Assembly (NCBI GenBank): GCA_018831265.1
Contig: JAHJCO010000005.1
Span: 1-64,000 of the forward strand
Direction of reading: 5' to 3'
Length of the DNA stretch: 64,000 bases
Source: Actinomycetota bacterium
Lineage (GTDB): Bacteria > Actinomycetota > Geothermincolia > Fen-727 > Anoxymicrobiaceae
Shown: positions 1 through 64,000 of the stretch, in pieces
Position numbering within the stretch: position 1 is the stretch's first letter
Layout of the letters: each line of letters opens with the position of its first letter
Program-made: the position numbers and the translations under genes
Notes under the pieces: generated by a model
Database searches by the model: none
Told to the model about the DNA's origin: nothing
Seen by the model: the letters and a program-made list of their open reading frames with translations, nothing else

Positions 1-162
1 ACGATTAGTCCCTTTGCTCAGTAGCTAGTTACTACATGAAAGAAAACCTCAGACCATTTTTTGCATTACATCCGGAATCCCGAGTTACAGGCAATAATGA
101 AAAAAATGGTCTGAGGTTTTCTTTCATTTTCAACCTTGTGGCTGAGCAAGGGGACTAATCGT
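1..162. repeat. Composite inverted-repeat element (REPIN-like), copy 1
   Basis: The outer arms (1-21 and 142-162) are reverse complements with one mismatch. Nested inside are two 29-nt units (37-65 and 98-126) in inverted orientation, each containing the core CCTCAGACC or its complement GGTCTGAGG. The same 29-nt unit recurs at about 15.0, 24.1 and 47.0 kb. The element lies downstream of the leftward glycosyltransferase gene and could act as a transcript-end hairpin. Because the left arm begins at base 1, the element may continue outside the window. Confidence 0.85.
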
Positions 163-173
163 ATCTCTGAATA

Positions 174-221
174 CCAGGGCTAATACTTCAGGCCTAATGT
201 GCCTGGCACGGTATTAGCTGG
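174..221. repeat. Hairpin with GTGCCTGGCAC core at gene end
   Basis: Arms CCAG..GCTAATAC and GTATTAG.CTGG flank a loop containing GTGCCTGGCAC, itself a palindrome. The right arm overlaps the TAA stop codon of the leftward glycosyltransferase. The GTGCC(T/A)GGCAC core recurs at 24.03 and 42.13 kb. Possible terminator or REP-like sequence. Confidence 0.6.
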
Positions 222-1419
222 TGACGACTTCGAGGAGGACCTTTTCGAGGATCTCGACTCCGTGCTGCCAGGAGAACTTCTCCTCCATGAGCAGCCTGGC
301 GTTCGCCGCGATGCGCGAAGCCGCCTCCCCGTCCCGCAGCAACCGGACCGCCTCCGCCGCGAGGCTCACCGGGGTCTCAGCCAGAACCATGTTCTCCCCA
401 TCGAGCGCGGGAAGCCCCTCCGCCCCCAGGGAGGTCGATACCACGGGGACGCCGGAGGCCATCGCTTCGAGTACCTTGCCCCTGAAGCCCCCGCCCATCC
501 GGACCGGGCAGATGAACACGTCGCTCTCGGCGAAGTACGGCTGCACCTCGTCCACGGTCCCCGTCAGCACGATGGAGGGATCGCGCCGGGCCAGCTCCTG
601 CATGTCGGGGGTCGGTCCGCGCCCCACCACAAGGAAGCGGCAGTCAGGCACCTCCCTCTTGAGGCGTGGCCAGCCCTCCGTCGCGAACCAGACCATCGCG
701 TCGCGGTTGGGGTCGTGCAGGTAGTTCCCGAGGAACATCACCGTGGGCGGACCCGGGGGGCGCTCCACGGGGCGGAACCCCTCGGTGTCGACGCCGTGCG
801 GGACCACCGAGATGTCCAGACCGGGCCTGATGACGAGCAGCTCGTCCCTGCCTTCCTCGGTCAGGGTCAGCACCTTGTCGGCGTCTGCGTACATGTCGAA
901 CTCGAACTCCTTGAGCCCCTTGAGCTGGAGGCAGGCGGCGAGGCCCTCCCTGCTCAGACCCTGCACCTGCCGGACCTTGCGCCTTGCCAGGTAGTAGCAC
1001 TCGTGCACGGACATCACCCGCCTGATGCCCTCCAGGTCCGGGTTCCGGTACAGGTATTGGGCTACCATCGAGTACTCGGAAACCGCCACGTCATAGGCCC
1101 GGTCGCGCACCATGACCCGGATGGCTTCGTACATCTCCTCGGAGTAGTTGAGCATGAAGTAGGGCGGTACCGGGCCGAGGCAGAAGTCTCTGGCCCGCCG
1201 CATCGCTCCCCGCCGCGGGACGGGGGGGACGAGGCGCAGGTCCTCGCAGTAGCGGGCGATGGACTCGACCTGCTCTGGGCTCGGCTCGTACGGCTTGAAG
1301 GCCACCAGGGATACGGCGTGCCCCGCGCGCGCCAGGTACTTCACGCGGTTGTATATGATGATGGGCCCGCCTATGACCCTGCTGTGGGGGAACTCCTTCA
1401 CCACGAACAGTATGTTCAT
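214..1419 (-). CDS. GT4-family glycosyltransferase (GT-B fold)
   Basis: A 401-residue cytoplasmic glycosyltransferase, probably transferring a nucleotide-activated sugar to a lipid-linked or surface glycan. The N-terminus has the usual GT-B start (NILFVVKEFPHS, then a GG loop at PHSRVIGGP). The C-terminal donor domain has VMFLGNYLHDPN and the motif GGFRGKVLEAMASGVPVVST, typical of the subgroup whose donor-site glutamate lies in KVLEAMA. The ATG at 1419 is preceded by GGAGGT at good spacing; an upstream in-frame start adds 12 non-conserved residues. It stands alone on the minus strand, divergent from a zinc-ribbon gene and separated from the main glycan cluster by about 20 kb. Donor and acceptor cannot be read from sequence. 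Confidence 0.85.
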   Translation of the reverse strand: MNILFVVKEFPHSRVIGGPIIIYNRVKYLARAGHAVSLVAFKPYEPSPEQVESIARYCEDLRLVPPVPRRGAMRRARDFCLGPVPPYFMLNYSEEMYEAIRVMVRDRAYDVAVSEYSMVAQYLYRNPDLEGIRRVMSVHECYYLARRKVRQVQGLSREGLAACLQLKGLKEFEFDMYADADKVLTLTEEGRDELLVIRPGLDISVVPHGVDTEGFRPVERPPGPPTVMFLGNYLHDPNRDAMVWFATEGWPRLKREVPDCRFLVVGRGPTPDMQELARRDPSIVLTGTVDEVQPYFAESDVFICPVRMGGGFRGKVLEAMASGVPVVSTSLGAEGLPALDGENMVLAETPVSLAAEAVRLLRDGEAASRIAANARLLMEEKFSWQHGVEILEKVLLEVVTS

Positions 1420-1492
1420 GCTCGCTGGATACCTCCGGCGTTCCGGCCCGGCCACCTGCGATGCCGAACTGGTGGACGGGCAGACTGTCAGC

Positions 1493-1560
1493 GCAAATCA
1501 TATACGGAGGGGTTCCCGAAGTGAAGCGAGGGGCGGCCAAGCGGGTGTCGCGTGCCTGAG
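1493..1560 (-). promoter_or_regulatory. Upstream region of the GT4 gene sharing blocks with the 10.2-kb leader
   Basis: On the minus strand, blocks CGCGACACCCG and CGGGAACCCC precede a TATGAT-like -10 (near 1496-1503). The same two blocks occur at 10259-10286, again just upstream of a -10-like TATAAT for a leftward gene. No good -35 hexamer is visible. The element may be regulatory or simply another dispersed repeat. Confidence 0.3.
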
Positions 1561-1648
1561 GCAATCTCGATCGCGGTACTCAAGAAGAGGAGCCTGGAAG
1601 CCGAGGTAGTAGAATATCCCAGAGCGGTCTGACCAGGGAGGTAGCGGT

Positions 1649-2089
1649 ATGGAGTGTACGAGCTGTGGCGCGGAGGTGGACGAGCAGAAGTTCTTCTGTC
1701 CCGAGTGCAAGGAACCACTGAAGGACGAAGGAGATATCCTGCCGGCACGGGGAGAAGGGGAACCTCCGGGCGCCGGACGCGCCGCCGCGCCTTATGAGCC
1801 CGCGGCCGTCGAGGAGACGCCTGCCGAGACCGCGAAGACGGCGCCGTGGTCGATCGCCTCACACAGGCTGTTCAGCCGCTCCCTGCTGCTGCGCATAGCC
1901 ATCACCGTGGCCATCCTGCTGGTATTGATACTGGGCCTTGTGTTGATGGCGTCGCTGAAGAACCGCTCCGACGAGAAGACCCCCCGGCTACCCCTCCAGC
2001 CGGAGGAGTTGAGCCGCCGCGTGCCCTCCTACAGGAGCAGCGTGAAGGCGAGGACCGCGACGACCACCGCGAAGATTATCACCCCGTAG
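1649..2089 (+). CDS. Small zinc-ribbon, single-pass membrane protein
   Basis: A 146-residue protein of unknown function. The N-terminus is a zinc ribbon with Cys3-x2-Cys6 and Cys17-x2-Cys20. A low-complexity Pro/Ala/Glu linker follows, then one transmembrane helix at about residues 79-101 and a short basic tail. The ATG follows GGGAGGT at good spacing. Its last 61 bases overlap, on the opposite strand, the 3' end of the last antiporter-like gene, so the two genes converge and overlap. Proteins of this layout are common in actinobacteria and are usually unassigned; a sensor or membrane-adaptor role is only a guess. Confidence 0.75.
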   Translation: MECTSCGAEVDEQKFFCPECKEPLKDEGDILPARGEGEPPGAGRAAAPYEPAAVEETPAETAKTAPWSIASHRLFSRSLLLRIAITVAILLVLILGLVLMASLKNRSDEKTPRLPLQPEELSRRVPSYRSSVKARTATTTAKIITP

Positions 2090-4110
2090 ACGATATCGCC
2101 GGTGAACTGGACCGCCCGCACGTAGGCGGTGAACCCCGATATGTCCATGGGCAGTCCCGCTATGCGGTCGAACCCCTCCCGCCGGGCCCGGCGGTATTCC
2201 TGGTTCGCGTAGCGCCACAGGTCGAGAAGGTACTCCGCCCTCGTCCTGGCCAGCGGGTAGTACTTGGCCCTGAGCTGCCCGTAGCGGCGCGACCCGGCGA
2301 AGCACAGCCTCAGGAACCCGACCTCGGTACGAGTGTAGTAGTAATCCACGCCCGCGGCCTCCGGGAGCCTCAGGCGGAACAGGTCCCAGCGGCGCATCAC
2401 CAGGAAAAAAGTGACCCCGATGGCCAGCGGCGGCAGGATGGCGAGCATGTTGTCGAGCGTGTAGAACTTCAACTCCCCGAGGTGGGCCACGGCGTGGGAA
2501 TCCAGGCCGATGAACACCCTCAGGGCGGGGATGATGAAGGTGCGCATGAACCACCCGGGAAAGAGCCCGACGGCCAGAACCATTGCCGCAAGCGCGCCCA
2601 TGGCTACGCGCATGAAAGCGGGCACCTCCCTGGCATGGGCGGCGTGCGCGGAGCGCTGGTGACCGAAGAAGGTCAGACCGATGAGCTTCGCGATGTAGCA
2701 GATCGTCCCGCCGGCGGTGATCATGAACACGACGTCGACCACGCGCAGCCAAGCCGCGCCGCCGGCCACGTTGAGCGCTTCTATCTCCGCGTGGTGCAGC
2801 AGGGTTTTTGAGACGAAGCCGTTGAAGGCGGTGATGCCCATTATCCCGAGCCCGCCGATGAGGGTGAAGGCGAAGGTGAATGGCATCTTCCGCCACAGGC
2901 CTCCCAGCTTCGTCATTTCGAGCTCATGGGTCGCGTAGTAGACCGCACCCACACCGAGGAAGAGCAGGGCCTTGAAGAAGGCGTGGTTCAGTATGTGGTA
3001 CAAGGCGCCTGCCAGCCCGATGCCTCCCTCGGGGCCCAGGTAAGCGCCGACCCCCACGCCCAGCAGGATGAAGCCCATCTGGCTGATGCTGGAGTAGGCC
3101 AACAGCCGCTTGACGTTGTCCTGGACCAGTGCCAGGACCATACCGGTGACCATGGTGAGCAGGGCAAGGAGGATGATCACCCAGCCCAGGTCGTGCAGGT
3201 ACCGCCAGGAGCCGGTCAGGTGCTCGGTCGCCGGGGCCTCCGTCGCATACCGGGTGGCCAGCCTCGCGACGTGCTCGGTCGCGGGCGTCTGGAAGGTCTG
3301 CACTATCCTCAGGAAACCGAACGCTCCCGCCTTTATCATGACGCCCGAGAGCAGGGCGCTGGCGGGCGAAGGGGCCGCGGGGTGCGCAAGGGGGAGCCAC
3401 ACGTGGAGGGGGACCATGCCGGCCTTGATCCCGAAGCCGAACATCATGAATCCCGCGACGATGAAACAGGAGCCGGTGGTCAGGTATGCGCTCTCGGGGC
3501 GGGCGGTGAACCCCAGGACCCCCGCGTAGTTCGAGTAGAGCAGCACGCCCAGCAGCAGGCTCAAGCCCCCGTACACGGCCATGAATATGTACTTGACGCC
3601 CGCCCGCCTGGCCTCGTAGGTCCGGCTGTGGACCACCAGCGGGTAGGCGGCGAGCCCCATGATCTCGAAGAAGACGAACAGGCTGAAGAAGTCCGCGGAG
3701 AGGAACACCCCCAGGCAGGCCGCCTCGGACAGCAGCATGAAGACGAAGAAGGAGGTCCTCCGTTCCTCGTGCCCGATGTAATTGAAGGAGTACAGGGTGG
3801 CGGCGAGCCAGACCGCCGACGCTACCAGGGCGAAGAGGAGGCCCATCTGGTCGGTTGCCAACCGGAAGTCGCCCAGGAAGATGTCCAGGTTCAACTCCGC
3901 GACGCTGTGCTCCGATATCACGGTCGGGTACATCGCAACGCAGACCGCGAAGGCGCCGGCCGCGAACGTCACCGCCAGCCAGTTGCGGACCTTCTCGGCA
4001 CGGTCGCCCACCGCCAGCACCACGAACATGCCGACGAGCGGGACCAGCACCGCCACACCCGGCAGCACCGACTTCACCGTGGCCGAACCGGCCTCATGAA
4101 CCAGCATCAT
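2029..4110 (-). CDS. ND5/MrpA-N-like proton-conducting antiporter subunit (third copy)
   Basis: A 693-residue integral membrane protein of the NuoL/ND5-MrpA/MrpD family (Proton_antipo_M). It keeps the family's ion-pathway residues: Glu149 in FFEIMGLAAYP, Lys229 in IKAGMVPLHVWLP and Lys260 in SGVMIKAGAFG. It is longer than the other two copies because of a C-terminal extension: a charged amphipathic segment (about 580-665) followed by one more helix, resembling the lateral-helix end of NuoL/HyfB proteins. It is the last gene of the antiporter operon, starting ATG-ATG 10 bp after the preceding stop. It probably replaces the N-terminal ND5 part of a canonical MrpA. Its 3' end overlaps the convergent zinc-ribbon gene. 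Confidence 0.85.
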   Translation of the reverse strand: MMLVHEAGSATVKSVLPGVAVLVPLVGMFVVLAVGDRAEKVRNWLAVTFAAGAFAVCVAMYPTVISEHSVAELNLDIFLGDFRLATDQMGLLFALVASAVWLAATLYSFNYIGHEERRTSFFVFMLLSEAACLGVFLSADFFSLFVFFEIMGLAAYPLVVHSRTYEARRAGVKYIFMAVYGGLSLLLGVLLYSNYAGVLGFTARPESAYLTTGSCFIVAGFMMFGFGIKAGMVPLHVWLPLAHPAAPSPASALLSGVMIKAGAFGFLRIVQTFQTPATEHVARLATRYATEAPATEHLTGSWRYLHDLGWVIILLALLTMVTGMVLALVQDNVKRLLAYSSISQMGFILLGVGVGAYLGPEGGIGLAGALYHILNHAFFKALLFLGVGAVYYATHELEMTKLGGLWRKMPFTFAFTLIGGLGIMGITAFNGFVSKTLLHHAEIEALNVAGGAAWLRVVDVVFMITAGGTICYIAKLIGLTFFGHQRSAHAAHAREVPAFMRVAMGALAAMVLAVGLFPGWFMRTFIIPALRVFIGLDSHAVAHLGELKFYTLDNMLAILPPLAIGVTFFLVMRRWDLFRLRLPEAAGVDYYYTRTEVGFLRLCFAGSRRYGQLRAKYYPLARTRAEYLLDLWRYANQEYRRARREGFDRIAGLPMDISGFTAYVRAVQFTGDIVYGVIIFAVVVAVLAFTLLL

Positions 4111-4120
4111 GGTGATTCCC

Positions 4121-5596
4121 TCAGAAGACGGCGTTCACGACGACCTTGACAAGTGAGTAGGGTAACCCCGGAACGGTCACGAAGATGCCCAGGACTATGA
4201 CCATGACCCCGCAGACCAGGGTGGGAATGAGCATGCTCGGCCTCGTCTCCCGTTTCGAGAACTTGATCGTCTCCTTGCTCTTGAAGAAAGCCAGGTAGAC
4301 TATCGGCAGGTAGTAGACCGCGTTGAGGAGCGCGCTTATCAGCAGCACCACGATGAAGTATCCGCGGTGCGCCTGGATGGCCCCGAGCCCCAGCTCCCAC
4401 TTGGTTATGAACCCGCAGGTCGCGGGCGTGCCCATCATGGCCAGCGCGGCGATGGAGAACGCCATCATGGTGAGAGGAAGCTTCGAGCCGACCCCCTCCA
4501 TGTCCGCGATGTCGCGTTTACCGGTCTCGTGGATGATTATCCCGGCGCAGAGGAACAGCGTACCCTTCATGAAGGCGTGGTGGGCTATCTGCAGCAGACC
4601 CCCCACGGCGCCGTCGGGGGAGAGCAGGAACAGGCCCAGGATTATGTATGAGACCTGTGCCACGCTGGAGTAGGCGAGCCGCCGTTTGAGGTCCGTCTGC
4701 GGTATGGCGAACAGCGAGGCGACGATGATGGTGAAGCTGGCCACGTACAGCATGGGCAGGCCGACCCCGAGCTCGCGCAGCAGCTTGATACCGAACACGT
4801 CGTAGAGGACCCGGATTATGCCGAAGGCCCCCACCTTGAGCAGGACCCCGGAGAGCAGGGCGCTGGCCGGAGCCGGAGCGGCCGGGTGAGCGTCCGGTAC
4901 CCAGCCGTGCAGGGGCATAATGCAGGCCTTGACCCCGAAGCCAAGCATGTACACCGAGAAGATGGTCAGCAGCACCGGCTTGCTCACCTTGGCCAGGCTC
5001 AGCGTGCCGTGGCCCAGGAAGGAGAGCGTGTCTCCGTAGAAGTACTGCATGAGGACCGCGGCCAGGATCACGGCCCCCGCGCTGATCGAGTAGATCAGGT
5101 ACTTGAGGCCCGCGCGCCTGGCCAGCGCGGTCTCCTCGTGGATGATCAGCGGATAGGTGGCAAGGCTCATCAGCTCGTAGAAGATGAACAGGGTGAACAT
5201 GTTGGCCGAGAAGGCAACGCCCAGGCAGAACGAGAGGTTGAGCGCGAGGAAGCAGTAGTAGCGGGTGTGGCGCTCGTGGATGTACCCCAGCGAGTACACG
5301 CCGGCCGCTATCCACAGGACGGCGAGCAGCAGCCCGAAGTAGAAGCCGACGGTGTCGATCCTGAAGGCGAGGTCTATGCCGGGGACCACCCTCACCAGGT
5401 GCTGGCGCACGACCCCCCCGTCGAGAGCGATCCCGTACATGGGCAGGATCAGCAGGCCGGTCGCCACCGTGATGGCGGTATAGAGGCCCCTTGACGTCCT
5501 GGGTCTGCTCCGCGCCCAAAGGGCCGCCACCAGCAGCGTCAGCCACGGCGTGAACACGATTATCGACGGAAGCACCGAACTGGTCACCTTGCCCAA
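4121..5596 (-). CDS. MrpD/NuoN-like antiporter subunit (second copy)
   Basis: A 491-residue polytopic membrane protein of the Proton_antipo_M family. The expected pathway residues are present: Glu141 in FIFYELMSLATYP, Lys223 in GVKACIMPLHGWVPDAHP and Lys254 in SGVLLKVGAFG. It lacks the long C-terminal helix of the neighbouring 693-residue copy. The start is a TTG at 5596 with GGGAGG a few bases upstream; an ATG just upstream is out of frame. Only 12 bp separate it from the gene before it and 10 bp from the gene after it, so it is co-transcribed with the Mrp operon. It probably forms one of three stacked ion-translocating modules. Confidence 0.85.
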   Translation of the reverse strand: MGKVTSSVLPSIIVFTPWLTLLVAALWARSRPRTSRGLYTAITVATGLLILPMYGIALDGGVVRQHLVRVVPGIDLAFRIDTVGFYFGLLLAVLWIAAGVYSLGYIHERHTRYYCFLALNLSFCLGVAFSANMFTLFIFYELMSLATYPLIIHEETALARRAGLKYLIYSISAGAVILAAVLMQYFYGDTLSFLGHGTLSLAKVSKPVLLTIFSVYMLGFGVKACIMPLHGWVPDAHPAAPAPASALLSGVLLKVGAFGIIRVLYDVFGIKLLRELGVGLPMLYVASFTIIVASLFAIPQTDLKRRLAYSSVAQVSYIILGLFLLSPDGAVGGLLQIAHHAFMKGTLFLCAGIIIHETGKRDIADMEGVGSKLPLTMMAFSIAALAMMGTPATCGFITKWELGLGAIQAHRGYFIVVLLISALLNAVYYLPIVYLAFFKSKETIKFSKRETRPSMLIPTLVCGVMVIVLGIFVTVPGLPYSLVKVVVNAVF

Positions 5597-5608
5597 AACA
5601 TCCTCCCT

Positions 5609-7114
5609 TTACCTGGCCAGAAGCACCCGGGCCGCGTTGCTCAGTGTGGGCATGAGAAGGGCCGAGAAGATCCCGAAGAACACGGTGCCCGCGGCCAGCA
5701 GCGTTACCGGGATAAGCATGGTCATGGGGCCCTCGTCCATCTTCGCCCCGACGTTGCTGCCCGTGAAGAACATGTAGTAGACGACCTTGAAGCAGTACAC
5801 CGCCGAAAGCATGCTCCCGAAGAGCGCGAGGACGACCTGGATGTACTGGGACTGCTGGAGGCAGCCGTACAGGATGTTCCACTTGGCGATGAAGCCCGCC
5901 GAGGGCGGGAGACCGACGATGGAAAGGGACGCGATCGCGAAGGCACCGGCGGTCACGGGCATGCTGCGCCCCAGTCCCTTCAGGTCGTCGATTCGCCGGA
6001 AGCCGTGCTTGTAGATGATGATGCCGGCGACGAGGAAGAAGCAGCCCTTGCCCATGGCGTGGGCGACTATGTTGAACAGGCCTCCCGCGAACCCCTGGAC
6101 CGAGAGGACGCTGATACCCAGCACGATGTACCCGACGTGCACCACCGAGGAGTAGGCGATCATCACCTTGAGGTCCGTCTGCATGATGGCCATGATCGCC
6201 GCCACCGGTATGGACAACGCCGCGGCCCAGGAGAGCACGGTCGCGAGCGCCCCCCACACCTCGGAGAAGGAGGAGAACCCCCTGCCGTAGACGGTGAAAA
6301 GGGTGCGGATTATCCCCAGGACCCCCATCTTGATGACCAGGGCCGACAGCAGCGCGCTCACGGGGGAGGGCGCGATGGAGTGCGCCTCGGGCAGCCACAC
6401 GTGGACGGGGAAGACGGCCGCCTTGACGCAGAAGCCGGCGATGAAGAATATCATCGCCGCGGCCGCCACCGGCAGGTAGGGCGAAGACGTCCTGCCCATT
6501 CGCTCCAGCACCTGGCCGATGTCCACCATGTTGAGGCTGCCGGTGACGCTGTACAGGAACGATATGGCCAGCAGGACCGTAAGGCTGGAGGTCGCCCCCA
6601 TCAACAGGTACTTGAGGGCCGCCCTTATCGCCCTGCGCTCTCCCGAGATGGCGACCAGGGCGTACGAGGTTATCGAGAAGATCTCCATGAAGACGAAGAA
6701 GTTGAAGAGGTCTCCCGTGACCGAGCAGCCGAGCATAGCGGTGAAGATCAGCAGCAGCAGCGTGTAGTAGTAGACGATACGCTGCGTCGGGATCTCCTTC
6801 TCCACGTACCGGTACGAGTACAGGAGCAGCAGTATGGACATGGCGGTGATAGTGCATGCGAGAAGGAGTCCTACCGTGTCGATGCGTATCTGTATCCCCC
6901 AGGGAGGCCGCCAACCGCTGACGTTGTAGGTGAGCGGCGCTTTCTGAGAGACCTTCCCGATCAGGGACCATGCGAGGAACGCCGTGACGGACATGCCCCC
7001 GAGCGCCCAGTAGAAGCAGATGCGCCGCTTCCACATCCCCCACAGCGGGCAGGTCGCCGCGAAGACGAGCGGGACCGCTACCAGGAGTACCGGCTGCCTG
7101 GCGGCCAGGTTCAA
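5609..7114 (-). CDS. mrpD: MrpD-like antiporter subunit (first copy)
   Basis: A 501-residue Proton_antipo_M protein with Glu144 (FVFMEIFSITSYA), Lys231 (CVKAAVFPVHVWLPEAH) and Lys262 (SALVIKMGVLG). Its position directly after the MrpC-like gene makes it the positional MrpD/MbhH. The start is a TTG whose last bases form a TTGA overlap with the MrpC stop codon, which suggests translational coupling. In Mrp and Mbh complexes this subunit carries ion translocation; here no hydrogenase or NADH module accompanies it, so a secondary Na+(or K+)/H+ antiporter driven by proton motive force is the simplest reading. Confidence 0.88.
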   Translation of the reverse strand: MNLAARQPVLLVAVPLVFAATCPLWGMWKRRICFYWALGGMSVTAFLAWSLIGKVSQKAPLTYNVSGWRPPWGIQIRIDTVGLLLACTITAMSILLLLYSYRYVEKEIPTQRIVYYYTLLLLIFTAMLGCSVTGDLFNFFVFMEIFSITSYALVAISGERRAIRAALKYLLMGATSSLTVLLAISFLYSVTGSLNMVDIGQVLERMGRTSSPYLPVAAAAMIFFIAGFCVKAAVFPVHVWLPEAHSIAPSPVSALLSALVIKMGVLGIIRTLFTVYGRGFSSFSEVWGALATVLSWAAALSIPVAAIMAIMQTDLKVMIAYSSVVHVGYIVLGISVLSVQGFAGGLFNIVAHAMGKGCFFLVAGIIIYKHGFRRIDDLKGLGRSMPVTAGAFAIASLSIVGLPPSAGFIAKWNILYGCLQQSQYIQVVLALFGSMLSAVYCFKVVYYMFFTGSNVGAKMDEGPMTMLIPVTLLAAGTVFFGIFSALLMPTLSNAARVLLAR

Positions 7115-7488
7115 AGCACGTCCCTTCCGAGGATCTCGGGGGCGTTGAGGGTGCCGTACTTCTCGTGCACGCGCAGGCAGAGGGAGAGCGCCACCGCGGT
7201 GGTGCTCACCGCCACGACGATGCCGGTGAGGATCAGCGCCTGCGGAATGGGGTTCACGACCCTGCCCGCCTCCAGCGCGTTCCTGTACCCCTCGGTGACG
7301 ATGGGGGCGACCCCGTTATCCACCATCCCCACCGACACGATGAGGAGGAACACCGAGGTCTCCATGATGTTCAGCCCGATGAGCTTCTTGATGATGTTCG
7401 GCTTGACGGTGACCGCGTAGAGCCCCATCAGGAACAGCAGGGCCGACACCACGTAGTTCAGGTTATGGAATATCCGGCTGAAGTTCAT
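7111..7488 (-). CDS. mrpC: MrpC/NuoK-like antiporter subunit
   Basis: A 125-residue, three-helix membrane protein homologous to MrpC/MnhC and NuoK. The recognisable family stretch is IIKKLIGLNIMETSVFLLIV, followed by a loop with NPIPQALILTGIVVAVS, which is a strong NuoK-family signature (PxPQALxLTxIVI). The ATG at 7488 lies 26 bases inside the upstream gene, and the stop overlaps the next start (TTGA). Together with the MrpD-like subunits it forms the membrane core of the antiporter. Confidence 0.9.
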   Translation of the reverse strand: MNFSRIFHNLNYVVSALLFLMGLYAVTVKPNIIKKLIGLNIMETSVFLLIVSVGMVDNGVAPIVTEGYRNALEAGRVVNPIPQALILTGIVVAVSTTAVALSLCLRVHEKYGTLNAPEILGRDVL

Positions 7489-8218
7489 AACGGTCCTCTC
7501 GTATCATGGCGAAGACGATGGAGATGAAGATGATCCCCCCGGCGACCCCGATCCCGATCTCGACGACCATCAGCATGAGCATGCGGATCGTCTCGGTCGC
7601 CTGGCCGTGGATACCGGGCAGCGCGTAGGTCAGGAACTCGACACCGAAGGCGAGGCCCAGGAAGCCCATGGCAAGGAATGCCAGCATGGCCGAGCTCTCC
7701 ATCGGGATGCGCGCCCCCAGCGGCATCCGGTCGGTGGACTCCGGGAGGCCGAACGCCAGAGTGAAAAGGATGATGCTGGCTCCGACTATCGCGCCACCCT
7801 GGAAGCCCCCGCCGGGCGAGGTCTCGCCGTGCAGGATGGTGTAGACGGCGAACAGTATGATAACCGGCACCGCGATGCGCACCACCGTGCGCACGATGAC
7901 GCTGCTCTTCACCTTCGAGATGTCCGCCGCGGAGCGGCTCCTGCCCCTCTTCTCCCGGTCGAGCAGGGCCACCACGGCGCACAGGGCGCTGAAGATGACC
8001 GTGACCTCCCCCATGGTGTCGTAACCGCGGTAGTTGAGGATGACGCTGGTGATGATGTTGGGGGCGCCGCCCTCCTCCTCGCCGTGCTCCAGGTACCTGG
8101 GCACCACGTGCGTCTTGTCCGGGGTGCTCCCGCTGTTCATGGGAGGCATCCTGCCGATGGTGTAGAGCAGCATGATGCCCAGGCATGCCAGCGCGGCCAC
8201 CACCAGCAGGCGCCTCAA
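7463..8218 (-). CDS. Fused MbhE-like + MrpB-like antiporter subunit
   Basis: A 251-residue membrane protein that reads as two subunits joined. Residues 1 to about 85 match the MbhE-type segment (the second part of the MrpA C-terminal region) with GAPNIITSVILNYRGYDTMG and a conserved GEVTVIF. Residues about 105-250 match MrpB/MnhB, with HGETSPGGGFQGGAIVGAS and the closing GVAGGIIFI. A short basic linker (DREKRGRSRS) joins them. The start is TTG, in a TTGA overlap with the preceding stop and preceded by GGAGGAG. In archaeal Mbh operons these are separate genes (MbhE, MbhF) and in classical Mrp the first part belongs to MrpA. Confidence 0.85.
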   Translation of the reverse strand: MRRLLVVAALACLGIMLLYTIGRMPPMNSGSTPDKTHVVPRYLEHGEEEGGAPNIITSVILNYRGYDTMGEVTVIFSALCAVVALLDREKRGRSRSAADISKVKSSVIVRTVVRIAVPVIILFAVYTILHGETSPGGGFQGGAIVGASIILFTLAFGLPESTDRMPLGARIPMESSAMLAFLAMGFLGLAFGVEFLTYALPGIHGQATETIRMLMLMVVEIGIGVAGGIIFISIVFAMIREDRYELQPDIP

Positions 8219-8502
8219 CGCTCCTCCTCCCGGGACTCACGGATGCGCCTGCGTTGCGGCTTGTCCTCCCGGCGGACCGTCTTGAAGATCGTGATGACCA
8301 GCAGGACGGTGGTGACGCCCGCGCCCACGGCGGCCTCGGTGAGAGCCAGGTCCGGCGCCCGGAGCTGGGTCCACATTATCGCCATCATCAGGCTGTAGGC
8401 GCTGAAGACGATCGCGGCGGCCAGCAGGTCGCGTATCGAGATGGCCGCGGCGGCCGTGGCAAGCAGGAATATCATGATCAGGAGATTGAGCGTCCAGTTC
8501 AT
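8215..8502 (-). CDS. DUF4040 / MbhD-like (MrpA C-terminal) subunit
   Basis: A 95-residue protein with three predicted helices and a basic, cytoplasmic C-terminus. The stretch LRAPDLALTEAAVGAGVTTV is the signature of the DUF4040/MbhD region, equivalent to the piece of MrpA after its ND5 domain. The ATG at 8502 overlaps the MrpG stop (ATGA). Its place between MrpG and the MbhE-MrpB fusion is the position of MbhD in membrane-bound hydrogenase operons. Confidence 0.85.
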   Translation of the reverse strand: MNWTLNLLIMIFLLATAAAAISIRDLLAAAIVFSAYSLMMAIMWTQLRAPDLALTEAAVGAGVTTVLLVITIFKTVRREDKPQRRRIRESREEER

Positions 8503-8837
8503 TCGTCCTCCAGGGGCCAGGGCCTCACGCCCGCCTTGTGCCACGGCACCACCCGCGTCCTGAAGGCGCTCCTGCCGATGGCGTGGCCGCACACCGCGCT
8601 GGAGAGGAGCACGAAGAACACTATGGCCAGCAGCTTCAACGTCACCATGGTGAAACCGGTCTGGATCATCAGGGCGAGTGTCACCGAGCAGGCGCCCAGC
8701 GTGTCGCACTTCGTCGAGGGGTGGAGCCTGGAGTAGAGGTCGGGGCAGCGCAGCAGCCCGGTCGTGCCGACCACGAAGAAGTACAGGCCGATGAGCCCGA
8801 AGATAACGGACAGGGTGTTACGTACCGCTCCGACCAA
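8499..8837 (-). CDS. mrpG: MrpG/MnhG-like antiporter subunit
   Basis: A 112-residue membrane protein of the PhaG/MnhG/YufB family. The diagnostic stretch is GLLRCPDLYSRLHPSTKCDT, following a first helix and followed by two more. It overlaps the MrpF gene by 20 bases and the next gene by an ATGA junction. In Mrp complexes MrpG is a small membrane subunit needed for assembly and activity. Confidence 0.9.
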   Translation of the reverse strand: MVGAVRNTLSVIFGLIGLYFFVVGTTGLLRCPDLYSRLHPSTKCDTLGACSVTLALMIQTGFTMVTLKLLAIVFFVLLSSAVCGHAIGRSAFRTRVVPWHKAGVRPWPLEDE

Positions 8838-9102
8838 GGCTCTCTCTTTCAGTCTCGAGGTACCTGCATACCGCCACGGTTACTACGAAGTTCAACAGCG
8901 CGTAGACCAGCGCGATGTCCGCGTAGAGGGCCTCGTCTCCTATCACGTAGAAGGCGAGAAGGAGCACCACCAGGGTCTTGGTATTGACGATGTTGATACT
9001 GATGACCCGGTCCTGGACGGCGGGACCCTTGACGCCCTGGTACAGGCACAGGAAGGCGTTCACCATGATCCCCGCCGCGAGGGCCAGGAGAAAGCTGTTC
9101 AC
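8818..9102 (-). CDS. mrpF: MrpF/MnhF-like antiporter subunit
   Basis: A 94-residue, three-helix membrane protein. Family features are the middle segment GPAVQDRVISINIVNTKTL, with the conserved Asp-Arg of MrpF, and the ending LVYALLNFVVTVAVCRYLE. The GTG at 9102 overlaps the MrpE stop codon (GTGA); longer readings upstream in the same frame are antisense-free noise within mrpE. Its end overlaps mrpG by 20 bases. Confidence 0.9.
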   Translation of the reverse strand: MNSFLLALAAGIMVNAFLCLYQGVKGPAVQDRVISINIVNTKTLVVLLLAFYVIGDEALYADIALVYALLNFVVTVAVCRYLETERESLGRSGT

Positions 9103-9629
9103 TTGAGGCTCCTCATCTCCGCCGGCCCCTCGGAGAACAGCCAGGCGGTCATCCGCTGAAGCTTCCCGGAGCCGGGGTCCTCGGTGAAGTCGTCGTGGAG
9201 GCAGTGGATGAAGAAGCGCGAGCCCTGGATGTCGACCGTCACCGTGCCCGGCGTGAGGGTGATGGAGTTGGCGAGCACCGTCTTGGCCATGTCGGACTCG
9301 AGGTACGACTCGAAGTCGACTATCTGGGGGCTTATCGGGAAGCTGGGCGATATTATCCGCTTCATCACGTCCCAGTTGGCCTTGACTATCTCCCAGAAGA
9401 GCAGCCCGGCGAACAGCGGAAAGCGCAGGGCGAACCTGCCGTTGAGCTGCGGGTCCAGGCGCCCGCGCAGGAGGTAGAAGCTGAAGGCGGATACCAGGAG
9501 GCAGGTCACGGCTCCCAGGACCAGGTGGTGCCAGTTCAGCTTGCCCGTGAAGATGATCCAGAGAACGAACAGCACGAGAGCGAGGGGAATGATCCCGAGG
9601 CTGTCTTTTACCAGCTTCTGGTACTTCAA
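9099..9629 (-). CDS. mrpE: MrpE/MnhE-like antiporter subunit, first gene of the operon
   Basis: A 176-residue MrpE-family protein. After two N-terminal helices it has PLFAGLLFWEIVKANWDVMK, and later the cytoplasmic domain signature LANSITLTPGTVTVD and FFIHCLHD. I place the start at TTG 9629 because GGGGAG precedes it at proper spacing and homology begins here; a longer in-frame reading to 9743 adds 38 residues that do not resemble the family. It opens a nine-gene overlapping operon whose order (E, F, G, DUF4040, MbhE-B, C, D) follows archaeal Mbh operons rather than classical mrpABCDEFG. Confidence 0.88.
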   Translation of the reverse strand: MKYQKLVKDSLGIIPLALVLFVLWIIFTGKLNWHHLVLGAVTCLLVSAFSFYLLRGRLDPQLNGRFALRFPLFAGLLFWEIVKANWDVMKRIISPSFPISPQIVDFESYLESDMAKTVLANSITLTPGTVTVDIQGSRFFIHCLHDDFTEDPGSGKLQRMTAWLFSEGPAEMRSLK

Positions 9630-9770
9630 GGGCAGCTCCCCTGGAATCCCTCGGCTTGAGCATCTGCGAAACAACCACGGTCGCAGGAGACCGCGAGTAA
9701 ATATACCCGGTACCGGCGATAAGTCTAGGTGCGCGGGTTCCACGGTGTCAACAACGGGTTCCCGCCGACC

Positions 9771-10190
9771 TCAACCCGTCTCCTCCAACCTGCGGGCGAG
9801 CCACCACAGGTAACTCCCGACCACCAGGTTGAACACCGGCGCGAACACCAGCCCCGCCCTTCCGAACCACCCGAAACCCTCACCCGTGGCGAGCCACATG
9901 GGGTCCGCGCCGACCTCCTGGAGCCTCAGAATGGAGACCGTCCTGAGCGCCGTGGGATTGTCCGCCTTCAGAGCGGCCCACACCTGGACCGGTACGAAGA
10001 ACATCCATATGGAGCCGGCCCTGCGCAGCAGCGGTGCTCCCTCAGGCTCGGCCCCCGGCGCGAACAGCTTCAGAACCAGCCGGGGGGCGACGAGCGACAG
10101 CCCTCCCAGCAGCAGGTCGAACCCCACCAGGCTCCAGCAGACGAGCCTGGCGACGAGCACCCTCGGATCCATCGCCTTCTCTTCCATCAC
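9771..10190 (-). CDS. Four-helix membrane protein of unknown function
   Basis: A 139-residue integral membrane protein with about four hydrophobic helices (roughly residues 14-44, 58-75, 105-133 and a short one between). I do not recognise a specific family; the size and layout resemble DoxX-type or DUF-type small membrane proteins. The ATG at 10190 follows GGGGG. A TATAAT at 10224-10229 on the minus strand gives a plausible promoter about 30 bases upstream. It lies upstream of the antiporter operon on the same strand with a 141-bp gap, so it may or may not be part of that transcript. Confidence 0.65.
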   Translation of the reverse strand: MMEEKAMDPRVLVARLVCWSLVGFDLLLGGLSLVAPRLVLKLFAPGAEPEGAPLLRRAGSIWMFFVPVQVWAALKADNPTALRTVSILRLQEVGADPMWLATGEGFGWFGRAGLVFAPVFNLVVGSYLWWLARRLEETG

Positions 10191-10223
10191 GCCCCCTTGC
10201 GCTACCGGCCGGATGATTCAGAC

Positions 10224-10229
10224 ATTATA
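10224..10229 (-). promoter_or_regulatory. Candidate -10 box (TATAAT)
   Basis: TATAAT on the minus strand, with predicted transcription start near 10217 and the membrane-protein ATG at 10190. The -35 region falls within the repeated block described at 10259-10286 and has no clear TTGACA. Confidence 0.35.
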
Positions 10230-10321
10230 TTACGGTGGGGCGAGAAGAACACCGGCGGGGTTCCCGGCGTCAATCGGGTGTCGCGGGCGTATAAAGACGG
10301 AGGGGTCGCTCCGTGGTAATC

Positions 10322-10392
10322 ACCCCATGGCAGTTGCGCCCTGGTGGGGAACAGCTTGGGATTTCCCCATGGCAGTTGCGCCCCGGTTGTTC
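10322..10392 (+). repeat. Two direct copies of a CCCCATGGCAGTTGCGCCC motif
   Basis: The 19-base motif CCCCATGGCAGTTGCGCCC starts near 10324 and again near 10369, 45 bases apart. Both copies lie in the leader of the giant secreted protein whose ATG is at 10409. They may be a regulator site or a REP-like repeat. Confidence 0.55.
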
Positions 10393-10408
10393 TATCGTTA
10401 TAGGGGAT

Positions 10409-13400
10409 ATGAACAGAGTACTCAGGATCTCGCTGGTCGCCGGCACAGCGGTGGCCGCGCTGTTTTTTATATGCCTGCTGTCGAGCGGGTCCGCGATGGC
10501 GCTCGGCCCCGGGCAGCCGGTGGTCGAGCTGCAGGACAACAGCGGCAACGGGCTCACCGTGCCCACCCAGTTTACGGGGCAGGCCATCAGCGGGACCGAC
10601 ACCGTTACGAAGCAGGCATACAAGTTTCAGCGGCAGCGGGTGGGCCGCTACTTCTCTTACGCCGTCGGCAACCTCCAGCCCTCGACCACCTACACCGTCG
10701 AACTGAGTTTCGTGGAGCATTACTTCACCTCCTCCGGCAAGCGGATCTTCAACGTATATATCCAGGGGTCGCCGAAGCTGTCCAAGCTGGATATCTACGC
10801 CGCTGCCCCGGGCGCGAACAGGGCCTACCAGCGGACCTTCTCGGCCGTCACGAACTCCCAGGGCCTGCTCACCGTGAAGCTGCGCTCGGACGAGAGCGGG
10901 TGCAAGGACAACGCCGCCATCAGCACCATCCGGATCTTCAAGGCAGGGGTCAACGCGGTGGAGATCAGCGCCTTCGAGAGCAGGCTGAACTCCGGCGCGC
11001 CCATCCGCTTCGCCGGCGGCTCGGGCCAGGTCGCCTTCGAGACCGCCCTCGGCAGGCTGGGCTCGCGTGCGAGCCTGAACCTGGTGCCGCAGAGGCTCGC
11101 GGCCCGGTACTCGAGCCTCGGCGACGGGACCGGCGACCTCGCCGACATGGTGCTCGCCCTCAAGGACGGGGCGACCATCCGCGCGCTCCCGCTGACCGAC
11201 CGCTACCCCGTCTGGGAGAACCTCACCGAGACGCTGAGCATGACCTCGCAGACGTTCACCTGCTCCTCGACGGCCACCACCCTCGAGCAGACGGTGACCT
11301 TCCGCGCGCCTTTCTACCCCGGGAACGAGAACGCCTCGGGCGCCCCGTTCTTCTACGTGGACGTGAAGGTGAAGAACAACGGGATCGCCCCGGTGTCCCC
11401 CCAGTTCATCCTGGCCAGGCCGCACAAGCGGACCTTTGCACAGAGCCCGCCGTCGGAGTACTCGGACGCGGACGCCACCGGGATGACGTGGGGTAACATC
11501 TACAACTACTACGACGAGTCGTACAACCTGTTCAAGGTGAGGTCGGCGACCGAGGCGCTTGCGTTGCCGCTGGCGGAGGCCGCGGACGTGGACTTCCGCG
11601 GCTCGGCCGAGCTCGAGTTCTCCGACTTTACCGCCGACACGCTATGGGAGTTCGGCTCGCCCTCGGGCTACCCCACCACCTACAGCGACTACAAGAAGCC
11701 CACCTTCAGCTTCTACCCCAGGGGCTACTCGGGCGCGGTCTGGAGCCCCGCGGTGCCGCTCCTCCCCGGGGAGGAGGTCGAGAAGCACTTCGTGCTGGCC
11801 GGTCACGTGCCCGGCTACGTCTTCGGCGCCTCGAACTCCGCGTACTCGGACTCCACCTTCAAGTTCCGCTACACGCAGGAGTGGTCCACGGTCAACGAGG
11901 TCGCGGGCTACGCGGTGACCAACCGCGACGCGGGGGACGACCTGAAGGCGAAGTCCGACTTCTTCGACTCGACGATCTCGTCGGACTCCTACCTCAAGCT
12001 ACCCGCAGCGTACGGCTCCGACGTGAAGAACCTCATCGCCTACTCCTTCCAGTGCTACCTGATCAACACCTGGTGGATGCACAGCGACATGAACCGCGAC
12101 TGGTTCAGCGTCTGGGAGGGCTCCACCTGCCGGTACCACGGGACCGTGGACGTCGAGTACAACCACGCCTGGTTCTACTTCTCGTACTGGCCCGATCTGT
12201 TGAAGACGGTCATGGACGAGTGGACGCTGTACCTCAAGACCGCGCAGCAGGGGACCTACCTCTCGCACGACATGGGCGCGGTCGACTACGCCGCGGGGCA
12301 GTCCTACCCGTACAACATGGCGGTGGAGGAGAACGCGAACTTCATCCTTCTGCTCTACAAGTACTGGAAGACCACCGGGAATCTGGCCTACGTCCAGCAG
12401 CGGTTCGGCCTGGTCAGGCAGTTCGTGGACTTCATCATCAACTGCGACGACAACGCGAACGGGATCCCGGACCAGTACACCCAGAACACCATCGACCAGG
12501 GATCGCTGGCCATCCAGAGGGGCAAGGACCAGGCGTACCTGGGGGTCAAGTGCCTGGCCGCGCACCAGGCGGCGCGGCAGATGGCCCTGGCGCTGCCGTC
12601 ACCGGACGCGAATTACGCCGCGAAGTGCGGCGGGCAGGTCGAGCTGATAAACCAGACGCTGGAGTACGACCTCTGGCGCTCCGACCACTACGCGGTGTGC
12701 ATCGACCAGGATATGGCCGCCGAGGACGCCGACGCCTACAGCATCTACCCGGGCAACGGGCTGCTCTACCTGCTGTCGGGGGGCCGCACGCCGGGGTTCA
12801 CCACCACCAACACGGACTACCTGAAGACCGATCTGGCCGAGTCCACCCTGAAGACCCTGAAGATGTACGGCTGCTCGCACACCAGCTACGACCCCTACAC
12901 CGAGTGGGTCTCGCAGAACCTGTGGCGCGACGAGGTGGCGTCCTACCTGCGGGTGAACCTCAACGGCGCAAACCCGCTGGCGATGTCCGCGCGGTACTGG
13001 GACCTCGAGATCTACTTCGCCACCGCGATGAACGGCTGCTGGTGGGACTCCCTCGAGTACCCGGGCGGCTCGGGCGGCGGGCCGTCGGTGGACAGCGGTA
13101 TGAGACCGCCGGTCTTCCCGGGCGGCGCGTCCCGGGACGGATCGGGCCGGACCGGGGAGGGTTCTACATACACCCAGACCCTGGGTTACTACCCGAGAGG
13201 AGCCGCGTCCCTCGGGCTGATCGACGCGGTGGCGGGCCTCACCCTGGACGCCGGGGCGGGGAAGCTCTACTACAAGCCGAGCGCATGGCCGGTGCGCGTG
13301 CCGGTGCTCTCGCGCGCGGACTGGGAAGCGGCCGATCCCGCCGCACGCGTCCCAACGCTGTACTTCCCCAGCTCCGCCGCCGCGCCCGCCATCACCAACC

Positions 13401-14998
13401 CGGCGCTGCTGCCGTCAACGGTGGCCGACCGCAGGATGCGCGACCTCACCGGGGTCGGCGCGGACGGGCACGCCATCAGCCCCAACGGGGACGCCGTGAA
13501 CGAGCACGCCACGGTGACGTACACCCTGCCGGTGGGGGCGAAGGTCACGCCCTCGATCTGGAAGGGGGCCGAGAAGGTGCGCTCCTACGCGCAGAGCTCG
13601 AAGACCACCGGCTCGCACCAGTTCGAGTGGGATGGAAAGGAGGACGGCGGGACGGCCGCGCCGGACGGCATCTACACGGCCCGCATGGACAGCGCCGCGA
13701 ACAACACGGCATACGAGGTACGGCCCGCGGGAACACCCGTCTACGTCAACTCGTCGATTCCCGACCTGTCCACGGAGTGGTACCTGGCCGAGGGCTTCAC
13801 CGGGCACAACGAGACCGGCGGCGAGTTCGAGGAGTACGTCCTCATCCAGAACCCGGACCCGCAGCCGGCAGCGGTGCACGCGACCTTCATGCTCGACGGG
13901 AGCGGCACGGTGACCCGCGATTACACGGTGCCGGCCTCCAGCCGGTTCACCATTACCGTGGACGACATCCTCCCCGATGCCGAGGTGAGCACCTACCTGC
14001 TCTCGGACAGGCCTGTGGCCGCCGAGCGGGCCATGTACTTCAACGGGCGCAGGGCGGGCCATGACTCCATCGGGGTGTCGAGGCCGTCGGATACCTGGTA
14101 CCTGGCGGAAGGGTACACGGCGGAGGACTTCGACGAGTACGTCCTCGTCCAGAACCCGGGCGACGCCGACGCCCACCTGACCGCGACCTTCATGACCGCC
14201 GGGACGGGCAACGAGGTGCGCGACTACACTGTGGGGCCGCACTCGCGGTTCACCATCCACGTGGATGACATAGTGCCCGCGGACTCGGTCTCCACGCAGA
14301 TCGAGAGCGACCGGCCGGTGGTGGTGGAGCGTGCCCAGTATCTCAACTACATGAAGGCGGGCACCTGCTCTATCGGGGCTGTGTCCACCAGCGACACCTG
14401 GTACCTGGCCGAGGGATACACCGACCAGGGCTTCGAGGAGTGGGTGCTCATACAGAACCCCGCCGACTCCTTCAACAACGTGACGGTGACCTTCATGGAG
14501 CCGGACGGCACCAACACCGTCAAGCAGTACGTCGTGCCCCCGGCCAGCCGCTTTACCATCCTGGTGGACGCGTACCTGCCGGCCACCGAGGTTTCGGTCA
14601 AGGTCCGCTCCGAGCACCCCGTGCTGGTCGAGCGGGCGATGTACTGGAACGACCGCAGCGACGGACACGACTGCATCGGCACACCCACGCCCGACTCCAC
14701 CTGGTTCCTGGCCGAGGGGTACACCGCCCAGGGGTTCGAGACGTTCGTGCTGGTGCAGAACCCCGGCGACGAGGTCCGCAACGTGACCTTCACCTACATG
14801 GAGCCGAACGGGACAAACACGGTGAAGACCGCCGAGGTCCAGCCGCGAAGCCGGTTCTCGGTCAACGTGCACGATTTCCTGCCCGACCGGGAGATGAGCG
14901 TGAAGGTGACGGCCGACGGACCCGTGATCGTGGAGAGGGCCATCTACTTCGAGAACCGCAGCGGCGGCACCGACTCCCTCGGCGTAAGGGGGTACTAA
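10409..14998 (+). CDS. Giant secreted protein: malectin-like, six-hairpin-glycosidase-like, FlgD-like Ig, four WYLAEG repeats
   Basis: A 1,529-residue exported protein. Residues 1-30 are a signal peptide. About 35-175 form a malectin-like carbohydrate-binding domain (YTVELSFVEHYF, then FNVYIQG). About 200-1000 look like an (alpha/alpha)6 catalytic module of the GtaA/DUF4965 or GH52/GH116 kind (HDMGAVDYAAGQSYPYNM, AVEENANFILLLYKYW); the family is uncertain and no catalytic residue can be named safely. About 1015-1110 match a FlgD-type Ig domain (ISPNGDAVNEHATVTY). Four repeats of 101-106 residues end the protein, each starting W(Y/F)LAEG(Y/F)T. The start is ATG 10409 before the signal peptide. 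It leads a row of four related secreted proteins, suggesting a role in glycan or wall turnover. Confidence 0.8.
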   Translation: MNRVLRISLVAGTAVAALFFICLLSSGSAMALGPGQPVVELQDNSGNGLTVPTQFTGQAISGTDTVTKQAYKFQRQRVGRYFSYAVGNLQPSTTYTVELSFVEHYFTSSGKRIFNVYIQGSPKLSKLDIYAAAPGANRAYQRTFSAVTNSQGLLTVKLRSDESGCKDNAAISTIRIFKAGVNAVEISAFESRLNSGAPIRFAGGSGQVAFETALGRLGSRASLNLVPQRLAARYSSLGDGTGDLADMVLALKDGATIRALPLTDRYPVWENLTETLSMTSQTFTCSSTATTLEQTVTFRAPFYPGNENASGAPFFYVDVKVKNNGIAPVSPQFILARPHKRTFAQSPPSEYSDADATGMTWGNIYNYYDESYNLFKVRSATEALALPLAEAADVDFRGSAELEFSDFTADTLWEFGSPSGYPTTYSDYKKPTFSFYPRGYSGAVWSPAVPLLPGEEVEKHFVLAGHVPGYVFGASNSAYSDSTFKFRYTQEWSTVNEVAGYAVTNRDAGDDLKAKSDFFDSTISSDSYLKLPAAYGSDVKNLIAYSFQCYLINTWWMHSDMNRDWFSVWEGSTCRYHGTVDVEYNHAWFYFSYWPDLLKTVMDEWTLYLKTAQQGTYLSHDMGAVDYAAGQSYPYNMAVEENANFILLLYKYWKTTGNLAYVQQRFGLVRQFVDFIINCDDNANGIPDQYTQNTIDQGSLAIQRGKDQAYLGVKCLAAHQAARQMALALPSPDANYAAKCGGQVELINQTLEYDLWRSDHYAVCIDQDMAAEDADAYSIYPGNGLLYLLSGGRTPGFTTTNTDYLKTDLAESTLKTLKMYGCSHTSYDPYTEWVSQNLWRDEVASYLRVNLNGANPLAMSARYWDLEIYFATAMNGCWWDSLEYPGGSGGGPSVDSGMRPPVFPGGASRDGSGRTGEGSTYTQTLGYYPRGAASLGLIDAVAGLTLDAGAGKLYYKPSAWPVRVPVLSRADWEAADPAARVPTLYFPSSAAAPAITNPALLPSTVADRRMRDLTGVGADGHAISPNGDAVNEHATVTYTLPVGAKVTPSIWKGAEKVRSYAQSSKTTGSHQFEWDGKEDGGTAAPDGIYTARMDSAANNTAYEVRPAGTPVYVNSSIPDLSTEWYLAEGFTGHNETGGEFEEYVLIQNPDPQPAAVHATFMLDGSGTVTRDYTVPASSRFTITVDDILPDAEVSTYLLSDRPVAAERAMYFNGRRAGHDSIGVSRPSDTWYLAEGYTAEDFDEYVLVQNPGDADAHLTATFMTAGTGNEVRDYTVGPHSRFTIHVDDIVPADSVSTQIESDRPVVVERAQYLNYMKAGTCSIGAVSTSDTWYLAEGYTDQGFEEWVLIQNPADSFNNVTVTFMEPDGTNTVKQYVVPPASRFTILVDAYLPATEVSVKVRSEHPVLVERAMYWNDRSDGHDCIGTPTPDSTWFLAEGYTAQGFETFVLVQNPGDEVRNVTFTYMEPNGTNTVKTAEVQPRSRFSVNVHDFLPDREMSVKVTADGPVIVERAIYFENRSGGTDSLGVRGY

Positions 14999-15001
14999 GT
15001 C

Positions 15002-15080
15002 TGAAAGAATACCTCAGACCATTTCTTTCATCCATCACAATGGCTTCCCAGTGAAAGTTTCGGTCTGAGGTATTCTTTCA
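15002..15080. repeat. Inverted pair of 29-nt units (REPIN-like), copy 2
   Basis: Units at 15002-15030 and 15052-15080 are inverted with a 21-nt spacer. Both begin TGAAAG and end CTTTCA, with the core CCTCAGACC and its complement. The element starts three bases after the stop codon of the giant secreted protein, so it may serve as its transcript end. Confidence 0.85.
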
Positions 15081-15210
15081 CTCTATCCAGTTCTGCTGAG
15101 AAAAAACGGTTGAGGTCAATTCTCACGTGTGGGCTCATGGGAAGGGCGGCCGGGGTCGATTAAAGAAATAGGTAATGTTAAGCTTTTGAGTCGAACCGAA
15201 TAATCCTTTT

Positions 15211-15255
15211 GCCAGGGAGCTGAAGATAACTTCGTGCGTGCCTGGCTTTTTCTTT
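15211..15255 (+). terminator. Intrinsic terminator in the amidase leader
   Basis: Stem GCCAGG (15211-15216) pairs with CCTGGC (15241-15246), with an inner stem GAAG/CTTC, followed by a T tract (TTTTTCTTT). It sits 213 bp beyond the previous stop codon but only about 36 bases before the amidase ATG. That position suggests an attenuator for the downstream gene rather than a simple end of the upstream transcript. Confidence 0.55.
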
Positions 15256-15290
15256 GGAGTGAAGTCGGCGGGAAAGCGTATAACTTGAAG

Positions 15291-17189
15291 ATGAGTTCCA
15301 GACTGACAGCCATCATAGTGGGGGCGGCGCTCCTCTCGCTGCTCGGAGCGGGGCTCGCCTCGGCGGGCGAGCAGGAGGGCGGCCGCGCGGCACTGGTGTG
15401 CCTGGACCCCGGCCACGGGGGCCCCGACTCCGGAGCGGTGGCGAACGGCGTCCTGGAGAAGGACGTGAACCTGGACATCGGGCTGCGCGCCCACGAAGAG
15501 CTGAATAAGCTCAACTACGACGTGATGATGACCCGGACCACCGACGTCCAGCCGACGCTGCAGGAGCGCTGCGACATGGCGAACGCCGCGCGCGCCAGCA
15601 TCTTCGTGAGCATCCACAACAACGCTTACACCGAGGCGTCCCAGGGTACCGAGACCTACTGCTACTACAACTCGGGCGAGGGCCGCCGGCTGGCCACCTA
15701 CATACAGGAGCAGGTGCTACTCAAGTGCGAGCGCCCGGACCGCGGCGTGAAGGAGGCCAACTTCTTCGTACTGCGTAACACAGATATGCCCGCGTCCCTG
15801 GTCGAGGGCGCATTCCTCACCAACCCCGCCGAGGCTGCGTTGCTGTCCGACCCCTTTTTCAGGCAGAAGATCGCCGAGGGGATCGCGCTGGGCATCCACG
15901 GATACTTTACTGACACTGCCAGGTTCGACACCTACATGCTGCTGGCGAATCCCGACGGCGAGGCCACCGCGCAGGTCCAGCTCGACTACATGCGGGGCGA
16001 TGGTGTGGTGCAGAGCCAGTCGCTGGAGTTGCCTCCCTTCAGCCGACGGACCATCCACCTCGACGAGATCGTCCTGGTGAACGACGTGTCGACGTGCGTT
16101 CGCAGCACCAACGGGGTCCCGGTGATCGCCGAAAGAGCCATGTACTTCTCCTTCGAGAGGGGGAGGGGGGGCCATGCCGCGCCCGGGGTCGCCTCCCCGG
16201 CCTGCGAGTGGTACCTGGCCGAGGGCTCCACGGACTGGGGGTTCGACACCTTCGTCCTTGTTCAGAACCCGGACGACAACGAGAACCCGGTCACCCTCCG
16301 GTTCATGCGCTCCGACGGGTACACCACCGACTTCACCTACACCATGGACCCGCACTCGCGCTTCACCCTGGAGTGCCCCGACGTGGAGGGGTTCGAACAG
16401 GCCGACTTCTCGGTGAAGGTCACCGCGGCCTACCCGGTGGTTGTCGAGCGGGCAATGTACTTCAACAACCACGACGGCAAGGCCGGAGGCCAGGACTCCC
16501 CGGCGGTCACCGCTCCGGCTACGACGTGGTACCTCGCCGAGGGCTATACCGGCGACGGGTTCGACACCTTCGTCCTGCTGATGAACCCGGGTGGGGAGCC
16601 GGCCCGTGTGAAGGTGAACTACCTGGTGCCGGGGGGAGAGGTCGTCACCGGCGAGTACGAGGTCCCCGCCGAGACCCGCAGGACCGTGCACGTGGACGAG
16701 GTGCCCGGGCTGGAGGACAGCGAGGTCTCCTTCGCCGTGGAGTCGGACCGGCCGGTGGTGGTCGAGCGGTCGATGTACTTCGAGTACGGGGGCGTCACCG
16801 AGGGCACGAACTCGACGGCCACCGATTCCCTTGCCAACGACTGGTTCCTCGCCGAGGGGTACACCGGCCCCGGTTTTGACACCTACATCCTGCTCGCCAA
16901 CCCCACGCAGACCGACCAGGGCGCCAACGTGAGGTTCCTCCGGGAGGACGGCACGACCTCGGAGACCAGCATCTCCATACCGGCCGGCTGCCGGAGGACC
17001 ATCACCGTCAACAACCTGGCGGGCATGGAGAACGTGTCGTTTGCCACCTGCGTGTACGGCACGGGGCCCATCGTGGTCGAGCGGGCAAAATACTTCCTCT
17101 ACGGGAACAACAAGGACGGCGGCGAGAACTCGATGGCCGTGAAGGCACCCTCTCTGGCCTGGTACTTCGCCGAAGGCTGCACGAGGTGA
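15291..17189 (+). CDS. Secreted N-acetylmuramoyl-L-alanine amidase with four WYLAEG repeats
   Basis: A 632-residue exported peptidoglycan amidase. A signal peptide (about 1-25) is followed by an Amidase_3 domain (about 33-210) with all expected metal and catalytic residues: His42 (DPGHGG), Glu56 (VLEKDVN), His109 (VSIHNNA) and Glu172 (LVEGAFLTN). It cleaves the MurNAc to L-Ala bond. Four repeat units follow without a linker; the first begins at FDTYMLLANP rather than at WYLAEG, and the chain stops just after a final WYFAEGCTR. The ATG at 15291 precedes the signal peptide; ribosome binding sequence is weak. An intrinsic terminator in the leader and only 4 bp to the next gene suggest a conditional two-gene unit of wall hydrolases. 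Confidence 0.9.
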   Translation: MSSRLTAIIVGAALLSLLGAGLASAGEQEGGRAALVCLDPGHGGPDSGAVANGVLEKDVNLDIGLRAHEELNKLNYDVMMTRTTDVQPTLQERCDMANAARASIFVSIHNNAYTEASQGTETYCYYNSGEGRRLATYIQEQVLLKCERPDRGVKEANFFVLRNTDMPASLVEGAFLTNPAEAALLSDPFFRQKIAEGIALGIHGYFTDTARFDTYMLLANPDGEATAQVQLDYMRGDGVVQSQSLELPPFSRRTIHLDEIVLVNDVSTCVRSTNGVPVIAERAMYFSFERGRGGHAAPGVASPACEWYLAEGSTDWGFDTFVLVQNPDDNENPVTLRFMRSDGYTTDFTYTMDPHSRFTLECPDVEGFEQADFSVKVTAAYPVVVERAMYFNNHDGKAGGQDSPAVTAPATTWYLAEGYTGDGFDTFVLLMNPGGEPARVKVNYLVPGGEVVTGEYEVPAETRRTVHVDEVPGLEDSEVSFAVESDRPVVVERSMYFEYGGVTEGTNSTATDSLANDWFLAEGYTGPGFDTYILLANPTQTDQGANVRFLREDGTTSETSISIPAGCRRTITVNNLAGMENVSFATCVYGTGPIVVERAKYFLYGNNKDGGENSMAVKAPSLAWYFAEGCTR

Positions 17190-17193
17190 TGCG

Positions 17194-19554
17194 ATGTTCA
17201 GCAGGAAGCAGCCGCGTCACACGGTCGCGGCCCTGCTGGTCGCGGCCCTCCTGACGGCCGCCGCCGCCGGGCTGACGGCCCCCGCCATCGCCGAGACCTT
17301 CCCCGATACGACCGGGCTGCCCGCCGAGCTGCAGCAGGCGGTGGACTACGTCACGGCCAGGGGCTGGATGAACGGCGGCGACGACGGGAACTTCCACCCG
17401 AACGACCCGATCCTGCGCCTCGAGTACTGCTGCGCGCTGACCCGGCTCTTCGGCGTCGACGGGGAGCAGACCGACCCCGGCATCCACTTCACCGACCTGC
17501 CGGATTCCGATCCCGGCTACAGGTACGCGAACCTTTCGGTCAAGCACGGCTACATCCAGCCTTACCCGGACGGGTCGTTCCAGCCGTACGGCCAGCATTC
17601 GGCCGCCGCCGCGCTCTCCGGGCTGGTGGCCGGCCTGGAGCTGGACGGGGCGGCCGAAGACGCCCAGGGCTTGTATCCCTTTGCGCCTGCCTACAGCGGG
17701 GTCTCCATCGCGGCGAACGACCTTCACCTGAAGTACCGCGACACGCGGGTGCTGCCGACCGGCTTCTACCCCCGCGTCGAGCTGGCCTACAGCCTCCAGA
17801 GGGCCGACCAGATGGAGGAATGGCGCCTGGATTACGTCGAGGAGACCTTCAACTGGCTGCGCTGCCAGACGCCTCTGATGGGCGTGCAGAGGGACAGGGC
17901 GATCGCGAGTGCCTTCTCCAAGATGGGCTACCCGTACGTCTGGGGCGGTGAGTCCGACGCCGAGGGCGGATACGATTGCTCGGGGCTGGTCTACTACGTC
18001 CTGGGTTCCTGCCTCGGCCACCCCATGATGAGATGTGCCGACGACCAGGCGGCCGACGGGCGCTATGCCGCGCTGAGCCGTCCGGAGCTGCTGGCCGGAG
18101 ACCCCATCTTCTTCTACGACTCCTCCGGGGACGGGAGCGTCGGCCACGCCGGGATATACGTGGGCCGCGGTCTGTTCATCCACTCGACGGGCAGCAACGC
18201 CGGCGTGAGCGTCGACTACCTGGATGACGGGGGTTACTGGGGGAGCCATTTCGCCTGCGGCAAGCGGGTGATTGGCGAGGGCGAGCCCGCCTCTTTCGAC
18301 ACCTACGTGCTGCTGATGAACCCCGACGGGACCCCCGCCACCGCGCGGCTGACCTACCAGCTGAAGGACGGCAGGCAGATCGCCCAGGAGGTGGGTCTCG
18401 AGCCGTATACGCGCGAGACAGTGAGGGTGGACGACACGCTGGTCAACCAGGAGTTCTCATGCGTGGTGGACGCGACTCAGGGGAGGGTCATCGCCGAGCG
18501 CTCCATGTACTTCCGCTACCTCGACACCTACCCGGGGGGGCACTCCAGCCCCGGGGTCACCGGGCCCTCCACCGACTGGTACCTGGCGGAGGGGTGCACC
18601 GCGTACGGGTTCGACACATACGTGCTGCTGCAGAACCCGTCCGACCAGGCGTCCGAGGCGACCCTCACCTTCATGAACGAGTCGGGGAACACCGTGGCCG
18701 TGCAGTGTACAGTCGGTCCGTTCTCCCGCGATACGGTCTGCGTGGACTCCGTGTCGGGGATGGAGCAGTCGGAGTTCTCCACCCGCGTGACCTCGAGCAG
18801 GCCGCTGGTGGTCGAGCGTTCGATGTACTTCGACTACCTGGGCATCAAAGAGGGCCACAGCTCGGCCGGCCTGACGGAGCTCTCGAACGAATGGTACTTC
18901 GCCGAGGGCTATACCGGGGGCGGCTTTGACACCTACGTCCTTCTCGCCAATCCGACCGACTACCTCACCCATGTCACCATGACCCTTTTCGGGGACGGCG
19001 GGGCCCCCGCCGACATAGAGTTCGGCATAGCGCCCCACGCCCGGCGGACCATTGCCGTCGACGACATCCGTGGCTGGTCGGACAGGGCTTTCTCCATCCG
19101 CCTGCGCGCGACGCAGCCGGTCGCGGCCGAGCGGGCCATGTACTTCGACTACGAGGGGATCGAGGGTGGGCACGGCGCTTCGGGCGCGCCCGCGCCGCGA
19201 AACCAGTGGTACCTCGCCGAGGGGTACACCGCCGGGGCGTTCGATACCTACGTTCTGCTGTCCAACCCGGGGGACGAGGAGGCGGACGTCTCGGTGCGGT
19301 TCATGCTCAACGGCGGTAGTTTTGTTGATGAAACGTATAACGTACCACCGCGCTCGCGTTTTACCATACCGGTGGACGCGGTGGACGGTCTGTCCGCCGA
19401 GGAGGTCGGCACGTTGGTGAGCAGCGACAGGCCCGTGGTGGTCGAGCGCTCCACCTACTTCAGCTACCTCGGGAGGAGCGGGGGGACGTGCTCGAGCGGG
19501 GTGGGGGACGCCGCCGATCGCTGGTACTTCGCGGAGGGGTACACGGGACGGTAG
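17194..19554 (+). CDS. Secreted SLH + NlpC/P60 wall hydrolase with four WYLAEG repeats
   Basis: A 786-residue exported protein. After a signal peptide (about 1-33) come two SLH-type segments (about 35-90 and 95-148) and a degenerate third, which would bind wall-linked polymers. The NlpC/P60 cysteine-peptidase domain has Cys262 (YDCSGLVYYV), His318 (VGHAGIYVG) and His330 (FIHSTG). Such enzymes cut peptide stems of peptidoglycan. Four repeat units run from FDTYVLLMNP to the C-terminal WYFAEGYTGR, using the same register as the amidase. The ATG lies 4 bp after the amidase stop and is preceded by AGGTGAT, so the two are one operon. It ends immediately before an AT-rich island. Confidence 0.9.
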   Translation: MFSRKQPRHTVAALLVAALLTAAAAGLTAPAIAETFPDTTGLPAELQQAVDYVTARGWMNGGDDGNFHPNDPILRLEYCCALTRLFGVDGEQTDPGIHFTDLPDSDPGYRYANLSVKHGYIQPYPDGSFQPYGQHSAAAALSGLVAGLELDGAAEDAQGLYPFAPAYSGVSIAANDLHLKYRDTRVLPTGFYPRVELAYSLQRADQMEEWRLDYVEETFNWLRCQTPLMGVQRDRAIASAFSKMGYPYVWGGESDAEGGYDCSGLVYYVLGSCLGHPMMRCADDQAADGRYAALSRPELLAGDPIFFYDSSGDGSVGHAGIYVGRGLFIHSTGSNAGVSVDYLDDGGYWGSHFACGKRVIGEGEPASFDTYVLLMNPDGTPATARLTYQLKDGRQIAQEVGLEPYTRETVRVDDTLVNQEFSCVVDATQGRVIAERSMYFRYLDTYPGGHSSPGVTGPSTDWYLAEGCTAYGFDTYVLLQNPSDQASEATLTFMNESGNTVAVQCTVGPFSRDTVCVDSVSGMEQSEFSTRVTSSRPLVVERSMYFDYLGIKEGHSSAGLTELSNEWYFAEGYTGGGFDTYVLLANPTDYLTHVTMTLFGDGGAPADIEFGIAPHARRTIAVDDIRGWSDRAFSIRLRATQPVAAERAMYFDYEGIEGGHGASGAPAPRNQWYLAEGYTAGAFDTYVLLSNPGDEEADVSVRFMLNGGSFVDETYNVPPRSRFTIPVDAVDGLSAEEVGTLVSSDRPVVVERSTYFSYLGRSGGTCSSGVGDAADRWYFAEGYTGR

Positions 19555-19612
19555 TATTAACAGGAATAGTTGTTTATTAACAGAATGTTACTATTATTAA
19601 CAACAACAACAA
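19555..19612 (+). repeat. AT-rich island with three TATTAACA copies at 20-bp spacing
   Basis: TATTAACA begins at 19555, 19575 and 19595, exactly 20 bp apart (about two helical turns), then a run of CAA triplets. The stretch is about 75% A+T in a strongly GC-rich window. It starts right after the stop of the NlpC/P60 gene and precedes the SpoIID-like gene, so a regulator binding array or promoter region is possible. Confidence 0.6.
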
Positions 19613-19617
19613 ATGAT

Positions 19618-19644
19618 GTGCAAAAGGGTCAGGCACTTTTGCAC
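19618..19644. repeat. Palindrome with GGTCAGGCA loop
   Basis: Arms GTGCAAAAG and CTTTTGCAC are exact reverse complements around the 9-base loop GGTCAGGCA. A close relative (GTGCAAAAGGGTC/GACCCTTTTGCAC) occurs at 29889-29915. It lies in the 5' region of the SpoIID-like gene. Confidence 0.75.
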
Positions 19645-19663
19645 GCGGAGGACGGTTGAAGCA

Positions 19664-21871
19664 ATGAGAAGACTGGGTGTGATGGCCGCCACGGCCATGC
19701 TGCTGATGGGATTCGCGGTTCCCGGGGGAGCGGGAGCGCCCCCGAGGAGCGGTTCGGCCGACGCAAGCTACTTCATCGTAGGGCACGGGCGCGCCCACGG
19801 GGTCGGGATGTGTATGGACGGCGTCTACTACATGGCGGAGGACGGGTGGAGCTACCAGGACATCCTCTCCTACTACTACACGGGCATCACCTTCTCGGCG
19901 TGCGACGAGGCCCAGCCCATCAGGGTCAAGGGCAGGGACGGCCAGATACGGGTCTGGACCATGCACGACTACCTGCACCACCTCCAGGAGGAGCCGGACA
20001 ACTACCCGATGGAGGAGCTGAAGGCCCTCTACGTCGCGGCGCGCACGTACACGCTGTCGTGCATCGCCAGGAACAAGCACACCGCCGAGGGTTTCGACAT
20101 CTGCTCGTCGGGCGACTGCTGCCAGGCGTGCGACGAGAACAAAGATATCACCGCCTATCCCAACAACAACGCGGCCGTAGACGCTACGGCCGGCCAGATC
20201 ATGACCTACGGCGGCAAGCCCATCACCGCCGCGTACTGCGGGTCTTGCGGCGGCCACACCGAGAACAACGAGGACGTCTGGGGCGGAAGCGCCATCCCTT
20301 ACCTGAGGGGCAAGCCGGACCCGTACTGCTGCAGGTCTCCCCGATACGAGTGGTCCGCCACCTACAGCAGGGCCCAGATGGAGGCGATACTGAACTCCAG
20401 GTCCGAGACGGCCGTAGGCAGCCTCTACGTGCTGGACTTCGATTACATGAGGACACCCGGCGGCAGGGTCAAGACGGCGAAGATCGTCGGCTCGGACGCC
20501 ATAAAGTACCCGTCGGGCAGCCTCCTGCAGTCCATGTTCGGTTTCTCCAACACCAAGTTCGGGCTGGTGCGCTCGAACTTCGACGAGTACATACTGGTGC
20601 TGAACCCCAATCCCCGGACCGCCATCGTCACCTTCACGTTCATGAAGCCTGACGGCACGTGCTCGGACGCGGTCTACGAGGTGGGGGCGAACTCCCGTTT
20701 CACCCTCAAGGTCAACGACCTGATGCAGTTCCAGGAGGTATCGACCCGGGTGGTATCCGACCTGCCGGTGGTCGCCGAGCGCGCGATGTACTTCGACCTG
20801 GCGGGCCGCTACTGCGGGGGGACGGCCTCGGAGGGGATCCCCGCCGCGCGGCCCCGCTGGTACTTCGCCGAGGGGTACACCGGTGGCTCCTTCAAGACCT
20901 ACATCCTGGTCCAGAACCCCGGCGGCGAGCAGGCCGATCTGAAGTTCACCTGCATGCTGCCCGGGGGCGCGACCGTGGAGCACACCATGCAGGCGCCTGC
21001 TTCCTCCCGCGTGAGCGTCTGCCTGAACGACATCCCCGGCCTCGAGAACGCGGAGGTCTCGACCCTCGTCGAGAGCACGAACGGCAGGGACATCGTCGCC
21101 GAGCGCGCCTGTTACTTCGACTACCAGGGGCGCGACGGGGGCCACGTGGCGCCCGGCGTGAGCACCCCGGCATTGGAGTGGCACCTGGCCGAGGGCTACA
21201 CCGGCGGCCTGTTCGACACCTACGCGCTGGTGCAGAACCCGACGGACGAGGTCGCCAGGATCGCGGTGTCGTTCTTCAAGGAGGACGGAGAGGTCATCGG
21301 GAAATCGTACGCCGTGCCAGCGCACTCACGGTTCACGATACACCCCGACGAGATACCGGGACTGGAGAACGCCGGGTTCTCCACGCGGCTGAAGGCGACC
21401 AACGGGGTTCCTATCATCGCCGAGCGGGCCATGTACTTCGACTACAACGGCTGCGGGCTGGACGACGGCTCCTGCGGGCAGGGGGTCAGCGAGCCGTCCG
21501 AGCAGTGGTACTTCGCCGAGGGCTACACGGGCGGGGCGTTCGACACCTGGGTGCTCATAGAGAACCCTGAGGAGGAAGCCGCGCAGGTCACGGTGACGTT
21601 CAACACCCCGGGCGGGGGGGCCAGCGTGCAGCAGTACGAGGTAGAGCCCCATTCCAGGTTCACCGTACACGTCGACGAGGTCGCCGGGCTCTCTGACGCG
21701 GAGGTCTCCACCTCGGTCGTATCCGCCAACGGCGTGAAGGTCGTCGCGGAGCGCGCGGTCTACTTCGTCTACTCGGACGGCTACTGCACGAGGGACGGCG
21801 GACACGACAGCGTCGGGGTGAACGCCCCGGCGAACACGTGGTACTTCGCCGAAGGGTACACCGGATTCTGA
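19664..21871 (+). CDS. Secreted SpoIID/LytB-like protein with four WYFAEG repeats
   Basis: A 735-residue exported protein. A signal peptide (about 1-30) precedes a SpoIID-type domain (about 35-285) with VAARTYTLS and AYCGSCGGHTENNEDVWGG, which match the conserved part of SpoIID/LytB proteins. In sporulators SpoIID is a lytic transglycosylase acting on denuded glycan; here the role is probably wall remodelling, not sporulation. Many cysteines occur in the insert CSSGDCCQACDE. Four repeats run from FDEYILVLNP to the terminal WYFAEGYTGF. I start at ATG 19664 because GGAGGAC lies upstream; an earlier in-frame start overlaps a palindrome. The deacetylase follows after 11 bp. Confidence 0.87.
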   Translation: MRRLGVMAATAMLLMGFAVPGGAGAPPRSGSADASYFIVGHGRAHGVGMCMDGVYYMAEDGWSYQDILSYYYTGITFSACDEAQPIRVKGRDGQIRVWTMHDYLHHLQEEPDNYPMEELKALYVAARTYTLSCIARNKHTAEGFDICSSGDCCQACDENKDITAYPNNNAAVDATAGQIMTYGGKPITAAYCGSCGGHTENNEDVWGGSAIPYLRGKPDPYCCRSPRYEWSATYSRAQMEAILNSRSETAVGSLYVLDFDYMRTPGGRVKTAKIVGSDAIKYPSGSLLQSMFGFSNTKFGLVRSNFDEYILVLNPNPRTAIVTFTFMKPDGTCSDAVYEVGANSRFTLKVNDLMQFQEVSTRVVSDLPVVAERAMYFDLAGRYCGGTASEGIPAARPRWYFAEGYTGGSFKTYILVQNPGGEQADLKFTCMLPGGATVEHTMQAPASSRVSVCLNDIPGLENAEVSTLVESTNGRDIVAERACYFDYQGRDGGHVAPGVSTPALEWHLAEGYTGGLFDTYALVQNPTDEVARIAVSFFKEDGEVIGKSYAVPAHSRFTIHPDEIPGLENAGFSTRLKATNGVPIIAERAMYFDYNGCGLDDGSCGQGVSEPSEQWYFAEGYTGGAFDTWVLIENPEEEAAQVTVTFNTPGGGASVQQYEVEPHSRFTVHVDEVAGLSDAEVSTSVVSANGVKVVAERAVYFVYSDGYCTRDGGHDSVGVNAPANTWYFAEGYTGF

Positions 21872-21882
21872 CCGGGAGTTCG

Positions 21883-22860
21883 ATGATAGTCCACCGCGAC
21901 AAGGTTCAAAAGCTCGGAGCGCTCCTCATCGTGCTCTCCCTGGCGATGGCCGGGGTGCAGCTGGCCTGGCGGATAACGCCCAGACAGGTCGTTCGACCCG
22001 CCTCGGTCGTCAAAGCGCACAGCGCCGCGGCGGACGCGGAGCGGACCGGCCCGCCGCCGGAGGTGGAGGTCCGGGGACTCTCCTACCAGCCTCCGACAGG
22101 CAAGGCGACCGGCGTCGCGGGTGGACCGGCCGCGATGCGCGAGGCCGGGACGCTTAAAGGCTACAGCGTGCCCCCCGACCGCCTCGCCTTCGAGCCCGAC
22201 GGCTCGGCCGTCTTCCTCCCGACGCCGCCGCCCGTGGGCGGCCGAGTGGCCGCGCGGACCGTGCGCTCAGGCAGCGACGCCGCCGAGGCGAGCAGGAGGG
22301 TGGCCCTCACCTTCGACTCCAGCGACGTCTCCGAGCCCGCCGCCAGGGCCGTCATCGACGAGCTCACCCGCCTGAGGGCCCCCGCGACCTTCTTCGTCTG
22401 CGGGCGCTGGTGCGAGCGTAACCCCGAGCTGTGCCGGCTGGCGTCAGAGCGCGGGTTCGAGATGGCGAACCACTCCTATGCCCACCCCGACTTCCGTACA
22501 CTCACCAACGAGCAGATCACAGCCGAGCTGAAAAGGACCGAGCAGGCGTACACCGCCCTCACGGGGGAGACTATGGCCGCCTACTTCCGCCCCCCATACG
22601 GGAGCACCGACGCCCGGGTGCAGCAGGTCGCAGCGGATAACGGTTACACCGTCGCGATGTGGAGCAGGGACACGCGCGACTGGTCCGGCGCGGCGCGCGA
22701 GCAGATACGGGACGTAGCCTCCGGTGCGCTCGCCGGGAGCGAGATCATCATCATGCACATGAACGCCCCCCACACCGTAGAGGCCCTCGCCGAGATCGTC
22801 ACCAACCTGCGCGCCGGGGGGTTTGAGCTGACCACACTCTCGGGTGTGCTCCTGCCCTAG
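21883..22860 (+). CDS. Membrane-anchored polysaccharide deacetylase (CE4)
   Basis: A 325-residue protein with an N-terminal signal anchor (about 10-29), a Pro-rich linker and a NodB/CE4 domain (about 135-320). Motifs: TFDSSD (motif 1), His197 and His201 in HSYAHPD (motif 2), RPPYGS (motif 3), DTRDW (motif 4) and IIIMHMN (motif 5). Motif 1 normally reads TFDDG, where the second Asp binds the metal; here that position is Ser146, though an Asp follows two residues on. The enzyme would remove N-acetyl groups from GlcNAc or MurNAc polymers outside the membrane. GGGAG precedes ATG 21883, 11 bp after the SpoIID-like gene, so co-transcription is likely. Confidence 0.87.
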   Translation: MIVHRDKVQKLGALLIVLSLAMAGVQLAWRITPRQVVRPASVVKAHSAAADAERTGPPPEVEVRGLSYQPPTGKATGVAGGPAAMREAGTLKGYSVPPDRLAFEPDGSAVFLPTPPPVGGRVAARTVRSGSDAAEASRRVALTFDSSDVSEPAARAVIDELTRLRAPATFFVCGRWCERNPELCRLASERGFEMANHSYAHPDFRTLTNEQITAELKRTEQAYTALTGETMAAYFRPPYGSTDARVQQVAADNGYTVAMWSRDTRDWSGAAREQIRDVASGALAGSEIIIMHMNAPHTVEALAEIVTNLRAGGFELTTLSGVLLP

Positions 22861-22894
22861 CGGCTCGACAGCCCCGCACAGCCGCCCGCCTCCT

Positions 22895-22927
22895 TGAGAA
22901 TCACATACCCCGGTGATAACATTCTCA
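22895..22927. repeat. Nested dyad upstream of rmlA
   Basis: Outer arms TGAGAAT and ATTCTCA enclose inner arms ATCAC and GTGAT around CATACCCCG. It lies between the deacetylase stop (22860) and the rmlA ATG (22959). It could be a terminator for the upstream unit or an operator; no T tract follows. Confidence 0.45.
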
Positions 22928-22958
22928 CGTTGTCCGTACGGCTACTAAAGGATTCCCG

Positions 22959-24023
22959 ATGAAAGCGCTGGTGCTCTGCGGGGGCAGCGGGACGCGGCTG
23001 CGCCCCATAACGCATACGACGGCCAAGCAGCTGGTCCCGGTCGCCAATAAGCCCGTGCTGTACTACGGGCTGGAGGCCATAGCCGAGGCCGGCATCACCG
23101 ACGTCGGCATCGTGGTCGGCGAGACCTCGCGCGAGATAAAGCAGGCGGTGGAGGACGGCAACCGGTGGGGCCTGAACGTCTCCTACATCTTCCAGGACAA
23201 GCCCCTGGGGCTGGCCCACGCCGTGCTGGTCTCGGAGGAGTACATCGCGGGTGACGAGTTCGTGATGTACCTGGGTGACAACCTCATAAGGGACGGCATC
23301 AAGGCCTGCGTGGACCAGTACCGGGAAAACCGGCCCAACTGCCAGATACTGCTGGCCCACGTGCCGGAGCCCCAGCGGTTCGGCGTGGCCGAGCTGGAGG
23401 GCGGAAAGGTGGTCCGCCTCGTCGAGAAGCCCGATGTCCCACCGAGCGACCTGGCCCTGGTCGGGGTATACATGTTCGACGGGAGCATCATGGACGCGGT
23501 GAAGGCCATCAAGCCGTCGGGGCGCGGCGAGCTGGAGATAACGGATGCCATCCAGTGGCTCATCGACCAGGGGTTCACGGTGGACCCGCACGTCATCGAC
23601 GGCTGGTGGAAGGACACCGGGCGCCTGGAGGACATGCTGGAGGCCAACCGCATCATGCTGGAGGACGTCGAGCCGTCCAGCCACGGGCACGTGGACAGCG
23701 CGTCGGACGTGGTCGGCCGGGTGGTCGTCGAGAAGGGCGCCGAGGTCATCGGCAGCACCATCAGGGGCCCGGCGGTGATCGGCGAGGGGACGAAGATAAT
23801 AAACTCGTTCATCGGCCCGTACACCGCCATCTACTACGGGGTCACCATCAGCGGCTCGGAGATCGAGCACAGCATAATCCTGGAGAACAGCACGGTCACC
23901 GACATTCCCGGCCGCATCGAGGACAGCCTCATCGGCCAGAACGTGGAGGTGGCGCGCTCGCCGCTGAAGCCGGCCGCGTTCCGCCTGATGCTCGGCGACA
24001 ACAGCAGGGTCGGCCTTCTGTGA
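22959..24023 (+). CDS. rmlA: Glucose-1-phosphate thymidylyltransferase, long form
   Basis: A 354-residue nucleotidyltransferase making dTDP-glucose from dTTP and glucose-1-phosphate. The N-terminus has the signature LCGGSGTRLRPIT with the catalytic Arg and later KPVLYY; the metal/sugar-site stretch YLGDNLI and VEKPDVPPSDLA are also present. About 110 C-terminal residues form a left-handed beta-helix (repeats such as VIGSTIRGPAVIGEGTKI), which marks the long RmlA type found in actinobacteria and archaea. It opens a group with an rmlC-like gene and rmlB; rmlD lies 12 kb away. ATG start after CTAAAGGATTCCCG. Confidence 0.93.
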   Translation: MKALVLCGGSGTRLRPITHTTAKQLVPVANKPVLYYGLEAIAEAGITDVGIVVGETSREIKQAVEDGNRWGLNVSYIFQDKPLGLAHAVLVSEEYIAGDEFVMYLGDNLIRDGIKACVDQYRENRPNCQILLAHVPEPQRFGVAELEGGKVVRLVEKPDVPPSDLALVGVYMFDGSIMDAVKAIKPSGRGELEITDAIQWLIDQGFTVDPHVIDGWWKDTGRLEDMLEANRIMLEDVEPSSHGHVDSASDVVGRVVVEKGAEVIGSTIRGPAVIGEGTKIINSFIGPYTAIYYGVTISGSEIEHSIILENSTVTDIPGRIEDSLIGQNVEVARSPLKPAAFRLMLGDNSRVGLL

Positions 24024-24030
24024 ATAATAT

Positions 24031-24138
24031 GGGTGCCAGGCAGGATTCAATTCACTATGAAAGTGAGTGAAAGAATACCTCAGACCAAAAGTTTCATCCC
24101 AGGAGCAATTGAAAGAAATGGTCTGAGGTATTCTTTCA
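24031..24138. repeat. GTGCCAGGCA motif plus inverted pair of 29-nt units, copy 3
   Basis: GTGCCAGGCA (from 24031) is followed by inverted units at 24068-24096 and 24110-24138 with a 13-nt spacer. Compared with copy 2, the inner halves are exchanged: the left unit ends AAAAGTTTCA and the right unit starts TGAAAGAAATGG. It fills the gap between rmlA and the rmlC-like gene, so it would lie inside an operon mRNA. Confidence 0.82.
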
Positions 24139-24154
24139 GGGTATGGAGGCGGAG

Positions 24155-24610
24155 ATGATCGACGGAGTCGCCATAAAGCCGTTGCGGGTGGTGCCCGACG
24201 AGCGCGGGTTCCTCATGGAGATGATGCGCAGCGACGACGAGGTGTACGAGAAGTTCGGCCAGGCCTACGTCACCACCACCTACCCCGGCGTGGTCAAGGG
24301 CTGGCACCTGCACCGGGTCCAGGACGACAACGTGGTCTGCGTGCGTGGCATGATAAAGCTGGGGCTCTACGACGACCGTGAGGGCTCCGCGACCAGGGGG
24401 GAGGTCACGGAGATCTTCCTGGGGGAGCAGAAGCCCATCCTGGTCCATATCCCCCACGGGGTCTACCACGGCTGGAAGTGCATCAGCGAGTACCAGGCCT
24501 ACATAGTCAATATGCCCACCGAGCTGTACGACTACCAGAACCCCGACGAGCACCGCATCCCCTTCGACAGCCCCGATGTCCCCTACGACTGGGACATCAA
24601 GATGGGATAG
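24155..24610 (+). CDS. rmlC: RmlC-like cupin (dTDP-4-keto-6-deoxyhexose epimerase family)
   Basis: A 151-residue cupin of the dTDP-4-dehydrorhamnose 3,5-epimerase family. It keeps PDERGFLMEM near the start and KGWHLHRVQDDNVVCVRG, whose first His corresponds to the catalytic base position, plus HIPHGVYHGW. It is shorter than typical RmlC (about 180 residues) and belongs to the short WHLH subgroup, so it could be a 3- or a 3,5-epimerase. I choose ATG 24155 because GGAGG lies 5 bases upstream; ATG 24143 is an in-frame alternative without such a site. It stands between rmlA and rmlB, which fixes the pathway but not the exact product. Confidence 0.8.
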   Translation: MIDGVAIKPLRVVPDERGFLMEMMRSDDEVYEKFGQAYVTTTYPGVVKGWHLHRVQDDNVVCVRGMIKLGLYDDREGSATRGEVTEIFLGEQKPILVHIPHGVYHGWKCISEYQAYIVNMPTELYDYQNPDEHRIPFDSPDVPYDWDIKMG

Positions 24611-24619
24611 GGGCCCGCC

Positions 24620-25579
24620 TTGCGCATACTGGTCACCGGAGGCTGCGGATTCATCGGCTCCAACTTCATCCGTCACATGTTCGGGACCTACCCGGACGTC
24701 TCCATCACCAACCTGGACAAGCTCACCTACGCCGGCAACCCGGCGAACCTCGCCGACGTGGAGAACTCCTGCGATTACACCTTCGTGAAGGGCGACATCT
24801 GCGACGCGCCACTGGTGGACAGGCTCATCACCGAGGGGTTCGACGCGGTGCTGAACTTCGCGGCCGAGAGCCACGTGGACCGCTCCATCGCCGGGCCGGA
24901 GGAGTTCATACGGACCGACGTGTTCGGCACCTTCACCCTGCTGGAGGCGTGCCGGCGCCGCAACGTCAGGCGGTACGTGCAGATCTCCACCGACGAGGTG
25001 TACGGCAGCATCCAGGAGGGGTCGTTCACCGAGGGGTCACCCCTGGCCCCGAACAGCCCCTACTCGGCCAGCAAGGCGGGAGGCGACCTGCTGGTCAGGG
25101 CCTACTTCAAGACCTACGGGTTGGGCGGCATGATAACCCGCTCCTCAAACAACTTCGGGCCTTACCAGCACCCCGAGAAGCTCATCCCCCTGTTCATAAC
25201 CAACCTCATGGACGACCTGAAGGTGCCTCTCTACGGGGACGGGCTGAACGTCCGCGACTGGCTGTTCGTGGCCGACAACTGCAAGGGAATAGACCTGGTC
25301 CTGCGCGAGGGCGAGCCGGGCGGCGTCTACAACATCGGGGGCGGAAGTGAGCGTACCAACATCGAGATAACGAAGGGTATCCTGGCCGCGCTGGGGAAGC
25401 CTGAATCGCTGATCGAGCACGTCCCGGACCGCCTCGGGCACGACCGCCGCTACTCCCTGGACTGCTCGAATCTGAAAGCCCTGGGCTACCGGCCGCGAGA
25501 GGACTTCGAGGAGATGCTTTCCGAGACGGTGCGCTGGTACGCGGACAACAGGGCCTGGTGGGAGCCCCTCAAGGCCTGA
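24620..25579 (+). CDS. rmlB: dTDP-glucose 4,6-dehydratase
   Basis: A 319-residue extended SDR enzyme converting dTDP-glucose to dTDP-4-keto-6-deoxyglucose with bound NAD. It has the nucleotide motif TGGCGFIGSNF, FAAESHVDRSI, STDEVYG with the catalytic Asp-Glu pair, and YSASKAG with the catalytic Tyr-Lys. The closing signature DRLGHDRRYSLD is typical of RmlB. The start is TTG 24620, 9 bp after the preceding stop and just before RILVTGGCG. It works between RmlA and RmlC in the deoxysugar route that feeds the glycan cluster downstream. Confidence 0.94.
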   Translation: MRILVTGGCGFIGSNFIRHMFGTYPDVSITNLDKLTYAGNPANLADVENSCDYTFVKGDICDAPLVDRLITEGFDAVLNFAAESHVDRSIAGPEEFIRTDVFGTFTLLEACRRRNVRRYVQISTDEVYGSIQEGSFTEGSPLAPNSPYSASKAGGDLLVRAYFKTYGLGGMITRSSNNFGPYQHPEKLIPLFITNLMDDLKVPLYGDGLNVRDWLFVADNCKGIDLVLREGEPGGVYNIGGGSERTNIEITKGILAALGKPESLIEHVPDRLGHDRRYSLDCSNLKALGYRPREDFEEMLSETVRWYADNRAWWEPLKA

Positions 25580-25764
25580 CCTCGCCACCGGAAAGCAAGC
25601 AAAACGCGGCTTTTTCCCGTTATATTAGGTGTGGTTCCGCCATTCATATGGTGTGAAGCGTCCTTGCACGTAAAGGGCGCGCGTAAATACTTCGATAACA
25701 ATATCGAGGAGATCGACGCGGGCGGCCCGTTCGGGCTGCCCACCGATGCTGTAAGGTGGACCGT
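25580..25764. other. Intergenic region with two palindromes before the propeller protein
   Basis: The region holds a small palindrome TCGATA..TATCGA (about 25692-25707) and a strong hairpin at 25720-25741 (GGGCGGCCCG/CGGGCTGCCC, one mismatch, 2-nt loop) 24 bases before the next ATG. After the rmlB stop, GGAAAGC and GCTTTTTCC can pair and are followed by CCGTTATATT, a weak terminator-like sequence. No gene is supported here. Confidence 0.5.
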
Positions 25765-28545
25765 ATGCCTGAGCCCCGGAAACGTCTGGAAGCCTGCCGG
25801 AGGACCGCACCGGCCGTCGTCCTGCTGGCCCTGCTGGTCGCGGCTCTGGCCGTACCCGCCGTAGCGACCGCGCAGCCCGCCCCTCCCACCAAGCCCGTCC
25901 AGGGCAGGTGCGACGTCCAGTCCTCGTTCTACGACGCCAAGCTGGTGGCGGACGACATAGACGGCTGCGGCCAGAAGGAGATCCTGGCCGGTAACTACAA
26001 CGGGTGGTTCTACTGCTTCACCCCCGACGCGCAGGTCAAGTGGTCGTACTACTGCGGCGCCCGCTTCGAGGGAGGCGCCGCGTGCTACGACGTCGACGGC
26101 GACGGAAAGAAGGAGGTCTTCGTCGGCGACATGAACGGCGTGGTCTGGGGGTTCTCCTGCAACGGGGTGCTGCTCACGCAGTGGGGCTGGCCCAAGCAGA
26201 CGCCCGGCTCGGGCGGGTTCGTGGGCGTCTACGGGGCGCCCGCGATAGGCGATATCCAGGGCGACGGGGCCGTCGACATAGTGGTCGGGACCTGGGGCCA
26301 CCACATAATGGCCTGGAACTACACGGGCGGCCTCACCTTCATGTTCGACAACGCCGACACCATCTGGTCCTCCCCGGCCCTGGCCGACCTGGACCGCGAC
26401 GGCATCAAGGAGATAGTCATCGGCGGCGACTCCACCGGCGGCAGCGGCTGGCCCTACCCGCCCGGAGGCCTTCTCTGGGCGTTCAAGGGAAACGGCGTGA
26501 CAATGAACGGGTTCCCCAAGTGGACCCCCGAGGTGACCTGGTCCTCCCCGGCCTGCGCGGACATAGACAACGACGGATACTTCGAGATAGTGGTGGGGAC
26601 CGGGCACTACTACCAGGCAACCGGGAAGCTGAGCACCGAGGGCTTCAGGGTCTACGCCTACAACTCGGACGGCAGTATGTGCGCCGGGTTCCCGGTGATG
26701 ACCGCGGGATCGACCATGTCCTCGCCCGCGATCGGTGACGTGGACGGCGACGGCATCAAGGAGATAGCCATCGCCTGCAACAAGGTCCTCTACGGCGAGG
26801 ACCACCTGATGCTGATCAAGGGCAACGGCGCGGTGATGTGGGACCAGCTGGCTTTCGGCGGCCCCAACATGGCAAGCCCGGTCCTGGGGGACATCGACAG
26901 CGACGGCCAGGCCGAGGTCATCCTGGGGAGCGGCCAGGCCATCGGCGCCTGGAAGGCGAACGGCGGCGCGTGCGTCTGGAACCAGGTGCTGGACAGCTTC
27001 GTGGTGACCAGCCCCTGCGTCGGTGACTTCGACAACGACGGTCGGGTGGAGACGGCGGTCGGCACCGGCGGTGACGGCGGCACCGGCAGCTTCTGGGTGT
27101 TCGACTGCGGCACCAAGCGGAAGGTCAACGGGGGGGACGGCGCTCTGTTCCCCTGGCCGATGTTCCACCACGACCCGGCGCACAACGGCTCGATACCGAC
27201 CGGCAACGAGCCACCTCCCCCTCCACCGCCGGCCAACTTCCACGAGTACATCCTCATGATGAACCCGGGCACCAGGAAGGCGAACGTCAACATAGAGTTC
27301 ATGAACGAGAAGGGGGAGAAGACCACCGTCAAGTGGACCGTCGAGCCCCTTTCCCGCTCGACGCTGCACGTGAACAGCGTGCTCCCCGGGGCGGGCATAA
27401 GCGCGAAGGTGAGCTCGGACGTGCCCATAATCGCCGAGCGGCCCATGTACTTCAACTACAGGAGCGCCTGGGACGGCGGCCACAACGTGATGGGAGCGCT
27501 CTGCGCGCAGAAGGCCTGGTACTTCGCCGAGGGTACCTGCCGGCCGAACTTCGATCCCTTCCTGTGCATCCAGAACCCCGGTGGCAGCGCCGCGGCGGTC
27601 CGCATCAACTACATGAAGGGTGACGGCTCGACTCAGGCGCAGGACGTCAACGTGCCCGCTCACTCGCGCTCCACCGTGCGCGTGAAGGACGCGCTGGGCG
27701 AGGGAGACTCGCCGGCGTTCGACTTCTCCTGCAAGGTCGAGACAACCAACGACCACGACGTCATCGTCGAGAGGCCGATGTACTTCAACTACGGTGGTGC
27801 CTGGACCGGCGGCCACAACGTCATGGGGGCCTGGAATCCGGCGCCGGCCTGGTACTTCGCCGAGGGCACCTGCCGGCCGGGCTTCGAGTCATACCTGTGC
27901 GTTCAGAACCCGGGCTCGTCGGCGGCGGCGGTAAAGGTCACCTACATGCTCGGCGACGGGACCACGAAGGACCAGACGCTCAGCGTGCCCAAGAACTCCC
28001 GCCAGACGGTGCGGGTGAAGGACGTGCTGGGGGAGGGAGACGCGCCGGCGTTCGACTTCTCCTGCAAGGTCGAGACAACCAACGACCACGACGTCATCGT
28101 CGAGAGGCCGATGTACTTCAACTACGGTGGTGCCTGGACCGGCGGCCACGACGTGATGGGCGCCCTGGCTCCCGGGGCCGACTTCTACTTCGCCGAGGGG
28201 ACCTGCCGGCCCAACTTCGAGCCGTACCTGTGCCTGCAGAACCCGGGGGGCACGGCCGCGGCGGTCAAGATCACCTACATGAAGGGGGACGGGGGCAAAC
28301 AGGAGCAGACCCTCTCCATCCCCGCCCGGTCGCGGCGCACGGTGCGGGTCAAGGAGGTGCTGGGCGAGGGCAACAGCCCGGCTTTCGACTTCTCCTGCAA
28401 GGTCGAGGCGACCAACAACACCGCCATAATCGCCGAGCGCCCGATGTACTTCAACTACAACGGCTGGACGGGCGGGCACGACGTGGTGGGCGTCCCCGGG
28501 CCGGCGACCGACTGGTACTTCGCGGAGGGCTACACGGGGAATTAG
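25765..28545 (+). CDS. Secreted FG-GAP/VCBS propeller protein with four WYFAEG repeats
   Basis: A 926-residue exported protein. The signal peptide covers about 1-38. Residues about 45-470 are FG-GAP/VCBS repeats, each with a calcium-type loop such as DVDGDGKKEVFVGD, DLDRDGIKEIVIGG or DFDNDGRVETAVGT, expected to fold as an integrin-like beta-propeller. A Pro run (PPPPPPP) then leads to four repeat units, from FHEYILMMNP to the C-terminal WYFAEGYTGN. Units 2-4 use the variant WYFAEGTCRP. No catalytic motif is visible, so adhesion or surface display is most likely. The ATG at 25765 follows AAGGTGG; a GTG three codons earlier is an alternative. Confidence 0.87.
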   Translation: MPEPRKRLEACRRTAPAVVLLALLVAALAVPAVATAQPAPPTKPVQGRCDVQSSFYDAKLVADDIDGCGQKEILAGNYNGWFYCFTPDAQVKWSYYCGARFEGGAACYDVDGDGKKEVFVGDMNGVVWGFSCNGVLLTQWGWPKQTPGSGGFVGVYGAPAIGDIQGDGAVDIVVGTWGHHIMAWNYTGGLTFMFDNADTIWSSPALADLDRDGIKEIVIGGDSTGGSGWPYPPGGLLWAFKGNGVTMNGFPKWTPEVTWSSPACADIDNDGYFEIVVGTGHYYQATGKLSTEGFRVYAYNSDGSMCAGFPVMTAGSTMSSPAIGDVDGDGIKEIAIACNKVLYGEDHLMLIKGNGAVMWDQLAFGGPNMASPVLGDIDSDGQAEVILGSGQAIGAWKANGGACVWNQVLDSFVVTSPCVGDFDNDGRVETAVGTGGDGGTGSFWVFDCGTKRKVNGGDGALFPWPMFHHDPAHNGSIPTGNEPPPPPPPANFHEYILMMNPGTRKANVNIEFMNEKGEKTTVKWTVEPLSRSTLHVNSVLPGAGISAKVSSDVPIIAERPMYFNYRSAWDGGHNVMGALCAQKAWYFAEGTCRPNFDPFLCIQNPGGSAAAVRINYMKGDGSTQAQDVNVPAHSRSTVRVKDALGEGDSPAFDFSCKVETTNDHDVIVERPMYFNYGGAWTGGHNVMGAWNPAPAWYFAEGTCRPGFESYLCVQNPGSSAAAVKVTYMLGDGTTKDQTLSVPKNSRQTVRVKDVLGEGDAPAFDFSCKVETTNDHDVIVERPMYFNYGGAWTGGHDVMGALAPGADFYFAEGTCRPNFEPYLCLQNPGGTAAAVKITYMKGDGGKQEQTLSIPARSRRTVRVKEVLGEGNSPAFDFSCKVEATNNTAIIAERPMYFNYNGWTGGHDVVGVPGPATDWYFAEGYTGN

Positions 28546-28560
28546 CGGCTAAAACATACA

Positions 28561-28638
28561 GGGGCGTCAGACAATTGCGCGCGTAGACTCCAATCGAAGT
28601 GTTGACGGGAGTTGAGCGCGCGCAAGTGTCTGACCCCC
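28561..28638. repeat. Long inverted repeat with GTCAGACA core
   Basis: Left arm 28561-28583 (GGGGCGTCAGACAATTGCGC...) and right arm 28617-28638 (...GCGCAAGTGTCTGACCCCC) are imperfect reverse complements around a 33-nt loop. The GTCAGAC/GTCTGAC core is shared with the palindromes at 29.9 kb and the CTCAGACC units. It lies between the propeller gene and a methyltransferase gene. Confidence 0.75.
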
Positions 28639-28703
28639 CGGTTCGTCCAAGGGTTGAGCCACGGCTACGCAGATGTTTGATGCTGTGTAGTATCCTATGC
28701 GTC

Positions 28704-29687
28704 ATGAGTATCCTTTGCTGCCCGGCATGTCGTGGCGCGCTGGACGAGGCCGATGAGGGCCTCGCCTGCGCCGCCTGCGGCGTGGTCTACCGCGTGGAGC
28801 GGTGCTCGGCCGACTTCACTCGGGAGGAGGGCCTCGATGAGGCCGCCACCAGGCAGCGGGACATCTACGAGGGGAGGCTGGCCGGGCAGGGGGTCGGCGC
28901 CTTCCTCGACCCCGAGGTCGCCCGGAACCTCACGGACACGTACGTAGAGGCGGCCCGCTCAGGCTACGTGCTCGCTCCGAACTGGCTGGGCCTCGAGTAC
29001 CGGCGGGCGCTCGAGCGGCTGGCGCCGTTCCCCGGGGAGCGCGTGCTGGACGTGGGGTGCTCTACCGGGTCCATGCTGTCCGCCATCGGGGCGGCGTTCG
29101 GCACCACGGGCACGGGTATCGACTTCAGCGTGGGGGCGGTCCGCCTCGCTGTCGAGTACAACCCCCTGGGCAACGAGTACCACGTGGCAGACGCGCTCAA
29201 CCTGCCGTTCGCGGACGGCTCGTTCGACGTGGTCGTGAGCTTCGGGGTCATCGAACACGTATCCGACCCGGAACGCATGGTCGGCGAGGTTGTGAGGGTC
29301 CTCGCTCCCGGGGGCCGCGCCCTGATCTACACCACCTGCAGGAGGTCGCGCTGGACGTGGCACTGGTGGCAGCGGCTGACATCCGGGGGCCGGTACCACC
29401 TGGGGGTGGACGACCTGGCCGGACACGACCCGGAGACGTTCCTGCTGCCGGAGGAGCTCGAGGGGATGTTCCTCGCCTCGGGGATGGAGCGCGCGCAGAC
29501 GGTCGTGGTCCACACGCTGTACTCCCTCATGCTGGACGAGGCCTTTCCCGGGATGGTGCCGGCGCTGCTGGCGAAACCCCGGCTGCTGTCCCCGGTCTCG
29601 AGAGCCATTGAGCTCGCTGACGCCCTACTGAACGACCGTGCGTACGGTAACGAGTTCCTGGCACTCGCGTGGAAGGAGGCCTCCTAG
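28704..29687 (+). CDS. Zinc-ribbon SAM-dependent methyltransferase
   Basis: A 327-residue class I methyltransferase. The N-terminus is a short zinc ribbon (CCPACRGAL then CAACGVVY), like the Trm112-type ribbons seen on methyltransferases of glycan clusters. The Rossmann domain has VLDVGCSTGSML (motif I), GIDFSVGAV, LPFADGSFDVVVS and LAPGGRALIYTT. About 100 further residues are of unclear fold. I start at ATG 28704 directly before the ribbon. It lies next to the dTDP-sugar genes and glycosyltransferases, so methylation of a sugar or lipid carrier is plausible; the substrate is not readable. Confidence 0.8.
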   Translation: MSILCCPACRGALDEADEGLACAACGVVYRVERCSADFTREEGLDEAATRQRDIYEGRLAGQGVGAFLDPEVARNLTDTYVEAARSGYVLAPNWLGLEYRRALERLAPFPGERVLDVGCSTGSMLSAIGAAFGTTGTGIDFSVGAVRLAVEYNPLGNEYHVADALNLPFADGSFDVVVSFGVIEHVSDPERMVGEVVRVLAPGGRALIYTTCRRSRWTWHWWQRLTSGGRYHLGVDDLAGHDPETFLLPEELEGMFLASGMERAQTVVVHTLYSLMLDEAFPGMVPALLAKPRLLSPVSRAIELADALLNDRAYGNEFLALAWKEAS

Positions 29688-29885
29688 ATGAGCCTGGTAG
29701 GCCTGGTGGTCCGCAGGGTGGTCGGAGGGTTCAGGCGATGGCTCTCCGAGGCCCGGAGTTACGGGGAGCTCGACGACGACCGCCGTCACCTGTTCTGGAA
29801 GAAGTTGCAGGTCGCGGCGTTCCTGGCGCTGATGCCGCTGTTCGTTGCGCTGGGAGCGGTGTCGAGGGCGGTCGGAAAACGCTGA
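29688..29885 (+). CDS. Small basic protein with one membrane helix
   Basis: A 65-residue protein whose ATG directly abuts the TAG stop of the methyltransferase gene and is preceded by GGAGG, so it looks translationally coupled. It has an Arg-rich N-terminal half and one hydrophobic stretch (about 40-58, LQVAAFLALMPLFVALGAV). I do not recognise a family. Support is the coupling, the ribosome site and the fact that a palindrome closes the transcript right after its stop. Confidence 0.5.
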   Translation: MSLVGLVVRRVVGGFRRWLSEARSYGELDDDRRHLFWKKLQVAAFLALMPLFVALGAVSRAVGKR

Positions 29886-29888
29886 GTT

Positions 29889-29915
29889 GTGCAAAAGGGT
29901 CTGACCCTTTTGCAC
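29889..29915. terminator. Perfect palindrome between convergent genes
   Basis: GTGCAAAAGGGTC and GACCCTTTTGCAC are exact 13-base arms with a single T between them. It fills the 33-bp space between the stop codons of two convergent genes, so a bidirectional terminator is likely. It is also related to the 19618-19644 palindrome and the GGTGCCTGACCCC family. Confidence 0.65.
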
Positions 29916-29918
29916 GGG

Positions 29919-31475
29919 CTAGACGACGGTCCGGCCGAAAGGCCTGATGTCCAGCAGGGGGGACAGCTTCCCGCCCCCGTGCCTCATATAGTACCGTCTC
30001 GCCGCCCAGGCGGTGAGAATGAAGAATCCCACCCAGAGGACGGTCAGGAACACCGACCAGGCGTTGGCCATGTGGAACAGCGGGAAGATGAGCAGGATGA
30101 ACCGCTTGACCGGGTTCTCTCGCAGGAAGTGCACCAGGAAGATGTTGTCGGTGTTCTCCATGCCGTAGACCCCCACCATGAAGCGGAACGCCCATATGGT
30201 GGTCACCAGCTGCATGAGCGCCAGCCCGAACGCCACCGTGTAGCACAACCAGTGCCGCACGCGGTCCAGCAGCAGGGCGATGCATACGACGAAGAGGGGG
30301 GCCAGCGGGACCAGGTACCTCTGCACCGGCGCGGCACCGCCGTTCCAGGACTGGAACACCCCCAGTACCAGCGCGTGGAGCCCGATGATGAGCGCAAAGA
30401 ACCCCCACCAGCGGTCCCACTCCAGCCGCGTGGGCTGCAGCGCCAGCCCGGCTATGAACAGCATGTACACCGGCGCGAAGATGAACAGGCCCCAGGCGCG
30501 GTCCAGGAACAGGCCCGGGACGCCCCAGACCGAGTTGGTGCCCCAGTACCCGCCGGAGAACTTGCTGCCCCCCGAGGCTGTGAGGCCCTTGAGGAGGTTG
30601 GGGCCGTAGGTCACGTAGGTGAGTGCCAGCAACAGCCCCACCGGGAGCGCGACCGGGACGAGGAACGAGGCGAGCATCTTCGCGTCCCTGCCCGGGGTGA
30701 CCATGAAGAAGAGCACCCCGAAGGCGATCGTGATGGCTATGAACTTCGGGTGGAGGAGCATGGCAGCCCCCGCGCAGGCACCCAGCAGCACGGCGTGGCG
30801 CCTACACCCCGACTCCTTGAGCCTCCAGGCGGCCCAGGTGCCCGCCGCGACCGCCAGTATGGCGGGGGTCTCCGGGTATATCAGGCGGGAGTAGAACAGC
30901 AGGGGATAGGTGAAGAAGAGCAGCAGGGTGGCGGCCACGGCCACGGTGCGGCTGACGAACCGGTCGGCCAGCGCGAAGGTGAACGCGGCGGCCAGGCAGG
31001 TGATGAGGATCATGGTGAAGGCCGCGCCCTTGTAACCGGCCAGCCAGAAACCCGGCAGCACCAGCAGGGACGTGAACATCGGGTGCGTGGAAACGTACCT
31101 CCCGTACCTCCCCTGGACCACGTGCCACATCGATATGTCGTCCTCGTAGAACGGACGGAACTGCTCCGCCCTGTAGTTGTTGTACAGGAAGACGTCGCCG
31201 TCGGAGAGGATGCTCCGGGTGATGACCAGGTAGTGGGGCTCGTCCCCCTGCGTGGTGGGCACCCCGTTGTAGCGGGGCACCAGCAGCATCACAATGGTGA
31301 AGACCAGCAGGCAGAGCAGGAAGACCACCACGGCCATTCGCGCCCGGCTGTCCAGTCTCAGCCAGGCGGAGTCGGCCTTCCGCGTACCCCTACGCAGTCC
31401 GATCCACGCCCTGCCGGCCCACGCCTTCAGCACCTCGGTCTTCGGAGCCCGGTCCGTGGTCACTTCTTCCGGCAT
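29919..31475 (-). CDS. GT-C type membrane glycosyltransferase (ArnT/PMT-like)
   Basis: A 518-residue polytopic membrane protein with about 12 helices. The first periplasmic loop has TTQGDEPHYLVITRS, the acidic loop typical of GT39/GT83-like polyprenol-phosphate-sugar transferases, followed by VSTHPMFTSLLVLPGFW. Such enzymes move a sugar from a lipid carrier onto an acceptor outside the membrane. The ATG at 31475 lies 16 bases inside the preceding methyltransferase gene, so it is the last gene of a five-gene leftward operon (35818 to 29919). The longer open frame upstream of 31475 is out-of-frame reading through that gene. Acceptor unknown. Confidence 0.8.
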   Translation of the reverse strand: MPEEVTTDRAPKTEVLKAWAGRAWIGLRRGTRKADSAWLRLDSRARMAVVVFLLCLLVFTIVMLLVPRYNGVPTTQGDEPHYLVITRSILSDGDVFLYNNYRAEQFRPFYEDDISMWHVVQGRYGRYVSTHPMFTSLLVLPGFWLAGYKGAAFTMILITCLAAAFTFALADRFVSRTVAVAATLLLFFTYPLLFYSRLIYPETPAILAVAAGTWAAWRLKESGCRRHAVLLGACAGAAMLLHPKFIAITIAFGVLFFMVTPGRDAKMLASFLVPVALPVGLLLALTYVTYGPNLLKGLTASGGSKFSGGYWGTNSVWGVPGLFLDRAWGLFIFAPVYMLFIAGLALQPTRLEWDRWWGFFALIIGLHALVLGVFQSWNGGAAPVQRYLVPLAPLFVVCIALLLDRVRHWLCYTVAFGLALMQLVTTIWAFRFMVGVYGMENTDNIFLVHFLRENPVKRFILLIFPLFHMANAWSVFLTVLWVGFFILTAWAARRYYMRHGGGKLSPLLDIRPFGRTVV

Positions 31476-32539
31476 ACCGTCACCAGGTCGAACGCGCGAC
31501 CGGGGGCCAGGCGGCCCATCCACATCGACGCCCTGTAGATGGGCGAGTAGACGGGGCGCGAGAACAGGGACACCAGCATGTCCACCCTCAGGCCCGCGGG
31601 GCGGTACCAGTTGAGCATCCACTCCAGGTAGATGCCGGTGGCGGAGACGACTTCGAGGTCCTCGGCCGCGAGCATGACTCTCAGCTCCGGGAGGGTGAAC
31701 TCGCGCACATGCTCGGGGTGCACCGGCACGGCCTTCCGGTTGGCACGGGCCAGCAGCCGTTCCCGGTTCGGGGTGGTCAGGATCAGGGTTCCGCCGCCTC
31801 GAAGGACGCGCGTCCACTCCGCCAGTGCCGCCTCGGGCTCGGGAACATGCTCGATTATCTCCCCGGCGTAGACGGCGTCGAAGGAGCCGTCCTCGAAGGG
31901 GAGCGTCACGGCGTCGGAGACGAGCCAGCGCCAGTCCGGCACCAGGCCGCGCATCTTCTCCATGGCGGCGGCGTCGAGGTCGCAGCAGGTCATCTCGTAA
32001 TCCCAGTCGGTCGTGATGAGGAAGAAGATGCTGTACCCGGAGCCCACGTCCAGCACCCTGCTGCCCGGCGGGATGTGCTTTCGGAACTGCTTGCCCAGAA
32101 TGCGCAGGCGCGCCTGGTGAAAGGAGTGGAAGAACGGGTGCTCCACCACGTAGGCGTCCTGGTGGGACTCGCCCGCGTAGTACTCCTCGAGCGCCCGCGT
32201 GTCGGTCACCTGTATGGGGAATACCAGGCGCTCCGCCCCGCACCTCACCTCGACCAACATGCGCGGCCTGACCGGCACCCCGTCCTCGCGGGACGACTCC
32301 ACCAGCGACGGGGCGGTGCCCTCCGAGGAGGCAAGGCGGAGCATCTCCGGGCCGGGAGCGGACCAGTCCAGAAAGACGGTGGCCGCGCCGCCGACGGGCT
32401 CGGAGAACACCCAGCGACCGAGCTCCTCGGCGCCCGAGGAGACAGGGTCGCTGAACACGGCGATGACCAGCCTGTCCCCCCGGGATGCGCGCGGCAGGTC
32501 GAGGTCTATGCCGCTGCCGGTGCGTGCCTCCGGGGTCAC
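31460..32539 (-). CDS. SAM-dependent methyltransferase with N-terminal beta-rich domain
   Basis: A 359-residue protein. Residues about 1-120 are beta-rich and unassigned; about 135-360 are a class I methyltransferase with RVLDVGSGYSIFFLI (motif I), LPFEDGSFDAVYAGEIIEHV and LRGGGTLILTTPN. The GTG at 32539 overlaps the stop of the preceding glycosyltransferase (GTGA), and its end overlaps the next gene by 16 bases. The tight overlaps say that it works with these glycosyltransferases, probably on a sugar of the same polymer. Confidence 0.8.
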   Translation of the reverse strand: MTPEARTGSGIDLDLPRASRGDRLVIAVFSDPVSSGAEELGRWVFSEPVGGAATVFLDWSAPGPEMLRLASSEGTAPSLVESSREDGVPVRPRMLVEVRCGAERLVFPIQVTDTRALEEYYAGESHQDAYVVEHPFFHSFHQARLRILGKQFRKHIPPGSRVLDVGSGYSIFFLITTDWDYEMTCCDLDAAAMEKMRGLVPDWRWLVSDAVTLPFEDGSFDAVYAGEIIEHVPEPEAALAEWTRVLRGGGTLILTTPNRERLLARANRKAVPVHPEHVREFTLPELRVMLAAEDLEVVSATGIYLEWMLNWYRPAGLRVDMLVSLFSRPVYSPIYRASMWMGRLAPGRAFDLVTVCRKK

Positions 32540-33612
32540 GCCGCGGCCCCCTCGACCCGCCGGAGGGCCGCCTGCAGGGCCGCGCGGACCGAGTCCGGCG
32601 AGAAAGCCTCCAGCCTGGCGCGCTGCCCGGCGAGCACCTTCTCTCGAAGCGCCCCGTCGGTGCGAAGGGACTCCAGCAGCTCTCCGACCATCGGGTAGTC
32701 CTTCTGCCGGAAGGAGAGCCCGGCCCCCTCGAGCGTGTAGGGGATGGCGGTGGAGGAGTAGGCCACGACCGGCAGGTCGAACGCCATGCTTTCGACCAGC
32801 GGAACGGCGAACCCCTCGTGCTCGCTCATCGAGAGGAAGGCGTCCGCGCTCGAGTAGTAGGCCGCGAGCTCCGCGTCGCCCACCCGTCCGGGAAAGTCCA
32901 CGCTGTCCCACAAGGCCAGCGAGTCCACGAGCCAGCGCAGCTGGGCGTCGTAGCGGTCCACCCAGGAGGCTCCCACCAGGTCGAGGCGCGAGTCGGCGTT
33001 GACGCAGCGGTGGTAGTAGTAGAACGCGCGGATGAGGTCCTCCAGCCGCTTGTTGGGCACCGCCCTGCCCACGAACAGGACCCTGAAGGCGCCCCCGCGG
33101 CCGGCCTGCTCCCCGCGTGCGGCCAGGGACCGCAGTCCCTGGTAGTCAACGAAGATCGGAAGGACCCCCGTGCGGTCCGGGTCGAAACCGGCCTGGACGA
33201 GCTCCATGCGGTTGAACTCGGAGTCGCCCAGGGCCAGGTCGCACCCCTTGAGCTCGGGGAGGAGACCGCGACCCTTCCGGCAGAACTCGGCCACGCCCCT
33301 GTCGTAGGGCGCGAAGTACTCCGGCGGGGTGATGTTGTGGTAGACGAGTATCTTGCGGTTCCTGCTGTCCAGGTACTGCCGGTAGTTGGGGCAGAACAGG
33401 GAGTAGTGGTAGATGAGGATGTCGCCGGGCGAGTCGATGTGCGCGGAGTAGCCCTCGTCAGGGCAGGCCACCTCCGCGCCGAAGGCGTCCATGGTGCTCG
33501 CGAAGACGTCGGTCTCGTACCCCCAGGAGCCGAGCGCCCTGTCTATCTCTATCACGTGGTTGCTGACGGCGTCGCCGAACTCGACCCGCGCGCACAGCTG
33601 GTGAACCCTCAA
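32536..33612 (-). CDS. GT4-family glycosyltransferase
   Basis: A 358-residue GT-B enzyme. The acceptor domain has DAVSNHVIEIDRAL and ILVYHNITPPEYF; the donor domain has FRVLFVGRAVPNKRLEDLIRAF and the E-x7-E site SEHEGFAVPLVESMAFDLPVV. This resembles mannosyl- or rhamnosyl-transferases of O-antigen clusters such as WbaZ/WsaF-type proteins. The TTG at 33612 (MRVHQLCARVEFGDA) is in a TTGA overlap with the upstream stop and has GGGAGG before it. Confidence 0.85.
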   Translation of the reverse strand: MRVHQLCARVEFGDAVSNHVIEIDRALGSWGYETDVFASTMDAFGAEVACPDEGYSAHIDSPGDILIYHYSLFCPNYRQYLDSRNRKILVYHNITPPEYFAPYDRGVAEFCRKGRGLLPELKGCDLALGDSEFNRMELVQAGFDPDRTGVLPIFVDYQGLRSLAARGEQAGRGGAFRVLFVGRAVPNKRLEDLIRAFYYYHRCVNADSRLDLVGASWVDRYDAQLRWLVDSLALWDSVDFPGRVGDAELAAYYSSADAFLSMSEHEGFAVPLVESMAFDLPVVAYSSTAIPYTLEGAGLSFRQKDYPMVGELLESLRTDGALREKVLAGQRARLEAFSPDSVRAALQAALRRVEGAAA

Positions 33613-34826
33613 GCGTTTTCCCTCCCGGCCGGCCCCATACTGACGTCCAGGGCGGACTGAAGCCGCCCGATGACGGAGTCCCAATTATACTCCGTCTCCA
33701 CGTAGCGCCGCCCCGCCTCTCCCATGGCCCGGGCCCGGTCCGGGTCCTCACACATCATGAGCACGGCCTCGGCGAACTCGGGGTAGTCGGAGAAGGTAAG
33801 GCCGCCGCCGCTCGTCCGCACGTGCTCGCGGGTAACGTCGCAGGCACGGTTGACCAGGGCGGGGGTGCCGGCAAGCCACGCCTCGAGCAGGACTATGGAG
33901 AAACTCTCGTTCACCGAGGGCTGGCAGAAGACCGAGGCGGCCGCATACGCGTCCCACTTCTCGGGTTCGCTCACCCTGCCGGCGTCGAGTATCACGTGGC
34001 TCGAGTCCGGCGGGATGCGCACCTCGCCCGCTCCCATGAGGACCAGGCCGGCGGCCCGCGGGTGCTCGATGGCGAAGCGCCTGAAGTACTCGACCAGCAA
34101 CGGCGTGTTCTTGCCCTCCTCCCGCCGTCCCGCGTACAGGACGAAAGGCCCCCGGACCGGCGTCCGGTCGCCGAACGCCGCCGGGTCTGACCGGTGGGGG
34201 CTGAAGCCCATTCCCACGACCGGGCCCGGGTTCTCCATCCCCAGGAGCCTCGAGGCGAGCCTCCTCTCACCGGGGCTGTTGAAGATGAGGCCCCGGACGC
34301 CGGCCAGCATCTCGTGGATGACCTCCTGGTGCGCGAACGGCTCGTCGTGCAGGCAGGGGATTATGTAGGAGCGCTCGGGGTGGATGAGCGAGCCGAAGTA
34401 GGTGGTGCCGAACAGGTAGGGCAGGAAGACCAGGTGGCTGTAGCCCTCGCCTTCCCCGGCCAGGTGGTCCAGCAGGCCCTGGGAGGTCACGATCCCCTCC
34501 AACCAGACCATCTGCTCCGCGCGGGAGAGGCTCTTGCCTGCCTGCATGCGGGCCAGTACGTGGTGGAGCGACGGGTCTGCAATGTTGGTCAGCGCGCAGA
34601 AGCGCAGGACCTCCACGCCATTGAGCTCGCTCATCCCCTCCGGGTAGTGGTCGCGCCAGGTGTGGTGGTCCAGCGCGCAGGTGGTGACGGCGGTGACGGG
34701 GTAGCCCCGGGAGGCCAGCTCCTCGGCGGTGCGGCGCGCCAGGTCCTCGGCCCCCCCGACGACCTCCTCGCCGTAGCGCGGCACCACGAAAGCCGGGTGG
34801 AAGTCCTGTGTGGAGTCGGCGATCAA
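33609..34826 (-). CDS. GT4-family glycosyltransferase
   Basis: A 405-residue GT-B glycosyltransferase. N-terminal: VVPRYGEEVVGGAEDLARR, the GGAE loop common in bacterial surface-glycan GT4 enzymes. C-terminal: FVLYAGRREEGKN and the E-x7-E site NESFSIVLLEAWLAGTPALVN. The TTG start at 34826 is 11 bp after the upstream stop. It is the second gene of the leftward operon, between a methyltransferase-like gene and another GT4. Donor and linkage unknown. Confidence 0.85.
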   Translation of the reverse strand: MIADSTQDFHPAFVVPRYGEEVVGGAEDLARRTAEELASRGYPVTAVTTCALDHHTWRDHYPEGMSELNGVEVLRFCALTNIADPSLHHVLARMQAGKSLSRAEQMVWLEGIVTSQGLLDHLAGEGEGYSHLVFLPYLFGTTYFGSLIHPERSYIIPCLHDEPFAHQEVIHEMLAGVRGLIFNSPGERRLASRLLGMENPGPVVGMGFSPHRSDPAAFGDRTPVRGPFVLYAGRREEGKNTPLLVEYFRRFAIEHPRAAGLVLMGAGEVRIPPDSSHVILDAGRVSEPEKWDAYAAASVFCQPSVNESFSIVLLEAWLAGTPALVNRACDVTREHVRTSGGGLTFSDYPEFAEAVLMMCEDPDRARAMGEAGRRYVETEYNWDSVIGRLQSALDVSMGPAGRENA

Positions 34827-34837
34827 GGCCGCCCCCG

Positions 34838-35818
34838 CTACCCCTTGCGCCCCACGGACACGAACCAGCCCGTGGGGGACGCTTCCTCATCGATGCCCTG
34901 GTCCACCTGGAACCCCGCCAGCCGCAGAGCCCTGTCTACCGAGGCCGGGGTGCACCATCCCGGGGAGGGACCCCCCAAGGGCTGGACGGCCACGACGAGC
35001 CGCCCGCCGCCTGCCAGTGCCAGGTAGGAGCGCCGGGCGAGCTCGACGAGGCGCTCGGGTCGTAGGAAGAACGCAAGGTCGCTCACCAGGACCGCTTCGA
35101 GCGAGCCTTCGGCGAGCTGGGTGATGAAGGCGACGGGACCGGAGGGCATGGTCGTTCCAGGCCCCGGCACGTCCCATGCGGTCGGGGGCGAGACCCGGGT
35201 TACGGAGATGCCCATCTCCAGGTCGTCCAGCAGCCCCGGGGCGGCCGGTCCCAGCACCGTAACCTGAGCGGCTCCGTGAAGGGCGTCCGACACCGCGGAG
35301 GCCAGCGGCGCGGGGGTCGGGCCGGTCATGGCCGAGGCGACCGCGCACAGGTCCTCCTCGGCGGCCAGCGCACGTGAGCGCTCCTCCAGGGCCTCGCGCC
35401 GTAGGGCCTCCAGGGCGGTGGCGACGTGGCGGTTGAAGGCGGTCTGCTCGCGCTGGATGGGGCCGACCGCGATCCGCGCCCACAGGCGGGCAAGCCGCTT
35501 GGCGAAGATGATGAAGGGGCGCAGCAGCCTGCGGTCGGTGGCCACGGGGTAGGCCGCGGTCACCTCCCAGGAGGACATCGCCCGGGTGGCCGCGTAGTCG
35601 AGTGCGGCGGCCGGAGGGAGCGCCTCGGCGTCGGGCTCGTCTGGCAGCCTCTCGGCCAGCGCGGACTCCACCTCGTGCGAGTAGGCGCCCGAGGCCTTCC
35701 GCGCCTCGACCCTTCGCCGCAGCTCCTCCTCGAGAGCCTCGGGGTCTATGGCTTTACCCTCGACAAATCCCGGTTCCAGGGGCTCCTCCGAACAGATGGG
35801 ACGTAGTATCGGAAACAA
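34838..35818 (-). CDS. Methyltransferase-like protein with the shared KR..P helical module
   Basis: A 326-residue protein, first gene of the leftward operon. Residues about 95-150 have the helical module FIIFAKRLARLWARIAVGP then FNRHVATALEAL, which recurs in three other proteins of this cluster. The C-terminal half is a Rossmann-like methyltransferase fold (VTVLGPAAPGLLDDLE, EAVLVSDLAFFLRPERLVE, LAGGGRLVVAVQPLG) without a normal glycine-rich motif I, so activity is doubtful. The start is uncertain: TTG 35818 is the only N-terminal option, yet a TATAAT box sits six bases upstream, which would place transcription initiation at the codon itself. Confidence 0.6.
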   Translation of the reverse strand: MFPILRPICSEEPLEPGFVEGKAIDPEALEEELRRRVEARKASGAYSHEVESALAERLPDEPDAEALPPAAALDYAATRAMSSWEVTAAYPVATDRRLLRPFIIFAKRLARLWARIAVGPIQREQTAFNRHVATALEALRREALEERSRALAAEEDLCAVASAMTGPTPAPLASAVSDALHGAAQVTVLGPAAPGLLDDLEMGISVTRVSPPTAWDVPGPGTTMPSGPVAFITQLAEGSLEAVLVSDLAFFLRPERLVELARRSYLALAGGGRLVVAVQPLGGPSPGWCTPASVDRALRLAGFQVDQGIDEEASPTGWFVSVGRKG

Positions 35819-35823
35819 GGTGG

Positions 35824-35829
35824 ATTATA
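35824..35829 (-). promoter_or_regulatory. Candidate -10 box for the leftward glycan operon
   Basis: TATAAT on the minus strand within the 64-bp gap between the leftward operon and rmlD. The predicted transcript would start near 35817, almost at the assigned TTG start. On the plus strand GTTAAACT near 35865 could serve rmlD. No convincing -35 is seen for either. Confidence 0.35.
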
Positions 35830-35882
35830 CCCGAAACCGCGTAATAACGGCGTTTACCGGGTGTGTTAAACTTGCTGCCGTG

Positions 35883-36749
35883 ATGAAGATACTGCTGACG
35901 GGGTGCAACGGGCAATTGGGGACCGACCTCAGGCTGGTCTGCGACGGGGTCCACGAGGTGATAGCCCACGATACCGATCTGGACATCACCGATCGGGCCG
36001 CTGTCTGCGAGCGGGTGGCCGAGGTCCGCCCCGACCTGCTCATAAACTCGGCCGCCTACAACGACGTGGACGGCGCGGAGACCAACGAGCTCACTGCATA
36101 CCGGGTCAACGCGCTGGGGCCCCAGAACCTGGCCCTGGCATGCCAGGCAACGGGCGTGCCGCTGATGCATGTTTCCACCGACTTCGTGTTCAACGGCGAG
36201 GCCACCGCCCCTTACACCGAGTTCGACCGCCCCGATCCGCGGAGCGTGTACGCGCGGAGCAAGTACGCCGGCGAGCAGTACGTGAGCGGCCTGCTGGACC
36301 GCTTTTACCTGGTGCGCACCTCCTGGCTGTTCGGAACCGCGGGCAAGAACTTCGTCAAGACCATCATCAAGCGCGGGCGCGAGCAGACAGGCGTCCGGGT
36401 GGTGGACGACCAGATGGGCTGCCCGACCTACTCGCGAGACCTTGCCGCCAAGCTGCTGGAGATAGCGGCCACGGGCGCCTACGGCTACTACCACGCGAGC
36501 AACTCCGGCAGTTGCACCTGGAACCGCTTCGCCCGGGATATCTTCATCCTGATGGGGATAAAGACCCGTGTGTACATGATAAGCACGAAGGACCTGGCCC
36601 GCCCGGCCGCCCGGCCGCGATACTCGGTCATGAGGAGCCTCGCCCTCGAGATGCAGGGCATCGAGCCGATGAGGCACTACCAGGAGGCCCTGGCGGACTT
36701 CCTCTTGAGGGACCTGCCCGCCTGGGAGGCGGGGGAGGTGGAGGTGTGA
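35883..36749 (+). CDS. rmlD: dTDP-4-dehydrorhamnose reductase
   Basis: A 288-residue SDR enzyme reducing the C4 keto group to give dTDP-L-rhamnose or a related 6-deoxyhexose, with NAD(P)H. It has ILLTGCNGQLGTDLR, LLINSAAYNDVDGAE, STDFVFNGEATAPYTE with the catalytic Thr/Ser region, YARSKYAGE (Tyr-x3-Lys) and RTSWLFG. The ATG at 35883 begins directly at the Rossmann strand; longer in-frame readings are not supported. It completes the pathway begun by rmlA, rmlC and rmlB 10 kb upstream and overlaps the next GT4 gene by four bases (GTGA). Confidence 0.93.
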   Translation: MKILLTGCNGQLGTDLRLVCDGVHEVIAHDTDLDITDRAAVCERVAEVRPDLLINSAAYNDVDGAETNELTAYRVNALGPQNLALACQATGVPLMHVSTDFVFNGEATAPYTEFDRPDPRSVYARSKYAGEQYVSGLLDRFYLVRTSWLFGTAGKNFVKTIIKRGREQTGVRVVDDQMGCPTYSRDLAAKLLEIAATGAYGYYHASNSGSCTWNRFARDIFILMGIKTRVYMISTKDLARPAARPRYSVMRSLALEMQGIEPMRHYQEALADFLLRDLPAWEAGEVEV

Positions 36750-37993
36750 GGTGCCTTCACGTCATCCACCGCTACTGGCCGGCCCGCGGCGGCTCGGAGA
36801 AGTTCATCATCGAGATCAGCGAGCGGCTGGTGGCCGACGGTAACGAGGTTACCGTCTTCACCACCGACGCTATCGACATCCAGCACTACTGGCTGCCGGG
36901 CAAGGAGCGCATCGACACCCCGTACGACCTCCACGACGGCGTGGAGGTGAGGCGCTTCACCGTCCGCAGGCTGCCCAAGCACGCGCAGGCCCTGCGCGTC
37001 CTGGGAAAGCTGCCCGGCCTGCACGCCAGGAGCGTATTCTCGTTCCCGTCCCCGCTGGTCCCCGGGATGCTGGCCCAGATCTTCAAGGACAGGGAGTTCG
37101 ACATCGTCCACGCCACCGCTCTCCCGTACGACTCCATCCTCTACACCGCGCACCGCATCGCGGAGCGCCAGGGCATCCCGCTGGTCGTCTCGCCTTTCTT
37201 CCACCTGGGCGAGGAGACCAACGACGACGTGCGACGCCACTACACCAGGACCCACCAGATGCGGCTGGTGGGAAGCGCCGACAGGGTGCTGGTCCAGACC
37301 ACCATCGAGCGCGATTTCCTGCTGGAACAGGGCTTCGACGAGGGCAAGCTGCTCATGCTGGGCATGGGCATAAACCCCTGGGAGCTGGAGGGCGGGCAGG
37401 GGGCCCGCTTCCGCCGCAAGCACGACATCATCGGCCCCATAGTCTGCTACATAGGGCCCAAGACGTATGACAAGGGCACCTTCAACCTGGTGAGGGCGAT
37501 GGAGAAGCTCTGGGCCGCGGGCGACCCGGCCACCCTGGTGCTGGCGGGCACCGACATAGAGGACTTCCGCCGGTTCCATGCCGGGCTCCCCGACAACGTA
37601 CGCTCCAAGTGCCTGATGCTGGACTACGTGGATGACGAGGACAAGCGTGACCTGCTGGACGCCTGCTCGATGCTGGTGCTGCCATCCCGGTCGGACTCGT
37701 TCGGCATCGTTTTCCTGGAGGCCTGGTTCTACGGCAAGCCGGTGGTGGGCGCCCGCGCGGGCGGCATCCCGGGGCTGGTGCGCGACGGTACGGACGGCCT
37801 GCTGGTCCCGTTCGGGGACGTCAAGGAACTGGCCATGTCCATCAAGAAACTGCTTACAGACAGCGAGCTGGCCGGCCGCCTGGGCTCCGCGGGGCGTGAG
37901 CGGGTGCTGGCCGAGTTCACCTGGGACGAGAAGTACAAGGTGGTCAGGGGGCTGTACGAGGAGCTGACCGGCCTGACGGCCGCGCCGGAGTAG
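36746..37993 (+). CDS. GT4-family glycosyltransferase
   Basis: A 415-residue GT-B enzyme with RYWPARGGSEKFIIEISERL at the N-terminus and, in the donor domain, CYIGPKTYDKGTFNLVRAM and SRSDSFGIVFLEAWFYGKPVVGA, where the usual first Glu of E-x7-E is Asp. The GTG at 36746 overlaps the rmlD stop (GTGA), a strong sign of coupling. The link with rmlD suggests, but does not prove, that its donor is the dTDP-deoxysugar. Confidence 0.87.
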   Translation: MRCLHVIHRYWPARGGSEKFIIEISERLVADGNEVTVFTTDAIDIQHYWLPGKERIDTPYDLHDGVEVRRFTVRRLPKHAQALRVLGKLPGLHARSVFSFPSPLVPGMLAQIFKDREFDIVHATALPYDSILYTAHRIAERQGIPLVVSPFFHLGEETNDDVRRHYTRTHQMRLVGSADRVLVQTTIERDFLLEQGFDEGKLLMLGMGINPWELEGGQGARFRRKHDIIGPIVCYIGPKTYDKGTFNLVRAMEKLWAAGDPATLVLAGTDIEDFRRFHAGLPDNVRSKCLMLDYVDDEDKRDLLDACSMLVLPSRSDSFGIVFLEAWFYGKPVVGARAGGIPGLVRDGTDGLLVPFGDVKELAMSIKKLLTDSELAGRLGSAGRERVLAEFTWDEKYKVVRGLYEELTGLTAAPE

Positions 37994-38008
37994 AGAGCGG
38001 GGACACGG

Positions 38009-38479
38009 ATGCAGCGAAGGGGCGTAGACGCCGAGCAGGTGATGGAGGAGGTAAACCGGGCGGTCGCCGCCCCGGACACCCTGCTCGCCGACTTCTGGAG
38101 CCGGAAAGGGGCGCAGGCGCCCAACCTTGCCTTCATCTACCCGCCGTACTCCAAGACGCTCCTGGTCAACCTCGACCTGGTGAGCCGGAACTGGGAGATA
38201 GAGCCCGAGTTCGAGCTGGGGTCGCGGCGCAGGGCGGTCGGAGGGCTGGTGATCTCCTTCAAGCGGCTGACGCGCTCGCTGCTGCGCTGGTACATCAACC
38301 CCATTGTGCACCAGGTTCGCAAGTTCAACATGCTGGTGACCCGCACCCTGCACGACCTTGCCAACAACCTCGACGAGCTCTCCCAGCGCGTGGAGCGCCT
38401 GGAGAGGCACGAGGACCGGCTGGCGGATCTCTCCGAGCGCGTGGAGCGCCTCGAGGGCGATGGGAAAGGCCCGAGTTGA
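38009..38479 (+). CDS. Small protein with the shared KR..WY..P module and coiled coil
   Basis: A 156-residue protein with no catalytic domain. Residues about 70-110 have SFKRLTRSLLRWYINPI then KFNMLVTRTLHDL, the module also found at the N-terminus of the methyltransferases at 52.7 and 55.9 kb. The C-terminus (about 112-150) is a heptad-type coiled coil with the repeat LSQRVERLERHEDR and LSERVERLEG. It ends in a TTGA overlap with the GT2-GT4 gene. It may scaffold glycosyltransferases or the exporter on the membrane; that is inference from the shared module. Confidence 0.7.
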   Translation: MQRRGVDAEQVMEEVNRAVAAPDTLLADFWSRKGAQAPNLAFIYPPYSKTLLVNLDLVSRNWEIEPEFELGSRRRAVGGLVISFKRLTRSLLRWYINPIVHQVRKFNMLVTRTLHDLANNLDELSQRVERLERHEDRLADLSERVERLEGDGKGPS

Positions 38480-40326
38480 ACGCGCCCGCCCGCCCCGTGA
38501 GCGTGATAGTACTGACCTGGAACGGCCTGGAGGTCACCCGCCGCTGCCTGGACGCACTGCTCGCGAACACCACCCACCCCGACTTCGAGGTGCTGGTCGT
38601 GGACAACGGCAGCACCGACGGAACCGTGGAGTACCTGCGCGGTCTGGGCGGCATCAGGCTCATGGAGAACGGGGAGAACCTCGGTTTCGTGCGGGGCAAC
38701 AACATCGGTCTGGCGGCCACCGACCGCGACGTGGTCCTGCTCAACAACGACACCGAGATCACCCAGCCCGACTGGCTGGAGCGCATCCAGGACACCGCGT
38801 ACTCGGCGCCGGACGTCGGCGTGGTCGGGTGCCGGCTGGTGAACGCGGCCGGGAACCTCGTGCACGCGGGCACCTACATGCCGATACCTTCTTACTGGGG
38901 ACAGGAGTACCCCGGCAACGAGCGCGACATCGCCCAGTACTCGCGCGACCGCGACGTCGAGGGCGTCATCTTCGCGTGCGCCTACATAAAGCGCGAGGTC
39001 ATGGAGAAGGTCGGGCTGCTGGACGAGGACTACTTCTCCTACTACGAGGACTCCGACTACTGCCTGAAGGCGCGGAAGGCGGGCTACCGGACCATGTGCT
39101 GCGGGTCCGCCACGGTCCTTCACCTCGAGAACGCCTCGACGGACGTCAACCGGATGGATTTCTCCGGCACCTTCAGGAAGAGCCGTGAGGTCTTCCTCTC
39201 CAAGTGGAAGGAGACCTGCGAGTCCAGGTACACGAGGAGCCTGACCTGGCGGTCGTTCATCTCGGGCGAGGACCCCTACTCGCAGGCGAGCGCGAAGCTC
39301 ACGTGGGCGCTGGACGCGGCCGGGGTCGAGCTGGACCTCGCGTTCCTGGAGGGGGTCGAGCGGGCCGAGCTCGCCGACTTCAAGATAAACGACATGAAGA
39401 ACAGGGAGGCGGACCGCGGGCGCCCGCAGGTGGTGTTCGGCCCGGCGGAGCGCCTGGGGGAGGCCGACGGCGCCTTCAACATCGCCTACGTCTTTACCCG
39501 GTCCGACAGCTTCAGCCCCGAGCAGGCTTCGGCGCTGAACCGGATGGACATGGTGTGGGTGCCCTCGGGGTTCCACAGGGAGGTCTGCCTTGCGGCCGGG
39601 GTCAAGAGGCCGGTGGAGGTAGTTCCCCCGGGCGTGGACCCCGACTACCTGAACCCCGGTATCAGGGCATACCCCCTCCCGGACCGCTTCACCTTCCTGG
39701 CCCCGCTCGAGTGGGGACCGTCGTTCGCGACGGAGACGCTGCTGCGGGCGTTTACCGACGAGTTCTCAGCGGGTGAGAAGGCGGTGCTGGTGGTCCTCCT
39801 GCGCCCGCCTTCGGCCCCGGTGCCGCCAGGGGTCGATGAGACCCCTGCGGCCTTCTCCAGCGCTGAGGTCGAGGAGGCGGTGGAGGCCATGTCCCTGGCC
39901 CTCGACCGCGCGCCGGTGGTCTTCGTCATGGACCACGACATCCCCCGCTTCCAGTCCGGCAGCGTGTACCGGTCGTCAGACTGTGTTGTGCTTGCGTCCC
40001 GCGCGGCGGACGGCTGGACGGTCGCCGCCGAGAGCCTGGCCTGCGGGGTGCCGGTTGTGTGCACGGCCTGGGGCTCGAGCGAGGAGCTGATAGACGGCGG
40101 GGCGTGCCGGGGGGTGAAAGCCTCGATGGTGCCGGCCCCGGGCGGGGGGCGCTGGGCCGAACCGGATTACGACTCCCTGCGCTCGTCGATCAGGGACGCG
40201 TTCGGGTCGGCCGGGGAGATGCGCGAGCAAGCGCTCGAGGCTTCCCGCGCGGTGCTGGCCGGCCGCACCTGGGAGAAAACCGCTGCGGGAATCGTAAAGA
40301 TACTCGATGGCATCAGGACAGGATAG
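38476..40326 (+). CDS. GT2-GT4 fusion glycosyltransferase, GT4 half degenerate
   Basis: A 616-residue protein in two halves. Residues about 8-250 are a GT2 (GT-A) domain of the rhamnosyltransferase kind with VVDNGSTDGT (Asp43, Asp48), the metal-site stretch LLNNDTEI (90-95) and the later YEDSDYCLKARKAGY. Residues about 330-610 are GT4-like, but the donor-site E-x7-E is broken: SRAADGWTVAAESLACG has Ala where the first Glu belongs. A related protein at 54.0 kb shows the opposite pattern. The TTG start overlaps the previous stop (TTGA). It should be active as a GT2 enzyme, with the GT4 half perhaps binding or regulatory. Confidence 0.82.
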   Translation: MNAPARPVSVIVLTWNGLEVTRRCLDALLANTTHPDFEVLVVDNGSTDGTVEYLRGLGGIRLMENGENLGFVRGNNIGLAATDRDVVLLNNDTEITQPDWLERIQDTAYSAPDVGVVGCRLVNAAGNLVHAGTYMPIPSYWGQEYPGNERDIAQYSRDRDVEGVIFACAYIKREVMEKVGLLDEDYFSYYEDSDYCLKARKAGYRTMCCGSATVLHLENASTDVNRMDFSGTFRKSREVFLSKWKETCESRYTRSLTWRSFISGEDPYSQASAKLTWALDAAGVELDLAFLEGVERAELADFKINDMKNREADRGRPQVVFGPAERLGEADGAFNIAYVFTRSDSFSPEQASALNRMDMVWVPSGFHREVCLAAGVKRPVEVVPPGVDPDYLNPGIRAYPLPDRFTFLAPLEWGPSFATETLLRAFTDEFSAGEKAVLVVLLRPPSAPVPPGVDETPAAFSSAEVEEAVEAMSLALDRAPVVFVMDHDIPRFQSGSVYRSSDCVVLASRAADGWTVAAESLACGVPVVCTAWGSSEELIDGGACRGVKASMVPAPGGGRWAEPDYDSLRSSIRDAFGSAGEMREQALEASRAVLAGRTWEKTAAGIVKILDGIRTG

Positions 40327-42118
40327 CGCGGCGGCCGGCCGGGAGTGGTACCGGCCGGAGACACTCAAACGCTTCGCGCGGGACCACTGGCCCGTGCTGT
40401 TCGTACTGGCGGTGATGCTGGCCGCCCTTCTCGTGAGGCGCTACTACGTCTCGAAGCACACCATGTACACCGCGGACTCATACTACTTTCTCACCCTCTC
40501 GCGCTCCATCAGGGACACCTTCACCTACACGGTCCGGGGGGTGACGCACACCAAGTACCTGCCCGGGTACCCGGTCGCGATATGGCTGTTCGGGTACCTG
40601 TCCGGCGGGCTGGTGCGCTCGGCGAACCTGATCTCCGTGTTCGGAGCCACGCTGGTGGTGTGGGTCACCTACGGGCTGGGCTCTGAGCTATTCGAGAGCA
40701 AATACGTGGGGATGGTCGCCTGCCTGGTGGTCGCCTTCCAGCCCACCTTCCTGAAGTGGACCGTGCTGCCCATGACCGAGGGGCTGTTCAGCTTGCTGTT
40801 CGCCTCGGGCCTGTACCTCCTGCTGACCGGGTGCAAGCGGGCCTCGCCCCCGAGGCGCCTGGCGGGGGCGGTGCTGGGCGGCCTCGCCTTCTCTGTGCGG
40901 TGGGAGGGGGTGCTGTTCCTGCCCCTGATGGTCCTCATCCTCATTATCTACTACAGGGGGTCCGAGCTGCGGGCCTGGGAGCCGCTGGTAATGCTGGGCG
41001 TGTTCGCCCTTCCGATGGGCATCTATGTCACGCGCAACCTGATCGCGACGGGCAAGATATCCCACTACATCGGGGAGTACCGGGAGTACAGCACGAAGAT
41101 CTCGTTCGCCGACTTCAAGCACCGCCTGAAGGTGTACGGGTGGAACGGCATGTCCGACGCCCTCTACCCCGTGGGGTTCGCCCTTGGGTCGCTCTGGATG
41201 CTGGTGCGCTGGAAGTGGAAGGCGTTCCTGGTGGTCGCCGGCTGGTTCAGCCTCTTCGTGGCCATGCACATGTTCTGGTACTACGCCTACGAGCGGTTCA
41301 TGGCCCCGGCGGCGCCAGCGGTGGCCCTGGCCATCGGCTTCCTCCTGGTGGACCTTGCCGTGCTGGCATACAGGGCGTTCGAGCCGGGCGGCACCCCCCT
41401 GCTGGAGGACTCATCGATTGGGGGCGGACTTCAGTCCGCCGGCCCGAGGCCGGTCTTCCCCTGGCTTCATCACAGACAGACCGGGGTGGAAGTCGCGGCC
41501 CAATCATCAACGATTGGGCGCGGACTTCAGTCCGCGGGAGTCCCTGCCGCGGCGAACAAGTCATGGAGATCCTCGTCGGTCCTGGGACTGGCCGCCGTCT
41601 TACTGGTCCTGGCGCTCGTCCTCGCGGGGCTGCTGGGGCACGGCATGGCGCGGGCGTCCAGCGAGATCACGAAGCAGTACCAGGCTCTCGCCGACGACCA
41701 CGGCGGGGCCGGCATGAAGCAGGCCGCGGACTGGCTGGAGGCGAACGCACCGGGCCGCGTGGTGGCCGTGGACGCGGGTCCGTACTTCACCTGGGAGTAC
41801 TACCCGGGTGACGTCCTCTACCTGCGGGCGGTTCCCTGGGACCTGCCGGTGGAACACGCCGACGTCGAGTACGTGGACACGGCCCGAAAGCTCTACGAGC
41901 GAGGGGTGCGCTACGTCGTCATCGGGGTCAGCGAAAGGCCGGTCTCCGAGGAGCTGACCATATTCGGCATGGTCCCGCCCTACACCGCCTGGCTCACGCC
42001 CGTGGCGGGCTGGGACAACCACTACGAGTTCGAGGCGGACGGAGCCGAGTTCGCGCCGCCCGTCGACGTGCAGACCGTCGTCTTCGAGGTGAAACCACCA
42101 CCCGGGCGAAACCTTTAA
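40307..42118 (+). CDS. GT-C membrane glycosyltransferase with palindromic insertion
   Basis: A 603-residue polytopic membrane protein of the ArnT/PMT kind. The first extracellular loop has YTADSYYFLTLSRSI and TKYLPGYPVAIW, the acidic and Pro-Gly pattern of this family; WTVLPMTEGLFSLLF follows. The soluble C-terminal part (about 450-600) is the usual extracellular domain. Residues about 369-418 are encoded by a palindromic repeat (41411-41540) lying between two helices and rich in Gly, Ser and Pro; it keeps the frame open. The ATG lies 20 bases inside the GT2-GT4 gene. The substrate is unknown. Confidence 0.8.
   Translation: MASGQDSAAAGREWYRPETLKRFARDHWPVLFVLAVMLAALLVRRYYVSKHTMYTADSYYFLTLSRSIRDTFTYTVRGVTHTKYLPGYPVAIWLFGYLSGGLVRSANLISVFGATLVVWVTYGLGSELFESKYVGMVACLVVAFQPTFLKWTVLPMTEGLFSLLFASGLYLLLTGCKRASPPRRLAGAVLGGLAFSVRWEGVLFLPLMVLILIIYYRGSELRAWEPLVMLGVFALPMGIYVTRNLIATGKISHYIGEYREYSTKISFADFKHRLKVYGWNGMSDALYPVGFALGSLWMLVRWKWKAFLVVAGWFSLFVAMHMFWYYAYERFMAPAAPAVALAIGFLLVDLAVLAYRAFEPGGTPLLEDSSIGGGLQSAGPRPVFPWLHHRQTGVEVAAQSSTIGRGLQSAGVPAAANKSWRSSSVLGLAAVLLVLALVLAGLLGHGMARASSEITKQYQALADDHGGAGMKQAADWLEANAPGRVVAVDAGPYFTWEYYPGDVLYLRAVPWDLPVEHADVEYVDTARKLYERGVRYVVIGVSERPVSEELTIFGMVPPYTAWLTPVAGWDNHYEFEADGAEFAPPVDVQTVVFEVKPPPGRNL
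41411..41540. repeat. REPIN-like palindromic element inside a coding region
   Basis: Two direct copies of GATTGGG.GCGGACTTCAGTCCGC (palindromes 41422-41439 and 41519-41536) flank a partial inverted copy (GAAGTCGCGGCCCAATC, about 41489-41505) and a GGCCCGAGGCCGG stem. The DNA is multiply palindromic yet translates in frame without stops as a loop of the membrane glycosyltransferase. Short GGACTTCAGTCC palindromes are otherwise intergenic elements. Confidence 0.8.
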
Positions 42119-42121
42119 TAG

Positions 42122-42206
42122 TGAATAGAATGGTGCCAGGCACCATTCTATTCAGGACGGTTCCCGGCGCCAGTGACTTGAATGGTGCCTGACCCCGTTC
42201 TGAGTC
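42122..42206. repeat. Perfect 33-bp palindrome plus GGTGCCTGACCCC element
   Basis: TGAATAGAATGGTGCC and its exact complement (42122-42137 and 42139-42154) surround a single A. After GGTTCCCGGCGCCAGTGA comes GAATGGTGCCTGACCCCGTT (42180-42199), identical to 55853-55872. It fills the gap before the DUF2079 gene and could stop transcription of the preceding gene. Confidence 0.85.
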
Positions 42207-42219
42207 ATCGAGGTAGGCA

Positions 42220-43803
42220 GTGGACGAAGAGGTTGAGGCCTGTAGGCCGGCTGAGGAGCCGGAGCCGGAGTCCGTAGAGACGGACGACGCCGCGCAGCGG
42301 CGCTCGGACCGGGTATTCCTCGGCGTGGTTATCGCGTTCATCTGCGCCTACATCGCCTTCTTCTCGACGCTCTGCCTGCTGCGCTACGCCAACTTCCGGG
42401 CCTCCGGGCTGGACACCGCGATCTTCAGCCAGGCCATCTGGCTGATGTCCCGCTTCGAGGCCCCGGTCAGCAGCATCCGGGGGATGAACCTGTACGGTGA
42501 CCACATGGCCCCGATCCTGGTTCTGCTGGTCCCCCTCTACTGGCTCAAGGGCAACGCACCCGCCCTCCTGGTGGTCCAGACCGTCGCCCTGGGGGTCGCG
42601 GCGCTGCCGATCTACCTGCTGGCCCGCGATAAGCTCGAGAACCGCGGCGTGGCCCTGGCCCTGGTCATCGCCTACCTGATGTACCCGGCCGTCCACTTCC
42701 TCAACCTGTTCGACTTCCACCCCGAGGCGCTGGGCCTGTGCTTCCTGCTGTTCGCCTTCCTGGCGGCCGACAGGCGCCGCTTCGTGTGGTTCTACGTCTT
42801 CTGCGGCCTGGCGGCTTTCTGCAAGGAGGACATGGTCCTGGCGGTCATCGTGCTCGCCATACTGGTCTACTTCCTGTACGACAAGAGGCCGGGCTGGATA
42901 GTCGCAGGGGCGGGGGCCGCCTACTTCCTGGCGACGGTGCTTTTCATCATCCCCGCGTTCGCGCCGGCGGGGTACCAGTACTCAGGGAGGCTCGGCCAGT
43001 TCGGAAAGACGCCGGTCGAGGCCGTCAAGAATATGATCCTGCACCCGCTGCACACCTTTTCAGTGCTGGCGACCCGCCAGAACCTGGCCTACGTGCTGGA
43101 GCTTGCGCTGCCCGTGGCGTTCCTGTGCTTCCTGGCGCCTGTCTACCTGCTCCCGGCGCTGCCGGCGTTCGTGATCAACATCATCAGCGACTTCCAGCCG
43201 CAGCACACCATCGCCTTCCAGTACACCGCCGCCATAATCCCGTTCGTCTTCATCGCTGCGATCTTCGGCATCAAGAGGTTCAAGAAGTGGTCGGAAGGCG
43301 CATTTCGCGCGCGGAAGATACTGGGCGGGATCGCCGCGGTGATGGTGCTGTGCGCCTTCGCCTCGGCCGTGTTCTTCGGGCCGAGCCCGCTGGCCGGCGG
43401 CTGGCGGACGAAGGCGTACACCTCCGACGCGCACATCGATACCATCCGGGCGGCCCTGAAGGGCATACCGCCGGACGCCTCGGTATCGGCGCAGGTGTTC
43501 CTGCTGTCGCACCTCTCCACCCGCGAGAAGCTCTATATGTTCCCCAACCCGTTCCCCGAGTACGTCGACAGGGAGTACTACGACGACCTGGGGGAGGGTA
43601 GGGGCATCGTCTTTCCCGGGGTCAAGCGCGGGGCGAAGGTGACGCCTCCCGAGTACGTCGTGCTGGATAGGGCCACCTCGGTCTCTCCACTGCCCGACGA
43701 CGGCGAGCAGTACGGGAAGGTCATCGATCGGATCCTGGCCGGCGGACTGTATGAAACCGTGTTCGACAGCAGCGGGGTCCTGGTCCTGAAGAGGTCTCCT
43801 TGA
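42220..43803 (+). CDS. DUF2079 integral membrane protein
   Basis: A 527-residue membrane protein with about 10 helices after an acidic cytoplasmic N-terminus (about 1-30). It matches the DUF2079 pattern: SGLDTAIFSQAIW, then MNLYGDHMAPILVLLVPLYW and FDFHPEALGLCFLLF. Members are thought to be GT-C-like and often lie in surface-glycan clusters; the function is unproven. The GTG at 42220 is preceded by GAGGTAGG. It is followed by a TTGA overlap with the YfhO-like gene, so the two should be made together. Confidence 0.85.
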   Translation: MDEEVEACRPAEEPEPESVETDDAAQRRSDRVFLGVVIAFICAYIAFFSTLCLLRYANFRASGLDTAIFSQAIWLMSRFEAPVSSIRGMNLYGDHMAPILVLLVPLYWLKGNAPALLVVQTVALGVAALPIYLLARDKLENRGVALALVIAYLMYPAVHFLNLFDFHPEALGLCFLLFAFLAADRRRFVWFYVFCGLAAFCKEDMVLAVIVLAILVYFLYDKRPGWIVAGAGAAYFLATVLFIIPAFAPAGYQYSGRLGQFGKTPVEAVKNMILHPLHTFSVLATRQNLAYVLELALPVAFLCFLAPVYLLPALPAFVINIISDFQPQHTIAFQYTAAIIPFVFIAAIFGIKRFKKWSEGAFRARKILGGIAAVMVLCAFASAVFFGPSPLAGGWRTKAYTSDAHIDTIRAALKGIPPDASVSAQVFLLSHLSTREKLYMFPNPFPEYVDREYYDDLGEGRGIVFPGVKRGAKVTPPEYVVLDRATSVSPLPDDGEQYGKVIDRILAGGLYETVFDSSGVLVLKRSP

Positions 43804-46211
43804 CCTCTAGCCTCAGGGAACGCTGGTCGAAGTACGACTGGCTGGTGCTGCTGGGGCTCACCGCCCTCGCGGTACTGGCGTGGTCCAGAGTGCTGTTCAG
43901 CCGCCAGTGGTCGTTCGGTGTCGAGGTCGATTTTCTACGCCAGTTCTACCCGGCCCGTGTGTACGCGGCCGACATGCTCAGCCGGGGGACCTTTCCCCTC
44001 TGGAGCCCGTACGTGCTTGCCGGGCAACCGTACTTCGCCTCGTTCCAGACCGCGATGCTCTATCCCCCCAACCTGGGTGCGCTCGGGCTCTACGCCGCCT
44101 TCGGGCTCTCCTGGGGCCTGAAGGTCCAGTGCGCGCTCGTGGTATTCCACCTGTGGCTGGCCGGTATCTTCACCTACCTGCTGGCCCGCGACCTGGAGGT
44201 GGGGCGCGCGGGTTCGGCCGTGGCGGCGGTCACCTTCATGTTCGCCGGGTTCATGACCGCCCACGCAGGGCACATCAACCAGGTCAGCTCCGCGGCCTGG
44301 ATGCCCCTGGTGTTTCTGCTCTTCAACCGCGCTCTAGCCCGCAGGAAGCTGGGGTACGCGGTGGGGGCGGGGGTGGCGATGACCGTCGCCCTGCTGGCGG
44401 GCCACCTGCAGTCCGTCTTTTACCTGTGCTGCCTGCTGCTTGGTCTGGTGGTATTCAAGGCGGTGCAGCACCACCGCTCCGACCCCCACACCTGCGGGCT
44501 CTTCATGGGGCTGGGCCTGCTGGCGGTGACCGTGGCGCTGGCGGCGGGGCTGGCCGCCGCCCAGCTCGTGCCCACCTACGAGCTCATCGGCGTGTCCACC
44601 CGCAGCCACATACCGTATGCCATAGCCCAGGCAGGCAGCCTGCCGCGCTGGCAGACGGTGAACCTGCTCTTCCCGCACTTCTTCGGCTCCAGCCCCGAGA
44701 GCTACTTCGGCGGCTGGGCCATGTGGGAGACGTACGGCTACTTCGGTATCGTAGCCCTGGCCCTGGGGGTGGTCGCGTGGCTCCGGAGGCGCAAGGGCTG
44801 GGTCATCTTCTTCTGGGCCGCGCTATTGCTGGCGATCATCCTCGCCTGGGGCCCCGACGGGGGCCTGTTCACCCTGCTGTACGACGCGCGCCTCTTCTTC
44901 AACCGCTTCCATAATCCGGCGAGGATACTGGTCGTGGTGGGCTTCGCCGGCGCCATGCTGGCCGGGTTCGGGGCCGACCACCTCACCTCCGTGGTGGACG
45001 AGCCGGAGAAGGTGCGGTTCCGATCCGCCATCCACGTGGTGATCGCGGTGGCGGTGACCGTGCTGCTGGTCGCGGTGGCCCTCTCTTCCGTCATGCTCGC
45101 GCGCGGGTCGAACAGGAGGCTGGAGGCCCTCATCGCCATGAAGGGCATGATCTTCCCGCTGGTGCTGCTGGCGGGCCTGCTGGGTGTGCTGCTGCTGGCG
45201 CGTTTCTCGGATGCGCCGAAGCAGTGGCTGGGTGCGGGGCTGGTGGCCCTGGTGATCATCGACATCGTGCTGATGAACATGCCATGGGTGATGGTCCAGG
45301 TGAACCCCGACGACCTGTACGGCGACCGCGGCGCCTCGGGCTACGTCGCCAGCCAACCCGGGCTTTTCAGGGTGGAGACGGACGCTCACACCATGTACGA
45401 CTCCCTGGACAACGGGGCGCTGTACGGCCTGGAGAAGTCGTGCGGCGACGATTCCCTGGTCATAGGGGACTACGACCGCTATCGCGAGATAATCGTGCCG
45501 CAGGTGAACCCCGGGGTGCAGCCCAGTCTGATGTACGAGGGGGCGGTGCTCTCTCCGATGCTCGACGTCATGAACGACACCTACTTCATGATGCGCCAGC
45601 CCATGCCCCCGGTCCTGGCCGAGGGGAAGTACGACTACCTGGGGTACTACGGCACGGTCAACGTCTACCGGAACAGGACGGCGCTGCCCAGGGCGTGGGT
45701 GAGCGACGCGGTCGCCTTCCGCGACAACGAGCAGGTCTACGAGGAGATAGTGAGGACGCGCGGCGATGAAATCCGCCAGACGGCGTACGTGGTGTACCCG
45801 GAGGGGATCCCCGACGGCGAACAGAGCTCGTTCATCCCGGCGGTGAAGGGCCCCGTGACCGCTTCCCGGCGCGGGCCGCACAGGCTGGTGCTGGACGTCG
45901 ATCCCGGGGCGGAAGGCCTCCTGGTCGTTTCAGAGGTATACTATCCGGGCTGGGAAGCATACGTTGACGGCCGCAAGACAGAGATCCTGAAGACCGACCT
46001 GGCCTTCCGGGGTGTGATTCTCGAGGGGGGCCAGTCGAAGGTCGAGTTCGTCTTCCGCCCCCGGTCCCTGAGGATGGGTATCGTCGTGTCGCTCGCGGCG
46101 GCGGGAGCGGTACTCATCTTCCTGCTGGTGAGGTTGGCCTTGTGGTTCTTCCGCAGGCGTAGAGCTGGAGCATCCATTGAAGCTGTCGGTCCTGATGCCG
46201 GTCCACAATGA
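43800..46211 (+). CDS. YfhO-family membrane protein (GT-C-like)
   Basis: An 803-residue protein with about 13 helices and a large C-terminal extracellular region (about 500-770). Family features are FLRQFYPARVYAADML, GTFPLWSPYVLAGQPYF and MFAGFMTAHAGHINQVSS. The Bacillus homologue YfhO is involved in glycosylating wall or lipoteichoic polymers using lipid-linked sugar; by analogy this may attach a side sugar outside the membrane. The TTG start is in a TTGA overlap with the DUF2079 stop. Its end overlaps the next glycosyltransferase gene by 35 bases; that neighbour would make the polyprenyl-phosphate sugar it needs. Confidence 0.83.
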   Translation: MTSSLRERWSKYDWLVLLGLTALAVLAWSRVLFSRQWSFGVEVDFLRQFYPARVYAADMLSRGTFPLWSPYVLAGQPYFASFQTAMLYPPNLGALGLYAAFGLSWGLKVQCALVVFHLWLAGIFTYLLARDLEVGRAGSAVAAVTFMFAGFMTAHAGHINQVSSAAWMPLVFLLFNRALARRKLGYAVGAGVAMTVALLAGHLQSVFYLCCLLLGLVVFKAVQHHRSDPHTCGLFMGLGLLAVTVALAAGLAAAQLVPTYELIGVSTRSHIPYAIAQAGSLPRWQTVNLLFPHFFGSSPESYFGGWAMWETYGYFGIVALALGVVAWLRRRKGWVIFFWAALLLAIILAWGPDGGLFTLLYDARLFFNRFHNPARILVVVGFAGAMLAGFGADHLTSVVDEPEKVRFRSAIHVVIAVAVTVLLVAVALSSVMLARGSNRRLEALIAMKGMIFPLVLLAGLLGVLLLARFSDAPKQWLGAGLVALVIIDIVLMNMPWVMVQVNPDDLYGDRGASGYVASQPGLFRVETDAHTMYDSLDNGALYGLEKSCGDDSLVIGDYDRYREIIVPQVNPGVQPSLMYEGAVLSPMLDVMNDTYFMMRQPMPPVLAEGKYDYLGYYGTVNVYRNRTALPRAWVSDAVAFRDNEQVYEEIVRTRGDEIRQTAYVVYPEGIPDGEQSSFIPAVKGPVTASRRGPHRLVLDVDPGAEGLLVVSEVYYPGWEAYVDGRKTEILKTDLAFRGVILEGGQSKVEFVFRPRSLRMGIVVSLAAAGAVLIFLLVRLALWFFRRRRAGASIEAVGPDAGPQ

Positions 46212-46866
46212 AGAGAGCACCATCGACGAGATAGTCGCTCGGGTTCGCGCCGTTGATCTGGGGGACGTCGAGAAGGAGATCGTGGTGGTGGACGACGCTT
46301 CCACCGACTGCACTCCAGCGAGACTCGAGGCCTACGCGGCGGACCCCGACGTGACCGTGGTGACCCACCCCGCCAACCGGGGCAAAGGGGCGGCCATCCG
46401 GACCGCGCTGGCGAGCGCTACCGGGGACATGGTGATAATCCAGGACGCCGACCTCGAGTACGATCCCGGCGACTACCCCCGGCTCATCGCACCCGTGGTG
46501 GAGGGGAGGGCCGACGTGGTATACGGCAGCCGGTTCAGCGGCTCGGTCGAGAACATGGCGTTCCCCCACTGGCTGGCCAACAAGATCCTGGCACTCACCG
46601 CGACCATCCTGTTCTTCCACCGGGTGACCGACGAGGCCACCTGCTACAAGGTGCTGCGCACCGACCTGCTGCGCTCCTTCGGACTGTCCTGCGAGCGCTT
46701 CGAGTTCTGCCCGGAGGTGACGGCCAAGACCCTGCGCGGCGGTTACCGCCTGGTCGAGGTGCCCATCTCCTACCACGCGCGCACCATCGAGGCCGGCAAG
46801 AAGATACGCTGGACGGACGGCCTCGAGGCGGTCTGGACCCTGGTGAAGTTCCGCTTCAAGCGGTAG
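46177..46866 (+). CDS. GT2 dolichyl/polyprenyl-phosphate sugar synthase
   Basis: A 229-residue GT2 enzyme of the DPM1/GtrB type without C-terminal membrane helices. It has LMPVHNEESTIDEIV, VVVDDASTD, the metal motif QDADLEYDPGDYP, YGSRFSG and the ending YHARTIEAGKKIRW. It would transfer a sugar from a nucleotide donor to polyprenyl phosphate, supplying the GT-C enzymes encoded just upstream. The TTG at 46177 follows TGGAG and lies inside the YfhO-like gene by 35 bases. Confidence 0.88.
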   Translation: MKLSVLMPVHNEESTIDEIVARVRAVDLGDVEKEIVVVDDASTDCTPARLEAYAADPDVTVVTHPANRGKGAAIRTALASATGDMVIIQDADLEYDPGDYPRLIAPVVEGRADVVYGSRFSGSVENMAFPHWLANKILALTATILFFHRVTDEATCYKVLRTDLLRSFGLSCERFEFCPEVTAKTLRGGYRLVEVPISYHARTIEAGKKIRWTDGLEAVWTLVKFRFKR

Positions 46867-46922
46867 CGCCACATCCCCGCGTTACAGCCACCAGACGTCG
46901 ACAACCGTGGGGCAACCTATCG

Positions 46923-47028
46923 TGAAAGAAAACCTCAAACCATTTCTTTCAATGAAAGAAAACCTCAGACCATTTCTTTCAAGGTGAAAGTTTTGGTCTG
47001 AGGTGATCTTTCAGAGGTGATCTTTCAG
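46923..47028. repeat. Three 29-nt units with tandem half-duplication, copy 4
   Basis: Two direct units (46923-46951, 46953-46981) are followed by one inverted unit (46985-47013), then a partial repeat of its end (GAGGTGATCTTTCAG). The first two differ at a single base in the core (CTCAAACC against CTCAGACC). It lies between convergent genes ending at 46866 and 47030. Confidence 0.85.
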
Positions 47029-47029
47029 G

Positions 47030-50000
47030 TTACTGGGGGCAACCTATCGAGTCGGTGGCCCAGGTGTCGTTGGCCCCGTACATGGCACGCTCGACAACCA
47101 CGTTCTGGTTGCTGGTCACCTTCGTGGATACCTCCCACTGGTCGGGGACCGTATCCGACACGTTGAAGGTCATGCGCGAGTTGGGAGGGATCTGGGCGCT
47201 GGGACCCTCGACCTGGCCGGTGGCGGTCATGTAGGTGAGGTTGACCGTTGCCGCAGTGGTGGACGGGTTCTGCACCAGGACCCAGGTCTCCATCCCGCCG
47301 TTGGTACACCCCTCGGCCAGGAACCAGACCTTGGCCGACGCGAAGGCGCCGATGGAGTCCGTCGCCCACGCCCGGCCGTTGCCGAACATGGACCTCTCGG
47401 CGATGACACCCTGGCTGCAGGTGACCTTGGTCGAGACGTCCCAGACGTTGGGGACGGTGTCGCTGACCGCGAATGTCTGCCGGGAGTTGGCGGTCATCGT
47501 CACCGAAGGCCCGTCCACCTTCCCGTCGGCGGTCATGTACTCGAGTGTGACGTTGGCCGCGCCCTCATTGGGGTTCTGGACCAGGATCCAGGTCTCCATG
47601 CCGCCGTTGGTACAGCCTTCGGCCAGGTACCAGGAGTTGCTCTTCGCCACCACGCCGACCGAGTCGGTGGCCCAGGCCCTGCCGTTGCCGAACATGGAGC
47701 GTTCCGCCACCACCGGGATGTTGCTGGTCACCTTGGTCGATACGTTGTACTCCGCGGGGACGTACTCGGACACGTTGAACGTCTTGCGGGTCTTCTCCGG
47801 TATCTCGACGGTGCCGCCAGGCACGGGACCCGCCGGGGTCATGTAGGTGAGGGTCACGGTCGCGATGGCGGCCTGGGGGTTCTGGACCAGGATCCATGTC
47901 TCCATGCCGCCGTTGGTACAGCCTTCGGCCAGGTACCAGGTCTTGGACGGCAGGCGCGCCCCGATCGACTCGGTCGCATAGACCTGGTCCGGGCCATAGA
48001 CGGAGCGCTCGGCGATTATGCTCAGGTCGCTGGAGACCATGGTGGAGACGTCCCACCTGTCCGGGCAGGTATCCGCTACATTGAAGGTCATGCGTGACTC
48101 CGGCGGGATGGCCACCGACGGGCCCGCTACCTCACCCGTGTCCGTCATGTAGGTAAGCTGCACGTTCGCCTGCGTGGTGTTGGGGTTCTGCACCAGGACC
48201 CAGGTCTGCATCCCACCGTTCGTGCAGCCCTCGGCCAGGTACCAGCGGTTCTGGTTCCCCTGGAGCTGGAGCTGGTAGGAGAGCAGGAGCTCGCCGAACC
48301 CCTCCTGGACATCGTCGTGGAAGGAGTTGTAGTAGACCTTGCCCTTGCCGACGGGGAACGAAACGGCCAGGGGAGAGTTGTTGGCCTGTCCCTCGTAGAA
48401 CGTCTGCACGTTGGCGGTAAGGTACTTCTTCACACCGCTTTTCGCCGCCTTGACGACGATCCAGCCACCCTTGTCGTAGGTGATCTTCTGGGCCGACAGG
48501 CCCGTATAGGACTTCAGCCCGTTGTCGACGATGTTGGCCGTGACCTGCTGCTTGTTGCCCTGCTGGGCGTCACCCTCGGTCTTGACGAACTCCACTTTCG
48601 AGGTCCCCCAGCACTTCTCGATGATCCTGTAACCGGCGAAGTCGCTGAGGAAGAGCTGCCCCCCCGCGCTCAGGAAATCCTTGATGACCTGCATGTTGCC
48701 CAGATCCTCGTACAGGTGCAGTATCTGGGAGGAGCAACCCACGAACACCGAGGAGAACTCGTCCATCAGGCATTTGTTGCTGAGGTCCATCATCCTGAGC
48801 ACAGCCCCGTCAAGGCCGCACCCGTCCAGTACCACGCTGTAGTGGCTGAAGTCACCGTCGATGACCCCGTACTCCGACAGACCTTCCGGGTAAGCCAGCC
48901 TGGCGTCTATGTCGGCGGTGTTCTTGGCTTCCTGGACGGTGACTATCGTGGCGTCCTGCTGCAGCGGCTTGTCGTTGTACCACTCGGCCTCCCAGAGGGG
49001 CCGATCGGGGGTGAACGACACGGTATACTGCCCGGGGGCGAGCCCCCCTATGTAGTACGACCCGTTCTCATCCGTCTTGGTGTCGCCCATCGTGGTCCAG
49101 GTCTCGCCGACCTTCCTGAAGGCGAGAATGCCCACGTCGTTCTCCCCGAACAGCGGGTAATTGTGCTTCTGGCAGTCGATCCTGACCTCGCCGGAGATCG
49201 ATCCCGCCCTGGTCAGCGCCGCGTTGATGTTCGGCTTCACCTGGCCCTTGAGGAGAGTGACCGGGTTGGCGTCGTCGACGGACCCCTTGTTGTTGTAGTA
49301 CTCCGCGATGTGTGTCTTGAAGCCGAGGGGGCCGGTGGCGGGATCGAAGAACACCACGCAGTTCGGGCCGAAGACGGGTCCGATGATGAACTGTCCCGAG
49401 GCATTGGTGGTCCCCGAGGCCATCACCTCCCACTCCTCGTCCTCGTTCAACTGGAGGGCCTGGACCGAGCAGTCTTCGACATTTGCGCCCGCGGTATCGG
49501 TCACGCGCCCGGAGATGCGGCCGCCTTTTTCGAGCATGGCGTCGATGTTGGGGGTCTCCACCCCGGCGTGCACGACCACGGGTGTGGCGTCCTCCTCCAG
49601 CAGGGCGTTGTCGTACCACTCGCCTCTATACCAGGGATCCCCCGGGAGCTCGTTGAAGTGGATCATGTACGACCCCCCGTTGAGCGGGGTGGCCGACTCG
49701 TAATCCCCGTCGACGTCCGTCAGCACCGTCTCTATCAGGGTGAGCACGTAGTCGTGAGCGTCCCAGACCATCCGGTAGATCTCGACGCCGTACCCCTCCA
49801 GCGGGACCGCGCCCACGTCACTAACCACGGTGCCGCTGATGGAGCCCCCGACCTGGACGACCGCGTTTATGTTGGGGGTGATAGCGCCGTCCTCGACGTC
49901 GATGACGTCGGCTTTGGAGGCCTCGTCCTTGTCGTTGTACCACTCGGGCAGGAAGACGGGGTCGACCTTGGCGAACTGGACGATGCACGTCCCGGTGTTG

Positions 50001-50260
50001 TCGGGAGGGGGGGTAGCTATGTCATCCAGCTGGTAGTTCCCCGTGCCGTCGGTGGTGGTGCTGTCGTAGAGGGTCTGGCCGTCGGTCGCAAACGCCTCGA
50101 CCATCACACCCACCGCCGGCCCGCCAGCCGAGGACTGCACGTTTCCGGAGACCGAGCCTGTCTGGGCCGCGGCCGTCTGCGTGAACGCGGGGACAAAGGC
50201 GCAGGCGAGAAGCACCGCCAGCATCAAGGAAAGGAACCTACCCCGTGACCTGGTCCTCAT
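47030..50260 (-). CDS. Secreted carboxypeptidase-regulatory-like protein with four WYLAEG repeats
   Basis: A 1,076-residue exported protein. A signal peptide (about 1-33) is followed by four CarboxypepD_reg-like beta-sandwiches (about 35-455), each ending in a stretch like LPEWYNDK, RGEWYDNA, IAEYYNNK or EAEWYNDK. A middle region (about 460-665) resembles a ThuA/GATase-like alpha/beta fold (GGQLFLSDFAGYRII). Four repeat units close the protein, each starting W(Y/F)LAEGCTNGGM and the last ending at SIGCPQ, so the register matches the giant protein at 10.4 kb. Adhesion or surface structure is likelier than catalysis. ATG 50260 follows GGAGGT. The gene is monocistronic and divergent from the ABC exporter. 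Confidence 0.85.
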   Translation of the reverse strand: MRTRSRGRFLSLMLAVLLACAFVPAFTQTAAAQTGSVSGNVQSSAGGPAVGVMVEAFATDGQTLYDSTTTDGTGNYQLDDIATPPPDNTGTCIVQFAKVDPVFLPEWYNDKDEASKADVIDVEDGAITPNINAVVQVGGSISGTVVSDVGAVPLEGYGVEIYRMVWDAHDYVLTLIETVLTDVDGDYESATPLNGGSYMIHFNELPGDPWYRGEWYDNALLEEDATPVVVHAGVETPNIDAMLEKGGRISGRVTDTAGANVEDCSVQALQLNEDEEWEVMASGTTNASGQFIIGPVFGPNCVVFFDPATGPLGFKTHIAEYYNNKGSVDDANPVTLLKGQVKPNINAALTRAGSISGEVRIDCQKHNYPLFGENDVGILAFRKVGETWTTMGDTKTDENGSYYIGGLAPGQYTVSFTPDRPLWEAEWYNDKPLQQDATIVTVQEAKNTADIDARLAYPEGLSEYGVIDGDFSHYSVVLDGCGLDGAVLRMMDLSNKCLMDEFSSVFVGCSSQILHLYEDLGNMQVIKDFLSAGGQLFLSDFAGYRIIEKCWGTSKVEFVKTEGDAQQGNKQQVTANIVDNGLKSYTGLSAQKITYDKGGWIVVKAAKSGVKKYLTANVQTFYEGQANNSPLAVSFPVGKGKVYYNSFHDDVQEGFGELLLSYQLQLQGNQNRWYLAEGCTNGGMQTWVLVQNPNTTQANVQLTYMTDTGEVAGPSVAIPPESRMTFNVADTCPDRWDVSTMVSSDLSIIAERSVYGPDQVYATESIGARLPSKTWYLAEGCTNGGMETWILVQNPQAAIATVTLTYMTPAGPVPGGTVEIPEKTRKTFNVSEYVPAEYNVSTKVTSNIPVVAERSMFGNGRAWATDSVGVVAKSNSWYLAEGCTNGGMETWILVQNPNEGAANVTLEYMTADGKVDGPSVTMTANSRQTFAVSDTVPNVWDVSTKVTCSQGVIAERSMFGNGRAWATDSIGAFASAKVWFLAEGCTNGGMETWVLVQNPSTTAATVNLTYMTATGQVEGPSAQIPPNSRMTFNVSDTVPDQWEVSTKVTSNQNVVVERAMYGANDTWATDSIGCPQ

Positions 50261-50631
50261 TGTGAGACCTCCATGTCCATCTGCTGTTCAACCCAAGAAC
50301 GATCACGCGAGCACGCCGCCCACAGCGATTTCTATCCCCTGGTGTCCGCCCAGCCCGAACGGCGGTGACATCGCGGATATCCGGCTTTTTTTCCCGCACG
50401 CCGCCCTTCACCGGAATATATAACGGATTATACGCGAAAAAGTGTCTTGCAGTGCCCCGTTGAGCGGTCCGTGGCCCTGTCCGGGCCCGCGGACCCACCT
50501 CCCCGGCCGCCGTCCAACGTGGGGTCGGAGGCGGGTTATGAGACCGACAGTCTGGTAAAATCTATCGATTGACCCTGATGGACGCGGATCCGGTCCGCGG
50601 CCGAATGAAGCAGATTACGGGGAATACGTCT
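50261..50631. other. Divergent intergenic region between the repeat protein and the Wzm gene
   Basis: About 370 bp with no gene I can support. On the minus strand TATAAT at 50427-50432 could be the -10 of the leftward gene, leaving a leader of about 160 bases. A stretch CGGATATCCGGCTTTTTTT (about 50378-50396) is a palindrome followed by T residues. Toward the right, TAAAAT near 50556 could be a -10 for the exporter. An upstream in-frame ATG at 50605 is an alternative start for the permease. Confidence 0.45.
50427..50432 (-). promoter_or_regulatory. Candidate -10 box for the secreted repeat protein
   Basis: TATAAT on the minus strand within CGCGTATAATCC. The downstream leader of about 160 bases is long for this window. 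No good -35 was found. Confidence 0.35.
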
Positions 50632-51465
50632 ATGCTGGACAGGCTCAAAGACCTCTGGGCGCACCGGGAGCTCCTTTTCAATATGACCAAGAAGGAGCTC
50701 AAGGTGAAGTACAAGCGCTCCGTACTGGGATTCTTCTGGTCGTTCATGACTCCGCTGGTAATGCTGGCGGTCTTCGCCCTGGTGTTCGCCATCCTGGCAG
50801 GCAATGGCGTGATGCAGTGGTACGTGGTCTACATAATAGCCGGCCTCTTCCCATGGCTGTTCTTCGTGAACTCCGTCACACAGTCGGTGGGGACGGTGGT
50901 GGGCAATCCGGGGCTGGTGAAGAAGGTCTACTTCCCGAGGGAGATCCTGCCGCTGGCCGCCATCGGGGCCAACGTCTTCCACTTCGCGCTGCAGATGCTG
51001 GTGCTCTTCGTTTTCCTGCTCGCCATCGGGTGGCACTTCTCCATCCACCTGCTCTACCTGCCCCTGGTGTTCCTGCTGGAGGTCGCATTCACGCTCGGCC
51101 TGTGCATGTTCGTCTCGGCGGCGAACGTCTACCTGCGCGACGTGCAGCACTTCGTCGAGGTCGCAACCATGGCCTGGTTCTGGCTGACCCCCATCGTCTA
51201 CCTGGTGGGCCAGGTCATGAACGTGCTGGGCGGGTGGTTCCGCCTGTACCTGCTGAACCCGATGACCAATATCACCGAGCTCTGGCAGTTCATTATCTAC
51301 AACCCGCACTACTATGCCCCGGAGTCATACGAGGCGGGGGCCATGCAGGTCAACTACCTCTCCTTCTGGGGCATTACCGGGACCGCGGTCCTTTCGGTGC
51401 TGCTGGTCGTATTCGGGTACTGGTACTTCGTGAGGAAGGAGCGCGGCTTCGCCGAGCAGATATAG
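50632..51465 (+). CDS. wzm: ABC-2 type polysaccharide export permease
   Basis: A 277-residue membrane protein with six helices of the ABC2_membrane family. It shows the Wzm/TagG features: HRELLFNMTKKELKVKYKRS, LGFFWSFMTPLVMLAVF and, near the end, FRLYLLNPMTNITELW. It would form the channel that moves a lipid-linked glycan across the membrane. I choose ATG 50632 because GGGGAA lies upstream; ATG 50605 would add nine residues. The ATPase gene follows after 14 bp. Confidence 0.92.
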   Translation: MLDRLKDLWAHRELLFNMTKKELKVKYKRSVLGFFWSFMTPLVMLAVFALVFAILAGNGVMQWYVVYIIAGLFPWLFFVNSVTQSVGTVVGNPGLVKKVYFPREILPLAAIGANVFHFALQMLVLFVFLLAIGWHFSIHLLYLPLVFLLEVAFTLGLCMFVSAANVYLRDVQHFVEVATMAWFWLTPIVYLVGQVMNVLGGWFRLYLLNPMTNITELWQFIIYNPHYYAPESYEAGAMQVNYLSFWGITGTAVLSVLLVVFGYWYFVRKERGFAEQI

Positions 51466-51479
51466 GGACGTGGGCTAAG

Positions 51480-52652
51480 ATGGCAAACGCGATAGAGATA
51501 AATGACGTCTCCAAGATGTTCAAGCTCTACCACGAGAACGTGCAGAGCCTGAAGGAGAAAGTGCTCTTCTTCCGCAAGCGGGGCTTCGAGGAGTTCTGGG
51601 CCTTGAAGGACGTCAGCGTGGAAGTGGAAGAGGGCGAGACCCTCGGCGTCATAGGTGCCAACGGTTCGGGCAAGTCCACCCTGCTCAAGTGCATGACCCG
51701 TATCCTCTACCCCACGAAGGGGACAATCGTCACCAACGGGACCATCGCGGCGCTGCTCGAGCTTGGCGCCGGGTTCCAGCCGGACCTCACCGGCCGCGAG
51801 AACGTGTACCTGAACGCCTCCATCCTGGGCTTCTCGCGCAGGGAGGTGGACCGCAGGTTCGACGAGATAGTGGCCTTTGCCGAGATGGAGCGCTTCATAG
51901 ACAACTACGTGCGCAATTACTCCAGCGGGATGTACATCCGGCTGGGGTTCGCGGTGGCCATCAGCGTGGACCCCGACATCCTTATCATCGACGAGGTGCT
52001 GGCGGTGGGGGACGAGGCGTTCCAGCGAAAGTGCATCGAGCGCATCGAGGAGATACAGCAGGCGGGCAAGACCATCGTGTTCGTGACCCACAACGTGGAC
52101 ATCACCAAGGAGATCTGCACAAAGGTGATCATGCTGGACCAGGGCGAGGTGGTGAAGGAGGGCAGCCCCAAGGAGGTCGTCAACTACTACCACATGGCCA
52201 TGGAGACCGAGGAGCCCGGCACCGAGTTCGGCAACCGCAAGATAGTGGTCAAGGGCGTGGCCCTGCTCGACCAGGATGACAAGGCCGTGATGGACTTCTA
52301 CACCGGGCAGACGATGAAGGTGAGGGTGCTCTACGAGTGCAGCGAGCCGGTGGACGATCCGGTCTTCGGGTTCTCCATAGACGACTACCGCGGCTTCACC
52401 GCCTATGGCACCAACACCAAGCTCAAGGGCATGAACCTGGGGACTCTCTCGGGGGAGGGCGTGGTCGAGTTCGAGATGAACTCCCTGCCCATGCTCGACG
52501 GGCGCTACCTGGTGAGCGTGGCCATACACTCGCGCGACGAGAAGACCGTCTACCACTGGCTGGACAAGAGGTTCCCGTTCGACATGCACTCCGACATCGA
52601 CGATGCCGGGCTGCTCTACATCCCCACGGAGGTGACGGTGACCCCGCTGTAG
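51480..52652 (+). CDS. wzt: ABC polysaccharide export ATPase with C-terminal glycan-binding domain
   Basis: A 390-residue ATPase. Walker A is GANGSGKST (59-67), the signature region is NYSSGMYIRLGFAVAI, Walker B is ILIIDEVLAVGDEAF and the switch His is in VFVTHNVD. Residues about 250-390 are a Wzt_C-type beta-sandwich (IVVKGVALLDQDDKAVMDFY onward), which in known systems binds the modified non-reducing end of the glycan and licenses export. The ATG at 51480 is 14 bp after the permease stop. A methyltransferase carrying a helical module follows 13 bp later, which fits a capped-glycan export mechanism. Confidence 0.93.
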   Translation: MANAIEINDVSKMFKLYHENVQSLKEKVLFFRKRGFEEFWALKDVSVEVEEGETLGVIGANGSGKSTLLKCMTRILYPTKGTIVTNGTIAALLELGAGFQPDLTGRENVYLNASILGFSRREVDRRFDEIVAFAEMERFIDNYVRNYSSGMYIRLGFAVAISVDPDILIIDEVLAVGDEAFQRKCIERIEEIQQAGKTIVFVTHNVDITKEICTKVIMLDQGEVVKEGSPKEVVNYYHMAMETEEPGTEFGNRKIVVKGVALLDQDDKAVMDFYTGQTMKVRVLYECSEPVDDPVFGFSIDDYRGFTAYGTNTKLKGMNLGTLSGEGVVEFEMNSLPMLDGRYLVSVAIHSRDEKTVYHWLDKRFPFDMHSDIDDAGLLYIPTEVTVTPL

Positions 52653-52665
52653 AGGGGTCGATACC

Positions 52666-53955
52666 ATGAACCCGGTAGATGTCGAGGTGAACGACGTCCT
52701 GGAGGACGTGGCGCGGGTCCTTCGCGAGAGGGAGACCGGCCGGGCCCAGAACTACCGCTCCGAGGTGCGCGAGGTGGAGGACGTGGTGTACCTCATGCCC
52801 AGCGCCTGGCAGAACATAACCACCAGCCTGCTCACCCTCGACTATGCCCTGGCGCCGCTGGAGGCACCCGCTCCCGCGGAGAAGCAGGGGTTCGCCGACC
52901 GGGGCGTGGGCGTGTTCAAGGGCGCCATCAAGCGGATGATACAGAAGGCGGTCTACTGGTACGTGAACCCGGTGGTGGCCCAGCTGCACCGCATGCACGG
53001 CGCCACCACGCGCGCTTTGCGCGAGATGGCCGACCAGCTGCGCATCATCAGCGACCGCACCGAGGCGATGGAGAAGGAAAACCTGGCCTCGCGATTGAAC
53101 GCGCTCGAGGGTGAGAGGTTCGACGAGCGCATCGGCCGCCTGGAGAGGGCCTGGCGCCAGCGCGCCTCCGTGGAGGCCGCGGGCCCAACCCCCGAGGGCG
53201 CCCCGCAGGTCGAGTACAGGCCCGCCGGGAGGGACAAGGTCCGCCCGGAGCCGGGCACCCACTTCCCGCAGTTCCAGTTCGATTACTACTGGTTCGAGAG
53301 CATACACAGAGGCGACCGCGAGCTGATCAAGCGCAGGCAGCAGCCGTACCTCGAGTACTTCAGGGATTGCCGGAACGTGCTCGACGTCGGGTGCGGCAGG
53401 GGCGAGTTCCTGGAGCTGATGGCCGAGCGTGACATCCACGGGTACGGCATTGACATCGAGGACGACGCGGTCCAGTTCTGCATAGACGCGGGCCTGCAGG
53501 CGGAGAAGGAGGAGGCGCTGGAGCACCTGGCGGCCCTGCCCGACGAGACGCTGGGCGGCGTCTTCATCTCGCAGGTAGTGGAGCACATGACGCCGGGCGA
53601 GATAACCGAGCTGGTGGGGCTCGCATACGCCAAGATGAAGCCGGGAGGGTTCGTGGTGGTGGAGACCCCCAACCCCCAGTGCCTGCTCATCTTCGCCAGC
53701 TTCTTCTACGCCGACCTCTCGCACGTGCAGCCCATTCACCCCGAGACGATGCGTTTCCTGCTGCTCTCGGCGGGTTTCAGGGAGGTGGAGGTGAAGCTCA
53801 CCAACCCGGTGCCCCGCAACCAGCGCCTGGCCAGGGTGGTGGTCAACGACCCGGGGCGGGACGCATCGTGGGTGGGGGAGCTCAACGCCAACGTAGACAA
53901 GCTGAACTCCGTTCTCTTCTCGTACATGGACTACGCGGCGGTGGCCAGGAAATGA
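52666..53955 (+). CDS. Methyltransferase with KR..WY..P module beside the exporter
   Basis: A 429-residue protein. Residues about 80-125 have the module AIKRMIQKAVYWYVNPVVAQ then TTRALREMADQL, continuing into a coiled coil (about 120-165, MEKENLASRLNALEGERFD). The C-terminal methyltransferase has NVLDVGCGRGEFLELMAE (motif I), YGIDIEDDAVQFC, VFISQVVEHM and MKPGGFVVVETPNP, all intact. Right after wzt, it is a good candidate for the enzyme that caps the growing glycan, as coiled-coil methyltransferases such as WbdD do in ABC-dependent O-antigen systems. The capping role is inference. Confidence 0.83.
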   Translation: MNPVDVEVNDVLEDVARVLRERETGRAQNYRSEVREVEDVVYLMPSAWQNITTSLLTLDYALAPLEAPAPAEKQGFADRGVGVFKGAIKRMIQKAVYWYVNPVVAQLHRMHGATTRALREMADQLRIISDRTEAMEKENLASRLNALEGERFDERIGRLERAWRQRASVEAAGPTPEGAPQVEYRPAGRDKVRPEPGTHFPQFQFDYYWFESIHRGDRELIKRRQQPYLEYFRDCRNVLDVGCGRGEFLELMAERDIHGYGIDIEDDAVQFCIDAGLQAEKEEALEHLAALPDETLGGVFISQVVEHMTPGEITELVGLAYAKMKPGGFVVVETPNPQCLLIFASFFYADLSHVQPIHPETMRFLLLSAGFREVEVKLTNPVPRNQRLARVVVNDPGRDASWVGELNANVDKLNSVLFSYMDYAAVARK

Positions 53956-53970
53956 GCAGTATCTCCTGAG

Positions 53971-53989
53971 CCCGGCCTCTCAGGCCGGG
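53971..53989. repeat. GC-rich hairpin CCCGGCCT/AGGCCGGG
   Basis: Perfect 8-base arms with a 3-base loop between the methyltransferase stop and the next gene. It is one of three short GC-rich palindromes in this part of the cluster, the others being at 57195 and 57307. There is no T tract, so termination is doubtful. Confidence 0.6.
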
Positions 53990-54009
53990 ATGATGGTGGA
54001 ACGTGGAGG

Positions 54010-55812
54010 ATGCCGTTGGACCGTAGGGTGACATTAGCCATACACGACTGGGACGCCTCGGAGAGTGCCGTGGCGCTCGCCCACGCCCTGAACGACAATC
54101 CCGCGACCACCGGGCTCCACAGGGTGGCGGTGGTATCGAAGGGCGCGGCGTCGGCCGCCTCCACGGCACTCTCCCCGCTGGGGTTCGAGCTGCTGTCCGC
54201 CGCGGAAGGCGCCCCGCCGGGCGCACGGAAGAACCTGGCGGCCGGGTCCGCGCGGGGTGACCTGGTGCTCCTGAGCGCCCGCGCCGGTGTCCCGGACCCG
54301 TCATGGCTGGAGAACCTGGCGGAGGGCATCGATTCCCTGGGGGGCGAGGGTGTCGCGGGGGGGAAGGTCACCGATGCCAACGGGTTCATCATCAACGCAG
54401 GCTACCACGTGCTGCAGCCGGATTGCGGCCTGTTCGCCGTGGGCGGCGGGAAGCGGGACATCAACCAGTACTTCTACGCCCGGGAGGTGGAGGGGGTCGA
54501 CTCCACCTGCATGTACGTCAGCTCGGGCGCGCTTCTAGCGGCGGGGGGCTTCGACGAGACGCTCTCGGGGGCCTACGACGACCTGGACTACTGCCTCAGG
54601 GTAAAGCAGGCGGGCCTGCCAGTGACGTGCGCCGGCGGCGCGAGAGTGGTGCTCGCCGGGCAGGCCCTGGAGCCGGAGTCTCCCGACGCGGCCAGGGAGG
54701 AGTACCGGCGCCGCTGGGAGCCGTACTACCGGGACCGCTACGACAGCCGGGTCATGTGGCACTCCTGGATAAACGCCCCGACCGGCTACGCGGTCTCCAG
54801 CCAGTACCTGGTCCTGGCCCTGGAGGACCTGGACGTGGACGTGCGTTACGGGTACGTCTACGGTGTCGAGGAACCCCCCAACGACGACGAGCGCATCATG
54901 GAGGTGCGCCGCAAGCCCAAGGACCTCGACATAACCCAGGTCGTATACGGCCAGGGCGACGTGTTCTTCAAGAACAGCGGCCGCTACCGCGTCGGCTACT
55001 CCATGCTCGAGGTCACGGGAATACCGGCCGACTGGGTGGAGCAGGCCAACGCGCTGGACGAGGTCTGGGTGCCGTCGCAGTTCAACAGGGATACCTTCGG
55101 GGCCAGCGGGGTGAGCCGTCCCATCAAGGTGATGCCGCTGGGGGTGGACACGAACTACTTCCACCCCTTCATCAGGACCCGCAGGATCGAGGACCGCTTC
55201 GTCTTCCTGTCGGTCTTCGAGTGGGGCGAGCGCAAGGCGCCCGAGGTCCTCCTCCAGGCGTACAACCAGGAGTTCAGCGCCGAGGACGACGTGCTGCTGC
55301 TGCTCAAGGTCATAAACACCGACCCCGCGGTGAACATAGAGCGCCAGGTCGAGGCGATGAGACTGCGGGGGGACCGGGCGCCGGTCGTCATGGTGGTGAA
55401 CCAGAACATGCCCAGCTACCAGATGGGCTCGCTCTACTGCTCCAGCGACTGCTTCGTTCTGCCGACGCGCGGCGAGGGCTGGGGGATGCCCACGCTGGAG
55501 GCGATGGCCTGCGGCCTGCCCGTCATCAGCACGCACTGGAGCGCTCAGACAGAGTTCTTCAACGAGGACGTCGGTTACCCGGTCCAGATCAGGCGCCTGA
55601 TACCGGCGGTCGCCAAGTGCCCTTACTACACCGGGTTCGAGTGGGCGGACCCCGACCCGGACCACCTGGCGTCCCTGATGAGGCAGGTGTACGCGAACAG
55701 GGAAGAGGCCCGGGCCAGGGGCCTGCGGGCCAGCGTCCAGGCGCGCGAGAAGTGGACCTGGCTGAACGCCGCGGAGCGCATTAAGACGCGACTTATGGAG
55801 ATTTCGAGCTGA
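54010..55812 (+). CDS. GT2-GT4 fusion glycosyltransferase, GT2 half degenerate
   Basis: A 600-residue relative of the protein at 38.5 kb. The N-terminal half aligns with the GT2 domain, but the metal-site stretch LLNNDTE is LLSARAG (87-93) and VVDNGSTDGT is VVSKGAASAAS, so all key acidic residues are gone; the fold remnant YDDLDYCLRVKQAGL persists. The GT4 half is intact, with VFLSVFEWGERKAPEVLLQA and the E-x7-E site TRGEGWGMPTLEAMACG. Activity should come from the GT4 half. ATG 54010 overlaps GGAGG; TTG 54016, two codons later, has that site at proper spacing and may be the true start. Confidence 0.82.
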   Translation: MPLDRRVTLAIHDWDASESAVALAHALNDNPATTGLHRVAVVSKGAASAASTALSPLGFELLSAAEGAPPGARKNLAAGSARGDLVLLSARAGVPDPSWLENLAEGIDSLGGEGVAGGKVTDANGFIINAGYHVLQPDCGLFAVGGGKRDINQYFYAREVEGVDSTCMYVSSGALLAAGGFDETLSGAYDDLDYCLRVKQAGLPVTCAGGARVVLAGQALEPESPDAAREEYRRRWEPYYRDRYDSRVMWHSWINAPTGYAVSSQYLVLALEDLDVDVRYGYVYGVEEPPNDDERIMEVRRKPKDLDITQVVYGQGDVFFKNSGRYRVGYSMLEVTGIPADWVEQANALDEVWVPSQFNRDTFGASGVSRPIKVMPLGVDTNYFHPFIRTRRIEDRFVFLSVFEWGERKAPEVLLQAYNQEFSAEDDVLLLLKVINTDPAVNIERQVEAMRLRGDRAPVVMVVNQNMPSYQMGSLYCSSDCFVLPTRGEGWGMPTLEAMACGLPVISTHWSAQTEFFNEDVGYPVQIRRLIPAVAKCPYYTGFEWADPDPDHLASLMRQVYANREEARARGLRASVQAREKWTWLNAAERIKTRLMEISS

Positions 55813-55819
55813 TTCGCTG

Positions 55820-55828
55820 TGCTATAAT
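55820..55828 (+). promoter_or_regulatory. Extended -10 promoter candidate (TGCTATAAT)
   Basis: TGC-TATAAT is a full extended -10 box, 83 bases upstream of the methyltransferase ATG at 55911. The predicted transcript would begin near 55835 and carry the 55846-55881 hairpin in its leader. Confidence 0.5.
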
Positions 55829-55845
55829 CCTCCATACCGGATGTG

Positions 55846-55907
55846 GTGAATAGAATGGTGCCTGACCCCGTTGATATTCACGACCCCGTCTTTATTCAGA
55901 GGATGCC
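55846..55907. repeat. Hairpin carrying GGTGCCTGACCCC
   Basis: GTGAATA (55846-55852) pairs with TATTCAC (55875-55881) around GAATGGTGCCTGACCCCGTT, a 20-base sequence identical to 42180-42199. A third half-motif (TTTATTCAG) follows. The element sits between a promoter candidate and the methyltransferase start. Confidence 0.8.
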
Positions 55908-55910
55908 GTC

Positions 55911-57179
55911 ATGCCGAGGAAGCGATTGAGCAGGAGAACGCCCCTGGAGCCCGCCCGCGAGGAGACCCTCGCCGAGCTCTCGGAGCAGCTGCGCGGGAAG
56001 TCGCCCAACGGCCACCGCATCGAGACCTTCGATGACTCCCACCTGATGGAGAACCTCCACCTCGCGAACGCGCACTACGACCGCAACCTGACCGGCAGGC
56101 CCGCGAGCGATCGCAAGGTCCTGGGGTCGTTCTACGCGTTCTGCAAGCGGATGGTGAGGAAGCTGGTGGGCTGGTACGTCGAGCCCGCGCTGGAGAGCCA
56201 GAGGCTGTTCAACGCCTACGCGGTCCGCAGCGTGAACGAGATGAAGCGCTACCTGGACCACCTGCAGATCAACGAGGACATCCTCAGCACCATAATCCAC
56301 AGGGACCTCTCCCTGTTCCGTTCGAACATCCTCTTTATCAACAGGTACCTCGAGCGGCGGATGCTCGACTTCGAGAGCGAGATCGGGGTGCTGAGATCCC
56401 GCGAGAGCACCGGTGCCGGTACGCCGGTCGGCGACAACGGCGGAAAAGGAGGGGAGTTCACCGGCAGCCTGGACGTGCTCGCGCTGGAGCAGCGCGTGCA
56501 CGGCTCCCCCAGGATCGTCCGGGACCGCCAGCAGGTCTACCTGCCATTCTTCCGTGACTGCTCCGACGTCCTGGCCGTCGGGTGCGGCAGGGGTGAGCTC
56601 CTACAGCTTTTCAGCGAGCAGGGGATAGGCGCGAAAGGCATAGACACCAATCCAACATTGGTGGATTACTGCAGGGACAACGAGCTTGACGTGGTCCGCG
56701 TCGATCCCGTGGAGTACCTGGAGGCGTGCGAGGACGGCTCGCTGGACGGGATAGTGCTCTCGAGGTTCGCGGGGCACCAGCCGCCCGCACGGCTGCTGCG
56801 CATGCTCTCGCTGTGCCGCGCGAAGCTGGCCGAGGAGGCCGCGCTGGTGATAGAGACGCCCAACCCCTTCTCGCTGTACGCTGTGGCGAGCTACGCTCTG
56901 GACGACTCCTCGCGGATGCACCCGCTGCACCCCGAGACGCTCAAGCTGCTGTGCGTCTCCTACGGGTTCAGGGAGCCTTCAGTCATGTTCCTGAACCCGC
57001 TGCCCCCCGAGGAGAGCCTCGAGGAGCTGCAGCTCACCGCCAGCGGGGCCCTTCTGGACCCCCGCCAGCAGGAGCTCTTCCACCAGGTCAACGAGAACTT
57101 CGGCCGCATAAACAGGATCCTGTTCAGCCACAGCGACTACTCGGTGGTGGCGCGCCGTGGCCCGCGGGAGGCCGGGTAG
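55911..57179 (+). CDS. Second methyltransferase with the KR..WY..P module, probably altered
   Basis: A 422-residue paralogue of the protein at 52.7 kb. Residues about 75-125 have FYAFCKRMVRKLVGWYVEPA, then LFNAYAVRSVNEMKRYLDHL. The methyltransferase part has VLAVGCGRGELLQLFSEQG, where the Asp of VLDVGCG is Ala, and GIDTNPTLVDYC, GIVLSRFAGHQPP and LVIETPNPFSLYAVASYAL. The lost motif I acid and the missing (E/Q)H before motif IV suggest weakened or changed activity. ATG 55911 has GAGG upstream. It could partner with the intact paralogue. Confidence 0.8.
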   Translation: MPRKRLSRRTPLEPAREETLAELSEQLRGKSPNGHRIETFDDSHLMENLHLANAHYDRNLTGRPASDRKVLGSFYAFCKRMVRKLVGWYVEPALESQRLFNAYAVRSVNEMKRYLDHLQINEDILSTIIHRDLSLFRSNILFINRYLERRMLDFESEIGVLRSRESTGAGTPVGDNGGKGGEFTGSLDVLALEQRVHGSPRIVRDRQQVYLPFFRDCSDVLAVGCGRGELLQLFSEQGIGAKGIDTNPTLVDYCRDNELDVVRVDPVEYLEACEDGSLDGIVLSRFAGHQPPARLLRMLSLCRAKLAEEAALVIETPNPFSLYAVASYALDDSSRMHPLHPETLKLLCVSYGFREPSVMFLNPLPPEESLEELQLTASGALLDPRQQELFHQVNENFGRINRILFSHSDYSVVARRGPREAG

Positions 57180-57194
57180 CGGACGCCGCATGCC

Positions 57195-57214
57195 GCGGGG
57201 CTCGTGAGCCCCGC
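57195..57214. repeat. GC-rich hairpin GCGGGGCTC/GAGCCCCGC
   Basis: Perfect 9-base arms and a 2-base loop, 16 bases after the methyltransferase stop. No T tract follows. It is grouped with the hairpins at 53971 and 57307 as likely REP-type elements. Confidence 0.6.
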
Positions 57215-57258
57215 CTCGAGATTCGGGTAGCAGGGGGACGGCCGGTCTGCCCGCGGGT

Positions 57259-57264
57259 TATAAT
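57259..57264 (+). promoter_or_regulatory. Candidate -10 box (TATAAT)
   Basis: TATAAT in GGGTTATAATCGG, about 90 bases before the TTG start at 57353. The predicted leader would include the hairpin at 57307-57325. Confidence 0.4.
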
Positions 57265-57306
57265 CGGCCGGTGGGCCGTATCAAGAGTGCTGGAATCGTG
57301 AGTCAC

Positions 57307-57325
57307 GCGGAAGCCATGCTTCCGC
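57307..57325. repeat. Hairpin GCGGAAGC/GCTTCCGC in a leader
   Basis: Perfect 8-base arms with a CAT loop. It lies 28 bases before the TTG start of the large methyltransferase fusion, just upstream of its ribosome binding site. Confidence 0.6.
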
Positions 57326-57352
57326 TCTTTGTGTTCAAGGGAGAGAGTCCGC

Positions 57353-59503
57353 TTGGCCGAAACCATTGACGCCCGTGCGGCCGCAGATGAGCGCCGGGCC
57401 GAGAAGGTGGGCGAGCATTGGGCGACCTACGCCCGTGAGGGCGAGGGCAGGCGCACCGATGAGCGCCTGGAGTGGAACCAGTGGACACCGGTCCGCGAGG
57501 CGATCGACCAGAGGATCTCGGGCTCAGGTTCGAGGAACGTCGTAGGCCACCTGGCCGACTGCCTGCGGCAGCCCGTCCCCAGGGTGCTGAGCCTCGGCTG
57601 CGGGAGCGGGAGCCTGGACCGGGACCTGCTCGAGCAGGGGGTGTGCGAGGAGGTCGTCGGTGTGGACATCTCTCAGGGCGCGCTGGACACGGCCAGGAGG
57701 CTCGCCGGCGACCTTCCGATAAGCTACGTTCGGCTGGACATGGAGTCCGAGCCGCTGCCCCGTCGATTCCCCGTCGCCTTCTGCATGACAACGCTTCATC
57801 ACATCAACGACCTGGGGTCCTTCCTGGCGAACGTCCATGCCAGCCTCGACGAGGAAGGCCTCTTCGCCCTCTACGAGTACGTCGGGCCGTCGCGCTTCCA
57901 GTGGACTCCGCGGCAGATCCGGCTGGCCGGGGACATCTACAGCCTCCTTCCCCCACGCTACCGCTTCAACCACCTGCCGCGCCTGACGGAGTACGAGCTC
58001 CGGCGGCCCGACATCAGCGGCATGATCGGGGTCGACCCGTCGGAGGCGGTTCGCTCCGGGGAGATGATGCAGGTGGTCGAGAGGTACTTCGAGAGGCTCG
58101 AGCGGCGGGAGGTGGGGGGCGGCGTCCTCTTCCCCCTGCTCACCGGCATTGTCGCCAACTTCGACGAGGAGGACGCGCTGGACCGGGAGTTCATCGACCT
58201 GGCGATGCGCCTGGACGAAGCCCTGACCGGCGCGGGCGTCATGCCCAGCTGCTTCAACTTCGAGCTCTACCGCAGGAGGCCCGAGCCGCCGGGTGGGACG
58301 CGGGAGGAACGGCTGGAGGCGGAGCGGGCGGGGTTGGTGCGCCGCCAGGAGGAACGTATAGTGGAGCTGAACCGCGAGCTGGAGGAGGCCGAGGAGGTCA
58401 ACAGGCCCCTGGTCGAGGAGTTCGCCCGGCTGCAGCGAGAGAACCTCGCGTTGTCGCTTGCGGTCGAGGAGAGCCTGGAGGCGAACGCGGCCCTGAAGGA
58501 CGACCGATGGTTCCGCGCCTTGCGGTGGGTAAGCGGGCTCGTCCGGCGCGGAGACGGGCCCCGGGTCACGGTGCCGGCGGCCCGGCCGCGGGGAGTCATC
58601 GGTACCGATACCCGGCTGCCGATGCCCGTCTCGGTAGAGGACCGTCCCCGCAGCGCTCTGGTCAGGGCGGTCGAGCGGTACGCGCGGGAGTCGGCCCGAG
58701 GCTCCGTCCTGCTGTGGGCGTTGTGGCTCGAGGCCTCGTTCGGCCGGTCGGATTCGGCCCTGCTGCTCGGCGTCGAGCCCGGCACGGCCTGGGCGTGCGT
58801 GGAGTCCGGCGCATGCGGGCGGGCCGCTCTGGGAAGGGTGGAGCGCGCGGGAGACATCGTCATTGAGTGGCCTTCGGAGGATGGCGGTGCCGGGCCCTTC
58901 GACGTGGTGGTCTGGACGCCCCGCCCCGGGGAACCAGCCGGGGCGGCCCTCTCCATCGAAGGGCTGCTGGCCGAAGGCGGAAGGCTCGTAAGGCTTTCCG
59001 TCCCGCCCGGGGATGGCGGATCGACCGTGCCGCGCGGGTTCGTACTGACCGAGGAAGCATGGTTGACGGCCAGGCCGAACGTCCATGCGGTCGAGGCCCA
59101 TCACCGTGATTCCGACCCCAGGATGGCGCAGGCCGTCGCCGCCCTGGGCCTCTATGTGGAGTGCGTGCTCGCCGGCTGCGGGCTGGGAGGGCCGGGGTTG
59201 CACGTGGAGGTGTTCGAGCGCGGCGAGCCGCGGGCCGGGGCCTCCAGGGACCCGGCGGCCGTAGACGATATCGCCGTGCTGCAGGAGATGGAGCTGGGCC
59301 GGCTGGAGCGAAGGCTGGCCGAGTCGTACGAGGCGAGGGAGCACCTGCGGAAGCTCTGCGCGGATGCCTCCGCCGCCGTGGCGGCCAACGAGTCGACAAT
59401 CGACTACCTGGAGCGCGAGCGGTCGATCCTGAAGAGCCGCGGCCCCTGGAAGTACCCGTGGTGGGTGGCGTTCCGCCTTCGCGAGCGCAAGGGGGGCCGG
59501 TGA
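57353..59503 (+). CDS. Methyltransferase fused to coiled coils and a second Rossmann-like domain
   Basis: A 716-residue protein. Residues about 70-260 are a class I methyltransferase with VLSLGCGSGSLDRDLLEQG and GVDISQGALDTARRLAG, then CMTTLHHINDLGSFLANV. About 315-400 is a long charged coiled coil (EERIVELNRELEEAEEVN). About 440-625 resembles a degenerate Rossmann domain (LLGVEPGTAWACVESGA, GPFDVVVWTPRPGEP). A second coiled coil and a basic-aromatic tail (PWKYPWWVAFRLRERK) end it. I start at TTG 57353, with GGGAGAGAG upstream; GTG 57329 is an alternative. It overlaps the next membrane gene by one base. The long coiled coil recalls molecular-ruler methyltransferases, but the role is unknown. 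Confidence 0.75.
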   Translation: MAETIDARAAADERRAEKVGEHWATYAREGEGRRTDERLEWNQWTPVREAIDQRISGSGSRNVVGHLADCLRQPVPRVLSLGCGSGSLDRDLLEQGVCEEVVGVDISQGALDTARRLAGDLPISYVRLDMESEPLPRRFPVAFCMTTLHHINDLGSFLANVHASLDEEGLFALYEYVGPSRFQWTPRQIRLAGDIYSLLPPRYRFNHLPRLTEYELRRPDISGMIGVDPSEAVRSGEMMQVVERYFERLERREVGGGVLFPLLTGIVANFDEEDALDREFIDLAMRLDEALTGAGVMPSCFNFELYRRRPEPPGGTREERLEAERAGLVRRQEERIVELNRELEEAEEVNRPLVEEFARLQRENLALSLAVEESLEANAALKDDRWFRALRWVSGLVRRGDGPRVTVPAARPRGVIGTDTRLPMPVSVEDRPRSALVRAVERYARESARGSVLLWALWLEASFGRSDSALLLGVEPGTAWACVESGACGRAALGRVERAGDIVIEWPSEDGGAGPFDVVVWTPRPGEPAGAALSIEGLLAEGGRLVRLSVPPGDGGSTVPRGFVLTEEAWLTARPNVHAVEAHHRDSDPRMAQAVAALGLYVECVLAGCGLGGPGLHVEVFERGEPRAGASRDPAAVDDIAVLQEMELGRLERRLAESYEAREHLRKLCADASAAVAANESTIDYLERERSILKSRGPWKYPWWVAFRLRERKGGR

Positions 59504-61596
59504 TGGCCCTCAAGGCGCTTGGGGCCATGGTCTCCCTTCCCCTGATGTTCCTCGTACCCGGCTGGGTCCTGTTCCGCAGCAGGCTGTTCCGCTCGCCCGG
59601 GATGTCCTGGCCCGGGAAGGCGCTCGTGATCGTCGGCGTGTCCGCCTCGGCCACCTCGCTGATCGCGCTGTTCCTCGCCGAGACGGGACACCTGTCCATC
59701 TGGCTGCTGGACCTCGTGCTCGCGTGCGTGGCGCTCCTGGCACGGCTGCTGCTGGGGAGCACGGGCCGCTCGTTGCGCGCGCCCGGCCCGGCCCGGTGGG
59801 AGCTGCTCGCCCTGATAGCCCTCGCCGTCCTGTGCGCGGTACTTTTCTTCCGCCCGGCCGAGTACGTCATCGGGGACAGCGACCCGGGCTACTACTTCAA
59901 CAACGGCTATCACATAGCCGCGACCGGGAGCGTTGCCATCTACGAGGAGTCGGTCCCGTCCATGAGTGACTTCGAGCTGAACGCCTCGTACTCCAGGGGT
60001 ATCATGCAGTTCACCCCGTTCCACCTGCGCAGCCGGCAACTGGGCAAGATACTGCCCCTGCTCTACCACCTGCTCCCCGTGTGGATAGGCATCTTCATCA
60101 TGCTCTTCGGACGGATGGGAGGGCTGTACGTCCTGCCCGTGTTCGCCATGCTCTCGATGTTCGCCGTGTTCGCCCTCGGGCGCCGGTACTCGGGCGTCGG
60201 CGGCTCGCTGCTGGCCGCGGGGCTTCTCGCGCTTTTTTTCCCGCAGTTGTGGTTCTCCCGCTACCCGGTCTCGGAGACGTTCACGCAGTTCTTCTTGGTG
60301 CTCGCGCTGCTGTTCTTCCTCCAGATGAGGGAGTCCGACGACCGGGCCCTGGCCGTGGCCTGCGCGTGCGTGCTCGTCTCCGCCGCGTGCGCGCGGCCCG
60401 AGGGCTTCCTGGTCGTCGTCCCCATGGTCGCGATAATCGTGTACGACATGATGGCCGGGCGCTACCGCGGGGTGGACAGGGTGTTCATGAACGCGCTGCT
60501 CCTGGGGCTGGTGTACGTGTGGCTCTACATAAAGTTCGCCGTGTTCGCCTACTTCATGGGCGTGACCTTCTACCTGCTGAAGGTGTCCAGGAGCACCGCG
60601 AGGATGAACGCGATCTGGTTTTCGGTACTCGCCGTGATCGCCGCCGGCTTCGTAGTATTCAACCTGGGGGCCCTGCGGCGCCTGCTGGAGCGCGTGGGGG
60701 AGAGGCTCAAACAGGCGGCCGGCGCGCGGGCGGCCTCGATCACGACCGCGTGCAAGGCGGCCTTCGCGGCTCTGCTCATGGCGGCGTTCGCCTACTACTA
60801 CTTCGTGGCCCCGCGCTTCGCCACCACCGTGAACGACCCCCATCGTTTCTTCCACGACCTGTCCATCTTCTTCGGGGGAATCGGTATCTTCGTGTTCGGC
60901 GCGGCGTTCTGCCTGCTGGTCTTGAAGAACGACGCGGCCTCTTCGTTCCTGCTGGGCTCCGTGGTGCTGCTCTACACGGTGGCCTTCACGGAGCAGCGGC
61001 TGACATCGGGTTACCTGCCCTGGCTGACCAGGAGGTACATGCCGGCGGTGGTGCCCCTCCTCTTCGTGGGAGCCGGCTACGCCGCGGCATACCTGTGGAA
61101 GAAGAACGTCGGTTTCAAGGTCCTGGTCGCGGGCCTGGCGGCCGGGTTCATCGCCCTGTTCGTCTTCTTCGCCGCCCCGGTCCTCGACCAGGTCGAGTAC
61201 AGGGGCATAGACGCTCAGATCGCCCGGCTGGCCGAGCAGGTCGACGGGAACGTGGTCCTCTTCACCGACCCGTTCCTCGGCGACGTGCTGGGGATACCCC
61301 TGCGCTACCAGTACGGGGTCGACGCGAGGGTGGCGACCTGGCTCGGGGACGCGAAGGGGCTCGAGGAGATGGTCCGGAAGTACGCCGCCCAGGGGAAGAA
61401 GGTGCTCCTGGAGGGCAGCGGCAGCGGGGCCCCGGCCTTCGACCCGGCCATCCTGGACGTACTGGAGGTCAAGAGGGCCTTCGGTGACAGGATCGAGTTC
61501 CCCAGGCTCAGCGTGAAGTATCATTCCAGGCCGAAGCAGTTCGGCGTACAGCCGTTCGACCTGGAGTTCTTCTACATCGAGCCCAGGGCGCAGTGA
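59503..61596 (+). CDS. Large polytopic membrane protein, GT-C-like
   Basis: A 697-residue membrane protein with about 13 helices and a soluble C-terminal part (about 560-697). The first large loop has YVIGDSDPGYYFNNGYHIA, an acidic motif like that of GT-C transferases, followed by TPFHLRSRQLGKILPLLYHL. RYPVSETFTQFFLVLALLFF also fits the family. It probably uses a polyprenyl-linked sugar outside the membrane. The ATG overlaps the preceding stop (TGATG). Readings upstream of 59503 in this frame run through the methyltransferase gene and are not used. Confidence 0.8.
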   Translation: MALKALGAMVSLPLMFLVPGWVLFRSRLFRSPGMSWPGKALVIVGVSASATSLIALFLAETGHLSIWLLDLVLACVALLARLLLGSTGRSLRAPGPARWELLALIALAVLCAVLFFRPAEYVIGDSDPGYYFNNGYHIAATGSVAIYEESVPSMSDFELNASYSRGIMQFTPFHLRSRQLGKILPLLYHLLPVWIGIFIMLFGRMGGLYVLPVFAMLSMFAVFALGRRYSGVGGSLLAAGLLALFFPQLWFSRYPVSETFTQFFLVLALLFFLQMRESDDRALAVACACVLVSAACARPEGFLVVVPMVAIIVYDMMAGRYRGVDRVFMNALLLGLVYVWLYIKFAVFAYFMGVTFYLLKVSRSTARMNAIWFSVLAVIAAGFVVFNLGALRRLLERVGERLKQAAGARAASITTACKAAFAALLMAAFAYYYFVAPRFATTVNDPHRFFHDLSIFFGGIGIFVFGAAFCLLVLKNDAASSFLLGSVVLLYTVAFTEQRLTSGYLPWLTRRYMPAVVPLLFVGAGYAAAYLWKKNVGFKVLVAGLAAGFIALFVFFAAPVLDQVEYRGIDAQIARLAEQVDGNVVLFTDPFLGDVLGIPLRYQYGVDARVATWLGDAKGLEEMVRKYAAQGKKVLLEGSGSGAPAFDPAILDVLEVKRAFGDRIEFPRLSVKYHSRPKQFGVQPFDLEFFYIEPRAQ

Positions 61597-61624
61597 GGCG
61601 CCTGGGTTAAGATAGGAAACAGCA

Positions 61625-63169
61625 ATGAAACCGGAGTTGACGCAACATATGAGGTGCCCCAGGTGCTTCGGGGCGCTCGAGCTGGAAGTGGGCGCGCTGC
61701 GCGGCGAGACCGTCCAGGCGGGGTGCCTCCTCTGCGGGGCGTGCGGCGCCCGCTACCCGGTGGAGATGGGCGTCGCGTTCCTGGCGGCCATAGACCGTAC
61801 GTGGAAGCCGATGATCGGCGAGGTGCTCTCGAGGGTGGAGATCACCGAGCGCGTGATCTCGGACGGCGGCTTCGAGAAGGACCGGGAGCAGGCGGCCGAC
61901 CAGTACCACGAGGCGGCCTCCAGCGTCATGAGCGACCTCTTCGACGACGCCGTGCGCGATGTCCGGCTCGACTCCTCGAGCATGGTCCTGGACCTGGGCG
62001 CCGGGCTGGGCGAGACGGCGAGCGCCATCGCGGACACGGGCGCCGAGGTCGTGGCCTGCGACGTAGAGGTGTCTCACCTGCTGGCGGCCAACTTCTGGGC
62101 GGAGGACCCCGTCTATGTCGAGGGCTGCTCGCTTCCCATCAGGAACCCCGTGGTCTACGGGTCCTACTTCACCAGGGTGATGGCGGACATACACCGCATC
62201 CCCTTCGCAGATGCGACCTTCGACGTGGCGTTCTGCCGGAGCACCATCCACCACCTCGATGACGTGGCGCAGGCGATCAGGGAGATGGCCAGAGTCACCA
62301 GACCGGGCGGCAGAGTGCTCCTGGTCAGCGAGCCCGTGCGCTCCAGGCTCGACCCCGAGATAGAGTACCTGCGCGGCATATTCGACTACGAGGAAGGCCT
62401 GAACGAGAGGACGTGGCCAATAACGACGTACACCCTGGCGATGCGGCGGTACTGTCGCGGCGTCGAGGTCCGGTACTTCCAGCCGTCCGGGCGCGAGCGT
62501 ACCCGACGGATGCTCGCCGCCCTCCGGGTGGATCCGCAGAAGCACTTCCACGACGGCGAGACGCTGGGGTTCGGTCGCTCGTTCAAGCTGCTGGTATCCG
62601 GCGCCTCGGTCAACGTGTCCGGGACCCGCAAGAAGCGTTCGCCTCGTAAGCCCCGGCGCCTGAGCGAGAAGGAGATAGTCGCGAGCCCGGAGGAGCTCTG
62701 GATCCGCGGAAAGGAAATGGAGGAGAGGCTGCGCGCGGTGTACCGCTCGTGCCTGAAGGCGAGGTCTCTGCCCGTCGCGGTAGAGCCCGCGGAGGTTGGC
62801 AGGGATGTGCTCTCGAAGGGCTGGAGAGAGCCGGAGCGCTCACCGGTGGCGTCGTTCCGCTACACCCACAAGACCGCGCGGTGCTACATGAGGGACGATT
62901 CCGCAAAGGGCATGGTAACCATCCGCATGCTGGGATACCCGCCCCCGGCCGGGGAGGCCGGCGGGTCGGTGCTGATGAACGGGATTGAGGCGGGCCGGTT
63001 CCTGCTGAAGGCGTCGGACTCCAACACCTCCTTCCCCAAGCCGCACGCGGGCGACGGGATCCTGGAGATCGAGATACGCAACGACTCCACCTTCATCCCC
63101 GACGAGGTGCTGGGCAACGGCGACGTGAGGGAGCTCGGTGTCGGGGTGGTGAGGATATGGCAGGAATGA
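61625..63169 (+). CDS. Zinc-ribbon methyltransferase with C-terminal beta domain
   Basis: A 514-residue protein. The N-terminal zinc ribbon is RCPRCFGALE then CLLCGACGARYP. The methyltransferase (about 115-260) has MVLDLGAGLGETASAIAD, IPFADATFDVAFCRSTIHHL and VTRPGGRVLLVSEP. A basic linker (RKKRSPRKPRR) leads to a C-terminal beta-rich domain (about 420-514). ATG 61625 is 28 bp after the membrane gene. The next gene is a close paralogue with which it overlaps by ATGA. A role in modifying the exported glycan is likely from context only. Confidence 0.82.
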   Translation: MKPELTQHMRCPRCFGALELEVGALRGETVQAGCLLCGACGARYPVEMGVAFLAAIDRTWKPMIGEVLSRVEITERVISDGGFEKDREQAADQYHEAASSVMSDLFDDAVRDVRLDSSSMVLDLGAGLGETASAIADTGAEVVACDVEVSHLLAANFWAEDPVYVEGCSLPIRNPVVYGSYFTRVMADIHRIPFADATFDVAFCRSTIHHLDDVAQAIREMARVTRPGGRVLLVSEPVRSRLDPEIEYLRGIFDYEEGLNERTWPITTYTLAMRRYCRGVEVRYFQPSGRERTRRMLAALRVDPQKHFHDGETLGFGRSFKLLVSGASVNVSGTRKKRSPRKPRRLSEKEIVASPEELWIRGKEMEERLRAVYRSCLKARSLPVAVEPAEVGRDVLSKGWREPERSPVASFRYTHKTARCYMRDDSAKGMVTIRMLGYPPPAGEAGGSVLMNGIEAGRFLLKASDSNTSFPKPHAGDGILEIEIRNDSTFIPDEVLGNGDVRELGVGVVRIWQE

Positions 63170-64000
63170 GCACCCGAGAGAGGCTCCCCGGCACCGGGGT
63201 GGCGGTGGATGAGATATCCCGTTGCCCGGCCTGCTTCGGCCTGCTCGAGGTCTCCGCCGGGTCCATGAGCTGTCAGTCGTGTGGCAGGGGCTTTCCGATC
63301 CTCTCGGGCGTACCCCTTCTCGTGACGGTGGACCGCTCCTGGAGGCCCATGATCGCAGAGACCATCGCGAAGGCCGAGATATTACGGCAGACCGGTGTCG
63401 GGGGGCATGTCGAGACAGACAGGCGGGAGAGAGCCGATGCCTACCACGAGGTCACTGCCGATCTCATGGACAGGCTCTTCGAGGACGCGTTCTCGGACCT
63501 CGGGATCGGAAGAGGTTCCATGGTACTGGATGTGGGCGCCGCGAACCTGTCGACCGCCCGTCGACTTGCGGAGAAGGGTGCCTCCGTCGTTGCGACAGAC
63601 GTGTTCATTCCAGATCTGCTGCAGGGGGCCCTGACCGGTGGCAGCCTCGCCGGTCCGGGGCGACTGAAGTCTCTCGAACCCGGTGAGGTGGTGCCCGTGA
63701 TGGCGGACGCCAGCCGCCTGCCTTTCGCCGACGGTGTTTTCGATTTGACCTACTGTCGGAGCACGATCCACCATCTCGACTCCCCGCGGCATGCCATTAG
63801 AGAGATGGCCCGGGTGACGAGGCCGGGTGGGAGGGTCGTCCTCACGAGTGAACCGATCAGGTCCATTCTCGACCGCCGTCAGGACTACCTGGACGGCATC
63901 TTCGACTATGAGGAGCGCCTGAACGAGAGGGTGTTACCCGTTACCACCTACACTATCCCGATGCGTCGCCACTGCAGGGACGTCTCGGTTACCTGCTACC
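63166..64000 (+). CDS. Paralogous zinc-ribbon methyltransferase, cut by the window end
   Basis: The frame is open from ATG 63166 to the last base, so only about 278 residues are seen. It matches the preceding gene along its length: zinc ribbon RCPACFGLLE then CQSCGRGFP, RSWRPMIAETIAKAE, MVLDVGAANLSTARRLAEKG, LPFADGVFDLTYCRSTIHHL and VTRPGGRVVLTSEPIRS. The ATG overlaps the upstream stop (ATGA). Codon use is less GC-biased than in its neighbours (for example TTA, ATT, AGT, GTT), so it may have a different history from its tandem partner despite the shared sequence. Confidence 0.85.
   Translation, partial: MSTRERLPGTGVAVDEISRCPACFGLLEVSAGSMSCQSCGRGFPILSGVPLLVTVDRSWRPMIAETIAKAEILRQTGVGGHVETDRRERADAYHEVTADLMDRLFEDAFSDLGIGRGSMVLDVGAANLSTARRLAEKGASVVATDVFIPDLLQGALTGGSLAGPGRLKSLEPGEVVPVMADASRLPFADGVFDLTYCRSTIHHLDSPRHAIREMARVTRPGGRVVLTSEPIRSILDRRQDYLDGIFDYEERLNERVLPVTTYTIPMRRHCRDVSVTCY

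Follow-up and report, generated by a model that had tools for sequence, protein, structure and literature searches.

The A/T-rich island ahead of a gene for a SpoIID-domain wall protein carries what appears to be a conserved promoter-operator, a reading well supported by comparison with relatives; a wall regulon sharing the same array is suggested, and the regulator, its identity, and its direction of control are what we infer from these sequences. The window analyzed was a stretch of 64,000 nt of genome G000 (3.87 Mb, 94.8% complete), and positions are given in window coordinates. We consider it probable that the island combines the promoter of the SpoIID gene with an overlaid operator of three NNNAC half-sites for a regulator of the OmpR/PhoB type (MtrA/WalR-like). 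The features are listed in Table 1.

The array of three boxes is real, has an exact 20-bp spacing, and is not a product of chance. The original prediction had placed TATTAACA at 19555, 19575, and 19595, in an A/T-rich island of a GC-rich region, directly after a stop codon and between two wall-hydrolase genes, and all of this was borne out. The three boxes lie on the + strand and are the sole exact copies in the window (3 versus 0.12 expected in 64 kb, with three reached in 0 of 100 shuffles); the G+C content is 35% in 19550-19649 versus 56% to 78% in the other 100-bp windows of 17000-22000, and 24% in the island itself (19551-19616); and the stop codon is TAG at 19552-19554. When the island was shuffled, any 8-mer occurred three times in 8 of 20,000 shuffles, and three times with equal spacing and without overlap in none of the 20,000. 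A search of the whole genome for further arrays, as had been proposed, found 13 exact copies of TATTAACA including the three boxes, and the array in the window was the only one in 3.87 Mb. The location between two wall-hydrolase genes is valid in the sense of domains, because a protein with SLH and NlpC/P60 domains is encoded before the island and a SpoIID-domain protein after it. The GTTAC word at 19587-19591 and the REP palindrome at 19618-19644 had not been part of the original prediction.

Table 1. Features of the island, its surroundings, and related repeats (window coordinates unless a contig is named)
Feature	Position	Strand	Remark
Upstream gene, SLH + NlpC/P60 + DUF5719 protein	17194-19554	+	Domain matches; C-terminus WYFAEGYTGR, then stop
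Box 1, TATTAACA	19555-19562	+	Contains TTAAC 19557-19561
Box 2, TATTAACA	19575-19582	+	Conserved half-site TTAAC 19577-19581
Box 3, TATTAACA	19595-19602	+	Conserved half-site TTAAC 19597-19601; overlaps -10-like TATTAT
Middle half-site GTTAC	19587-19591	+	10 bp from either neighbor (box 2, box 3)
-10-like TATTAT	19592-19597	+	Aligned with the -10 words of relatives
Possible -35, TTGTTT	19570-19575	+	16 bp ahead of the -10; weak, 3/6; from sequence
SigH-type promoter match, ACAGGAATA-N11-ACAGAATGT	19560-19588	+	1 mismatch; genuine or by chance; G000 only
REP palindrome, GTGCAAAAG-N9-CTTTTGCAC	19618-19644		27 bp, 9-bp arms, in the SpoIID leader; no strand
Probable Shine-Dalgarno sequence GGAGG	19647-19651	+	12 nt ahead of ATG 19664
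Downstream gene, SpoIID-domain wall protein with DUF5719	19664-21871	+	Start 19664 probable
Places of AAAGAATACCTCAGACC	15004-15020 / 15062-15078; 24070-24086 / 24120-24136; 39-55 / 108-124; 46925-47011		Mismatch search
Dispersed repeat loci in G000	L144 C58, L154 C11, L155 C53, L156 C7, L158 C51, L159 C35		

The open reading frame of the SpoIID gene opens at 19613, and its initial 17 codons cross the REP palindrome; because the palindrome lies inside the leader and is followed by GGAGG and the ATG at 19664, 19613 is probably not the true start. RNA structure was rejected as an explanation (z = -1.51; 16 of 200 shuffles fold equally well), and Rfam gave no match at E ≤ 1 in 19400-19800. Three successive surface proteins with DUF5719 (ends 17189, 19554, and 21871) share the tail WYFAEG(Y/C)T followed by 1-2 residues and the stop, and a pattern search found a similar WYFAEG tail on the upstream gene in 12 of 13 same-order genomes; the tail could conceivably be a C-terminal signal. 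Elsewhere in the window, the 17-bp word AAAGAATACCTCAGACC has nine matches at ≤2 mismatches (0.00 expected), arranged in facing pairs and one trio, which resembles a small mobile element of the inverted-repeat type.

A search of 59 genomes, G000 among them, found SpoIID-like proteins in 45, and 25 SpoIID upstream stretches were compared (9 same-family, 4 same-order from G009-G012, and 12 class-level). Lack of conservation in close relatives had been named as the outcome that would count against the original prediction, and it did not occur: the element TnATAATTAACAGAAATnTACTATAATTAACA lies ungapped at the same locus in five of the nine same-family genomes (G000, G001, G005, G006, and G008), and in each of them its score against a leave-one-out matrix was reached by 0 of 1000 shuffles of the genome's own intergenic sequence. 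The distance from box 2 to box 3 is 20 bp in all five, and between these boxes the alignment columns A20-C21 are invariant, so that AC recurs every 10 bp. Because GTTAC lies midway between the conserved boxes and box 3 overlaps a TATwAT -10, the conserved unit, as read from the alignments, consists of three NNNAC half-sites spaced 10 bp apart. The original interpretation is thus supported in part. Of the three boxes, only 2 and 3 are conserved; box 1 (19555) has no counterpart seen in relatives and occurs only in G000. The 20-bp distance, which had been attributed to a cooperative regulator binding one DNA face, is kept, but the step that is conserved is 10 bp, with a half-site in the middle. 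The comparison of the intergenic region in relatives, also proposed earlier, showed conservation within the family that stops there: the element was found in 0 of the 4 other-family genomes of the same order (G009-G012), and it is absent from the same-family genomes G002, G003, and G004. In G007 a version of box 2 is all that remains, and its score of 3.2 likewise exceeds those of 1000 shuffles. Compared with the congeneric species G008 (L090), G007 (L089) is without the -10 and the last half-site, apparently through a deletion in the stretch that separates box 2 from the gene.

A -10 of the sigma-A kind is present in all five SpoIID elements, weakly in one: TATTAT in G000, TATAAT in G006 and G008, TATAGT in G001, and TGTAAT in G005. 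When a -35 (TTGACA) was looked for at 16-18 bp, the candidate words were TTGTTT in G000 and TTGATA in G006, and none was clear in G001, G005, or G008. Since box 3 overlaps the -10 sequence, a portion of the island is plain promoter sequence. Box 1 TTAACA at 19557 was rejected as a sigma-70 -35 (18 bp from CAGAAT at 19586), as that -10 is not conserved. Among the 12 class-level SpoIID upstream stretches, the SpoIID matrix gave matches in G024 and G014 that beat 200 of 200 shuffles and in G018, G015, and G023 that were reached by 2, 2, and 3 of 200; all but one of the five lie on the minus strand and their scores range from -7.5 to 10.5 versus at least 17.7 in the five family members, and they were not accepted as the element. 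Matches of a half-site matrix in G015 (0 of 500 shuffles) and G023 (2 of 500) were on the minus strand and were likewise not counted. In G017 (L108, outside the 12), two TTAAC words lie 20 bp apart at 2424-2448 in an A/T-rich stretch upstream of SpoIID; the pair is on the strand opposite to the gene and was not counted. Nine regions upstream of SpoIID paralogs, mostly coding, showed no array on reading.

A comparable array was found at a second promoter. A sequence model made from the SpoIID elements only was run over 12 genomes (without G008) and gave 32 matches at E ≤ 10; the four training sites scored best, as expected, and the 28 weaker matches included the promoters of sigH-like genes in G000 (E 2.3), G006 (E 1.3), and G010 (E 0.8), E-values that are below threshold, for a link that was chosen after the matches had been seen. 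The SigH-like protein passes three NCBIfam models, two of which are named SigH (NF006148 and NF006145), and falls below the cut-off of TIGR02859; G000 also encodes a 46%-identical paralog. All six full-length same-family orthologs carry AACAGAARRTWAC..ACTYATTTGACA upstream, with AC at offsets 0, 10, 20, and 29, the last AC inside TTGACA, and (T/G)ATACT 17-19 bp beyond TTGACA, the spacer being a long 19 bp in four of the six. In G004 and G005 the search found only a gene of ~50% identity. When the SpoIID and sigH elements were aligned (11 rows), C9, A18, C19, A28, and C29 made up five of the eight invariant columns, that is, AC every 10 bp, and the A and C of the middle half-site were invariant in 11 of 11. 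A model combining both sets of elements matched two sigH promoters outside its training set, those of G010 (E 0.19) and G011 (E 1.5), as well as a site in G002 where contig C68 ends (E 0.14), which is probably the sigH promoter of G002 because a DnaK gene is nearby, as in G006. Other matches of similar strength lay without a clear wall gene (G013 C7 and G003 C87) or before mreB (G012).

To scan G000, an 8-bp half-site matrix from the 11 SpoIID and sigH elements was chained three times at 9-11 bp and applied to 1,225,567 bases, or 32% of the genome. There were 16 matches scoring ≥15 versus 4.0 per shuffled pass, and 7 scoring ≥18 versus 0.0 per shuffled pass (three passes). The window array ranked first (24.7), and untrained matches preceded mreB (19.9) and a gene for a hydrolase with CC_PcsB and NlpC/P60 domains (18.9); the further matches ≥18 were the trained sigH site, one at a RuBisCO-like gene, and two in a dispersed GGTGTCA repeat or its kin. 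Between 15 and 18, four matches fell in the repeat, one was an additional site at the PcsB gene, one was internal to an ORF, and three could be assigned no clear target, so that 2 of the 16 are training sites and at least 6 lie in the dispersed repeat. This repeat, GTGTCAGACATTTGAATCC(A/C)A(A/G)TAGTTAACTG, carries TTAAC words, has several copies near contig ends, and its variants also score with the half-site matrix; the sub-threshold R1 matches of G000 on contigs C58, C11, C53, C7, C51, and C35 were discarded as this one repeat. When the step was fixed at 7 to 14 bp, the 10-bp step gave 5 matches ≥18 and the other steps 0-1; at ≥15, the 10-bp step gave 8 (2 training sites and 2 repeats), the 12-bp step 5, and the 11-bp step none. 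Upstream of mreB, the SpoIID-only model had already given matches in G011 and G012, and all three mreB arrays (G000, G011, and G012) run opposite in direction to the gene.

Upstreams of ftsE were tested in 11 of the 12 fetched genomes (without G013). Within 350 bp, the score was reached by ≤2 of 500 shuffles in seven of the 11 (G000, G001, G004, G007, G009, G011, and G012), and no clear array was seen in G005, G006, G003, and G002, where 27, 49, 245, and 305 shuffles of 500 reached it. Because the G012 array had prompted the test, G011 belongs to the same genus as G012, and the match in G000, 349 bp upstream, falls in GC-rich, probably coding DNA, independent support comes from four genomes. 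Within 200 bp, the counts per 500 shuffles were 4 in G001, 0 in G004, 2 in G007, and 1 in G009, and at least 40 in the rest. The ftsE arrays of G011 and G012 abut the -35, like the sigH arrays. A site 69 bp upstream of an ftsZ frame (L223) is a lead only (E 4.9; half-site score 16.0, reached by 2 of 500 shuffles; the site was picked post hoc).

Six proteins of G000 score above the Trans_reg_C cut-off as OmpR-type regulators, none of which reaches the MtrA or YycF cut-off. The regulator L163, WalR/MtrA-like and adjoining a HAMP-HisKA kinase, scores best on YycF (274.7 bits, cut-off 340) and also has the best MtrA score in G000 (258.1, cut-off 300); on its likeness to YycF and MtrA it would be the best candidate, which is a guess. 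Its neighbors, as read, differ from those in the known wal and mtr operons, and reading the N-terminal residues of the ORFs that follow the L163 pair revealed nothing LpqB-like. The stretches before the six regulators had half-site scores of 5.1 at most.

Under the reading that we favor, the half-sites TTAAC, GTTAC, and TTAAC at exact 10-bp steps would form the operator, with an extra lineage-specific TTAAC 20 bp upstream, and most likely an OmpR/PhoB-type regulator, MtrA- or WalR-like in role, would bind them as tandem protomers on one DNA face. Since the -10 TATTAT lies within the array, the bound regulator would block the SpoIID promoter; because the array abuts the -35 at sigH, the same kind of array is proposed to activate there, and also at ftsE of G011 and G012. 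That one OmpR-type regulator may repress SpoIID and activate sigH is proposed from the position rule of Corynebacterium glutamicum MtrA, which represses near the -10 and activates upstream of the -35 (PMC3353115). A broader version is offered tentatively, and we would sooner doubt than assert it: a wall-growth regulon in which a WalR/MtrA-like regulator reads at least three half-sites at 10-bp steps, joining the SpoIID protein, a PcsB-type NlpC/P60 hydrolase, MreB, FtsEX in some relatives, perhaps FtsZ, and the SigH-like sigma factor, with repression over the -10 and activation at the -35. If true, this would provide an operator and a candidate wall-growth regulon for an uncultured Actinomycetota lineage whose named relatives in this comparison are all metagenome-assembled, and, with the SigH-like gene sharing the array, control of the wall would be linked to a sigma factor that takes its name from sporulation.

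The most serious alternative, which we regard as unlikely, is a plain sigma-A promoter, in which conservation would reflect no more than the -10 with its flanks plus a short leader, and the likeness of the boxes would follow from A/T-rich composition. Such a promoter would account for the TATAAT or near version in all five elements, for the start codons shortly downstream in G006, G001, and G005, and for an A/T-rich island within a GC-rich genome; it accounts poorly, however, for box 2 TTAACA, which is conserved though it lies 9 bp from the -10 and is unfit as a -35, and for the like half-site pattern upstream of the sigH -35, where no -10 explains the pattern. That SpoIID transcription in G000 depends on a SigH-type promoter (RNAGGAWWW-N11-RNNGAATWW) at 19560-19588, with boxes 1 and 2 as by-products of it, is quite improbable. 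The two words of this consensus are separated by N11. The match is the sole one of its kind in the window, with a single mismatch reached by 11 of 3000 island shuffles, and the genome does encode a SigH-like protein and its paralog; against this, 0 of 12 upstream stretches of relatives match at ≤1 mismatch, and the consensus, whose words come from PMC8510167, was tried after the fact.

The idea that the island belongs to a mobile or repetitive element, such as the REP or the dispersed GGTGTCA repeat with its TTAAC words, is very improbable and largely refuted. The REP lies 15 bp after box 3 and the same models pick up the dispersed repeat, but the array is single-copy in G000, and the ungapped core stays at the same locus in relatives that have none of the REP core words searched for (G001 and G005) or have them in another place (G006). 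The palindrome itself is an abundant short one associated with a RAYT: its core occurs at 137 genomic places at ≤3 mismatches versus 2 for a reversed control, and G000 has 13 Y1 transposase matches, one of which, on contig C43 (L127), has facing palindrome copies on either side (346-372 and 1147-1173) and is a probable source of the family. The GGGTCAG core also occurs in the SpoIID intergenic space of G006 and G008, and that of G004 carries GTGCCAGGCAC.

The favored promoter-operator can be set beside several known systems. As in REP/RAYT systems, a 27-bp palindrome family occupies more than 100 places and has copies flanking a Y1 transposase gene; unlike them, the REP here is separate from the boxes and leaves them unexplained. 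The array also has the features of an OmpR-type tandem operator, namely direct half-sites about one helical turn apart in a genome encoding OmpR-type regulators. A literature search limited to control of SpoIID promoters by response regulators in Actinobacteria returned nothing related. The WalR (YycF) box of Firmicutes, TGTWAH-N5-TGTWAH, has an 11-bp step and serves a regulon of wall hydrolases. Its reverse complement resembles the TTWACA-like half-site, and L163 scores best on YycF; the differences are the 11-bp step, the L163 score of 274.7 against the cut-off of 340, and the other phylum. The MtrA sites of C. glutamicum, Streptomyces coelicolor, and Mycobacterium tuberculosis are NTNAC-type direct repeats in promoters, near the -10 or upstream of the -35, with wall genes among the targets (PMC3353115, PMC5650626, and PMC6265350). 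The half-sites here are likewise of the NTNAC type, with a few departures among the 33 (e.g., ACAAC and GCGAC). C. glutamicum MtrA recognizes (A/G)TAACAATttn(A/G)TAACAAT, a loosely conserved direct repeat (PMC3353115). Two MtrA half-sites at an 11-bp step were not found: the reported step (8-bp repeat and 3-bp linker) is 11 bp versus 10 bp in all 11 rows here, and the bldD-a repeats of S. coelicolor are reported to lie one nucleotide closer than that. If true, the favored reading would bear on whether the WalR-type control of Firmicutes and the MtrA-type control of Actinobacteria have a common origin. The promoter-operator described here is of a kind already known, and a better than ordinary example of it.

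Follow-up and report, generated by a model that had tools for sequence, protein, structure and literature searches.

The palindromic segment at 41411-41540 of the analysed DNA (the window, a stretch of 64,000 nucleotides from an Anoxymicrobiaceae genome) is best explained, as a whole, as a REP/REPIN-like non-autonomous repeat which was very probably inserted in frame in the linker of a GT-C glycosyltransferase gene. An inward-facing pair of hairpins and a third, solo unit would have arrived in a hypervariable linker before the last membrane helix. The net repeat length would preserve the frame; with no stop codon in that frame, the protein would retain both its membrane domain and its C-terminal domain and would gain approximately 41-46 disordered residues. 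The window copy may have survived because this linker tolerates extra length, and the insertion was presumably neutral. Since REPs read in frame inside genes have already been described in several phyla, the window case is a new example, not a new phenomenon, and it opens no new question. It would, however, extend in-frame REP insertion to an uncultured actinobacterial lineage. It is also a clean case: the operon is conserved, the coding signal drops sharply and then recovers, and the linker is variable anyway. It would illustrate how a normally intergenic hairpin repeat becomes protein sequence where the fold is indifferent.

Table 1. Coordinates of the host gene and of the repeat units in the window.
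Feature	Position	Strand	Basis and remarks
GT-C-fold membrane glycosyltransferase (PMT_2-like), 603 aa	40307..42118	+	Pfam, Foldseek, single ORF, conserved operon
REP unit 1, left-arm type	41416..41440	+	palindrome 41424-41439; exact family core
REP unit 2, right-arm type, degenerate	41481..41505	-	faces unit 1; TTGGGCCGGGACTTCAGTCCCGG with 4 changes, counted by eye
REP unit 3, left-arm type	41512..41536	+	palindrome 41520-41535; exact family core
Repeat-encoded, lineage-specific residues (approximately 368-413)	41408..41545	+	edges approximate; homologues without the segment; negative coding score; pLDDT <50

Three repeat units are read in frame within one open reading frame

The initial annotation described two direct copies and one inverted copy of a GATTGGG-headed sequence inside the host ORF, whose frame was said to stay open. 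We find the same arrangement: the ORF is single and uninterrupted across the repeat, and all three units lie in frame within it, the inverted copy being a poor one. The direct copies, each 32 nt long (41411-41442 and 41507-41538), share 91% identity and have a spacing of 96 nt (3 x 32), therefore both are read in the same frame and give the peptides IGGGLQSAG and IGRGLQSAG. The direct unit has the sequence GATTGGG(g/c)GCGGACTTCAGTCCGC, with a near-perfect pair of units within 41416-41535. That annotation had missed that GCGGACTTCAGTCCGC is itself a palindrome, so that each direct unit alone forms a hairpin. The inverted unit is degenerate and much weaker than the direct ones; 17 nt of it (41489-41505) pair at 76% with the first direct unit and at 82% with the second. 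In the window copy, units 1 and 2 can thus be described as an inward-facing pair whose right arm is eroded and whose gap measures about 45 nt; the third unit comes next.

When GATTGGGNGCGGACTTCAG was searched in the window at up to 3 mismatches, 2 occurrences were observed, with 0.11 expected by chance. Folding of the 131-nt repeat segment as single-stranded DNA gave z = -3.9. All three plus-strand frames are open across the window copy, and the repeat-encoded segment has the predicted tryptic peptide QTGVEVAAQSSTIGR.

A second palindrome family, GAATGGTGCCAGGCACCATTC, was noted just 3' of the host gene, at 42128-42148 and 42180-42200; it has 8 exact sites in the genome and is similar to the terminal repeats of one Y1 transposase (C52:15452-16243). 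An Rfam match to a microRNA at 42125-42202 was below threshold and was rejected as chance.

The host gene appears to remain functional across the repeat

The host protein matches Pfam PF13231 (32.9 bits, cut-off 26.1), and a Foldseek search with its model retrieved ArnT, OST and PglB, which have the GT-C fold. In most relatives the operon has the order GT2, host glycosyltransferase, DUF2079, YfhO; the named relatives are mostly Actinomycetota MAGs, including Candidatus Geohydrothermomicrobium daggyaiense. The AlphaFold2 model, built with 11 sequences, gives one confident fold with a mean pLDDT of 78.7. Helices 329-358 and 414-464 enclose residues 362-413, for which pLDDT is <50; the repeat-encoded residues therefore most likely form a disordered linker. 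This agrees with the segment of about 45 residues between two helices proposed in the initial annotation, which the model places as a disordered loop between helices of the membrane domain. From the GT-C topology of ArnT, we take this linker to be on the cytoplasmic side.

The in-frame coding score runs from +12 to +15 up to position 41350, is negative at 41410-41530 and returns to about +10 from 41590. Such a drop with recovery in the same frame is the pattern expected when a non-coding element is translated in frame. Invariant residues are kept on both flanks of the repeat in the homologue alignment, which argues that the host gene still works; the protein is probably made and active. It is unlikely that the gene was split or killed, with the frame open by luck and the downstream part being a remnant or separately started: although the codon use of the segment looks non-coding, both flanks show coding signal and conserved residues in one and the same frame, no other damage was seen and the protein is predicted as one confident fold.

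Homologues lack the segment, and their linkers vary in length

None of the homologues carries the repeat segment, though both flanks align in frame in the conserved operon, as the initial annotation had anticipated. The insertion event as such is read from this comparison and its edges would be approximate. To describe linker length, we measured the distance between fixed anchors at residues 329 and 463. This distance is 134 aa in the window protein, 82-100 aa in nine relatives of the same order and 70 aa in more distant ones, while it reaches 135 and 148 aa in the close relatives L032 and L033, which are without the repeat. Thus, the linker before the last helix is variable in length. When the linker was left out of the tree, the window protein grouped with L032, L033 and the short-linker L036. 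Given the long repeat-free linkers of L032 and L033, a long linker may be ancestral, and the repeat may have taken the place of other sequence.

These two relatives also bear on a further reading, that of an ordinary linker whose palindromes are incidental or stem from repeat gain in an already long linker. We consider it improbable. The region does vary in length, and the L032 and L033 linkers are equally long and Pro/Gly-rich. However, they are unrelated in sequence to that of the window, and no palindrome of this kind was seen when they were read; the DNA of the segment belongs to a dispersed family with 71 other sites, and codon use is foreign exactly over the repeat. A conserved, similar segment in all homologues, named beforehand as the observation that would speak against an inserted element, did not occur.

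The repeat belongs to a dispersed family of paired palindromes

Copies were located by pattern search in the genome that contains the window (3.87 Mb in 60 contigs), and the stretches surrounding each site were then analysed. Exact matching gave 49 occurrences of the palindrome and a search allowing two mismatches about 66, compared with 2 for a reversed control; the second arm type, CGGGACTTCAGTCCCG, has 39 occurrences within one mismatch. In total, 113 arms were found at 72 sites, with the consensus arms GATTGGGcGCGGACTTCAGTCCGC and, for the right arm, TTGGGCCGGGACTTCAGTCCCGG. The tag TTGGG is exact in 73 of the 113 arms; if one mismatch is allowed, 99 have it. Arms facing inward form 20 pairs, with gaps of 11-42 nt. 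A repeat present throughout the genome and often in inward-facing pairs is therefore REP/BIME/REPIN-like. The right arm at C53:168545 (L084) and the degenerate right arm of the window have an AGT to CAC change in common, hinting at a subfamily.

The exact 20-mer GGGNGCGGACTTCAGTCCGC had 0 copies in 396 other genomes of the phylum, and two genomes of the same taxonomic family carry a handful of variant units. The repeat family appears, from these sequences, to be restricted to the lineage. No bacterial paper on the core sequence came up in a literature search.

Copies of the family are predominantly extragenic

Genes were called with a home-made caller trained on the codon use of this genome, which gave sensible genes in the window and classed 95% of it as coding. 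Of the 72 sites, tandem genes flank 42, convergent genes 21 and divergent genes 2; a further 2 are at the edge of an analysed stretch, and 5 overlap called genes; hence 67 are outside called genes. If 0.88 of the genome is assumed to be coding, five or fewer genic sites have a probability of P = 1.5e-55. This count answers the question of the initial annotation as to how many copies lie in genes, with two of the five overlaps (C52:77480 and C52:267917, apparently at 5' ends of genes) rejected as misplaced start codons. Only the window copy lies deep in a well-supported gene, flanked on either side by more than 580 nt of good coding sequence, and two further genic copies touch variable C-terminal tails.

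The first of the latter, at C2:15337 (L088), is a single unit. It is read in frame (about PVQPRTEVRAQEP) within the variable tail at the C-terminus of C2:15261-17018, an antiporter-like membrane protein; the tails of relatives are without the unit, and homology weakens right at the repeat. The second, at C28:59444 (L094), is a unit with one core mismatch that makes up the extreme C-terminus (PGRGLRSAAGR) of the 460-aa protein C28:59412-60791, in the same reading frame as the window copy.

These copies could suggest an RPE-like element class adapted to life inside genes and spreading by harmless translation. In its favour, the window copy is read in frame with all three plus-strand frames open, a second arm is read in the antiporter-like tail and a third at the C-terminus of the 460-aa protein. 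Against this, nearly all 72 sites are intergenic, frames vary between copies (another candidate coding copy uses a different frame from the window copy, and no conserved peptide results), and one of the six frames of the left arm is stopped in 68 of 73 arms. This reading is thus very improbable and already largely refuted. As for an assembly artefact joining unrelated stretches at the repeat, it is scarcely credible: the assembly has 60 contigs and repeats can cause misjoins, but the two flanks correspond to one gene in the same set of relatives, in frame and in the conserved operon.

It is conceivable, though doubtful, that this REP-like family, marked by a TTGGG tag of its own, has recently been active in a lineage for which we found none described, and that it inserts mainly between genes but repeatedly adds disordered segments to variable linkers and tails of proteins; if true, the TTGGG family contributes new protein sequence.

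The family resembles REP and REPIN systems more than Rickettsia palindromic elements

REPs within ORFs have been reported in several species and phyla (PMC3733652). More than half of these inserts are dimers or groups encoding 20-30 aa, clusters encode 43-82 aa, and flexible linkers or loops have been suggested as tolerant sites (PMC3733652). The case described here agrees with the intragenic GTAG/CGTC REPs of that work: short dispersed hairpins, as dimers or clusters, are read in frame inside an ORF. The lineage is different, as Actinobacteria are unmentioned in the main text of PMC3733652, and the tag is TTGGG, which places the units outside the GTAG and CGTC superfamilies.

With REPINs and BIMEs associated with RAYT (PMC3116915, PMC2817692), the family has in common palindromic units and inward pairs with a short spacer, an overwhelmingly extragenic location and the presence beside some HUH tyrosine transposase genes. 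Here, however, there is no GTAG-like head, and the 113 arms are fewer than in Pseudomonas. What defines REP, REPIN and BIME elements is nevertheless found: a short imperfect palindrome in many dispersed copies, inverted doublets with a short spacer and predominantly extragenic sites.

Rickettsia palindromic elements (RPEs) are approximately 150 bp long, and nearly half of the first-described ones lie in genes (PMC10969869). The likeness to them drawn in the initial annotation stands for the window site, a dispersed palindrome in frame in a gene with functional-looking flanks, absent from homologues and located in a tolerant part of the protein. It fails for the family, which is almost wholly intergenic (one deep genic and two tail copies of 72 sites, in contrast to the large genic share of RPEs) and encodes no conserved peptide. 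Thus, the Rickettsia elements are the closest analogue for the single window site, but not for a gene-avoiding family.

A Y1/HUH transposase is a plausible mobiliser

The repeat is presumably mobile, and a Y1/HUH transposase of the RAYT type, acting on single-stranded DNA hairpins, is a plausible mobiliser. Thirteen Y1_Tnp genes are present in the genome, and HUH and tyrosine motifs occur in most of these. Only two of the Y1_Tnp genes, the close paralogues C21:3201-4016 and C20:36152-36934, have family units within about 350 bp: three units lie upstream of the former and a single degenerate, inverted one downstream of it, whereas the latter has two units on one side. No units were found beside the remaining Y1 paralogues of the genome, nor any of this repeat family in a relative with a 65% homologue. 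The NCBIfam RAYT model scored 67 bits in the Y1/HUH transposase test, below its cut-off of 80.

The Y1 family of C21:3201-4016 is multi-copy, with 23 matches including fragments, several of them at contig ends, and looks recently active. Several Y1 genes (L061-L066, L118) have their own distinct terminal inverted repeats, e.g., TACCTCAAACCAT / ATGGTTTGAGGTA, and in this they are like the published TIR-associated tyrosine transposases (PMC3733652).
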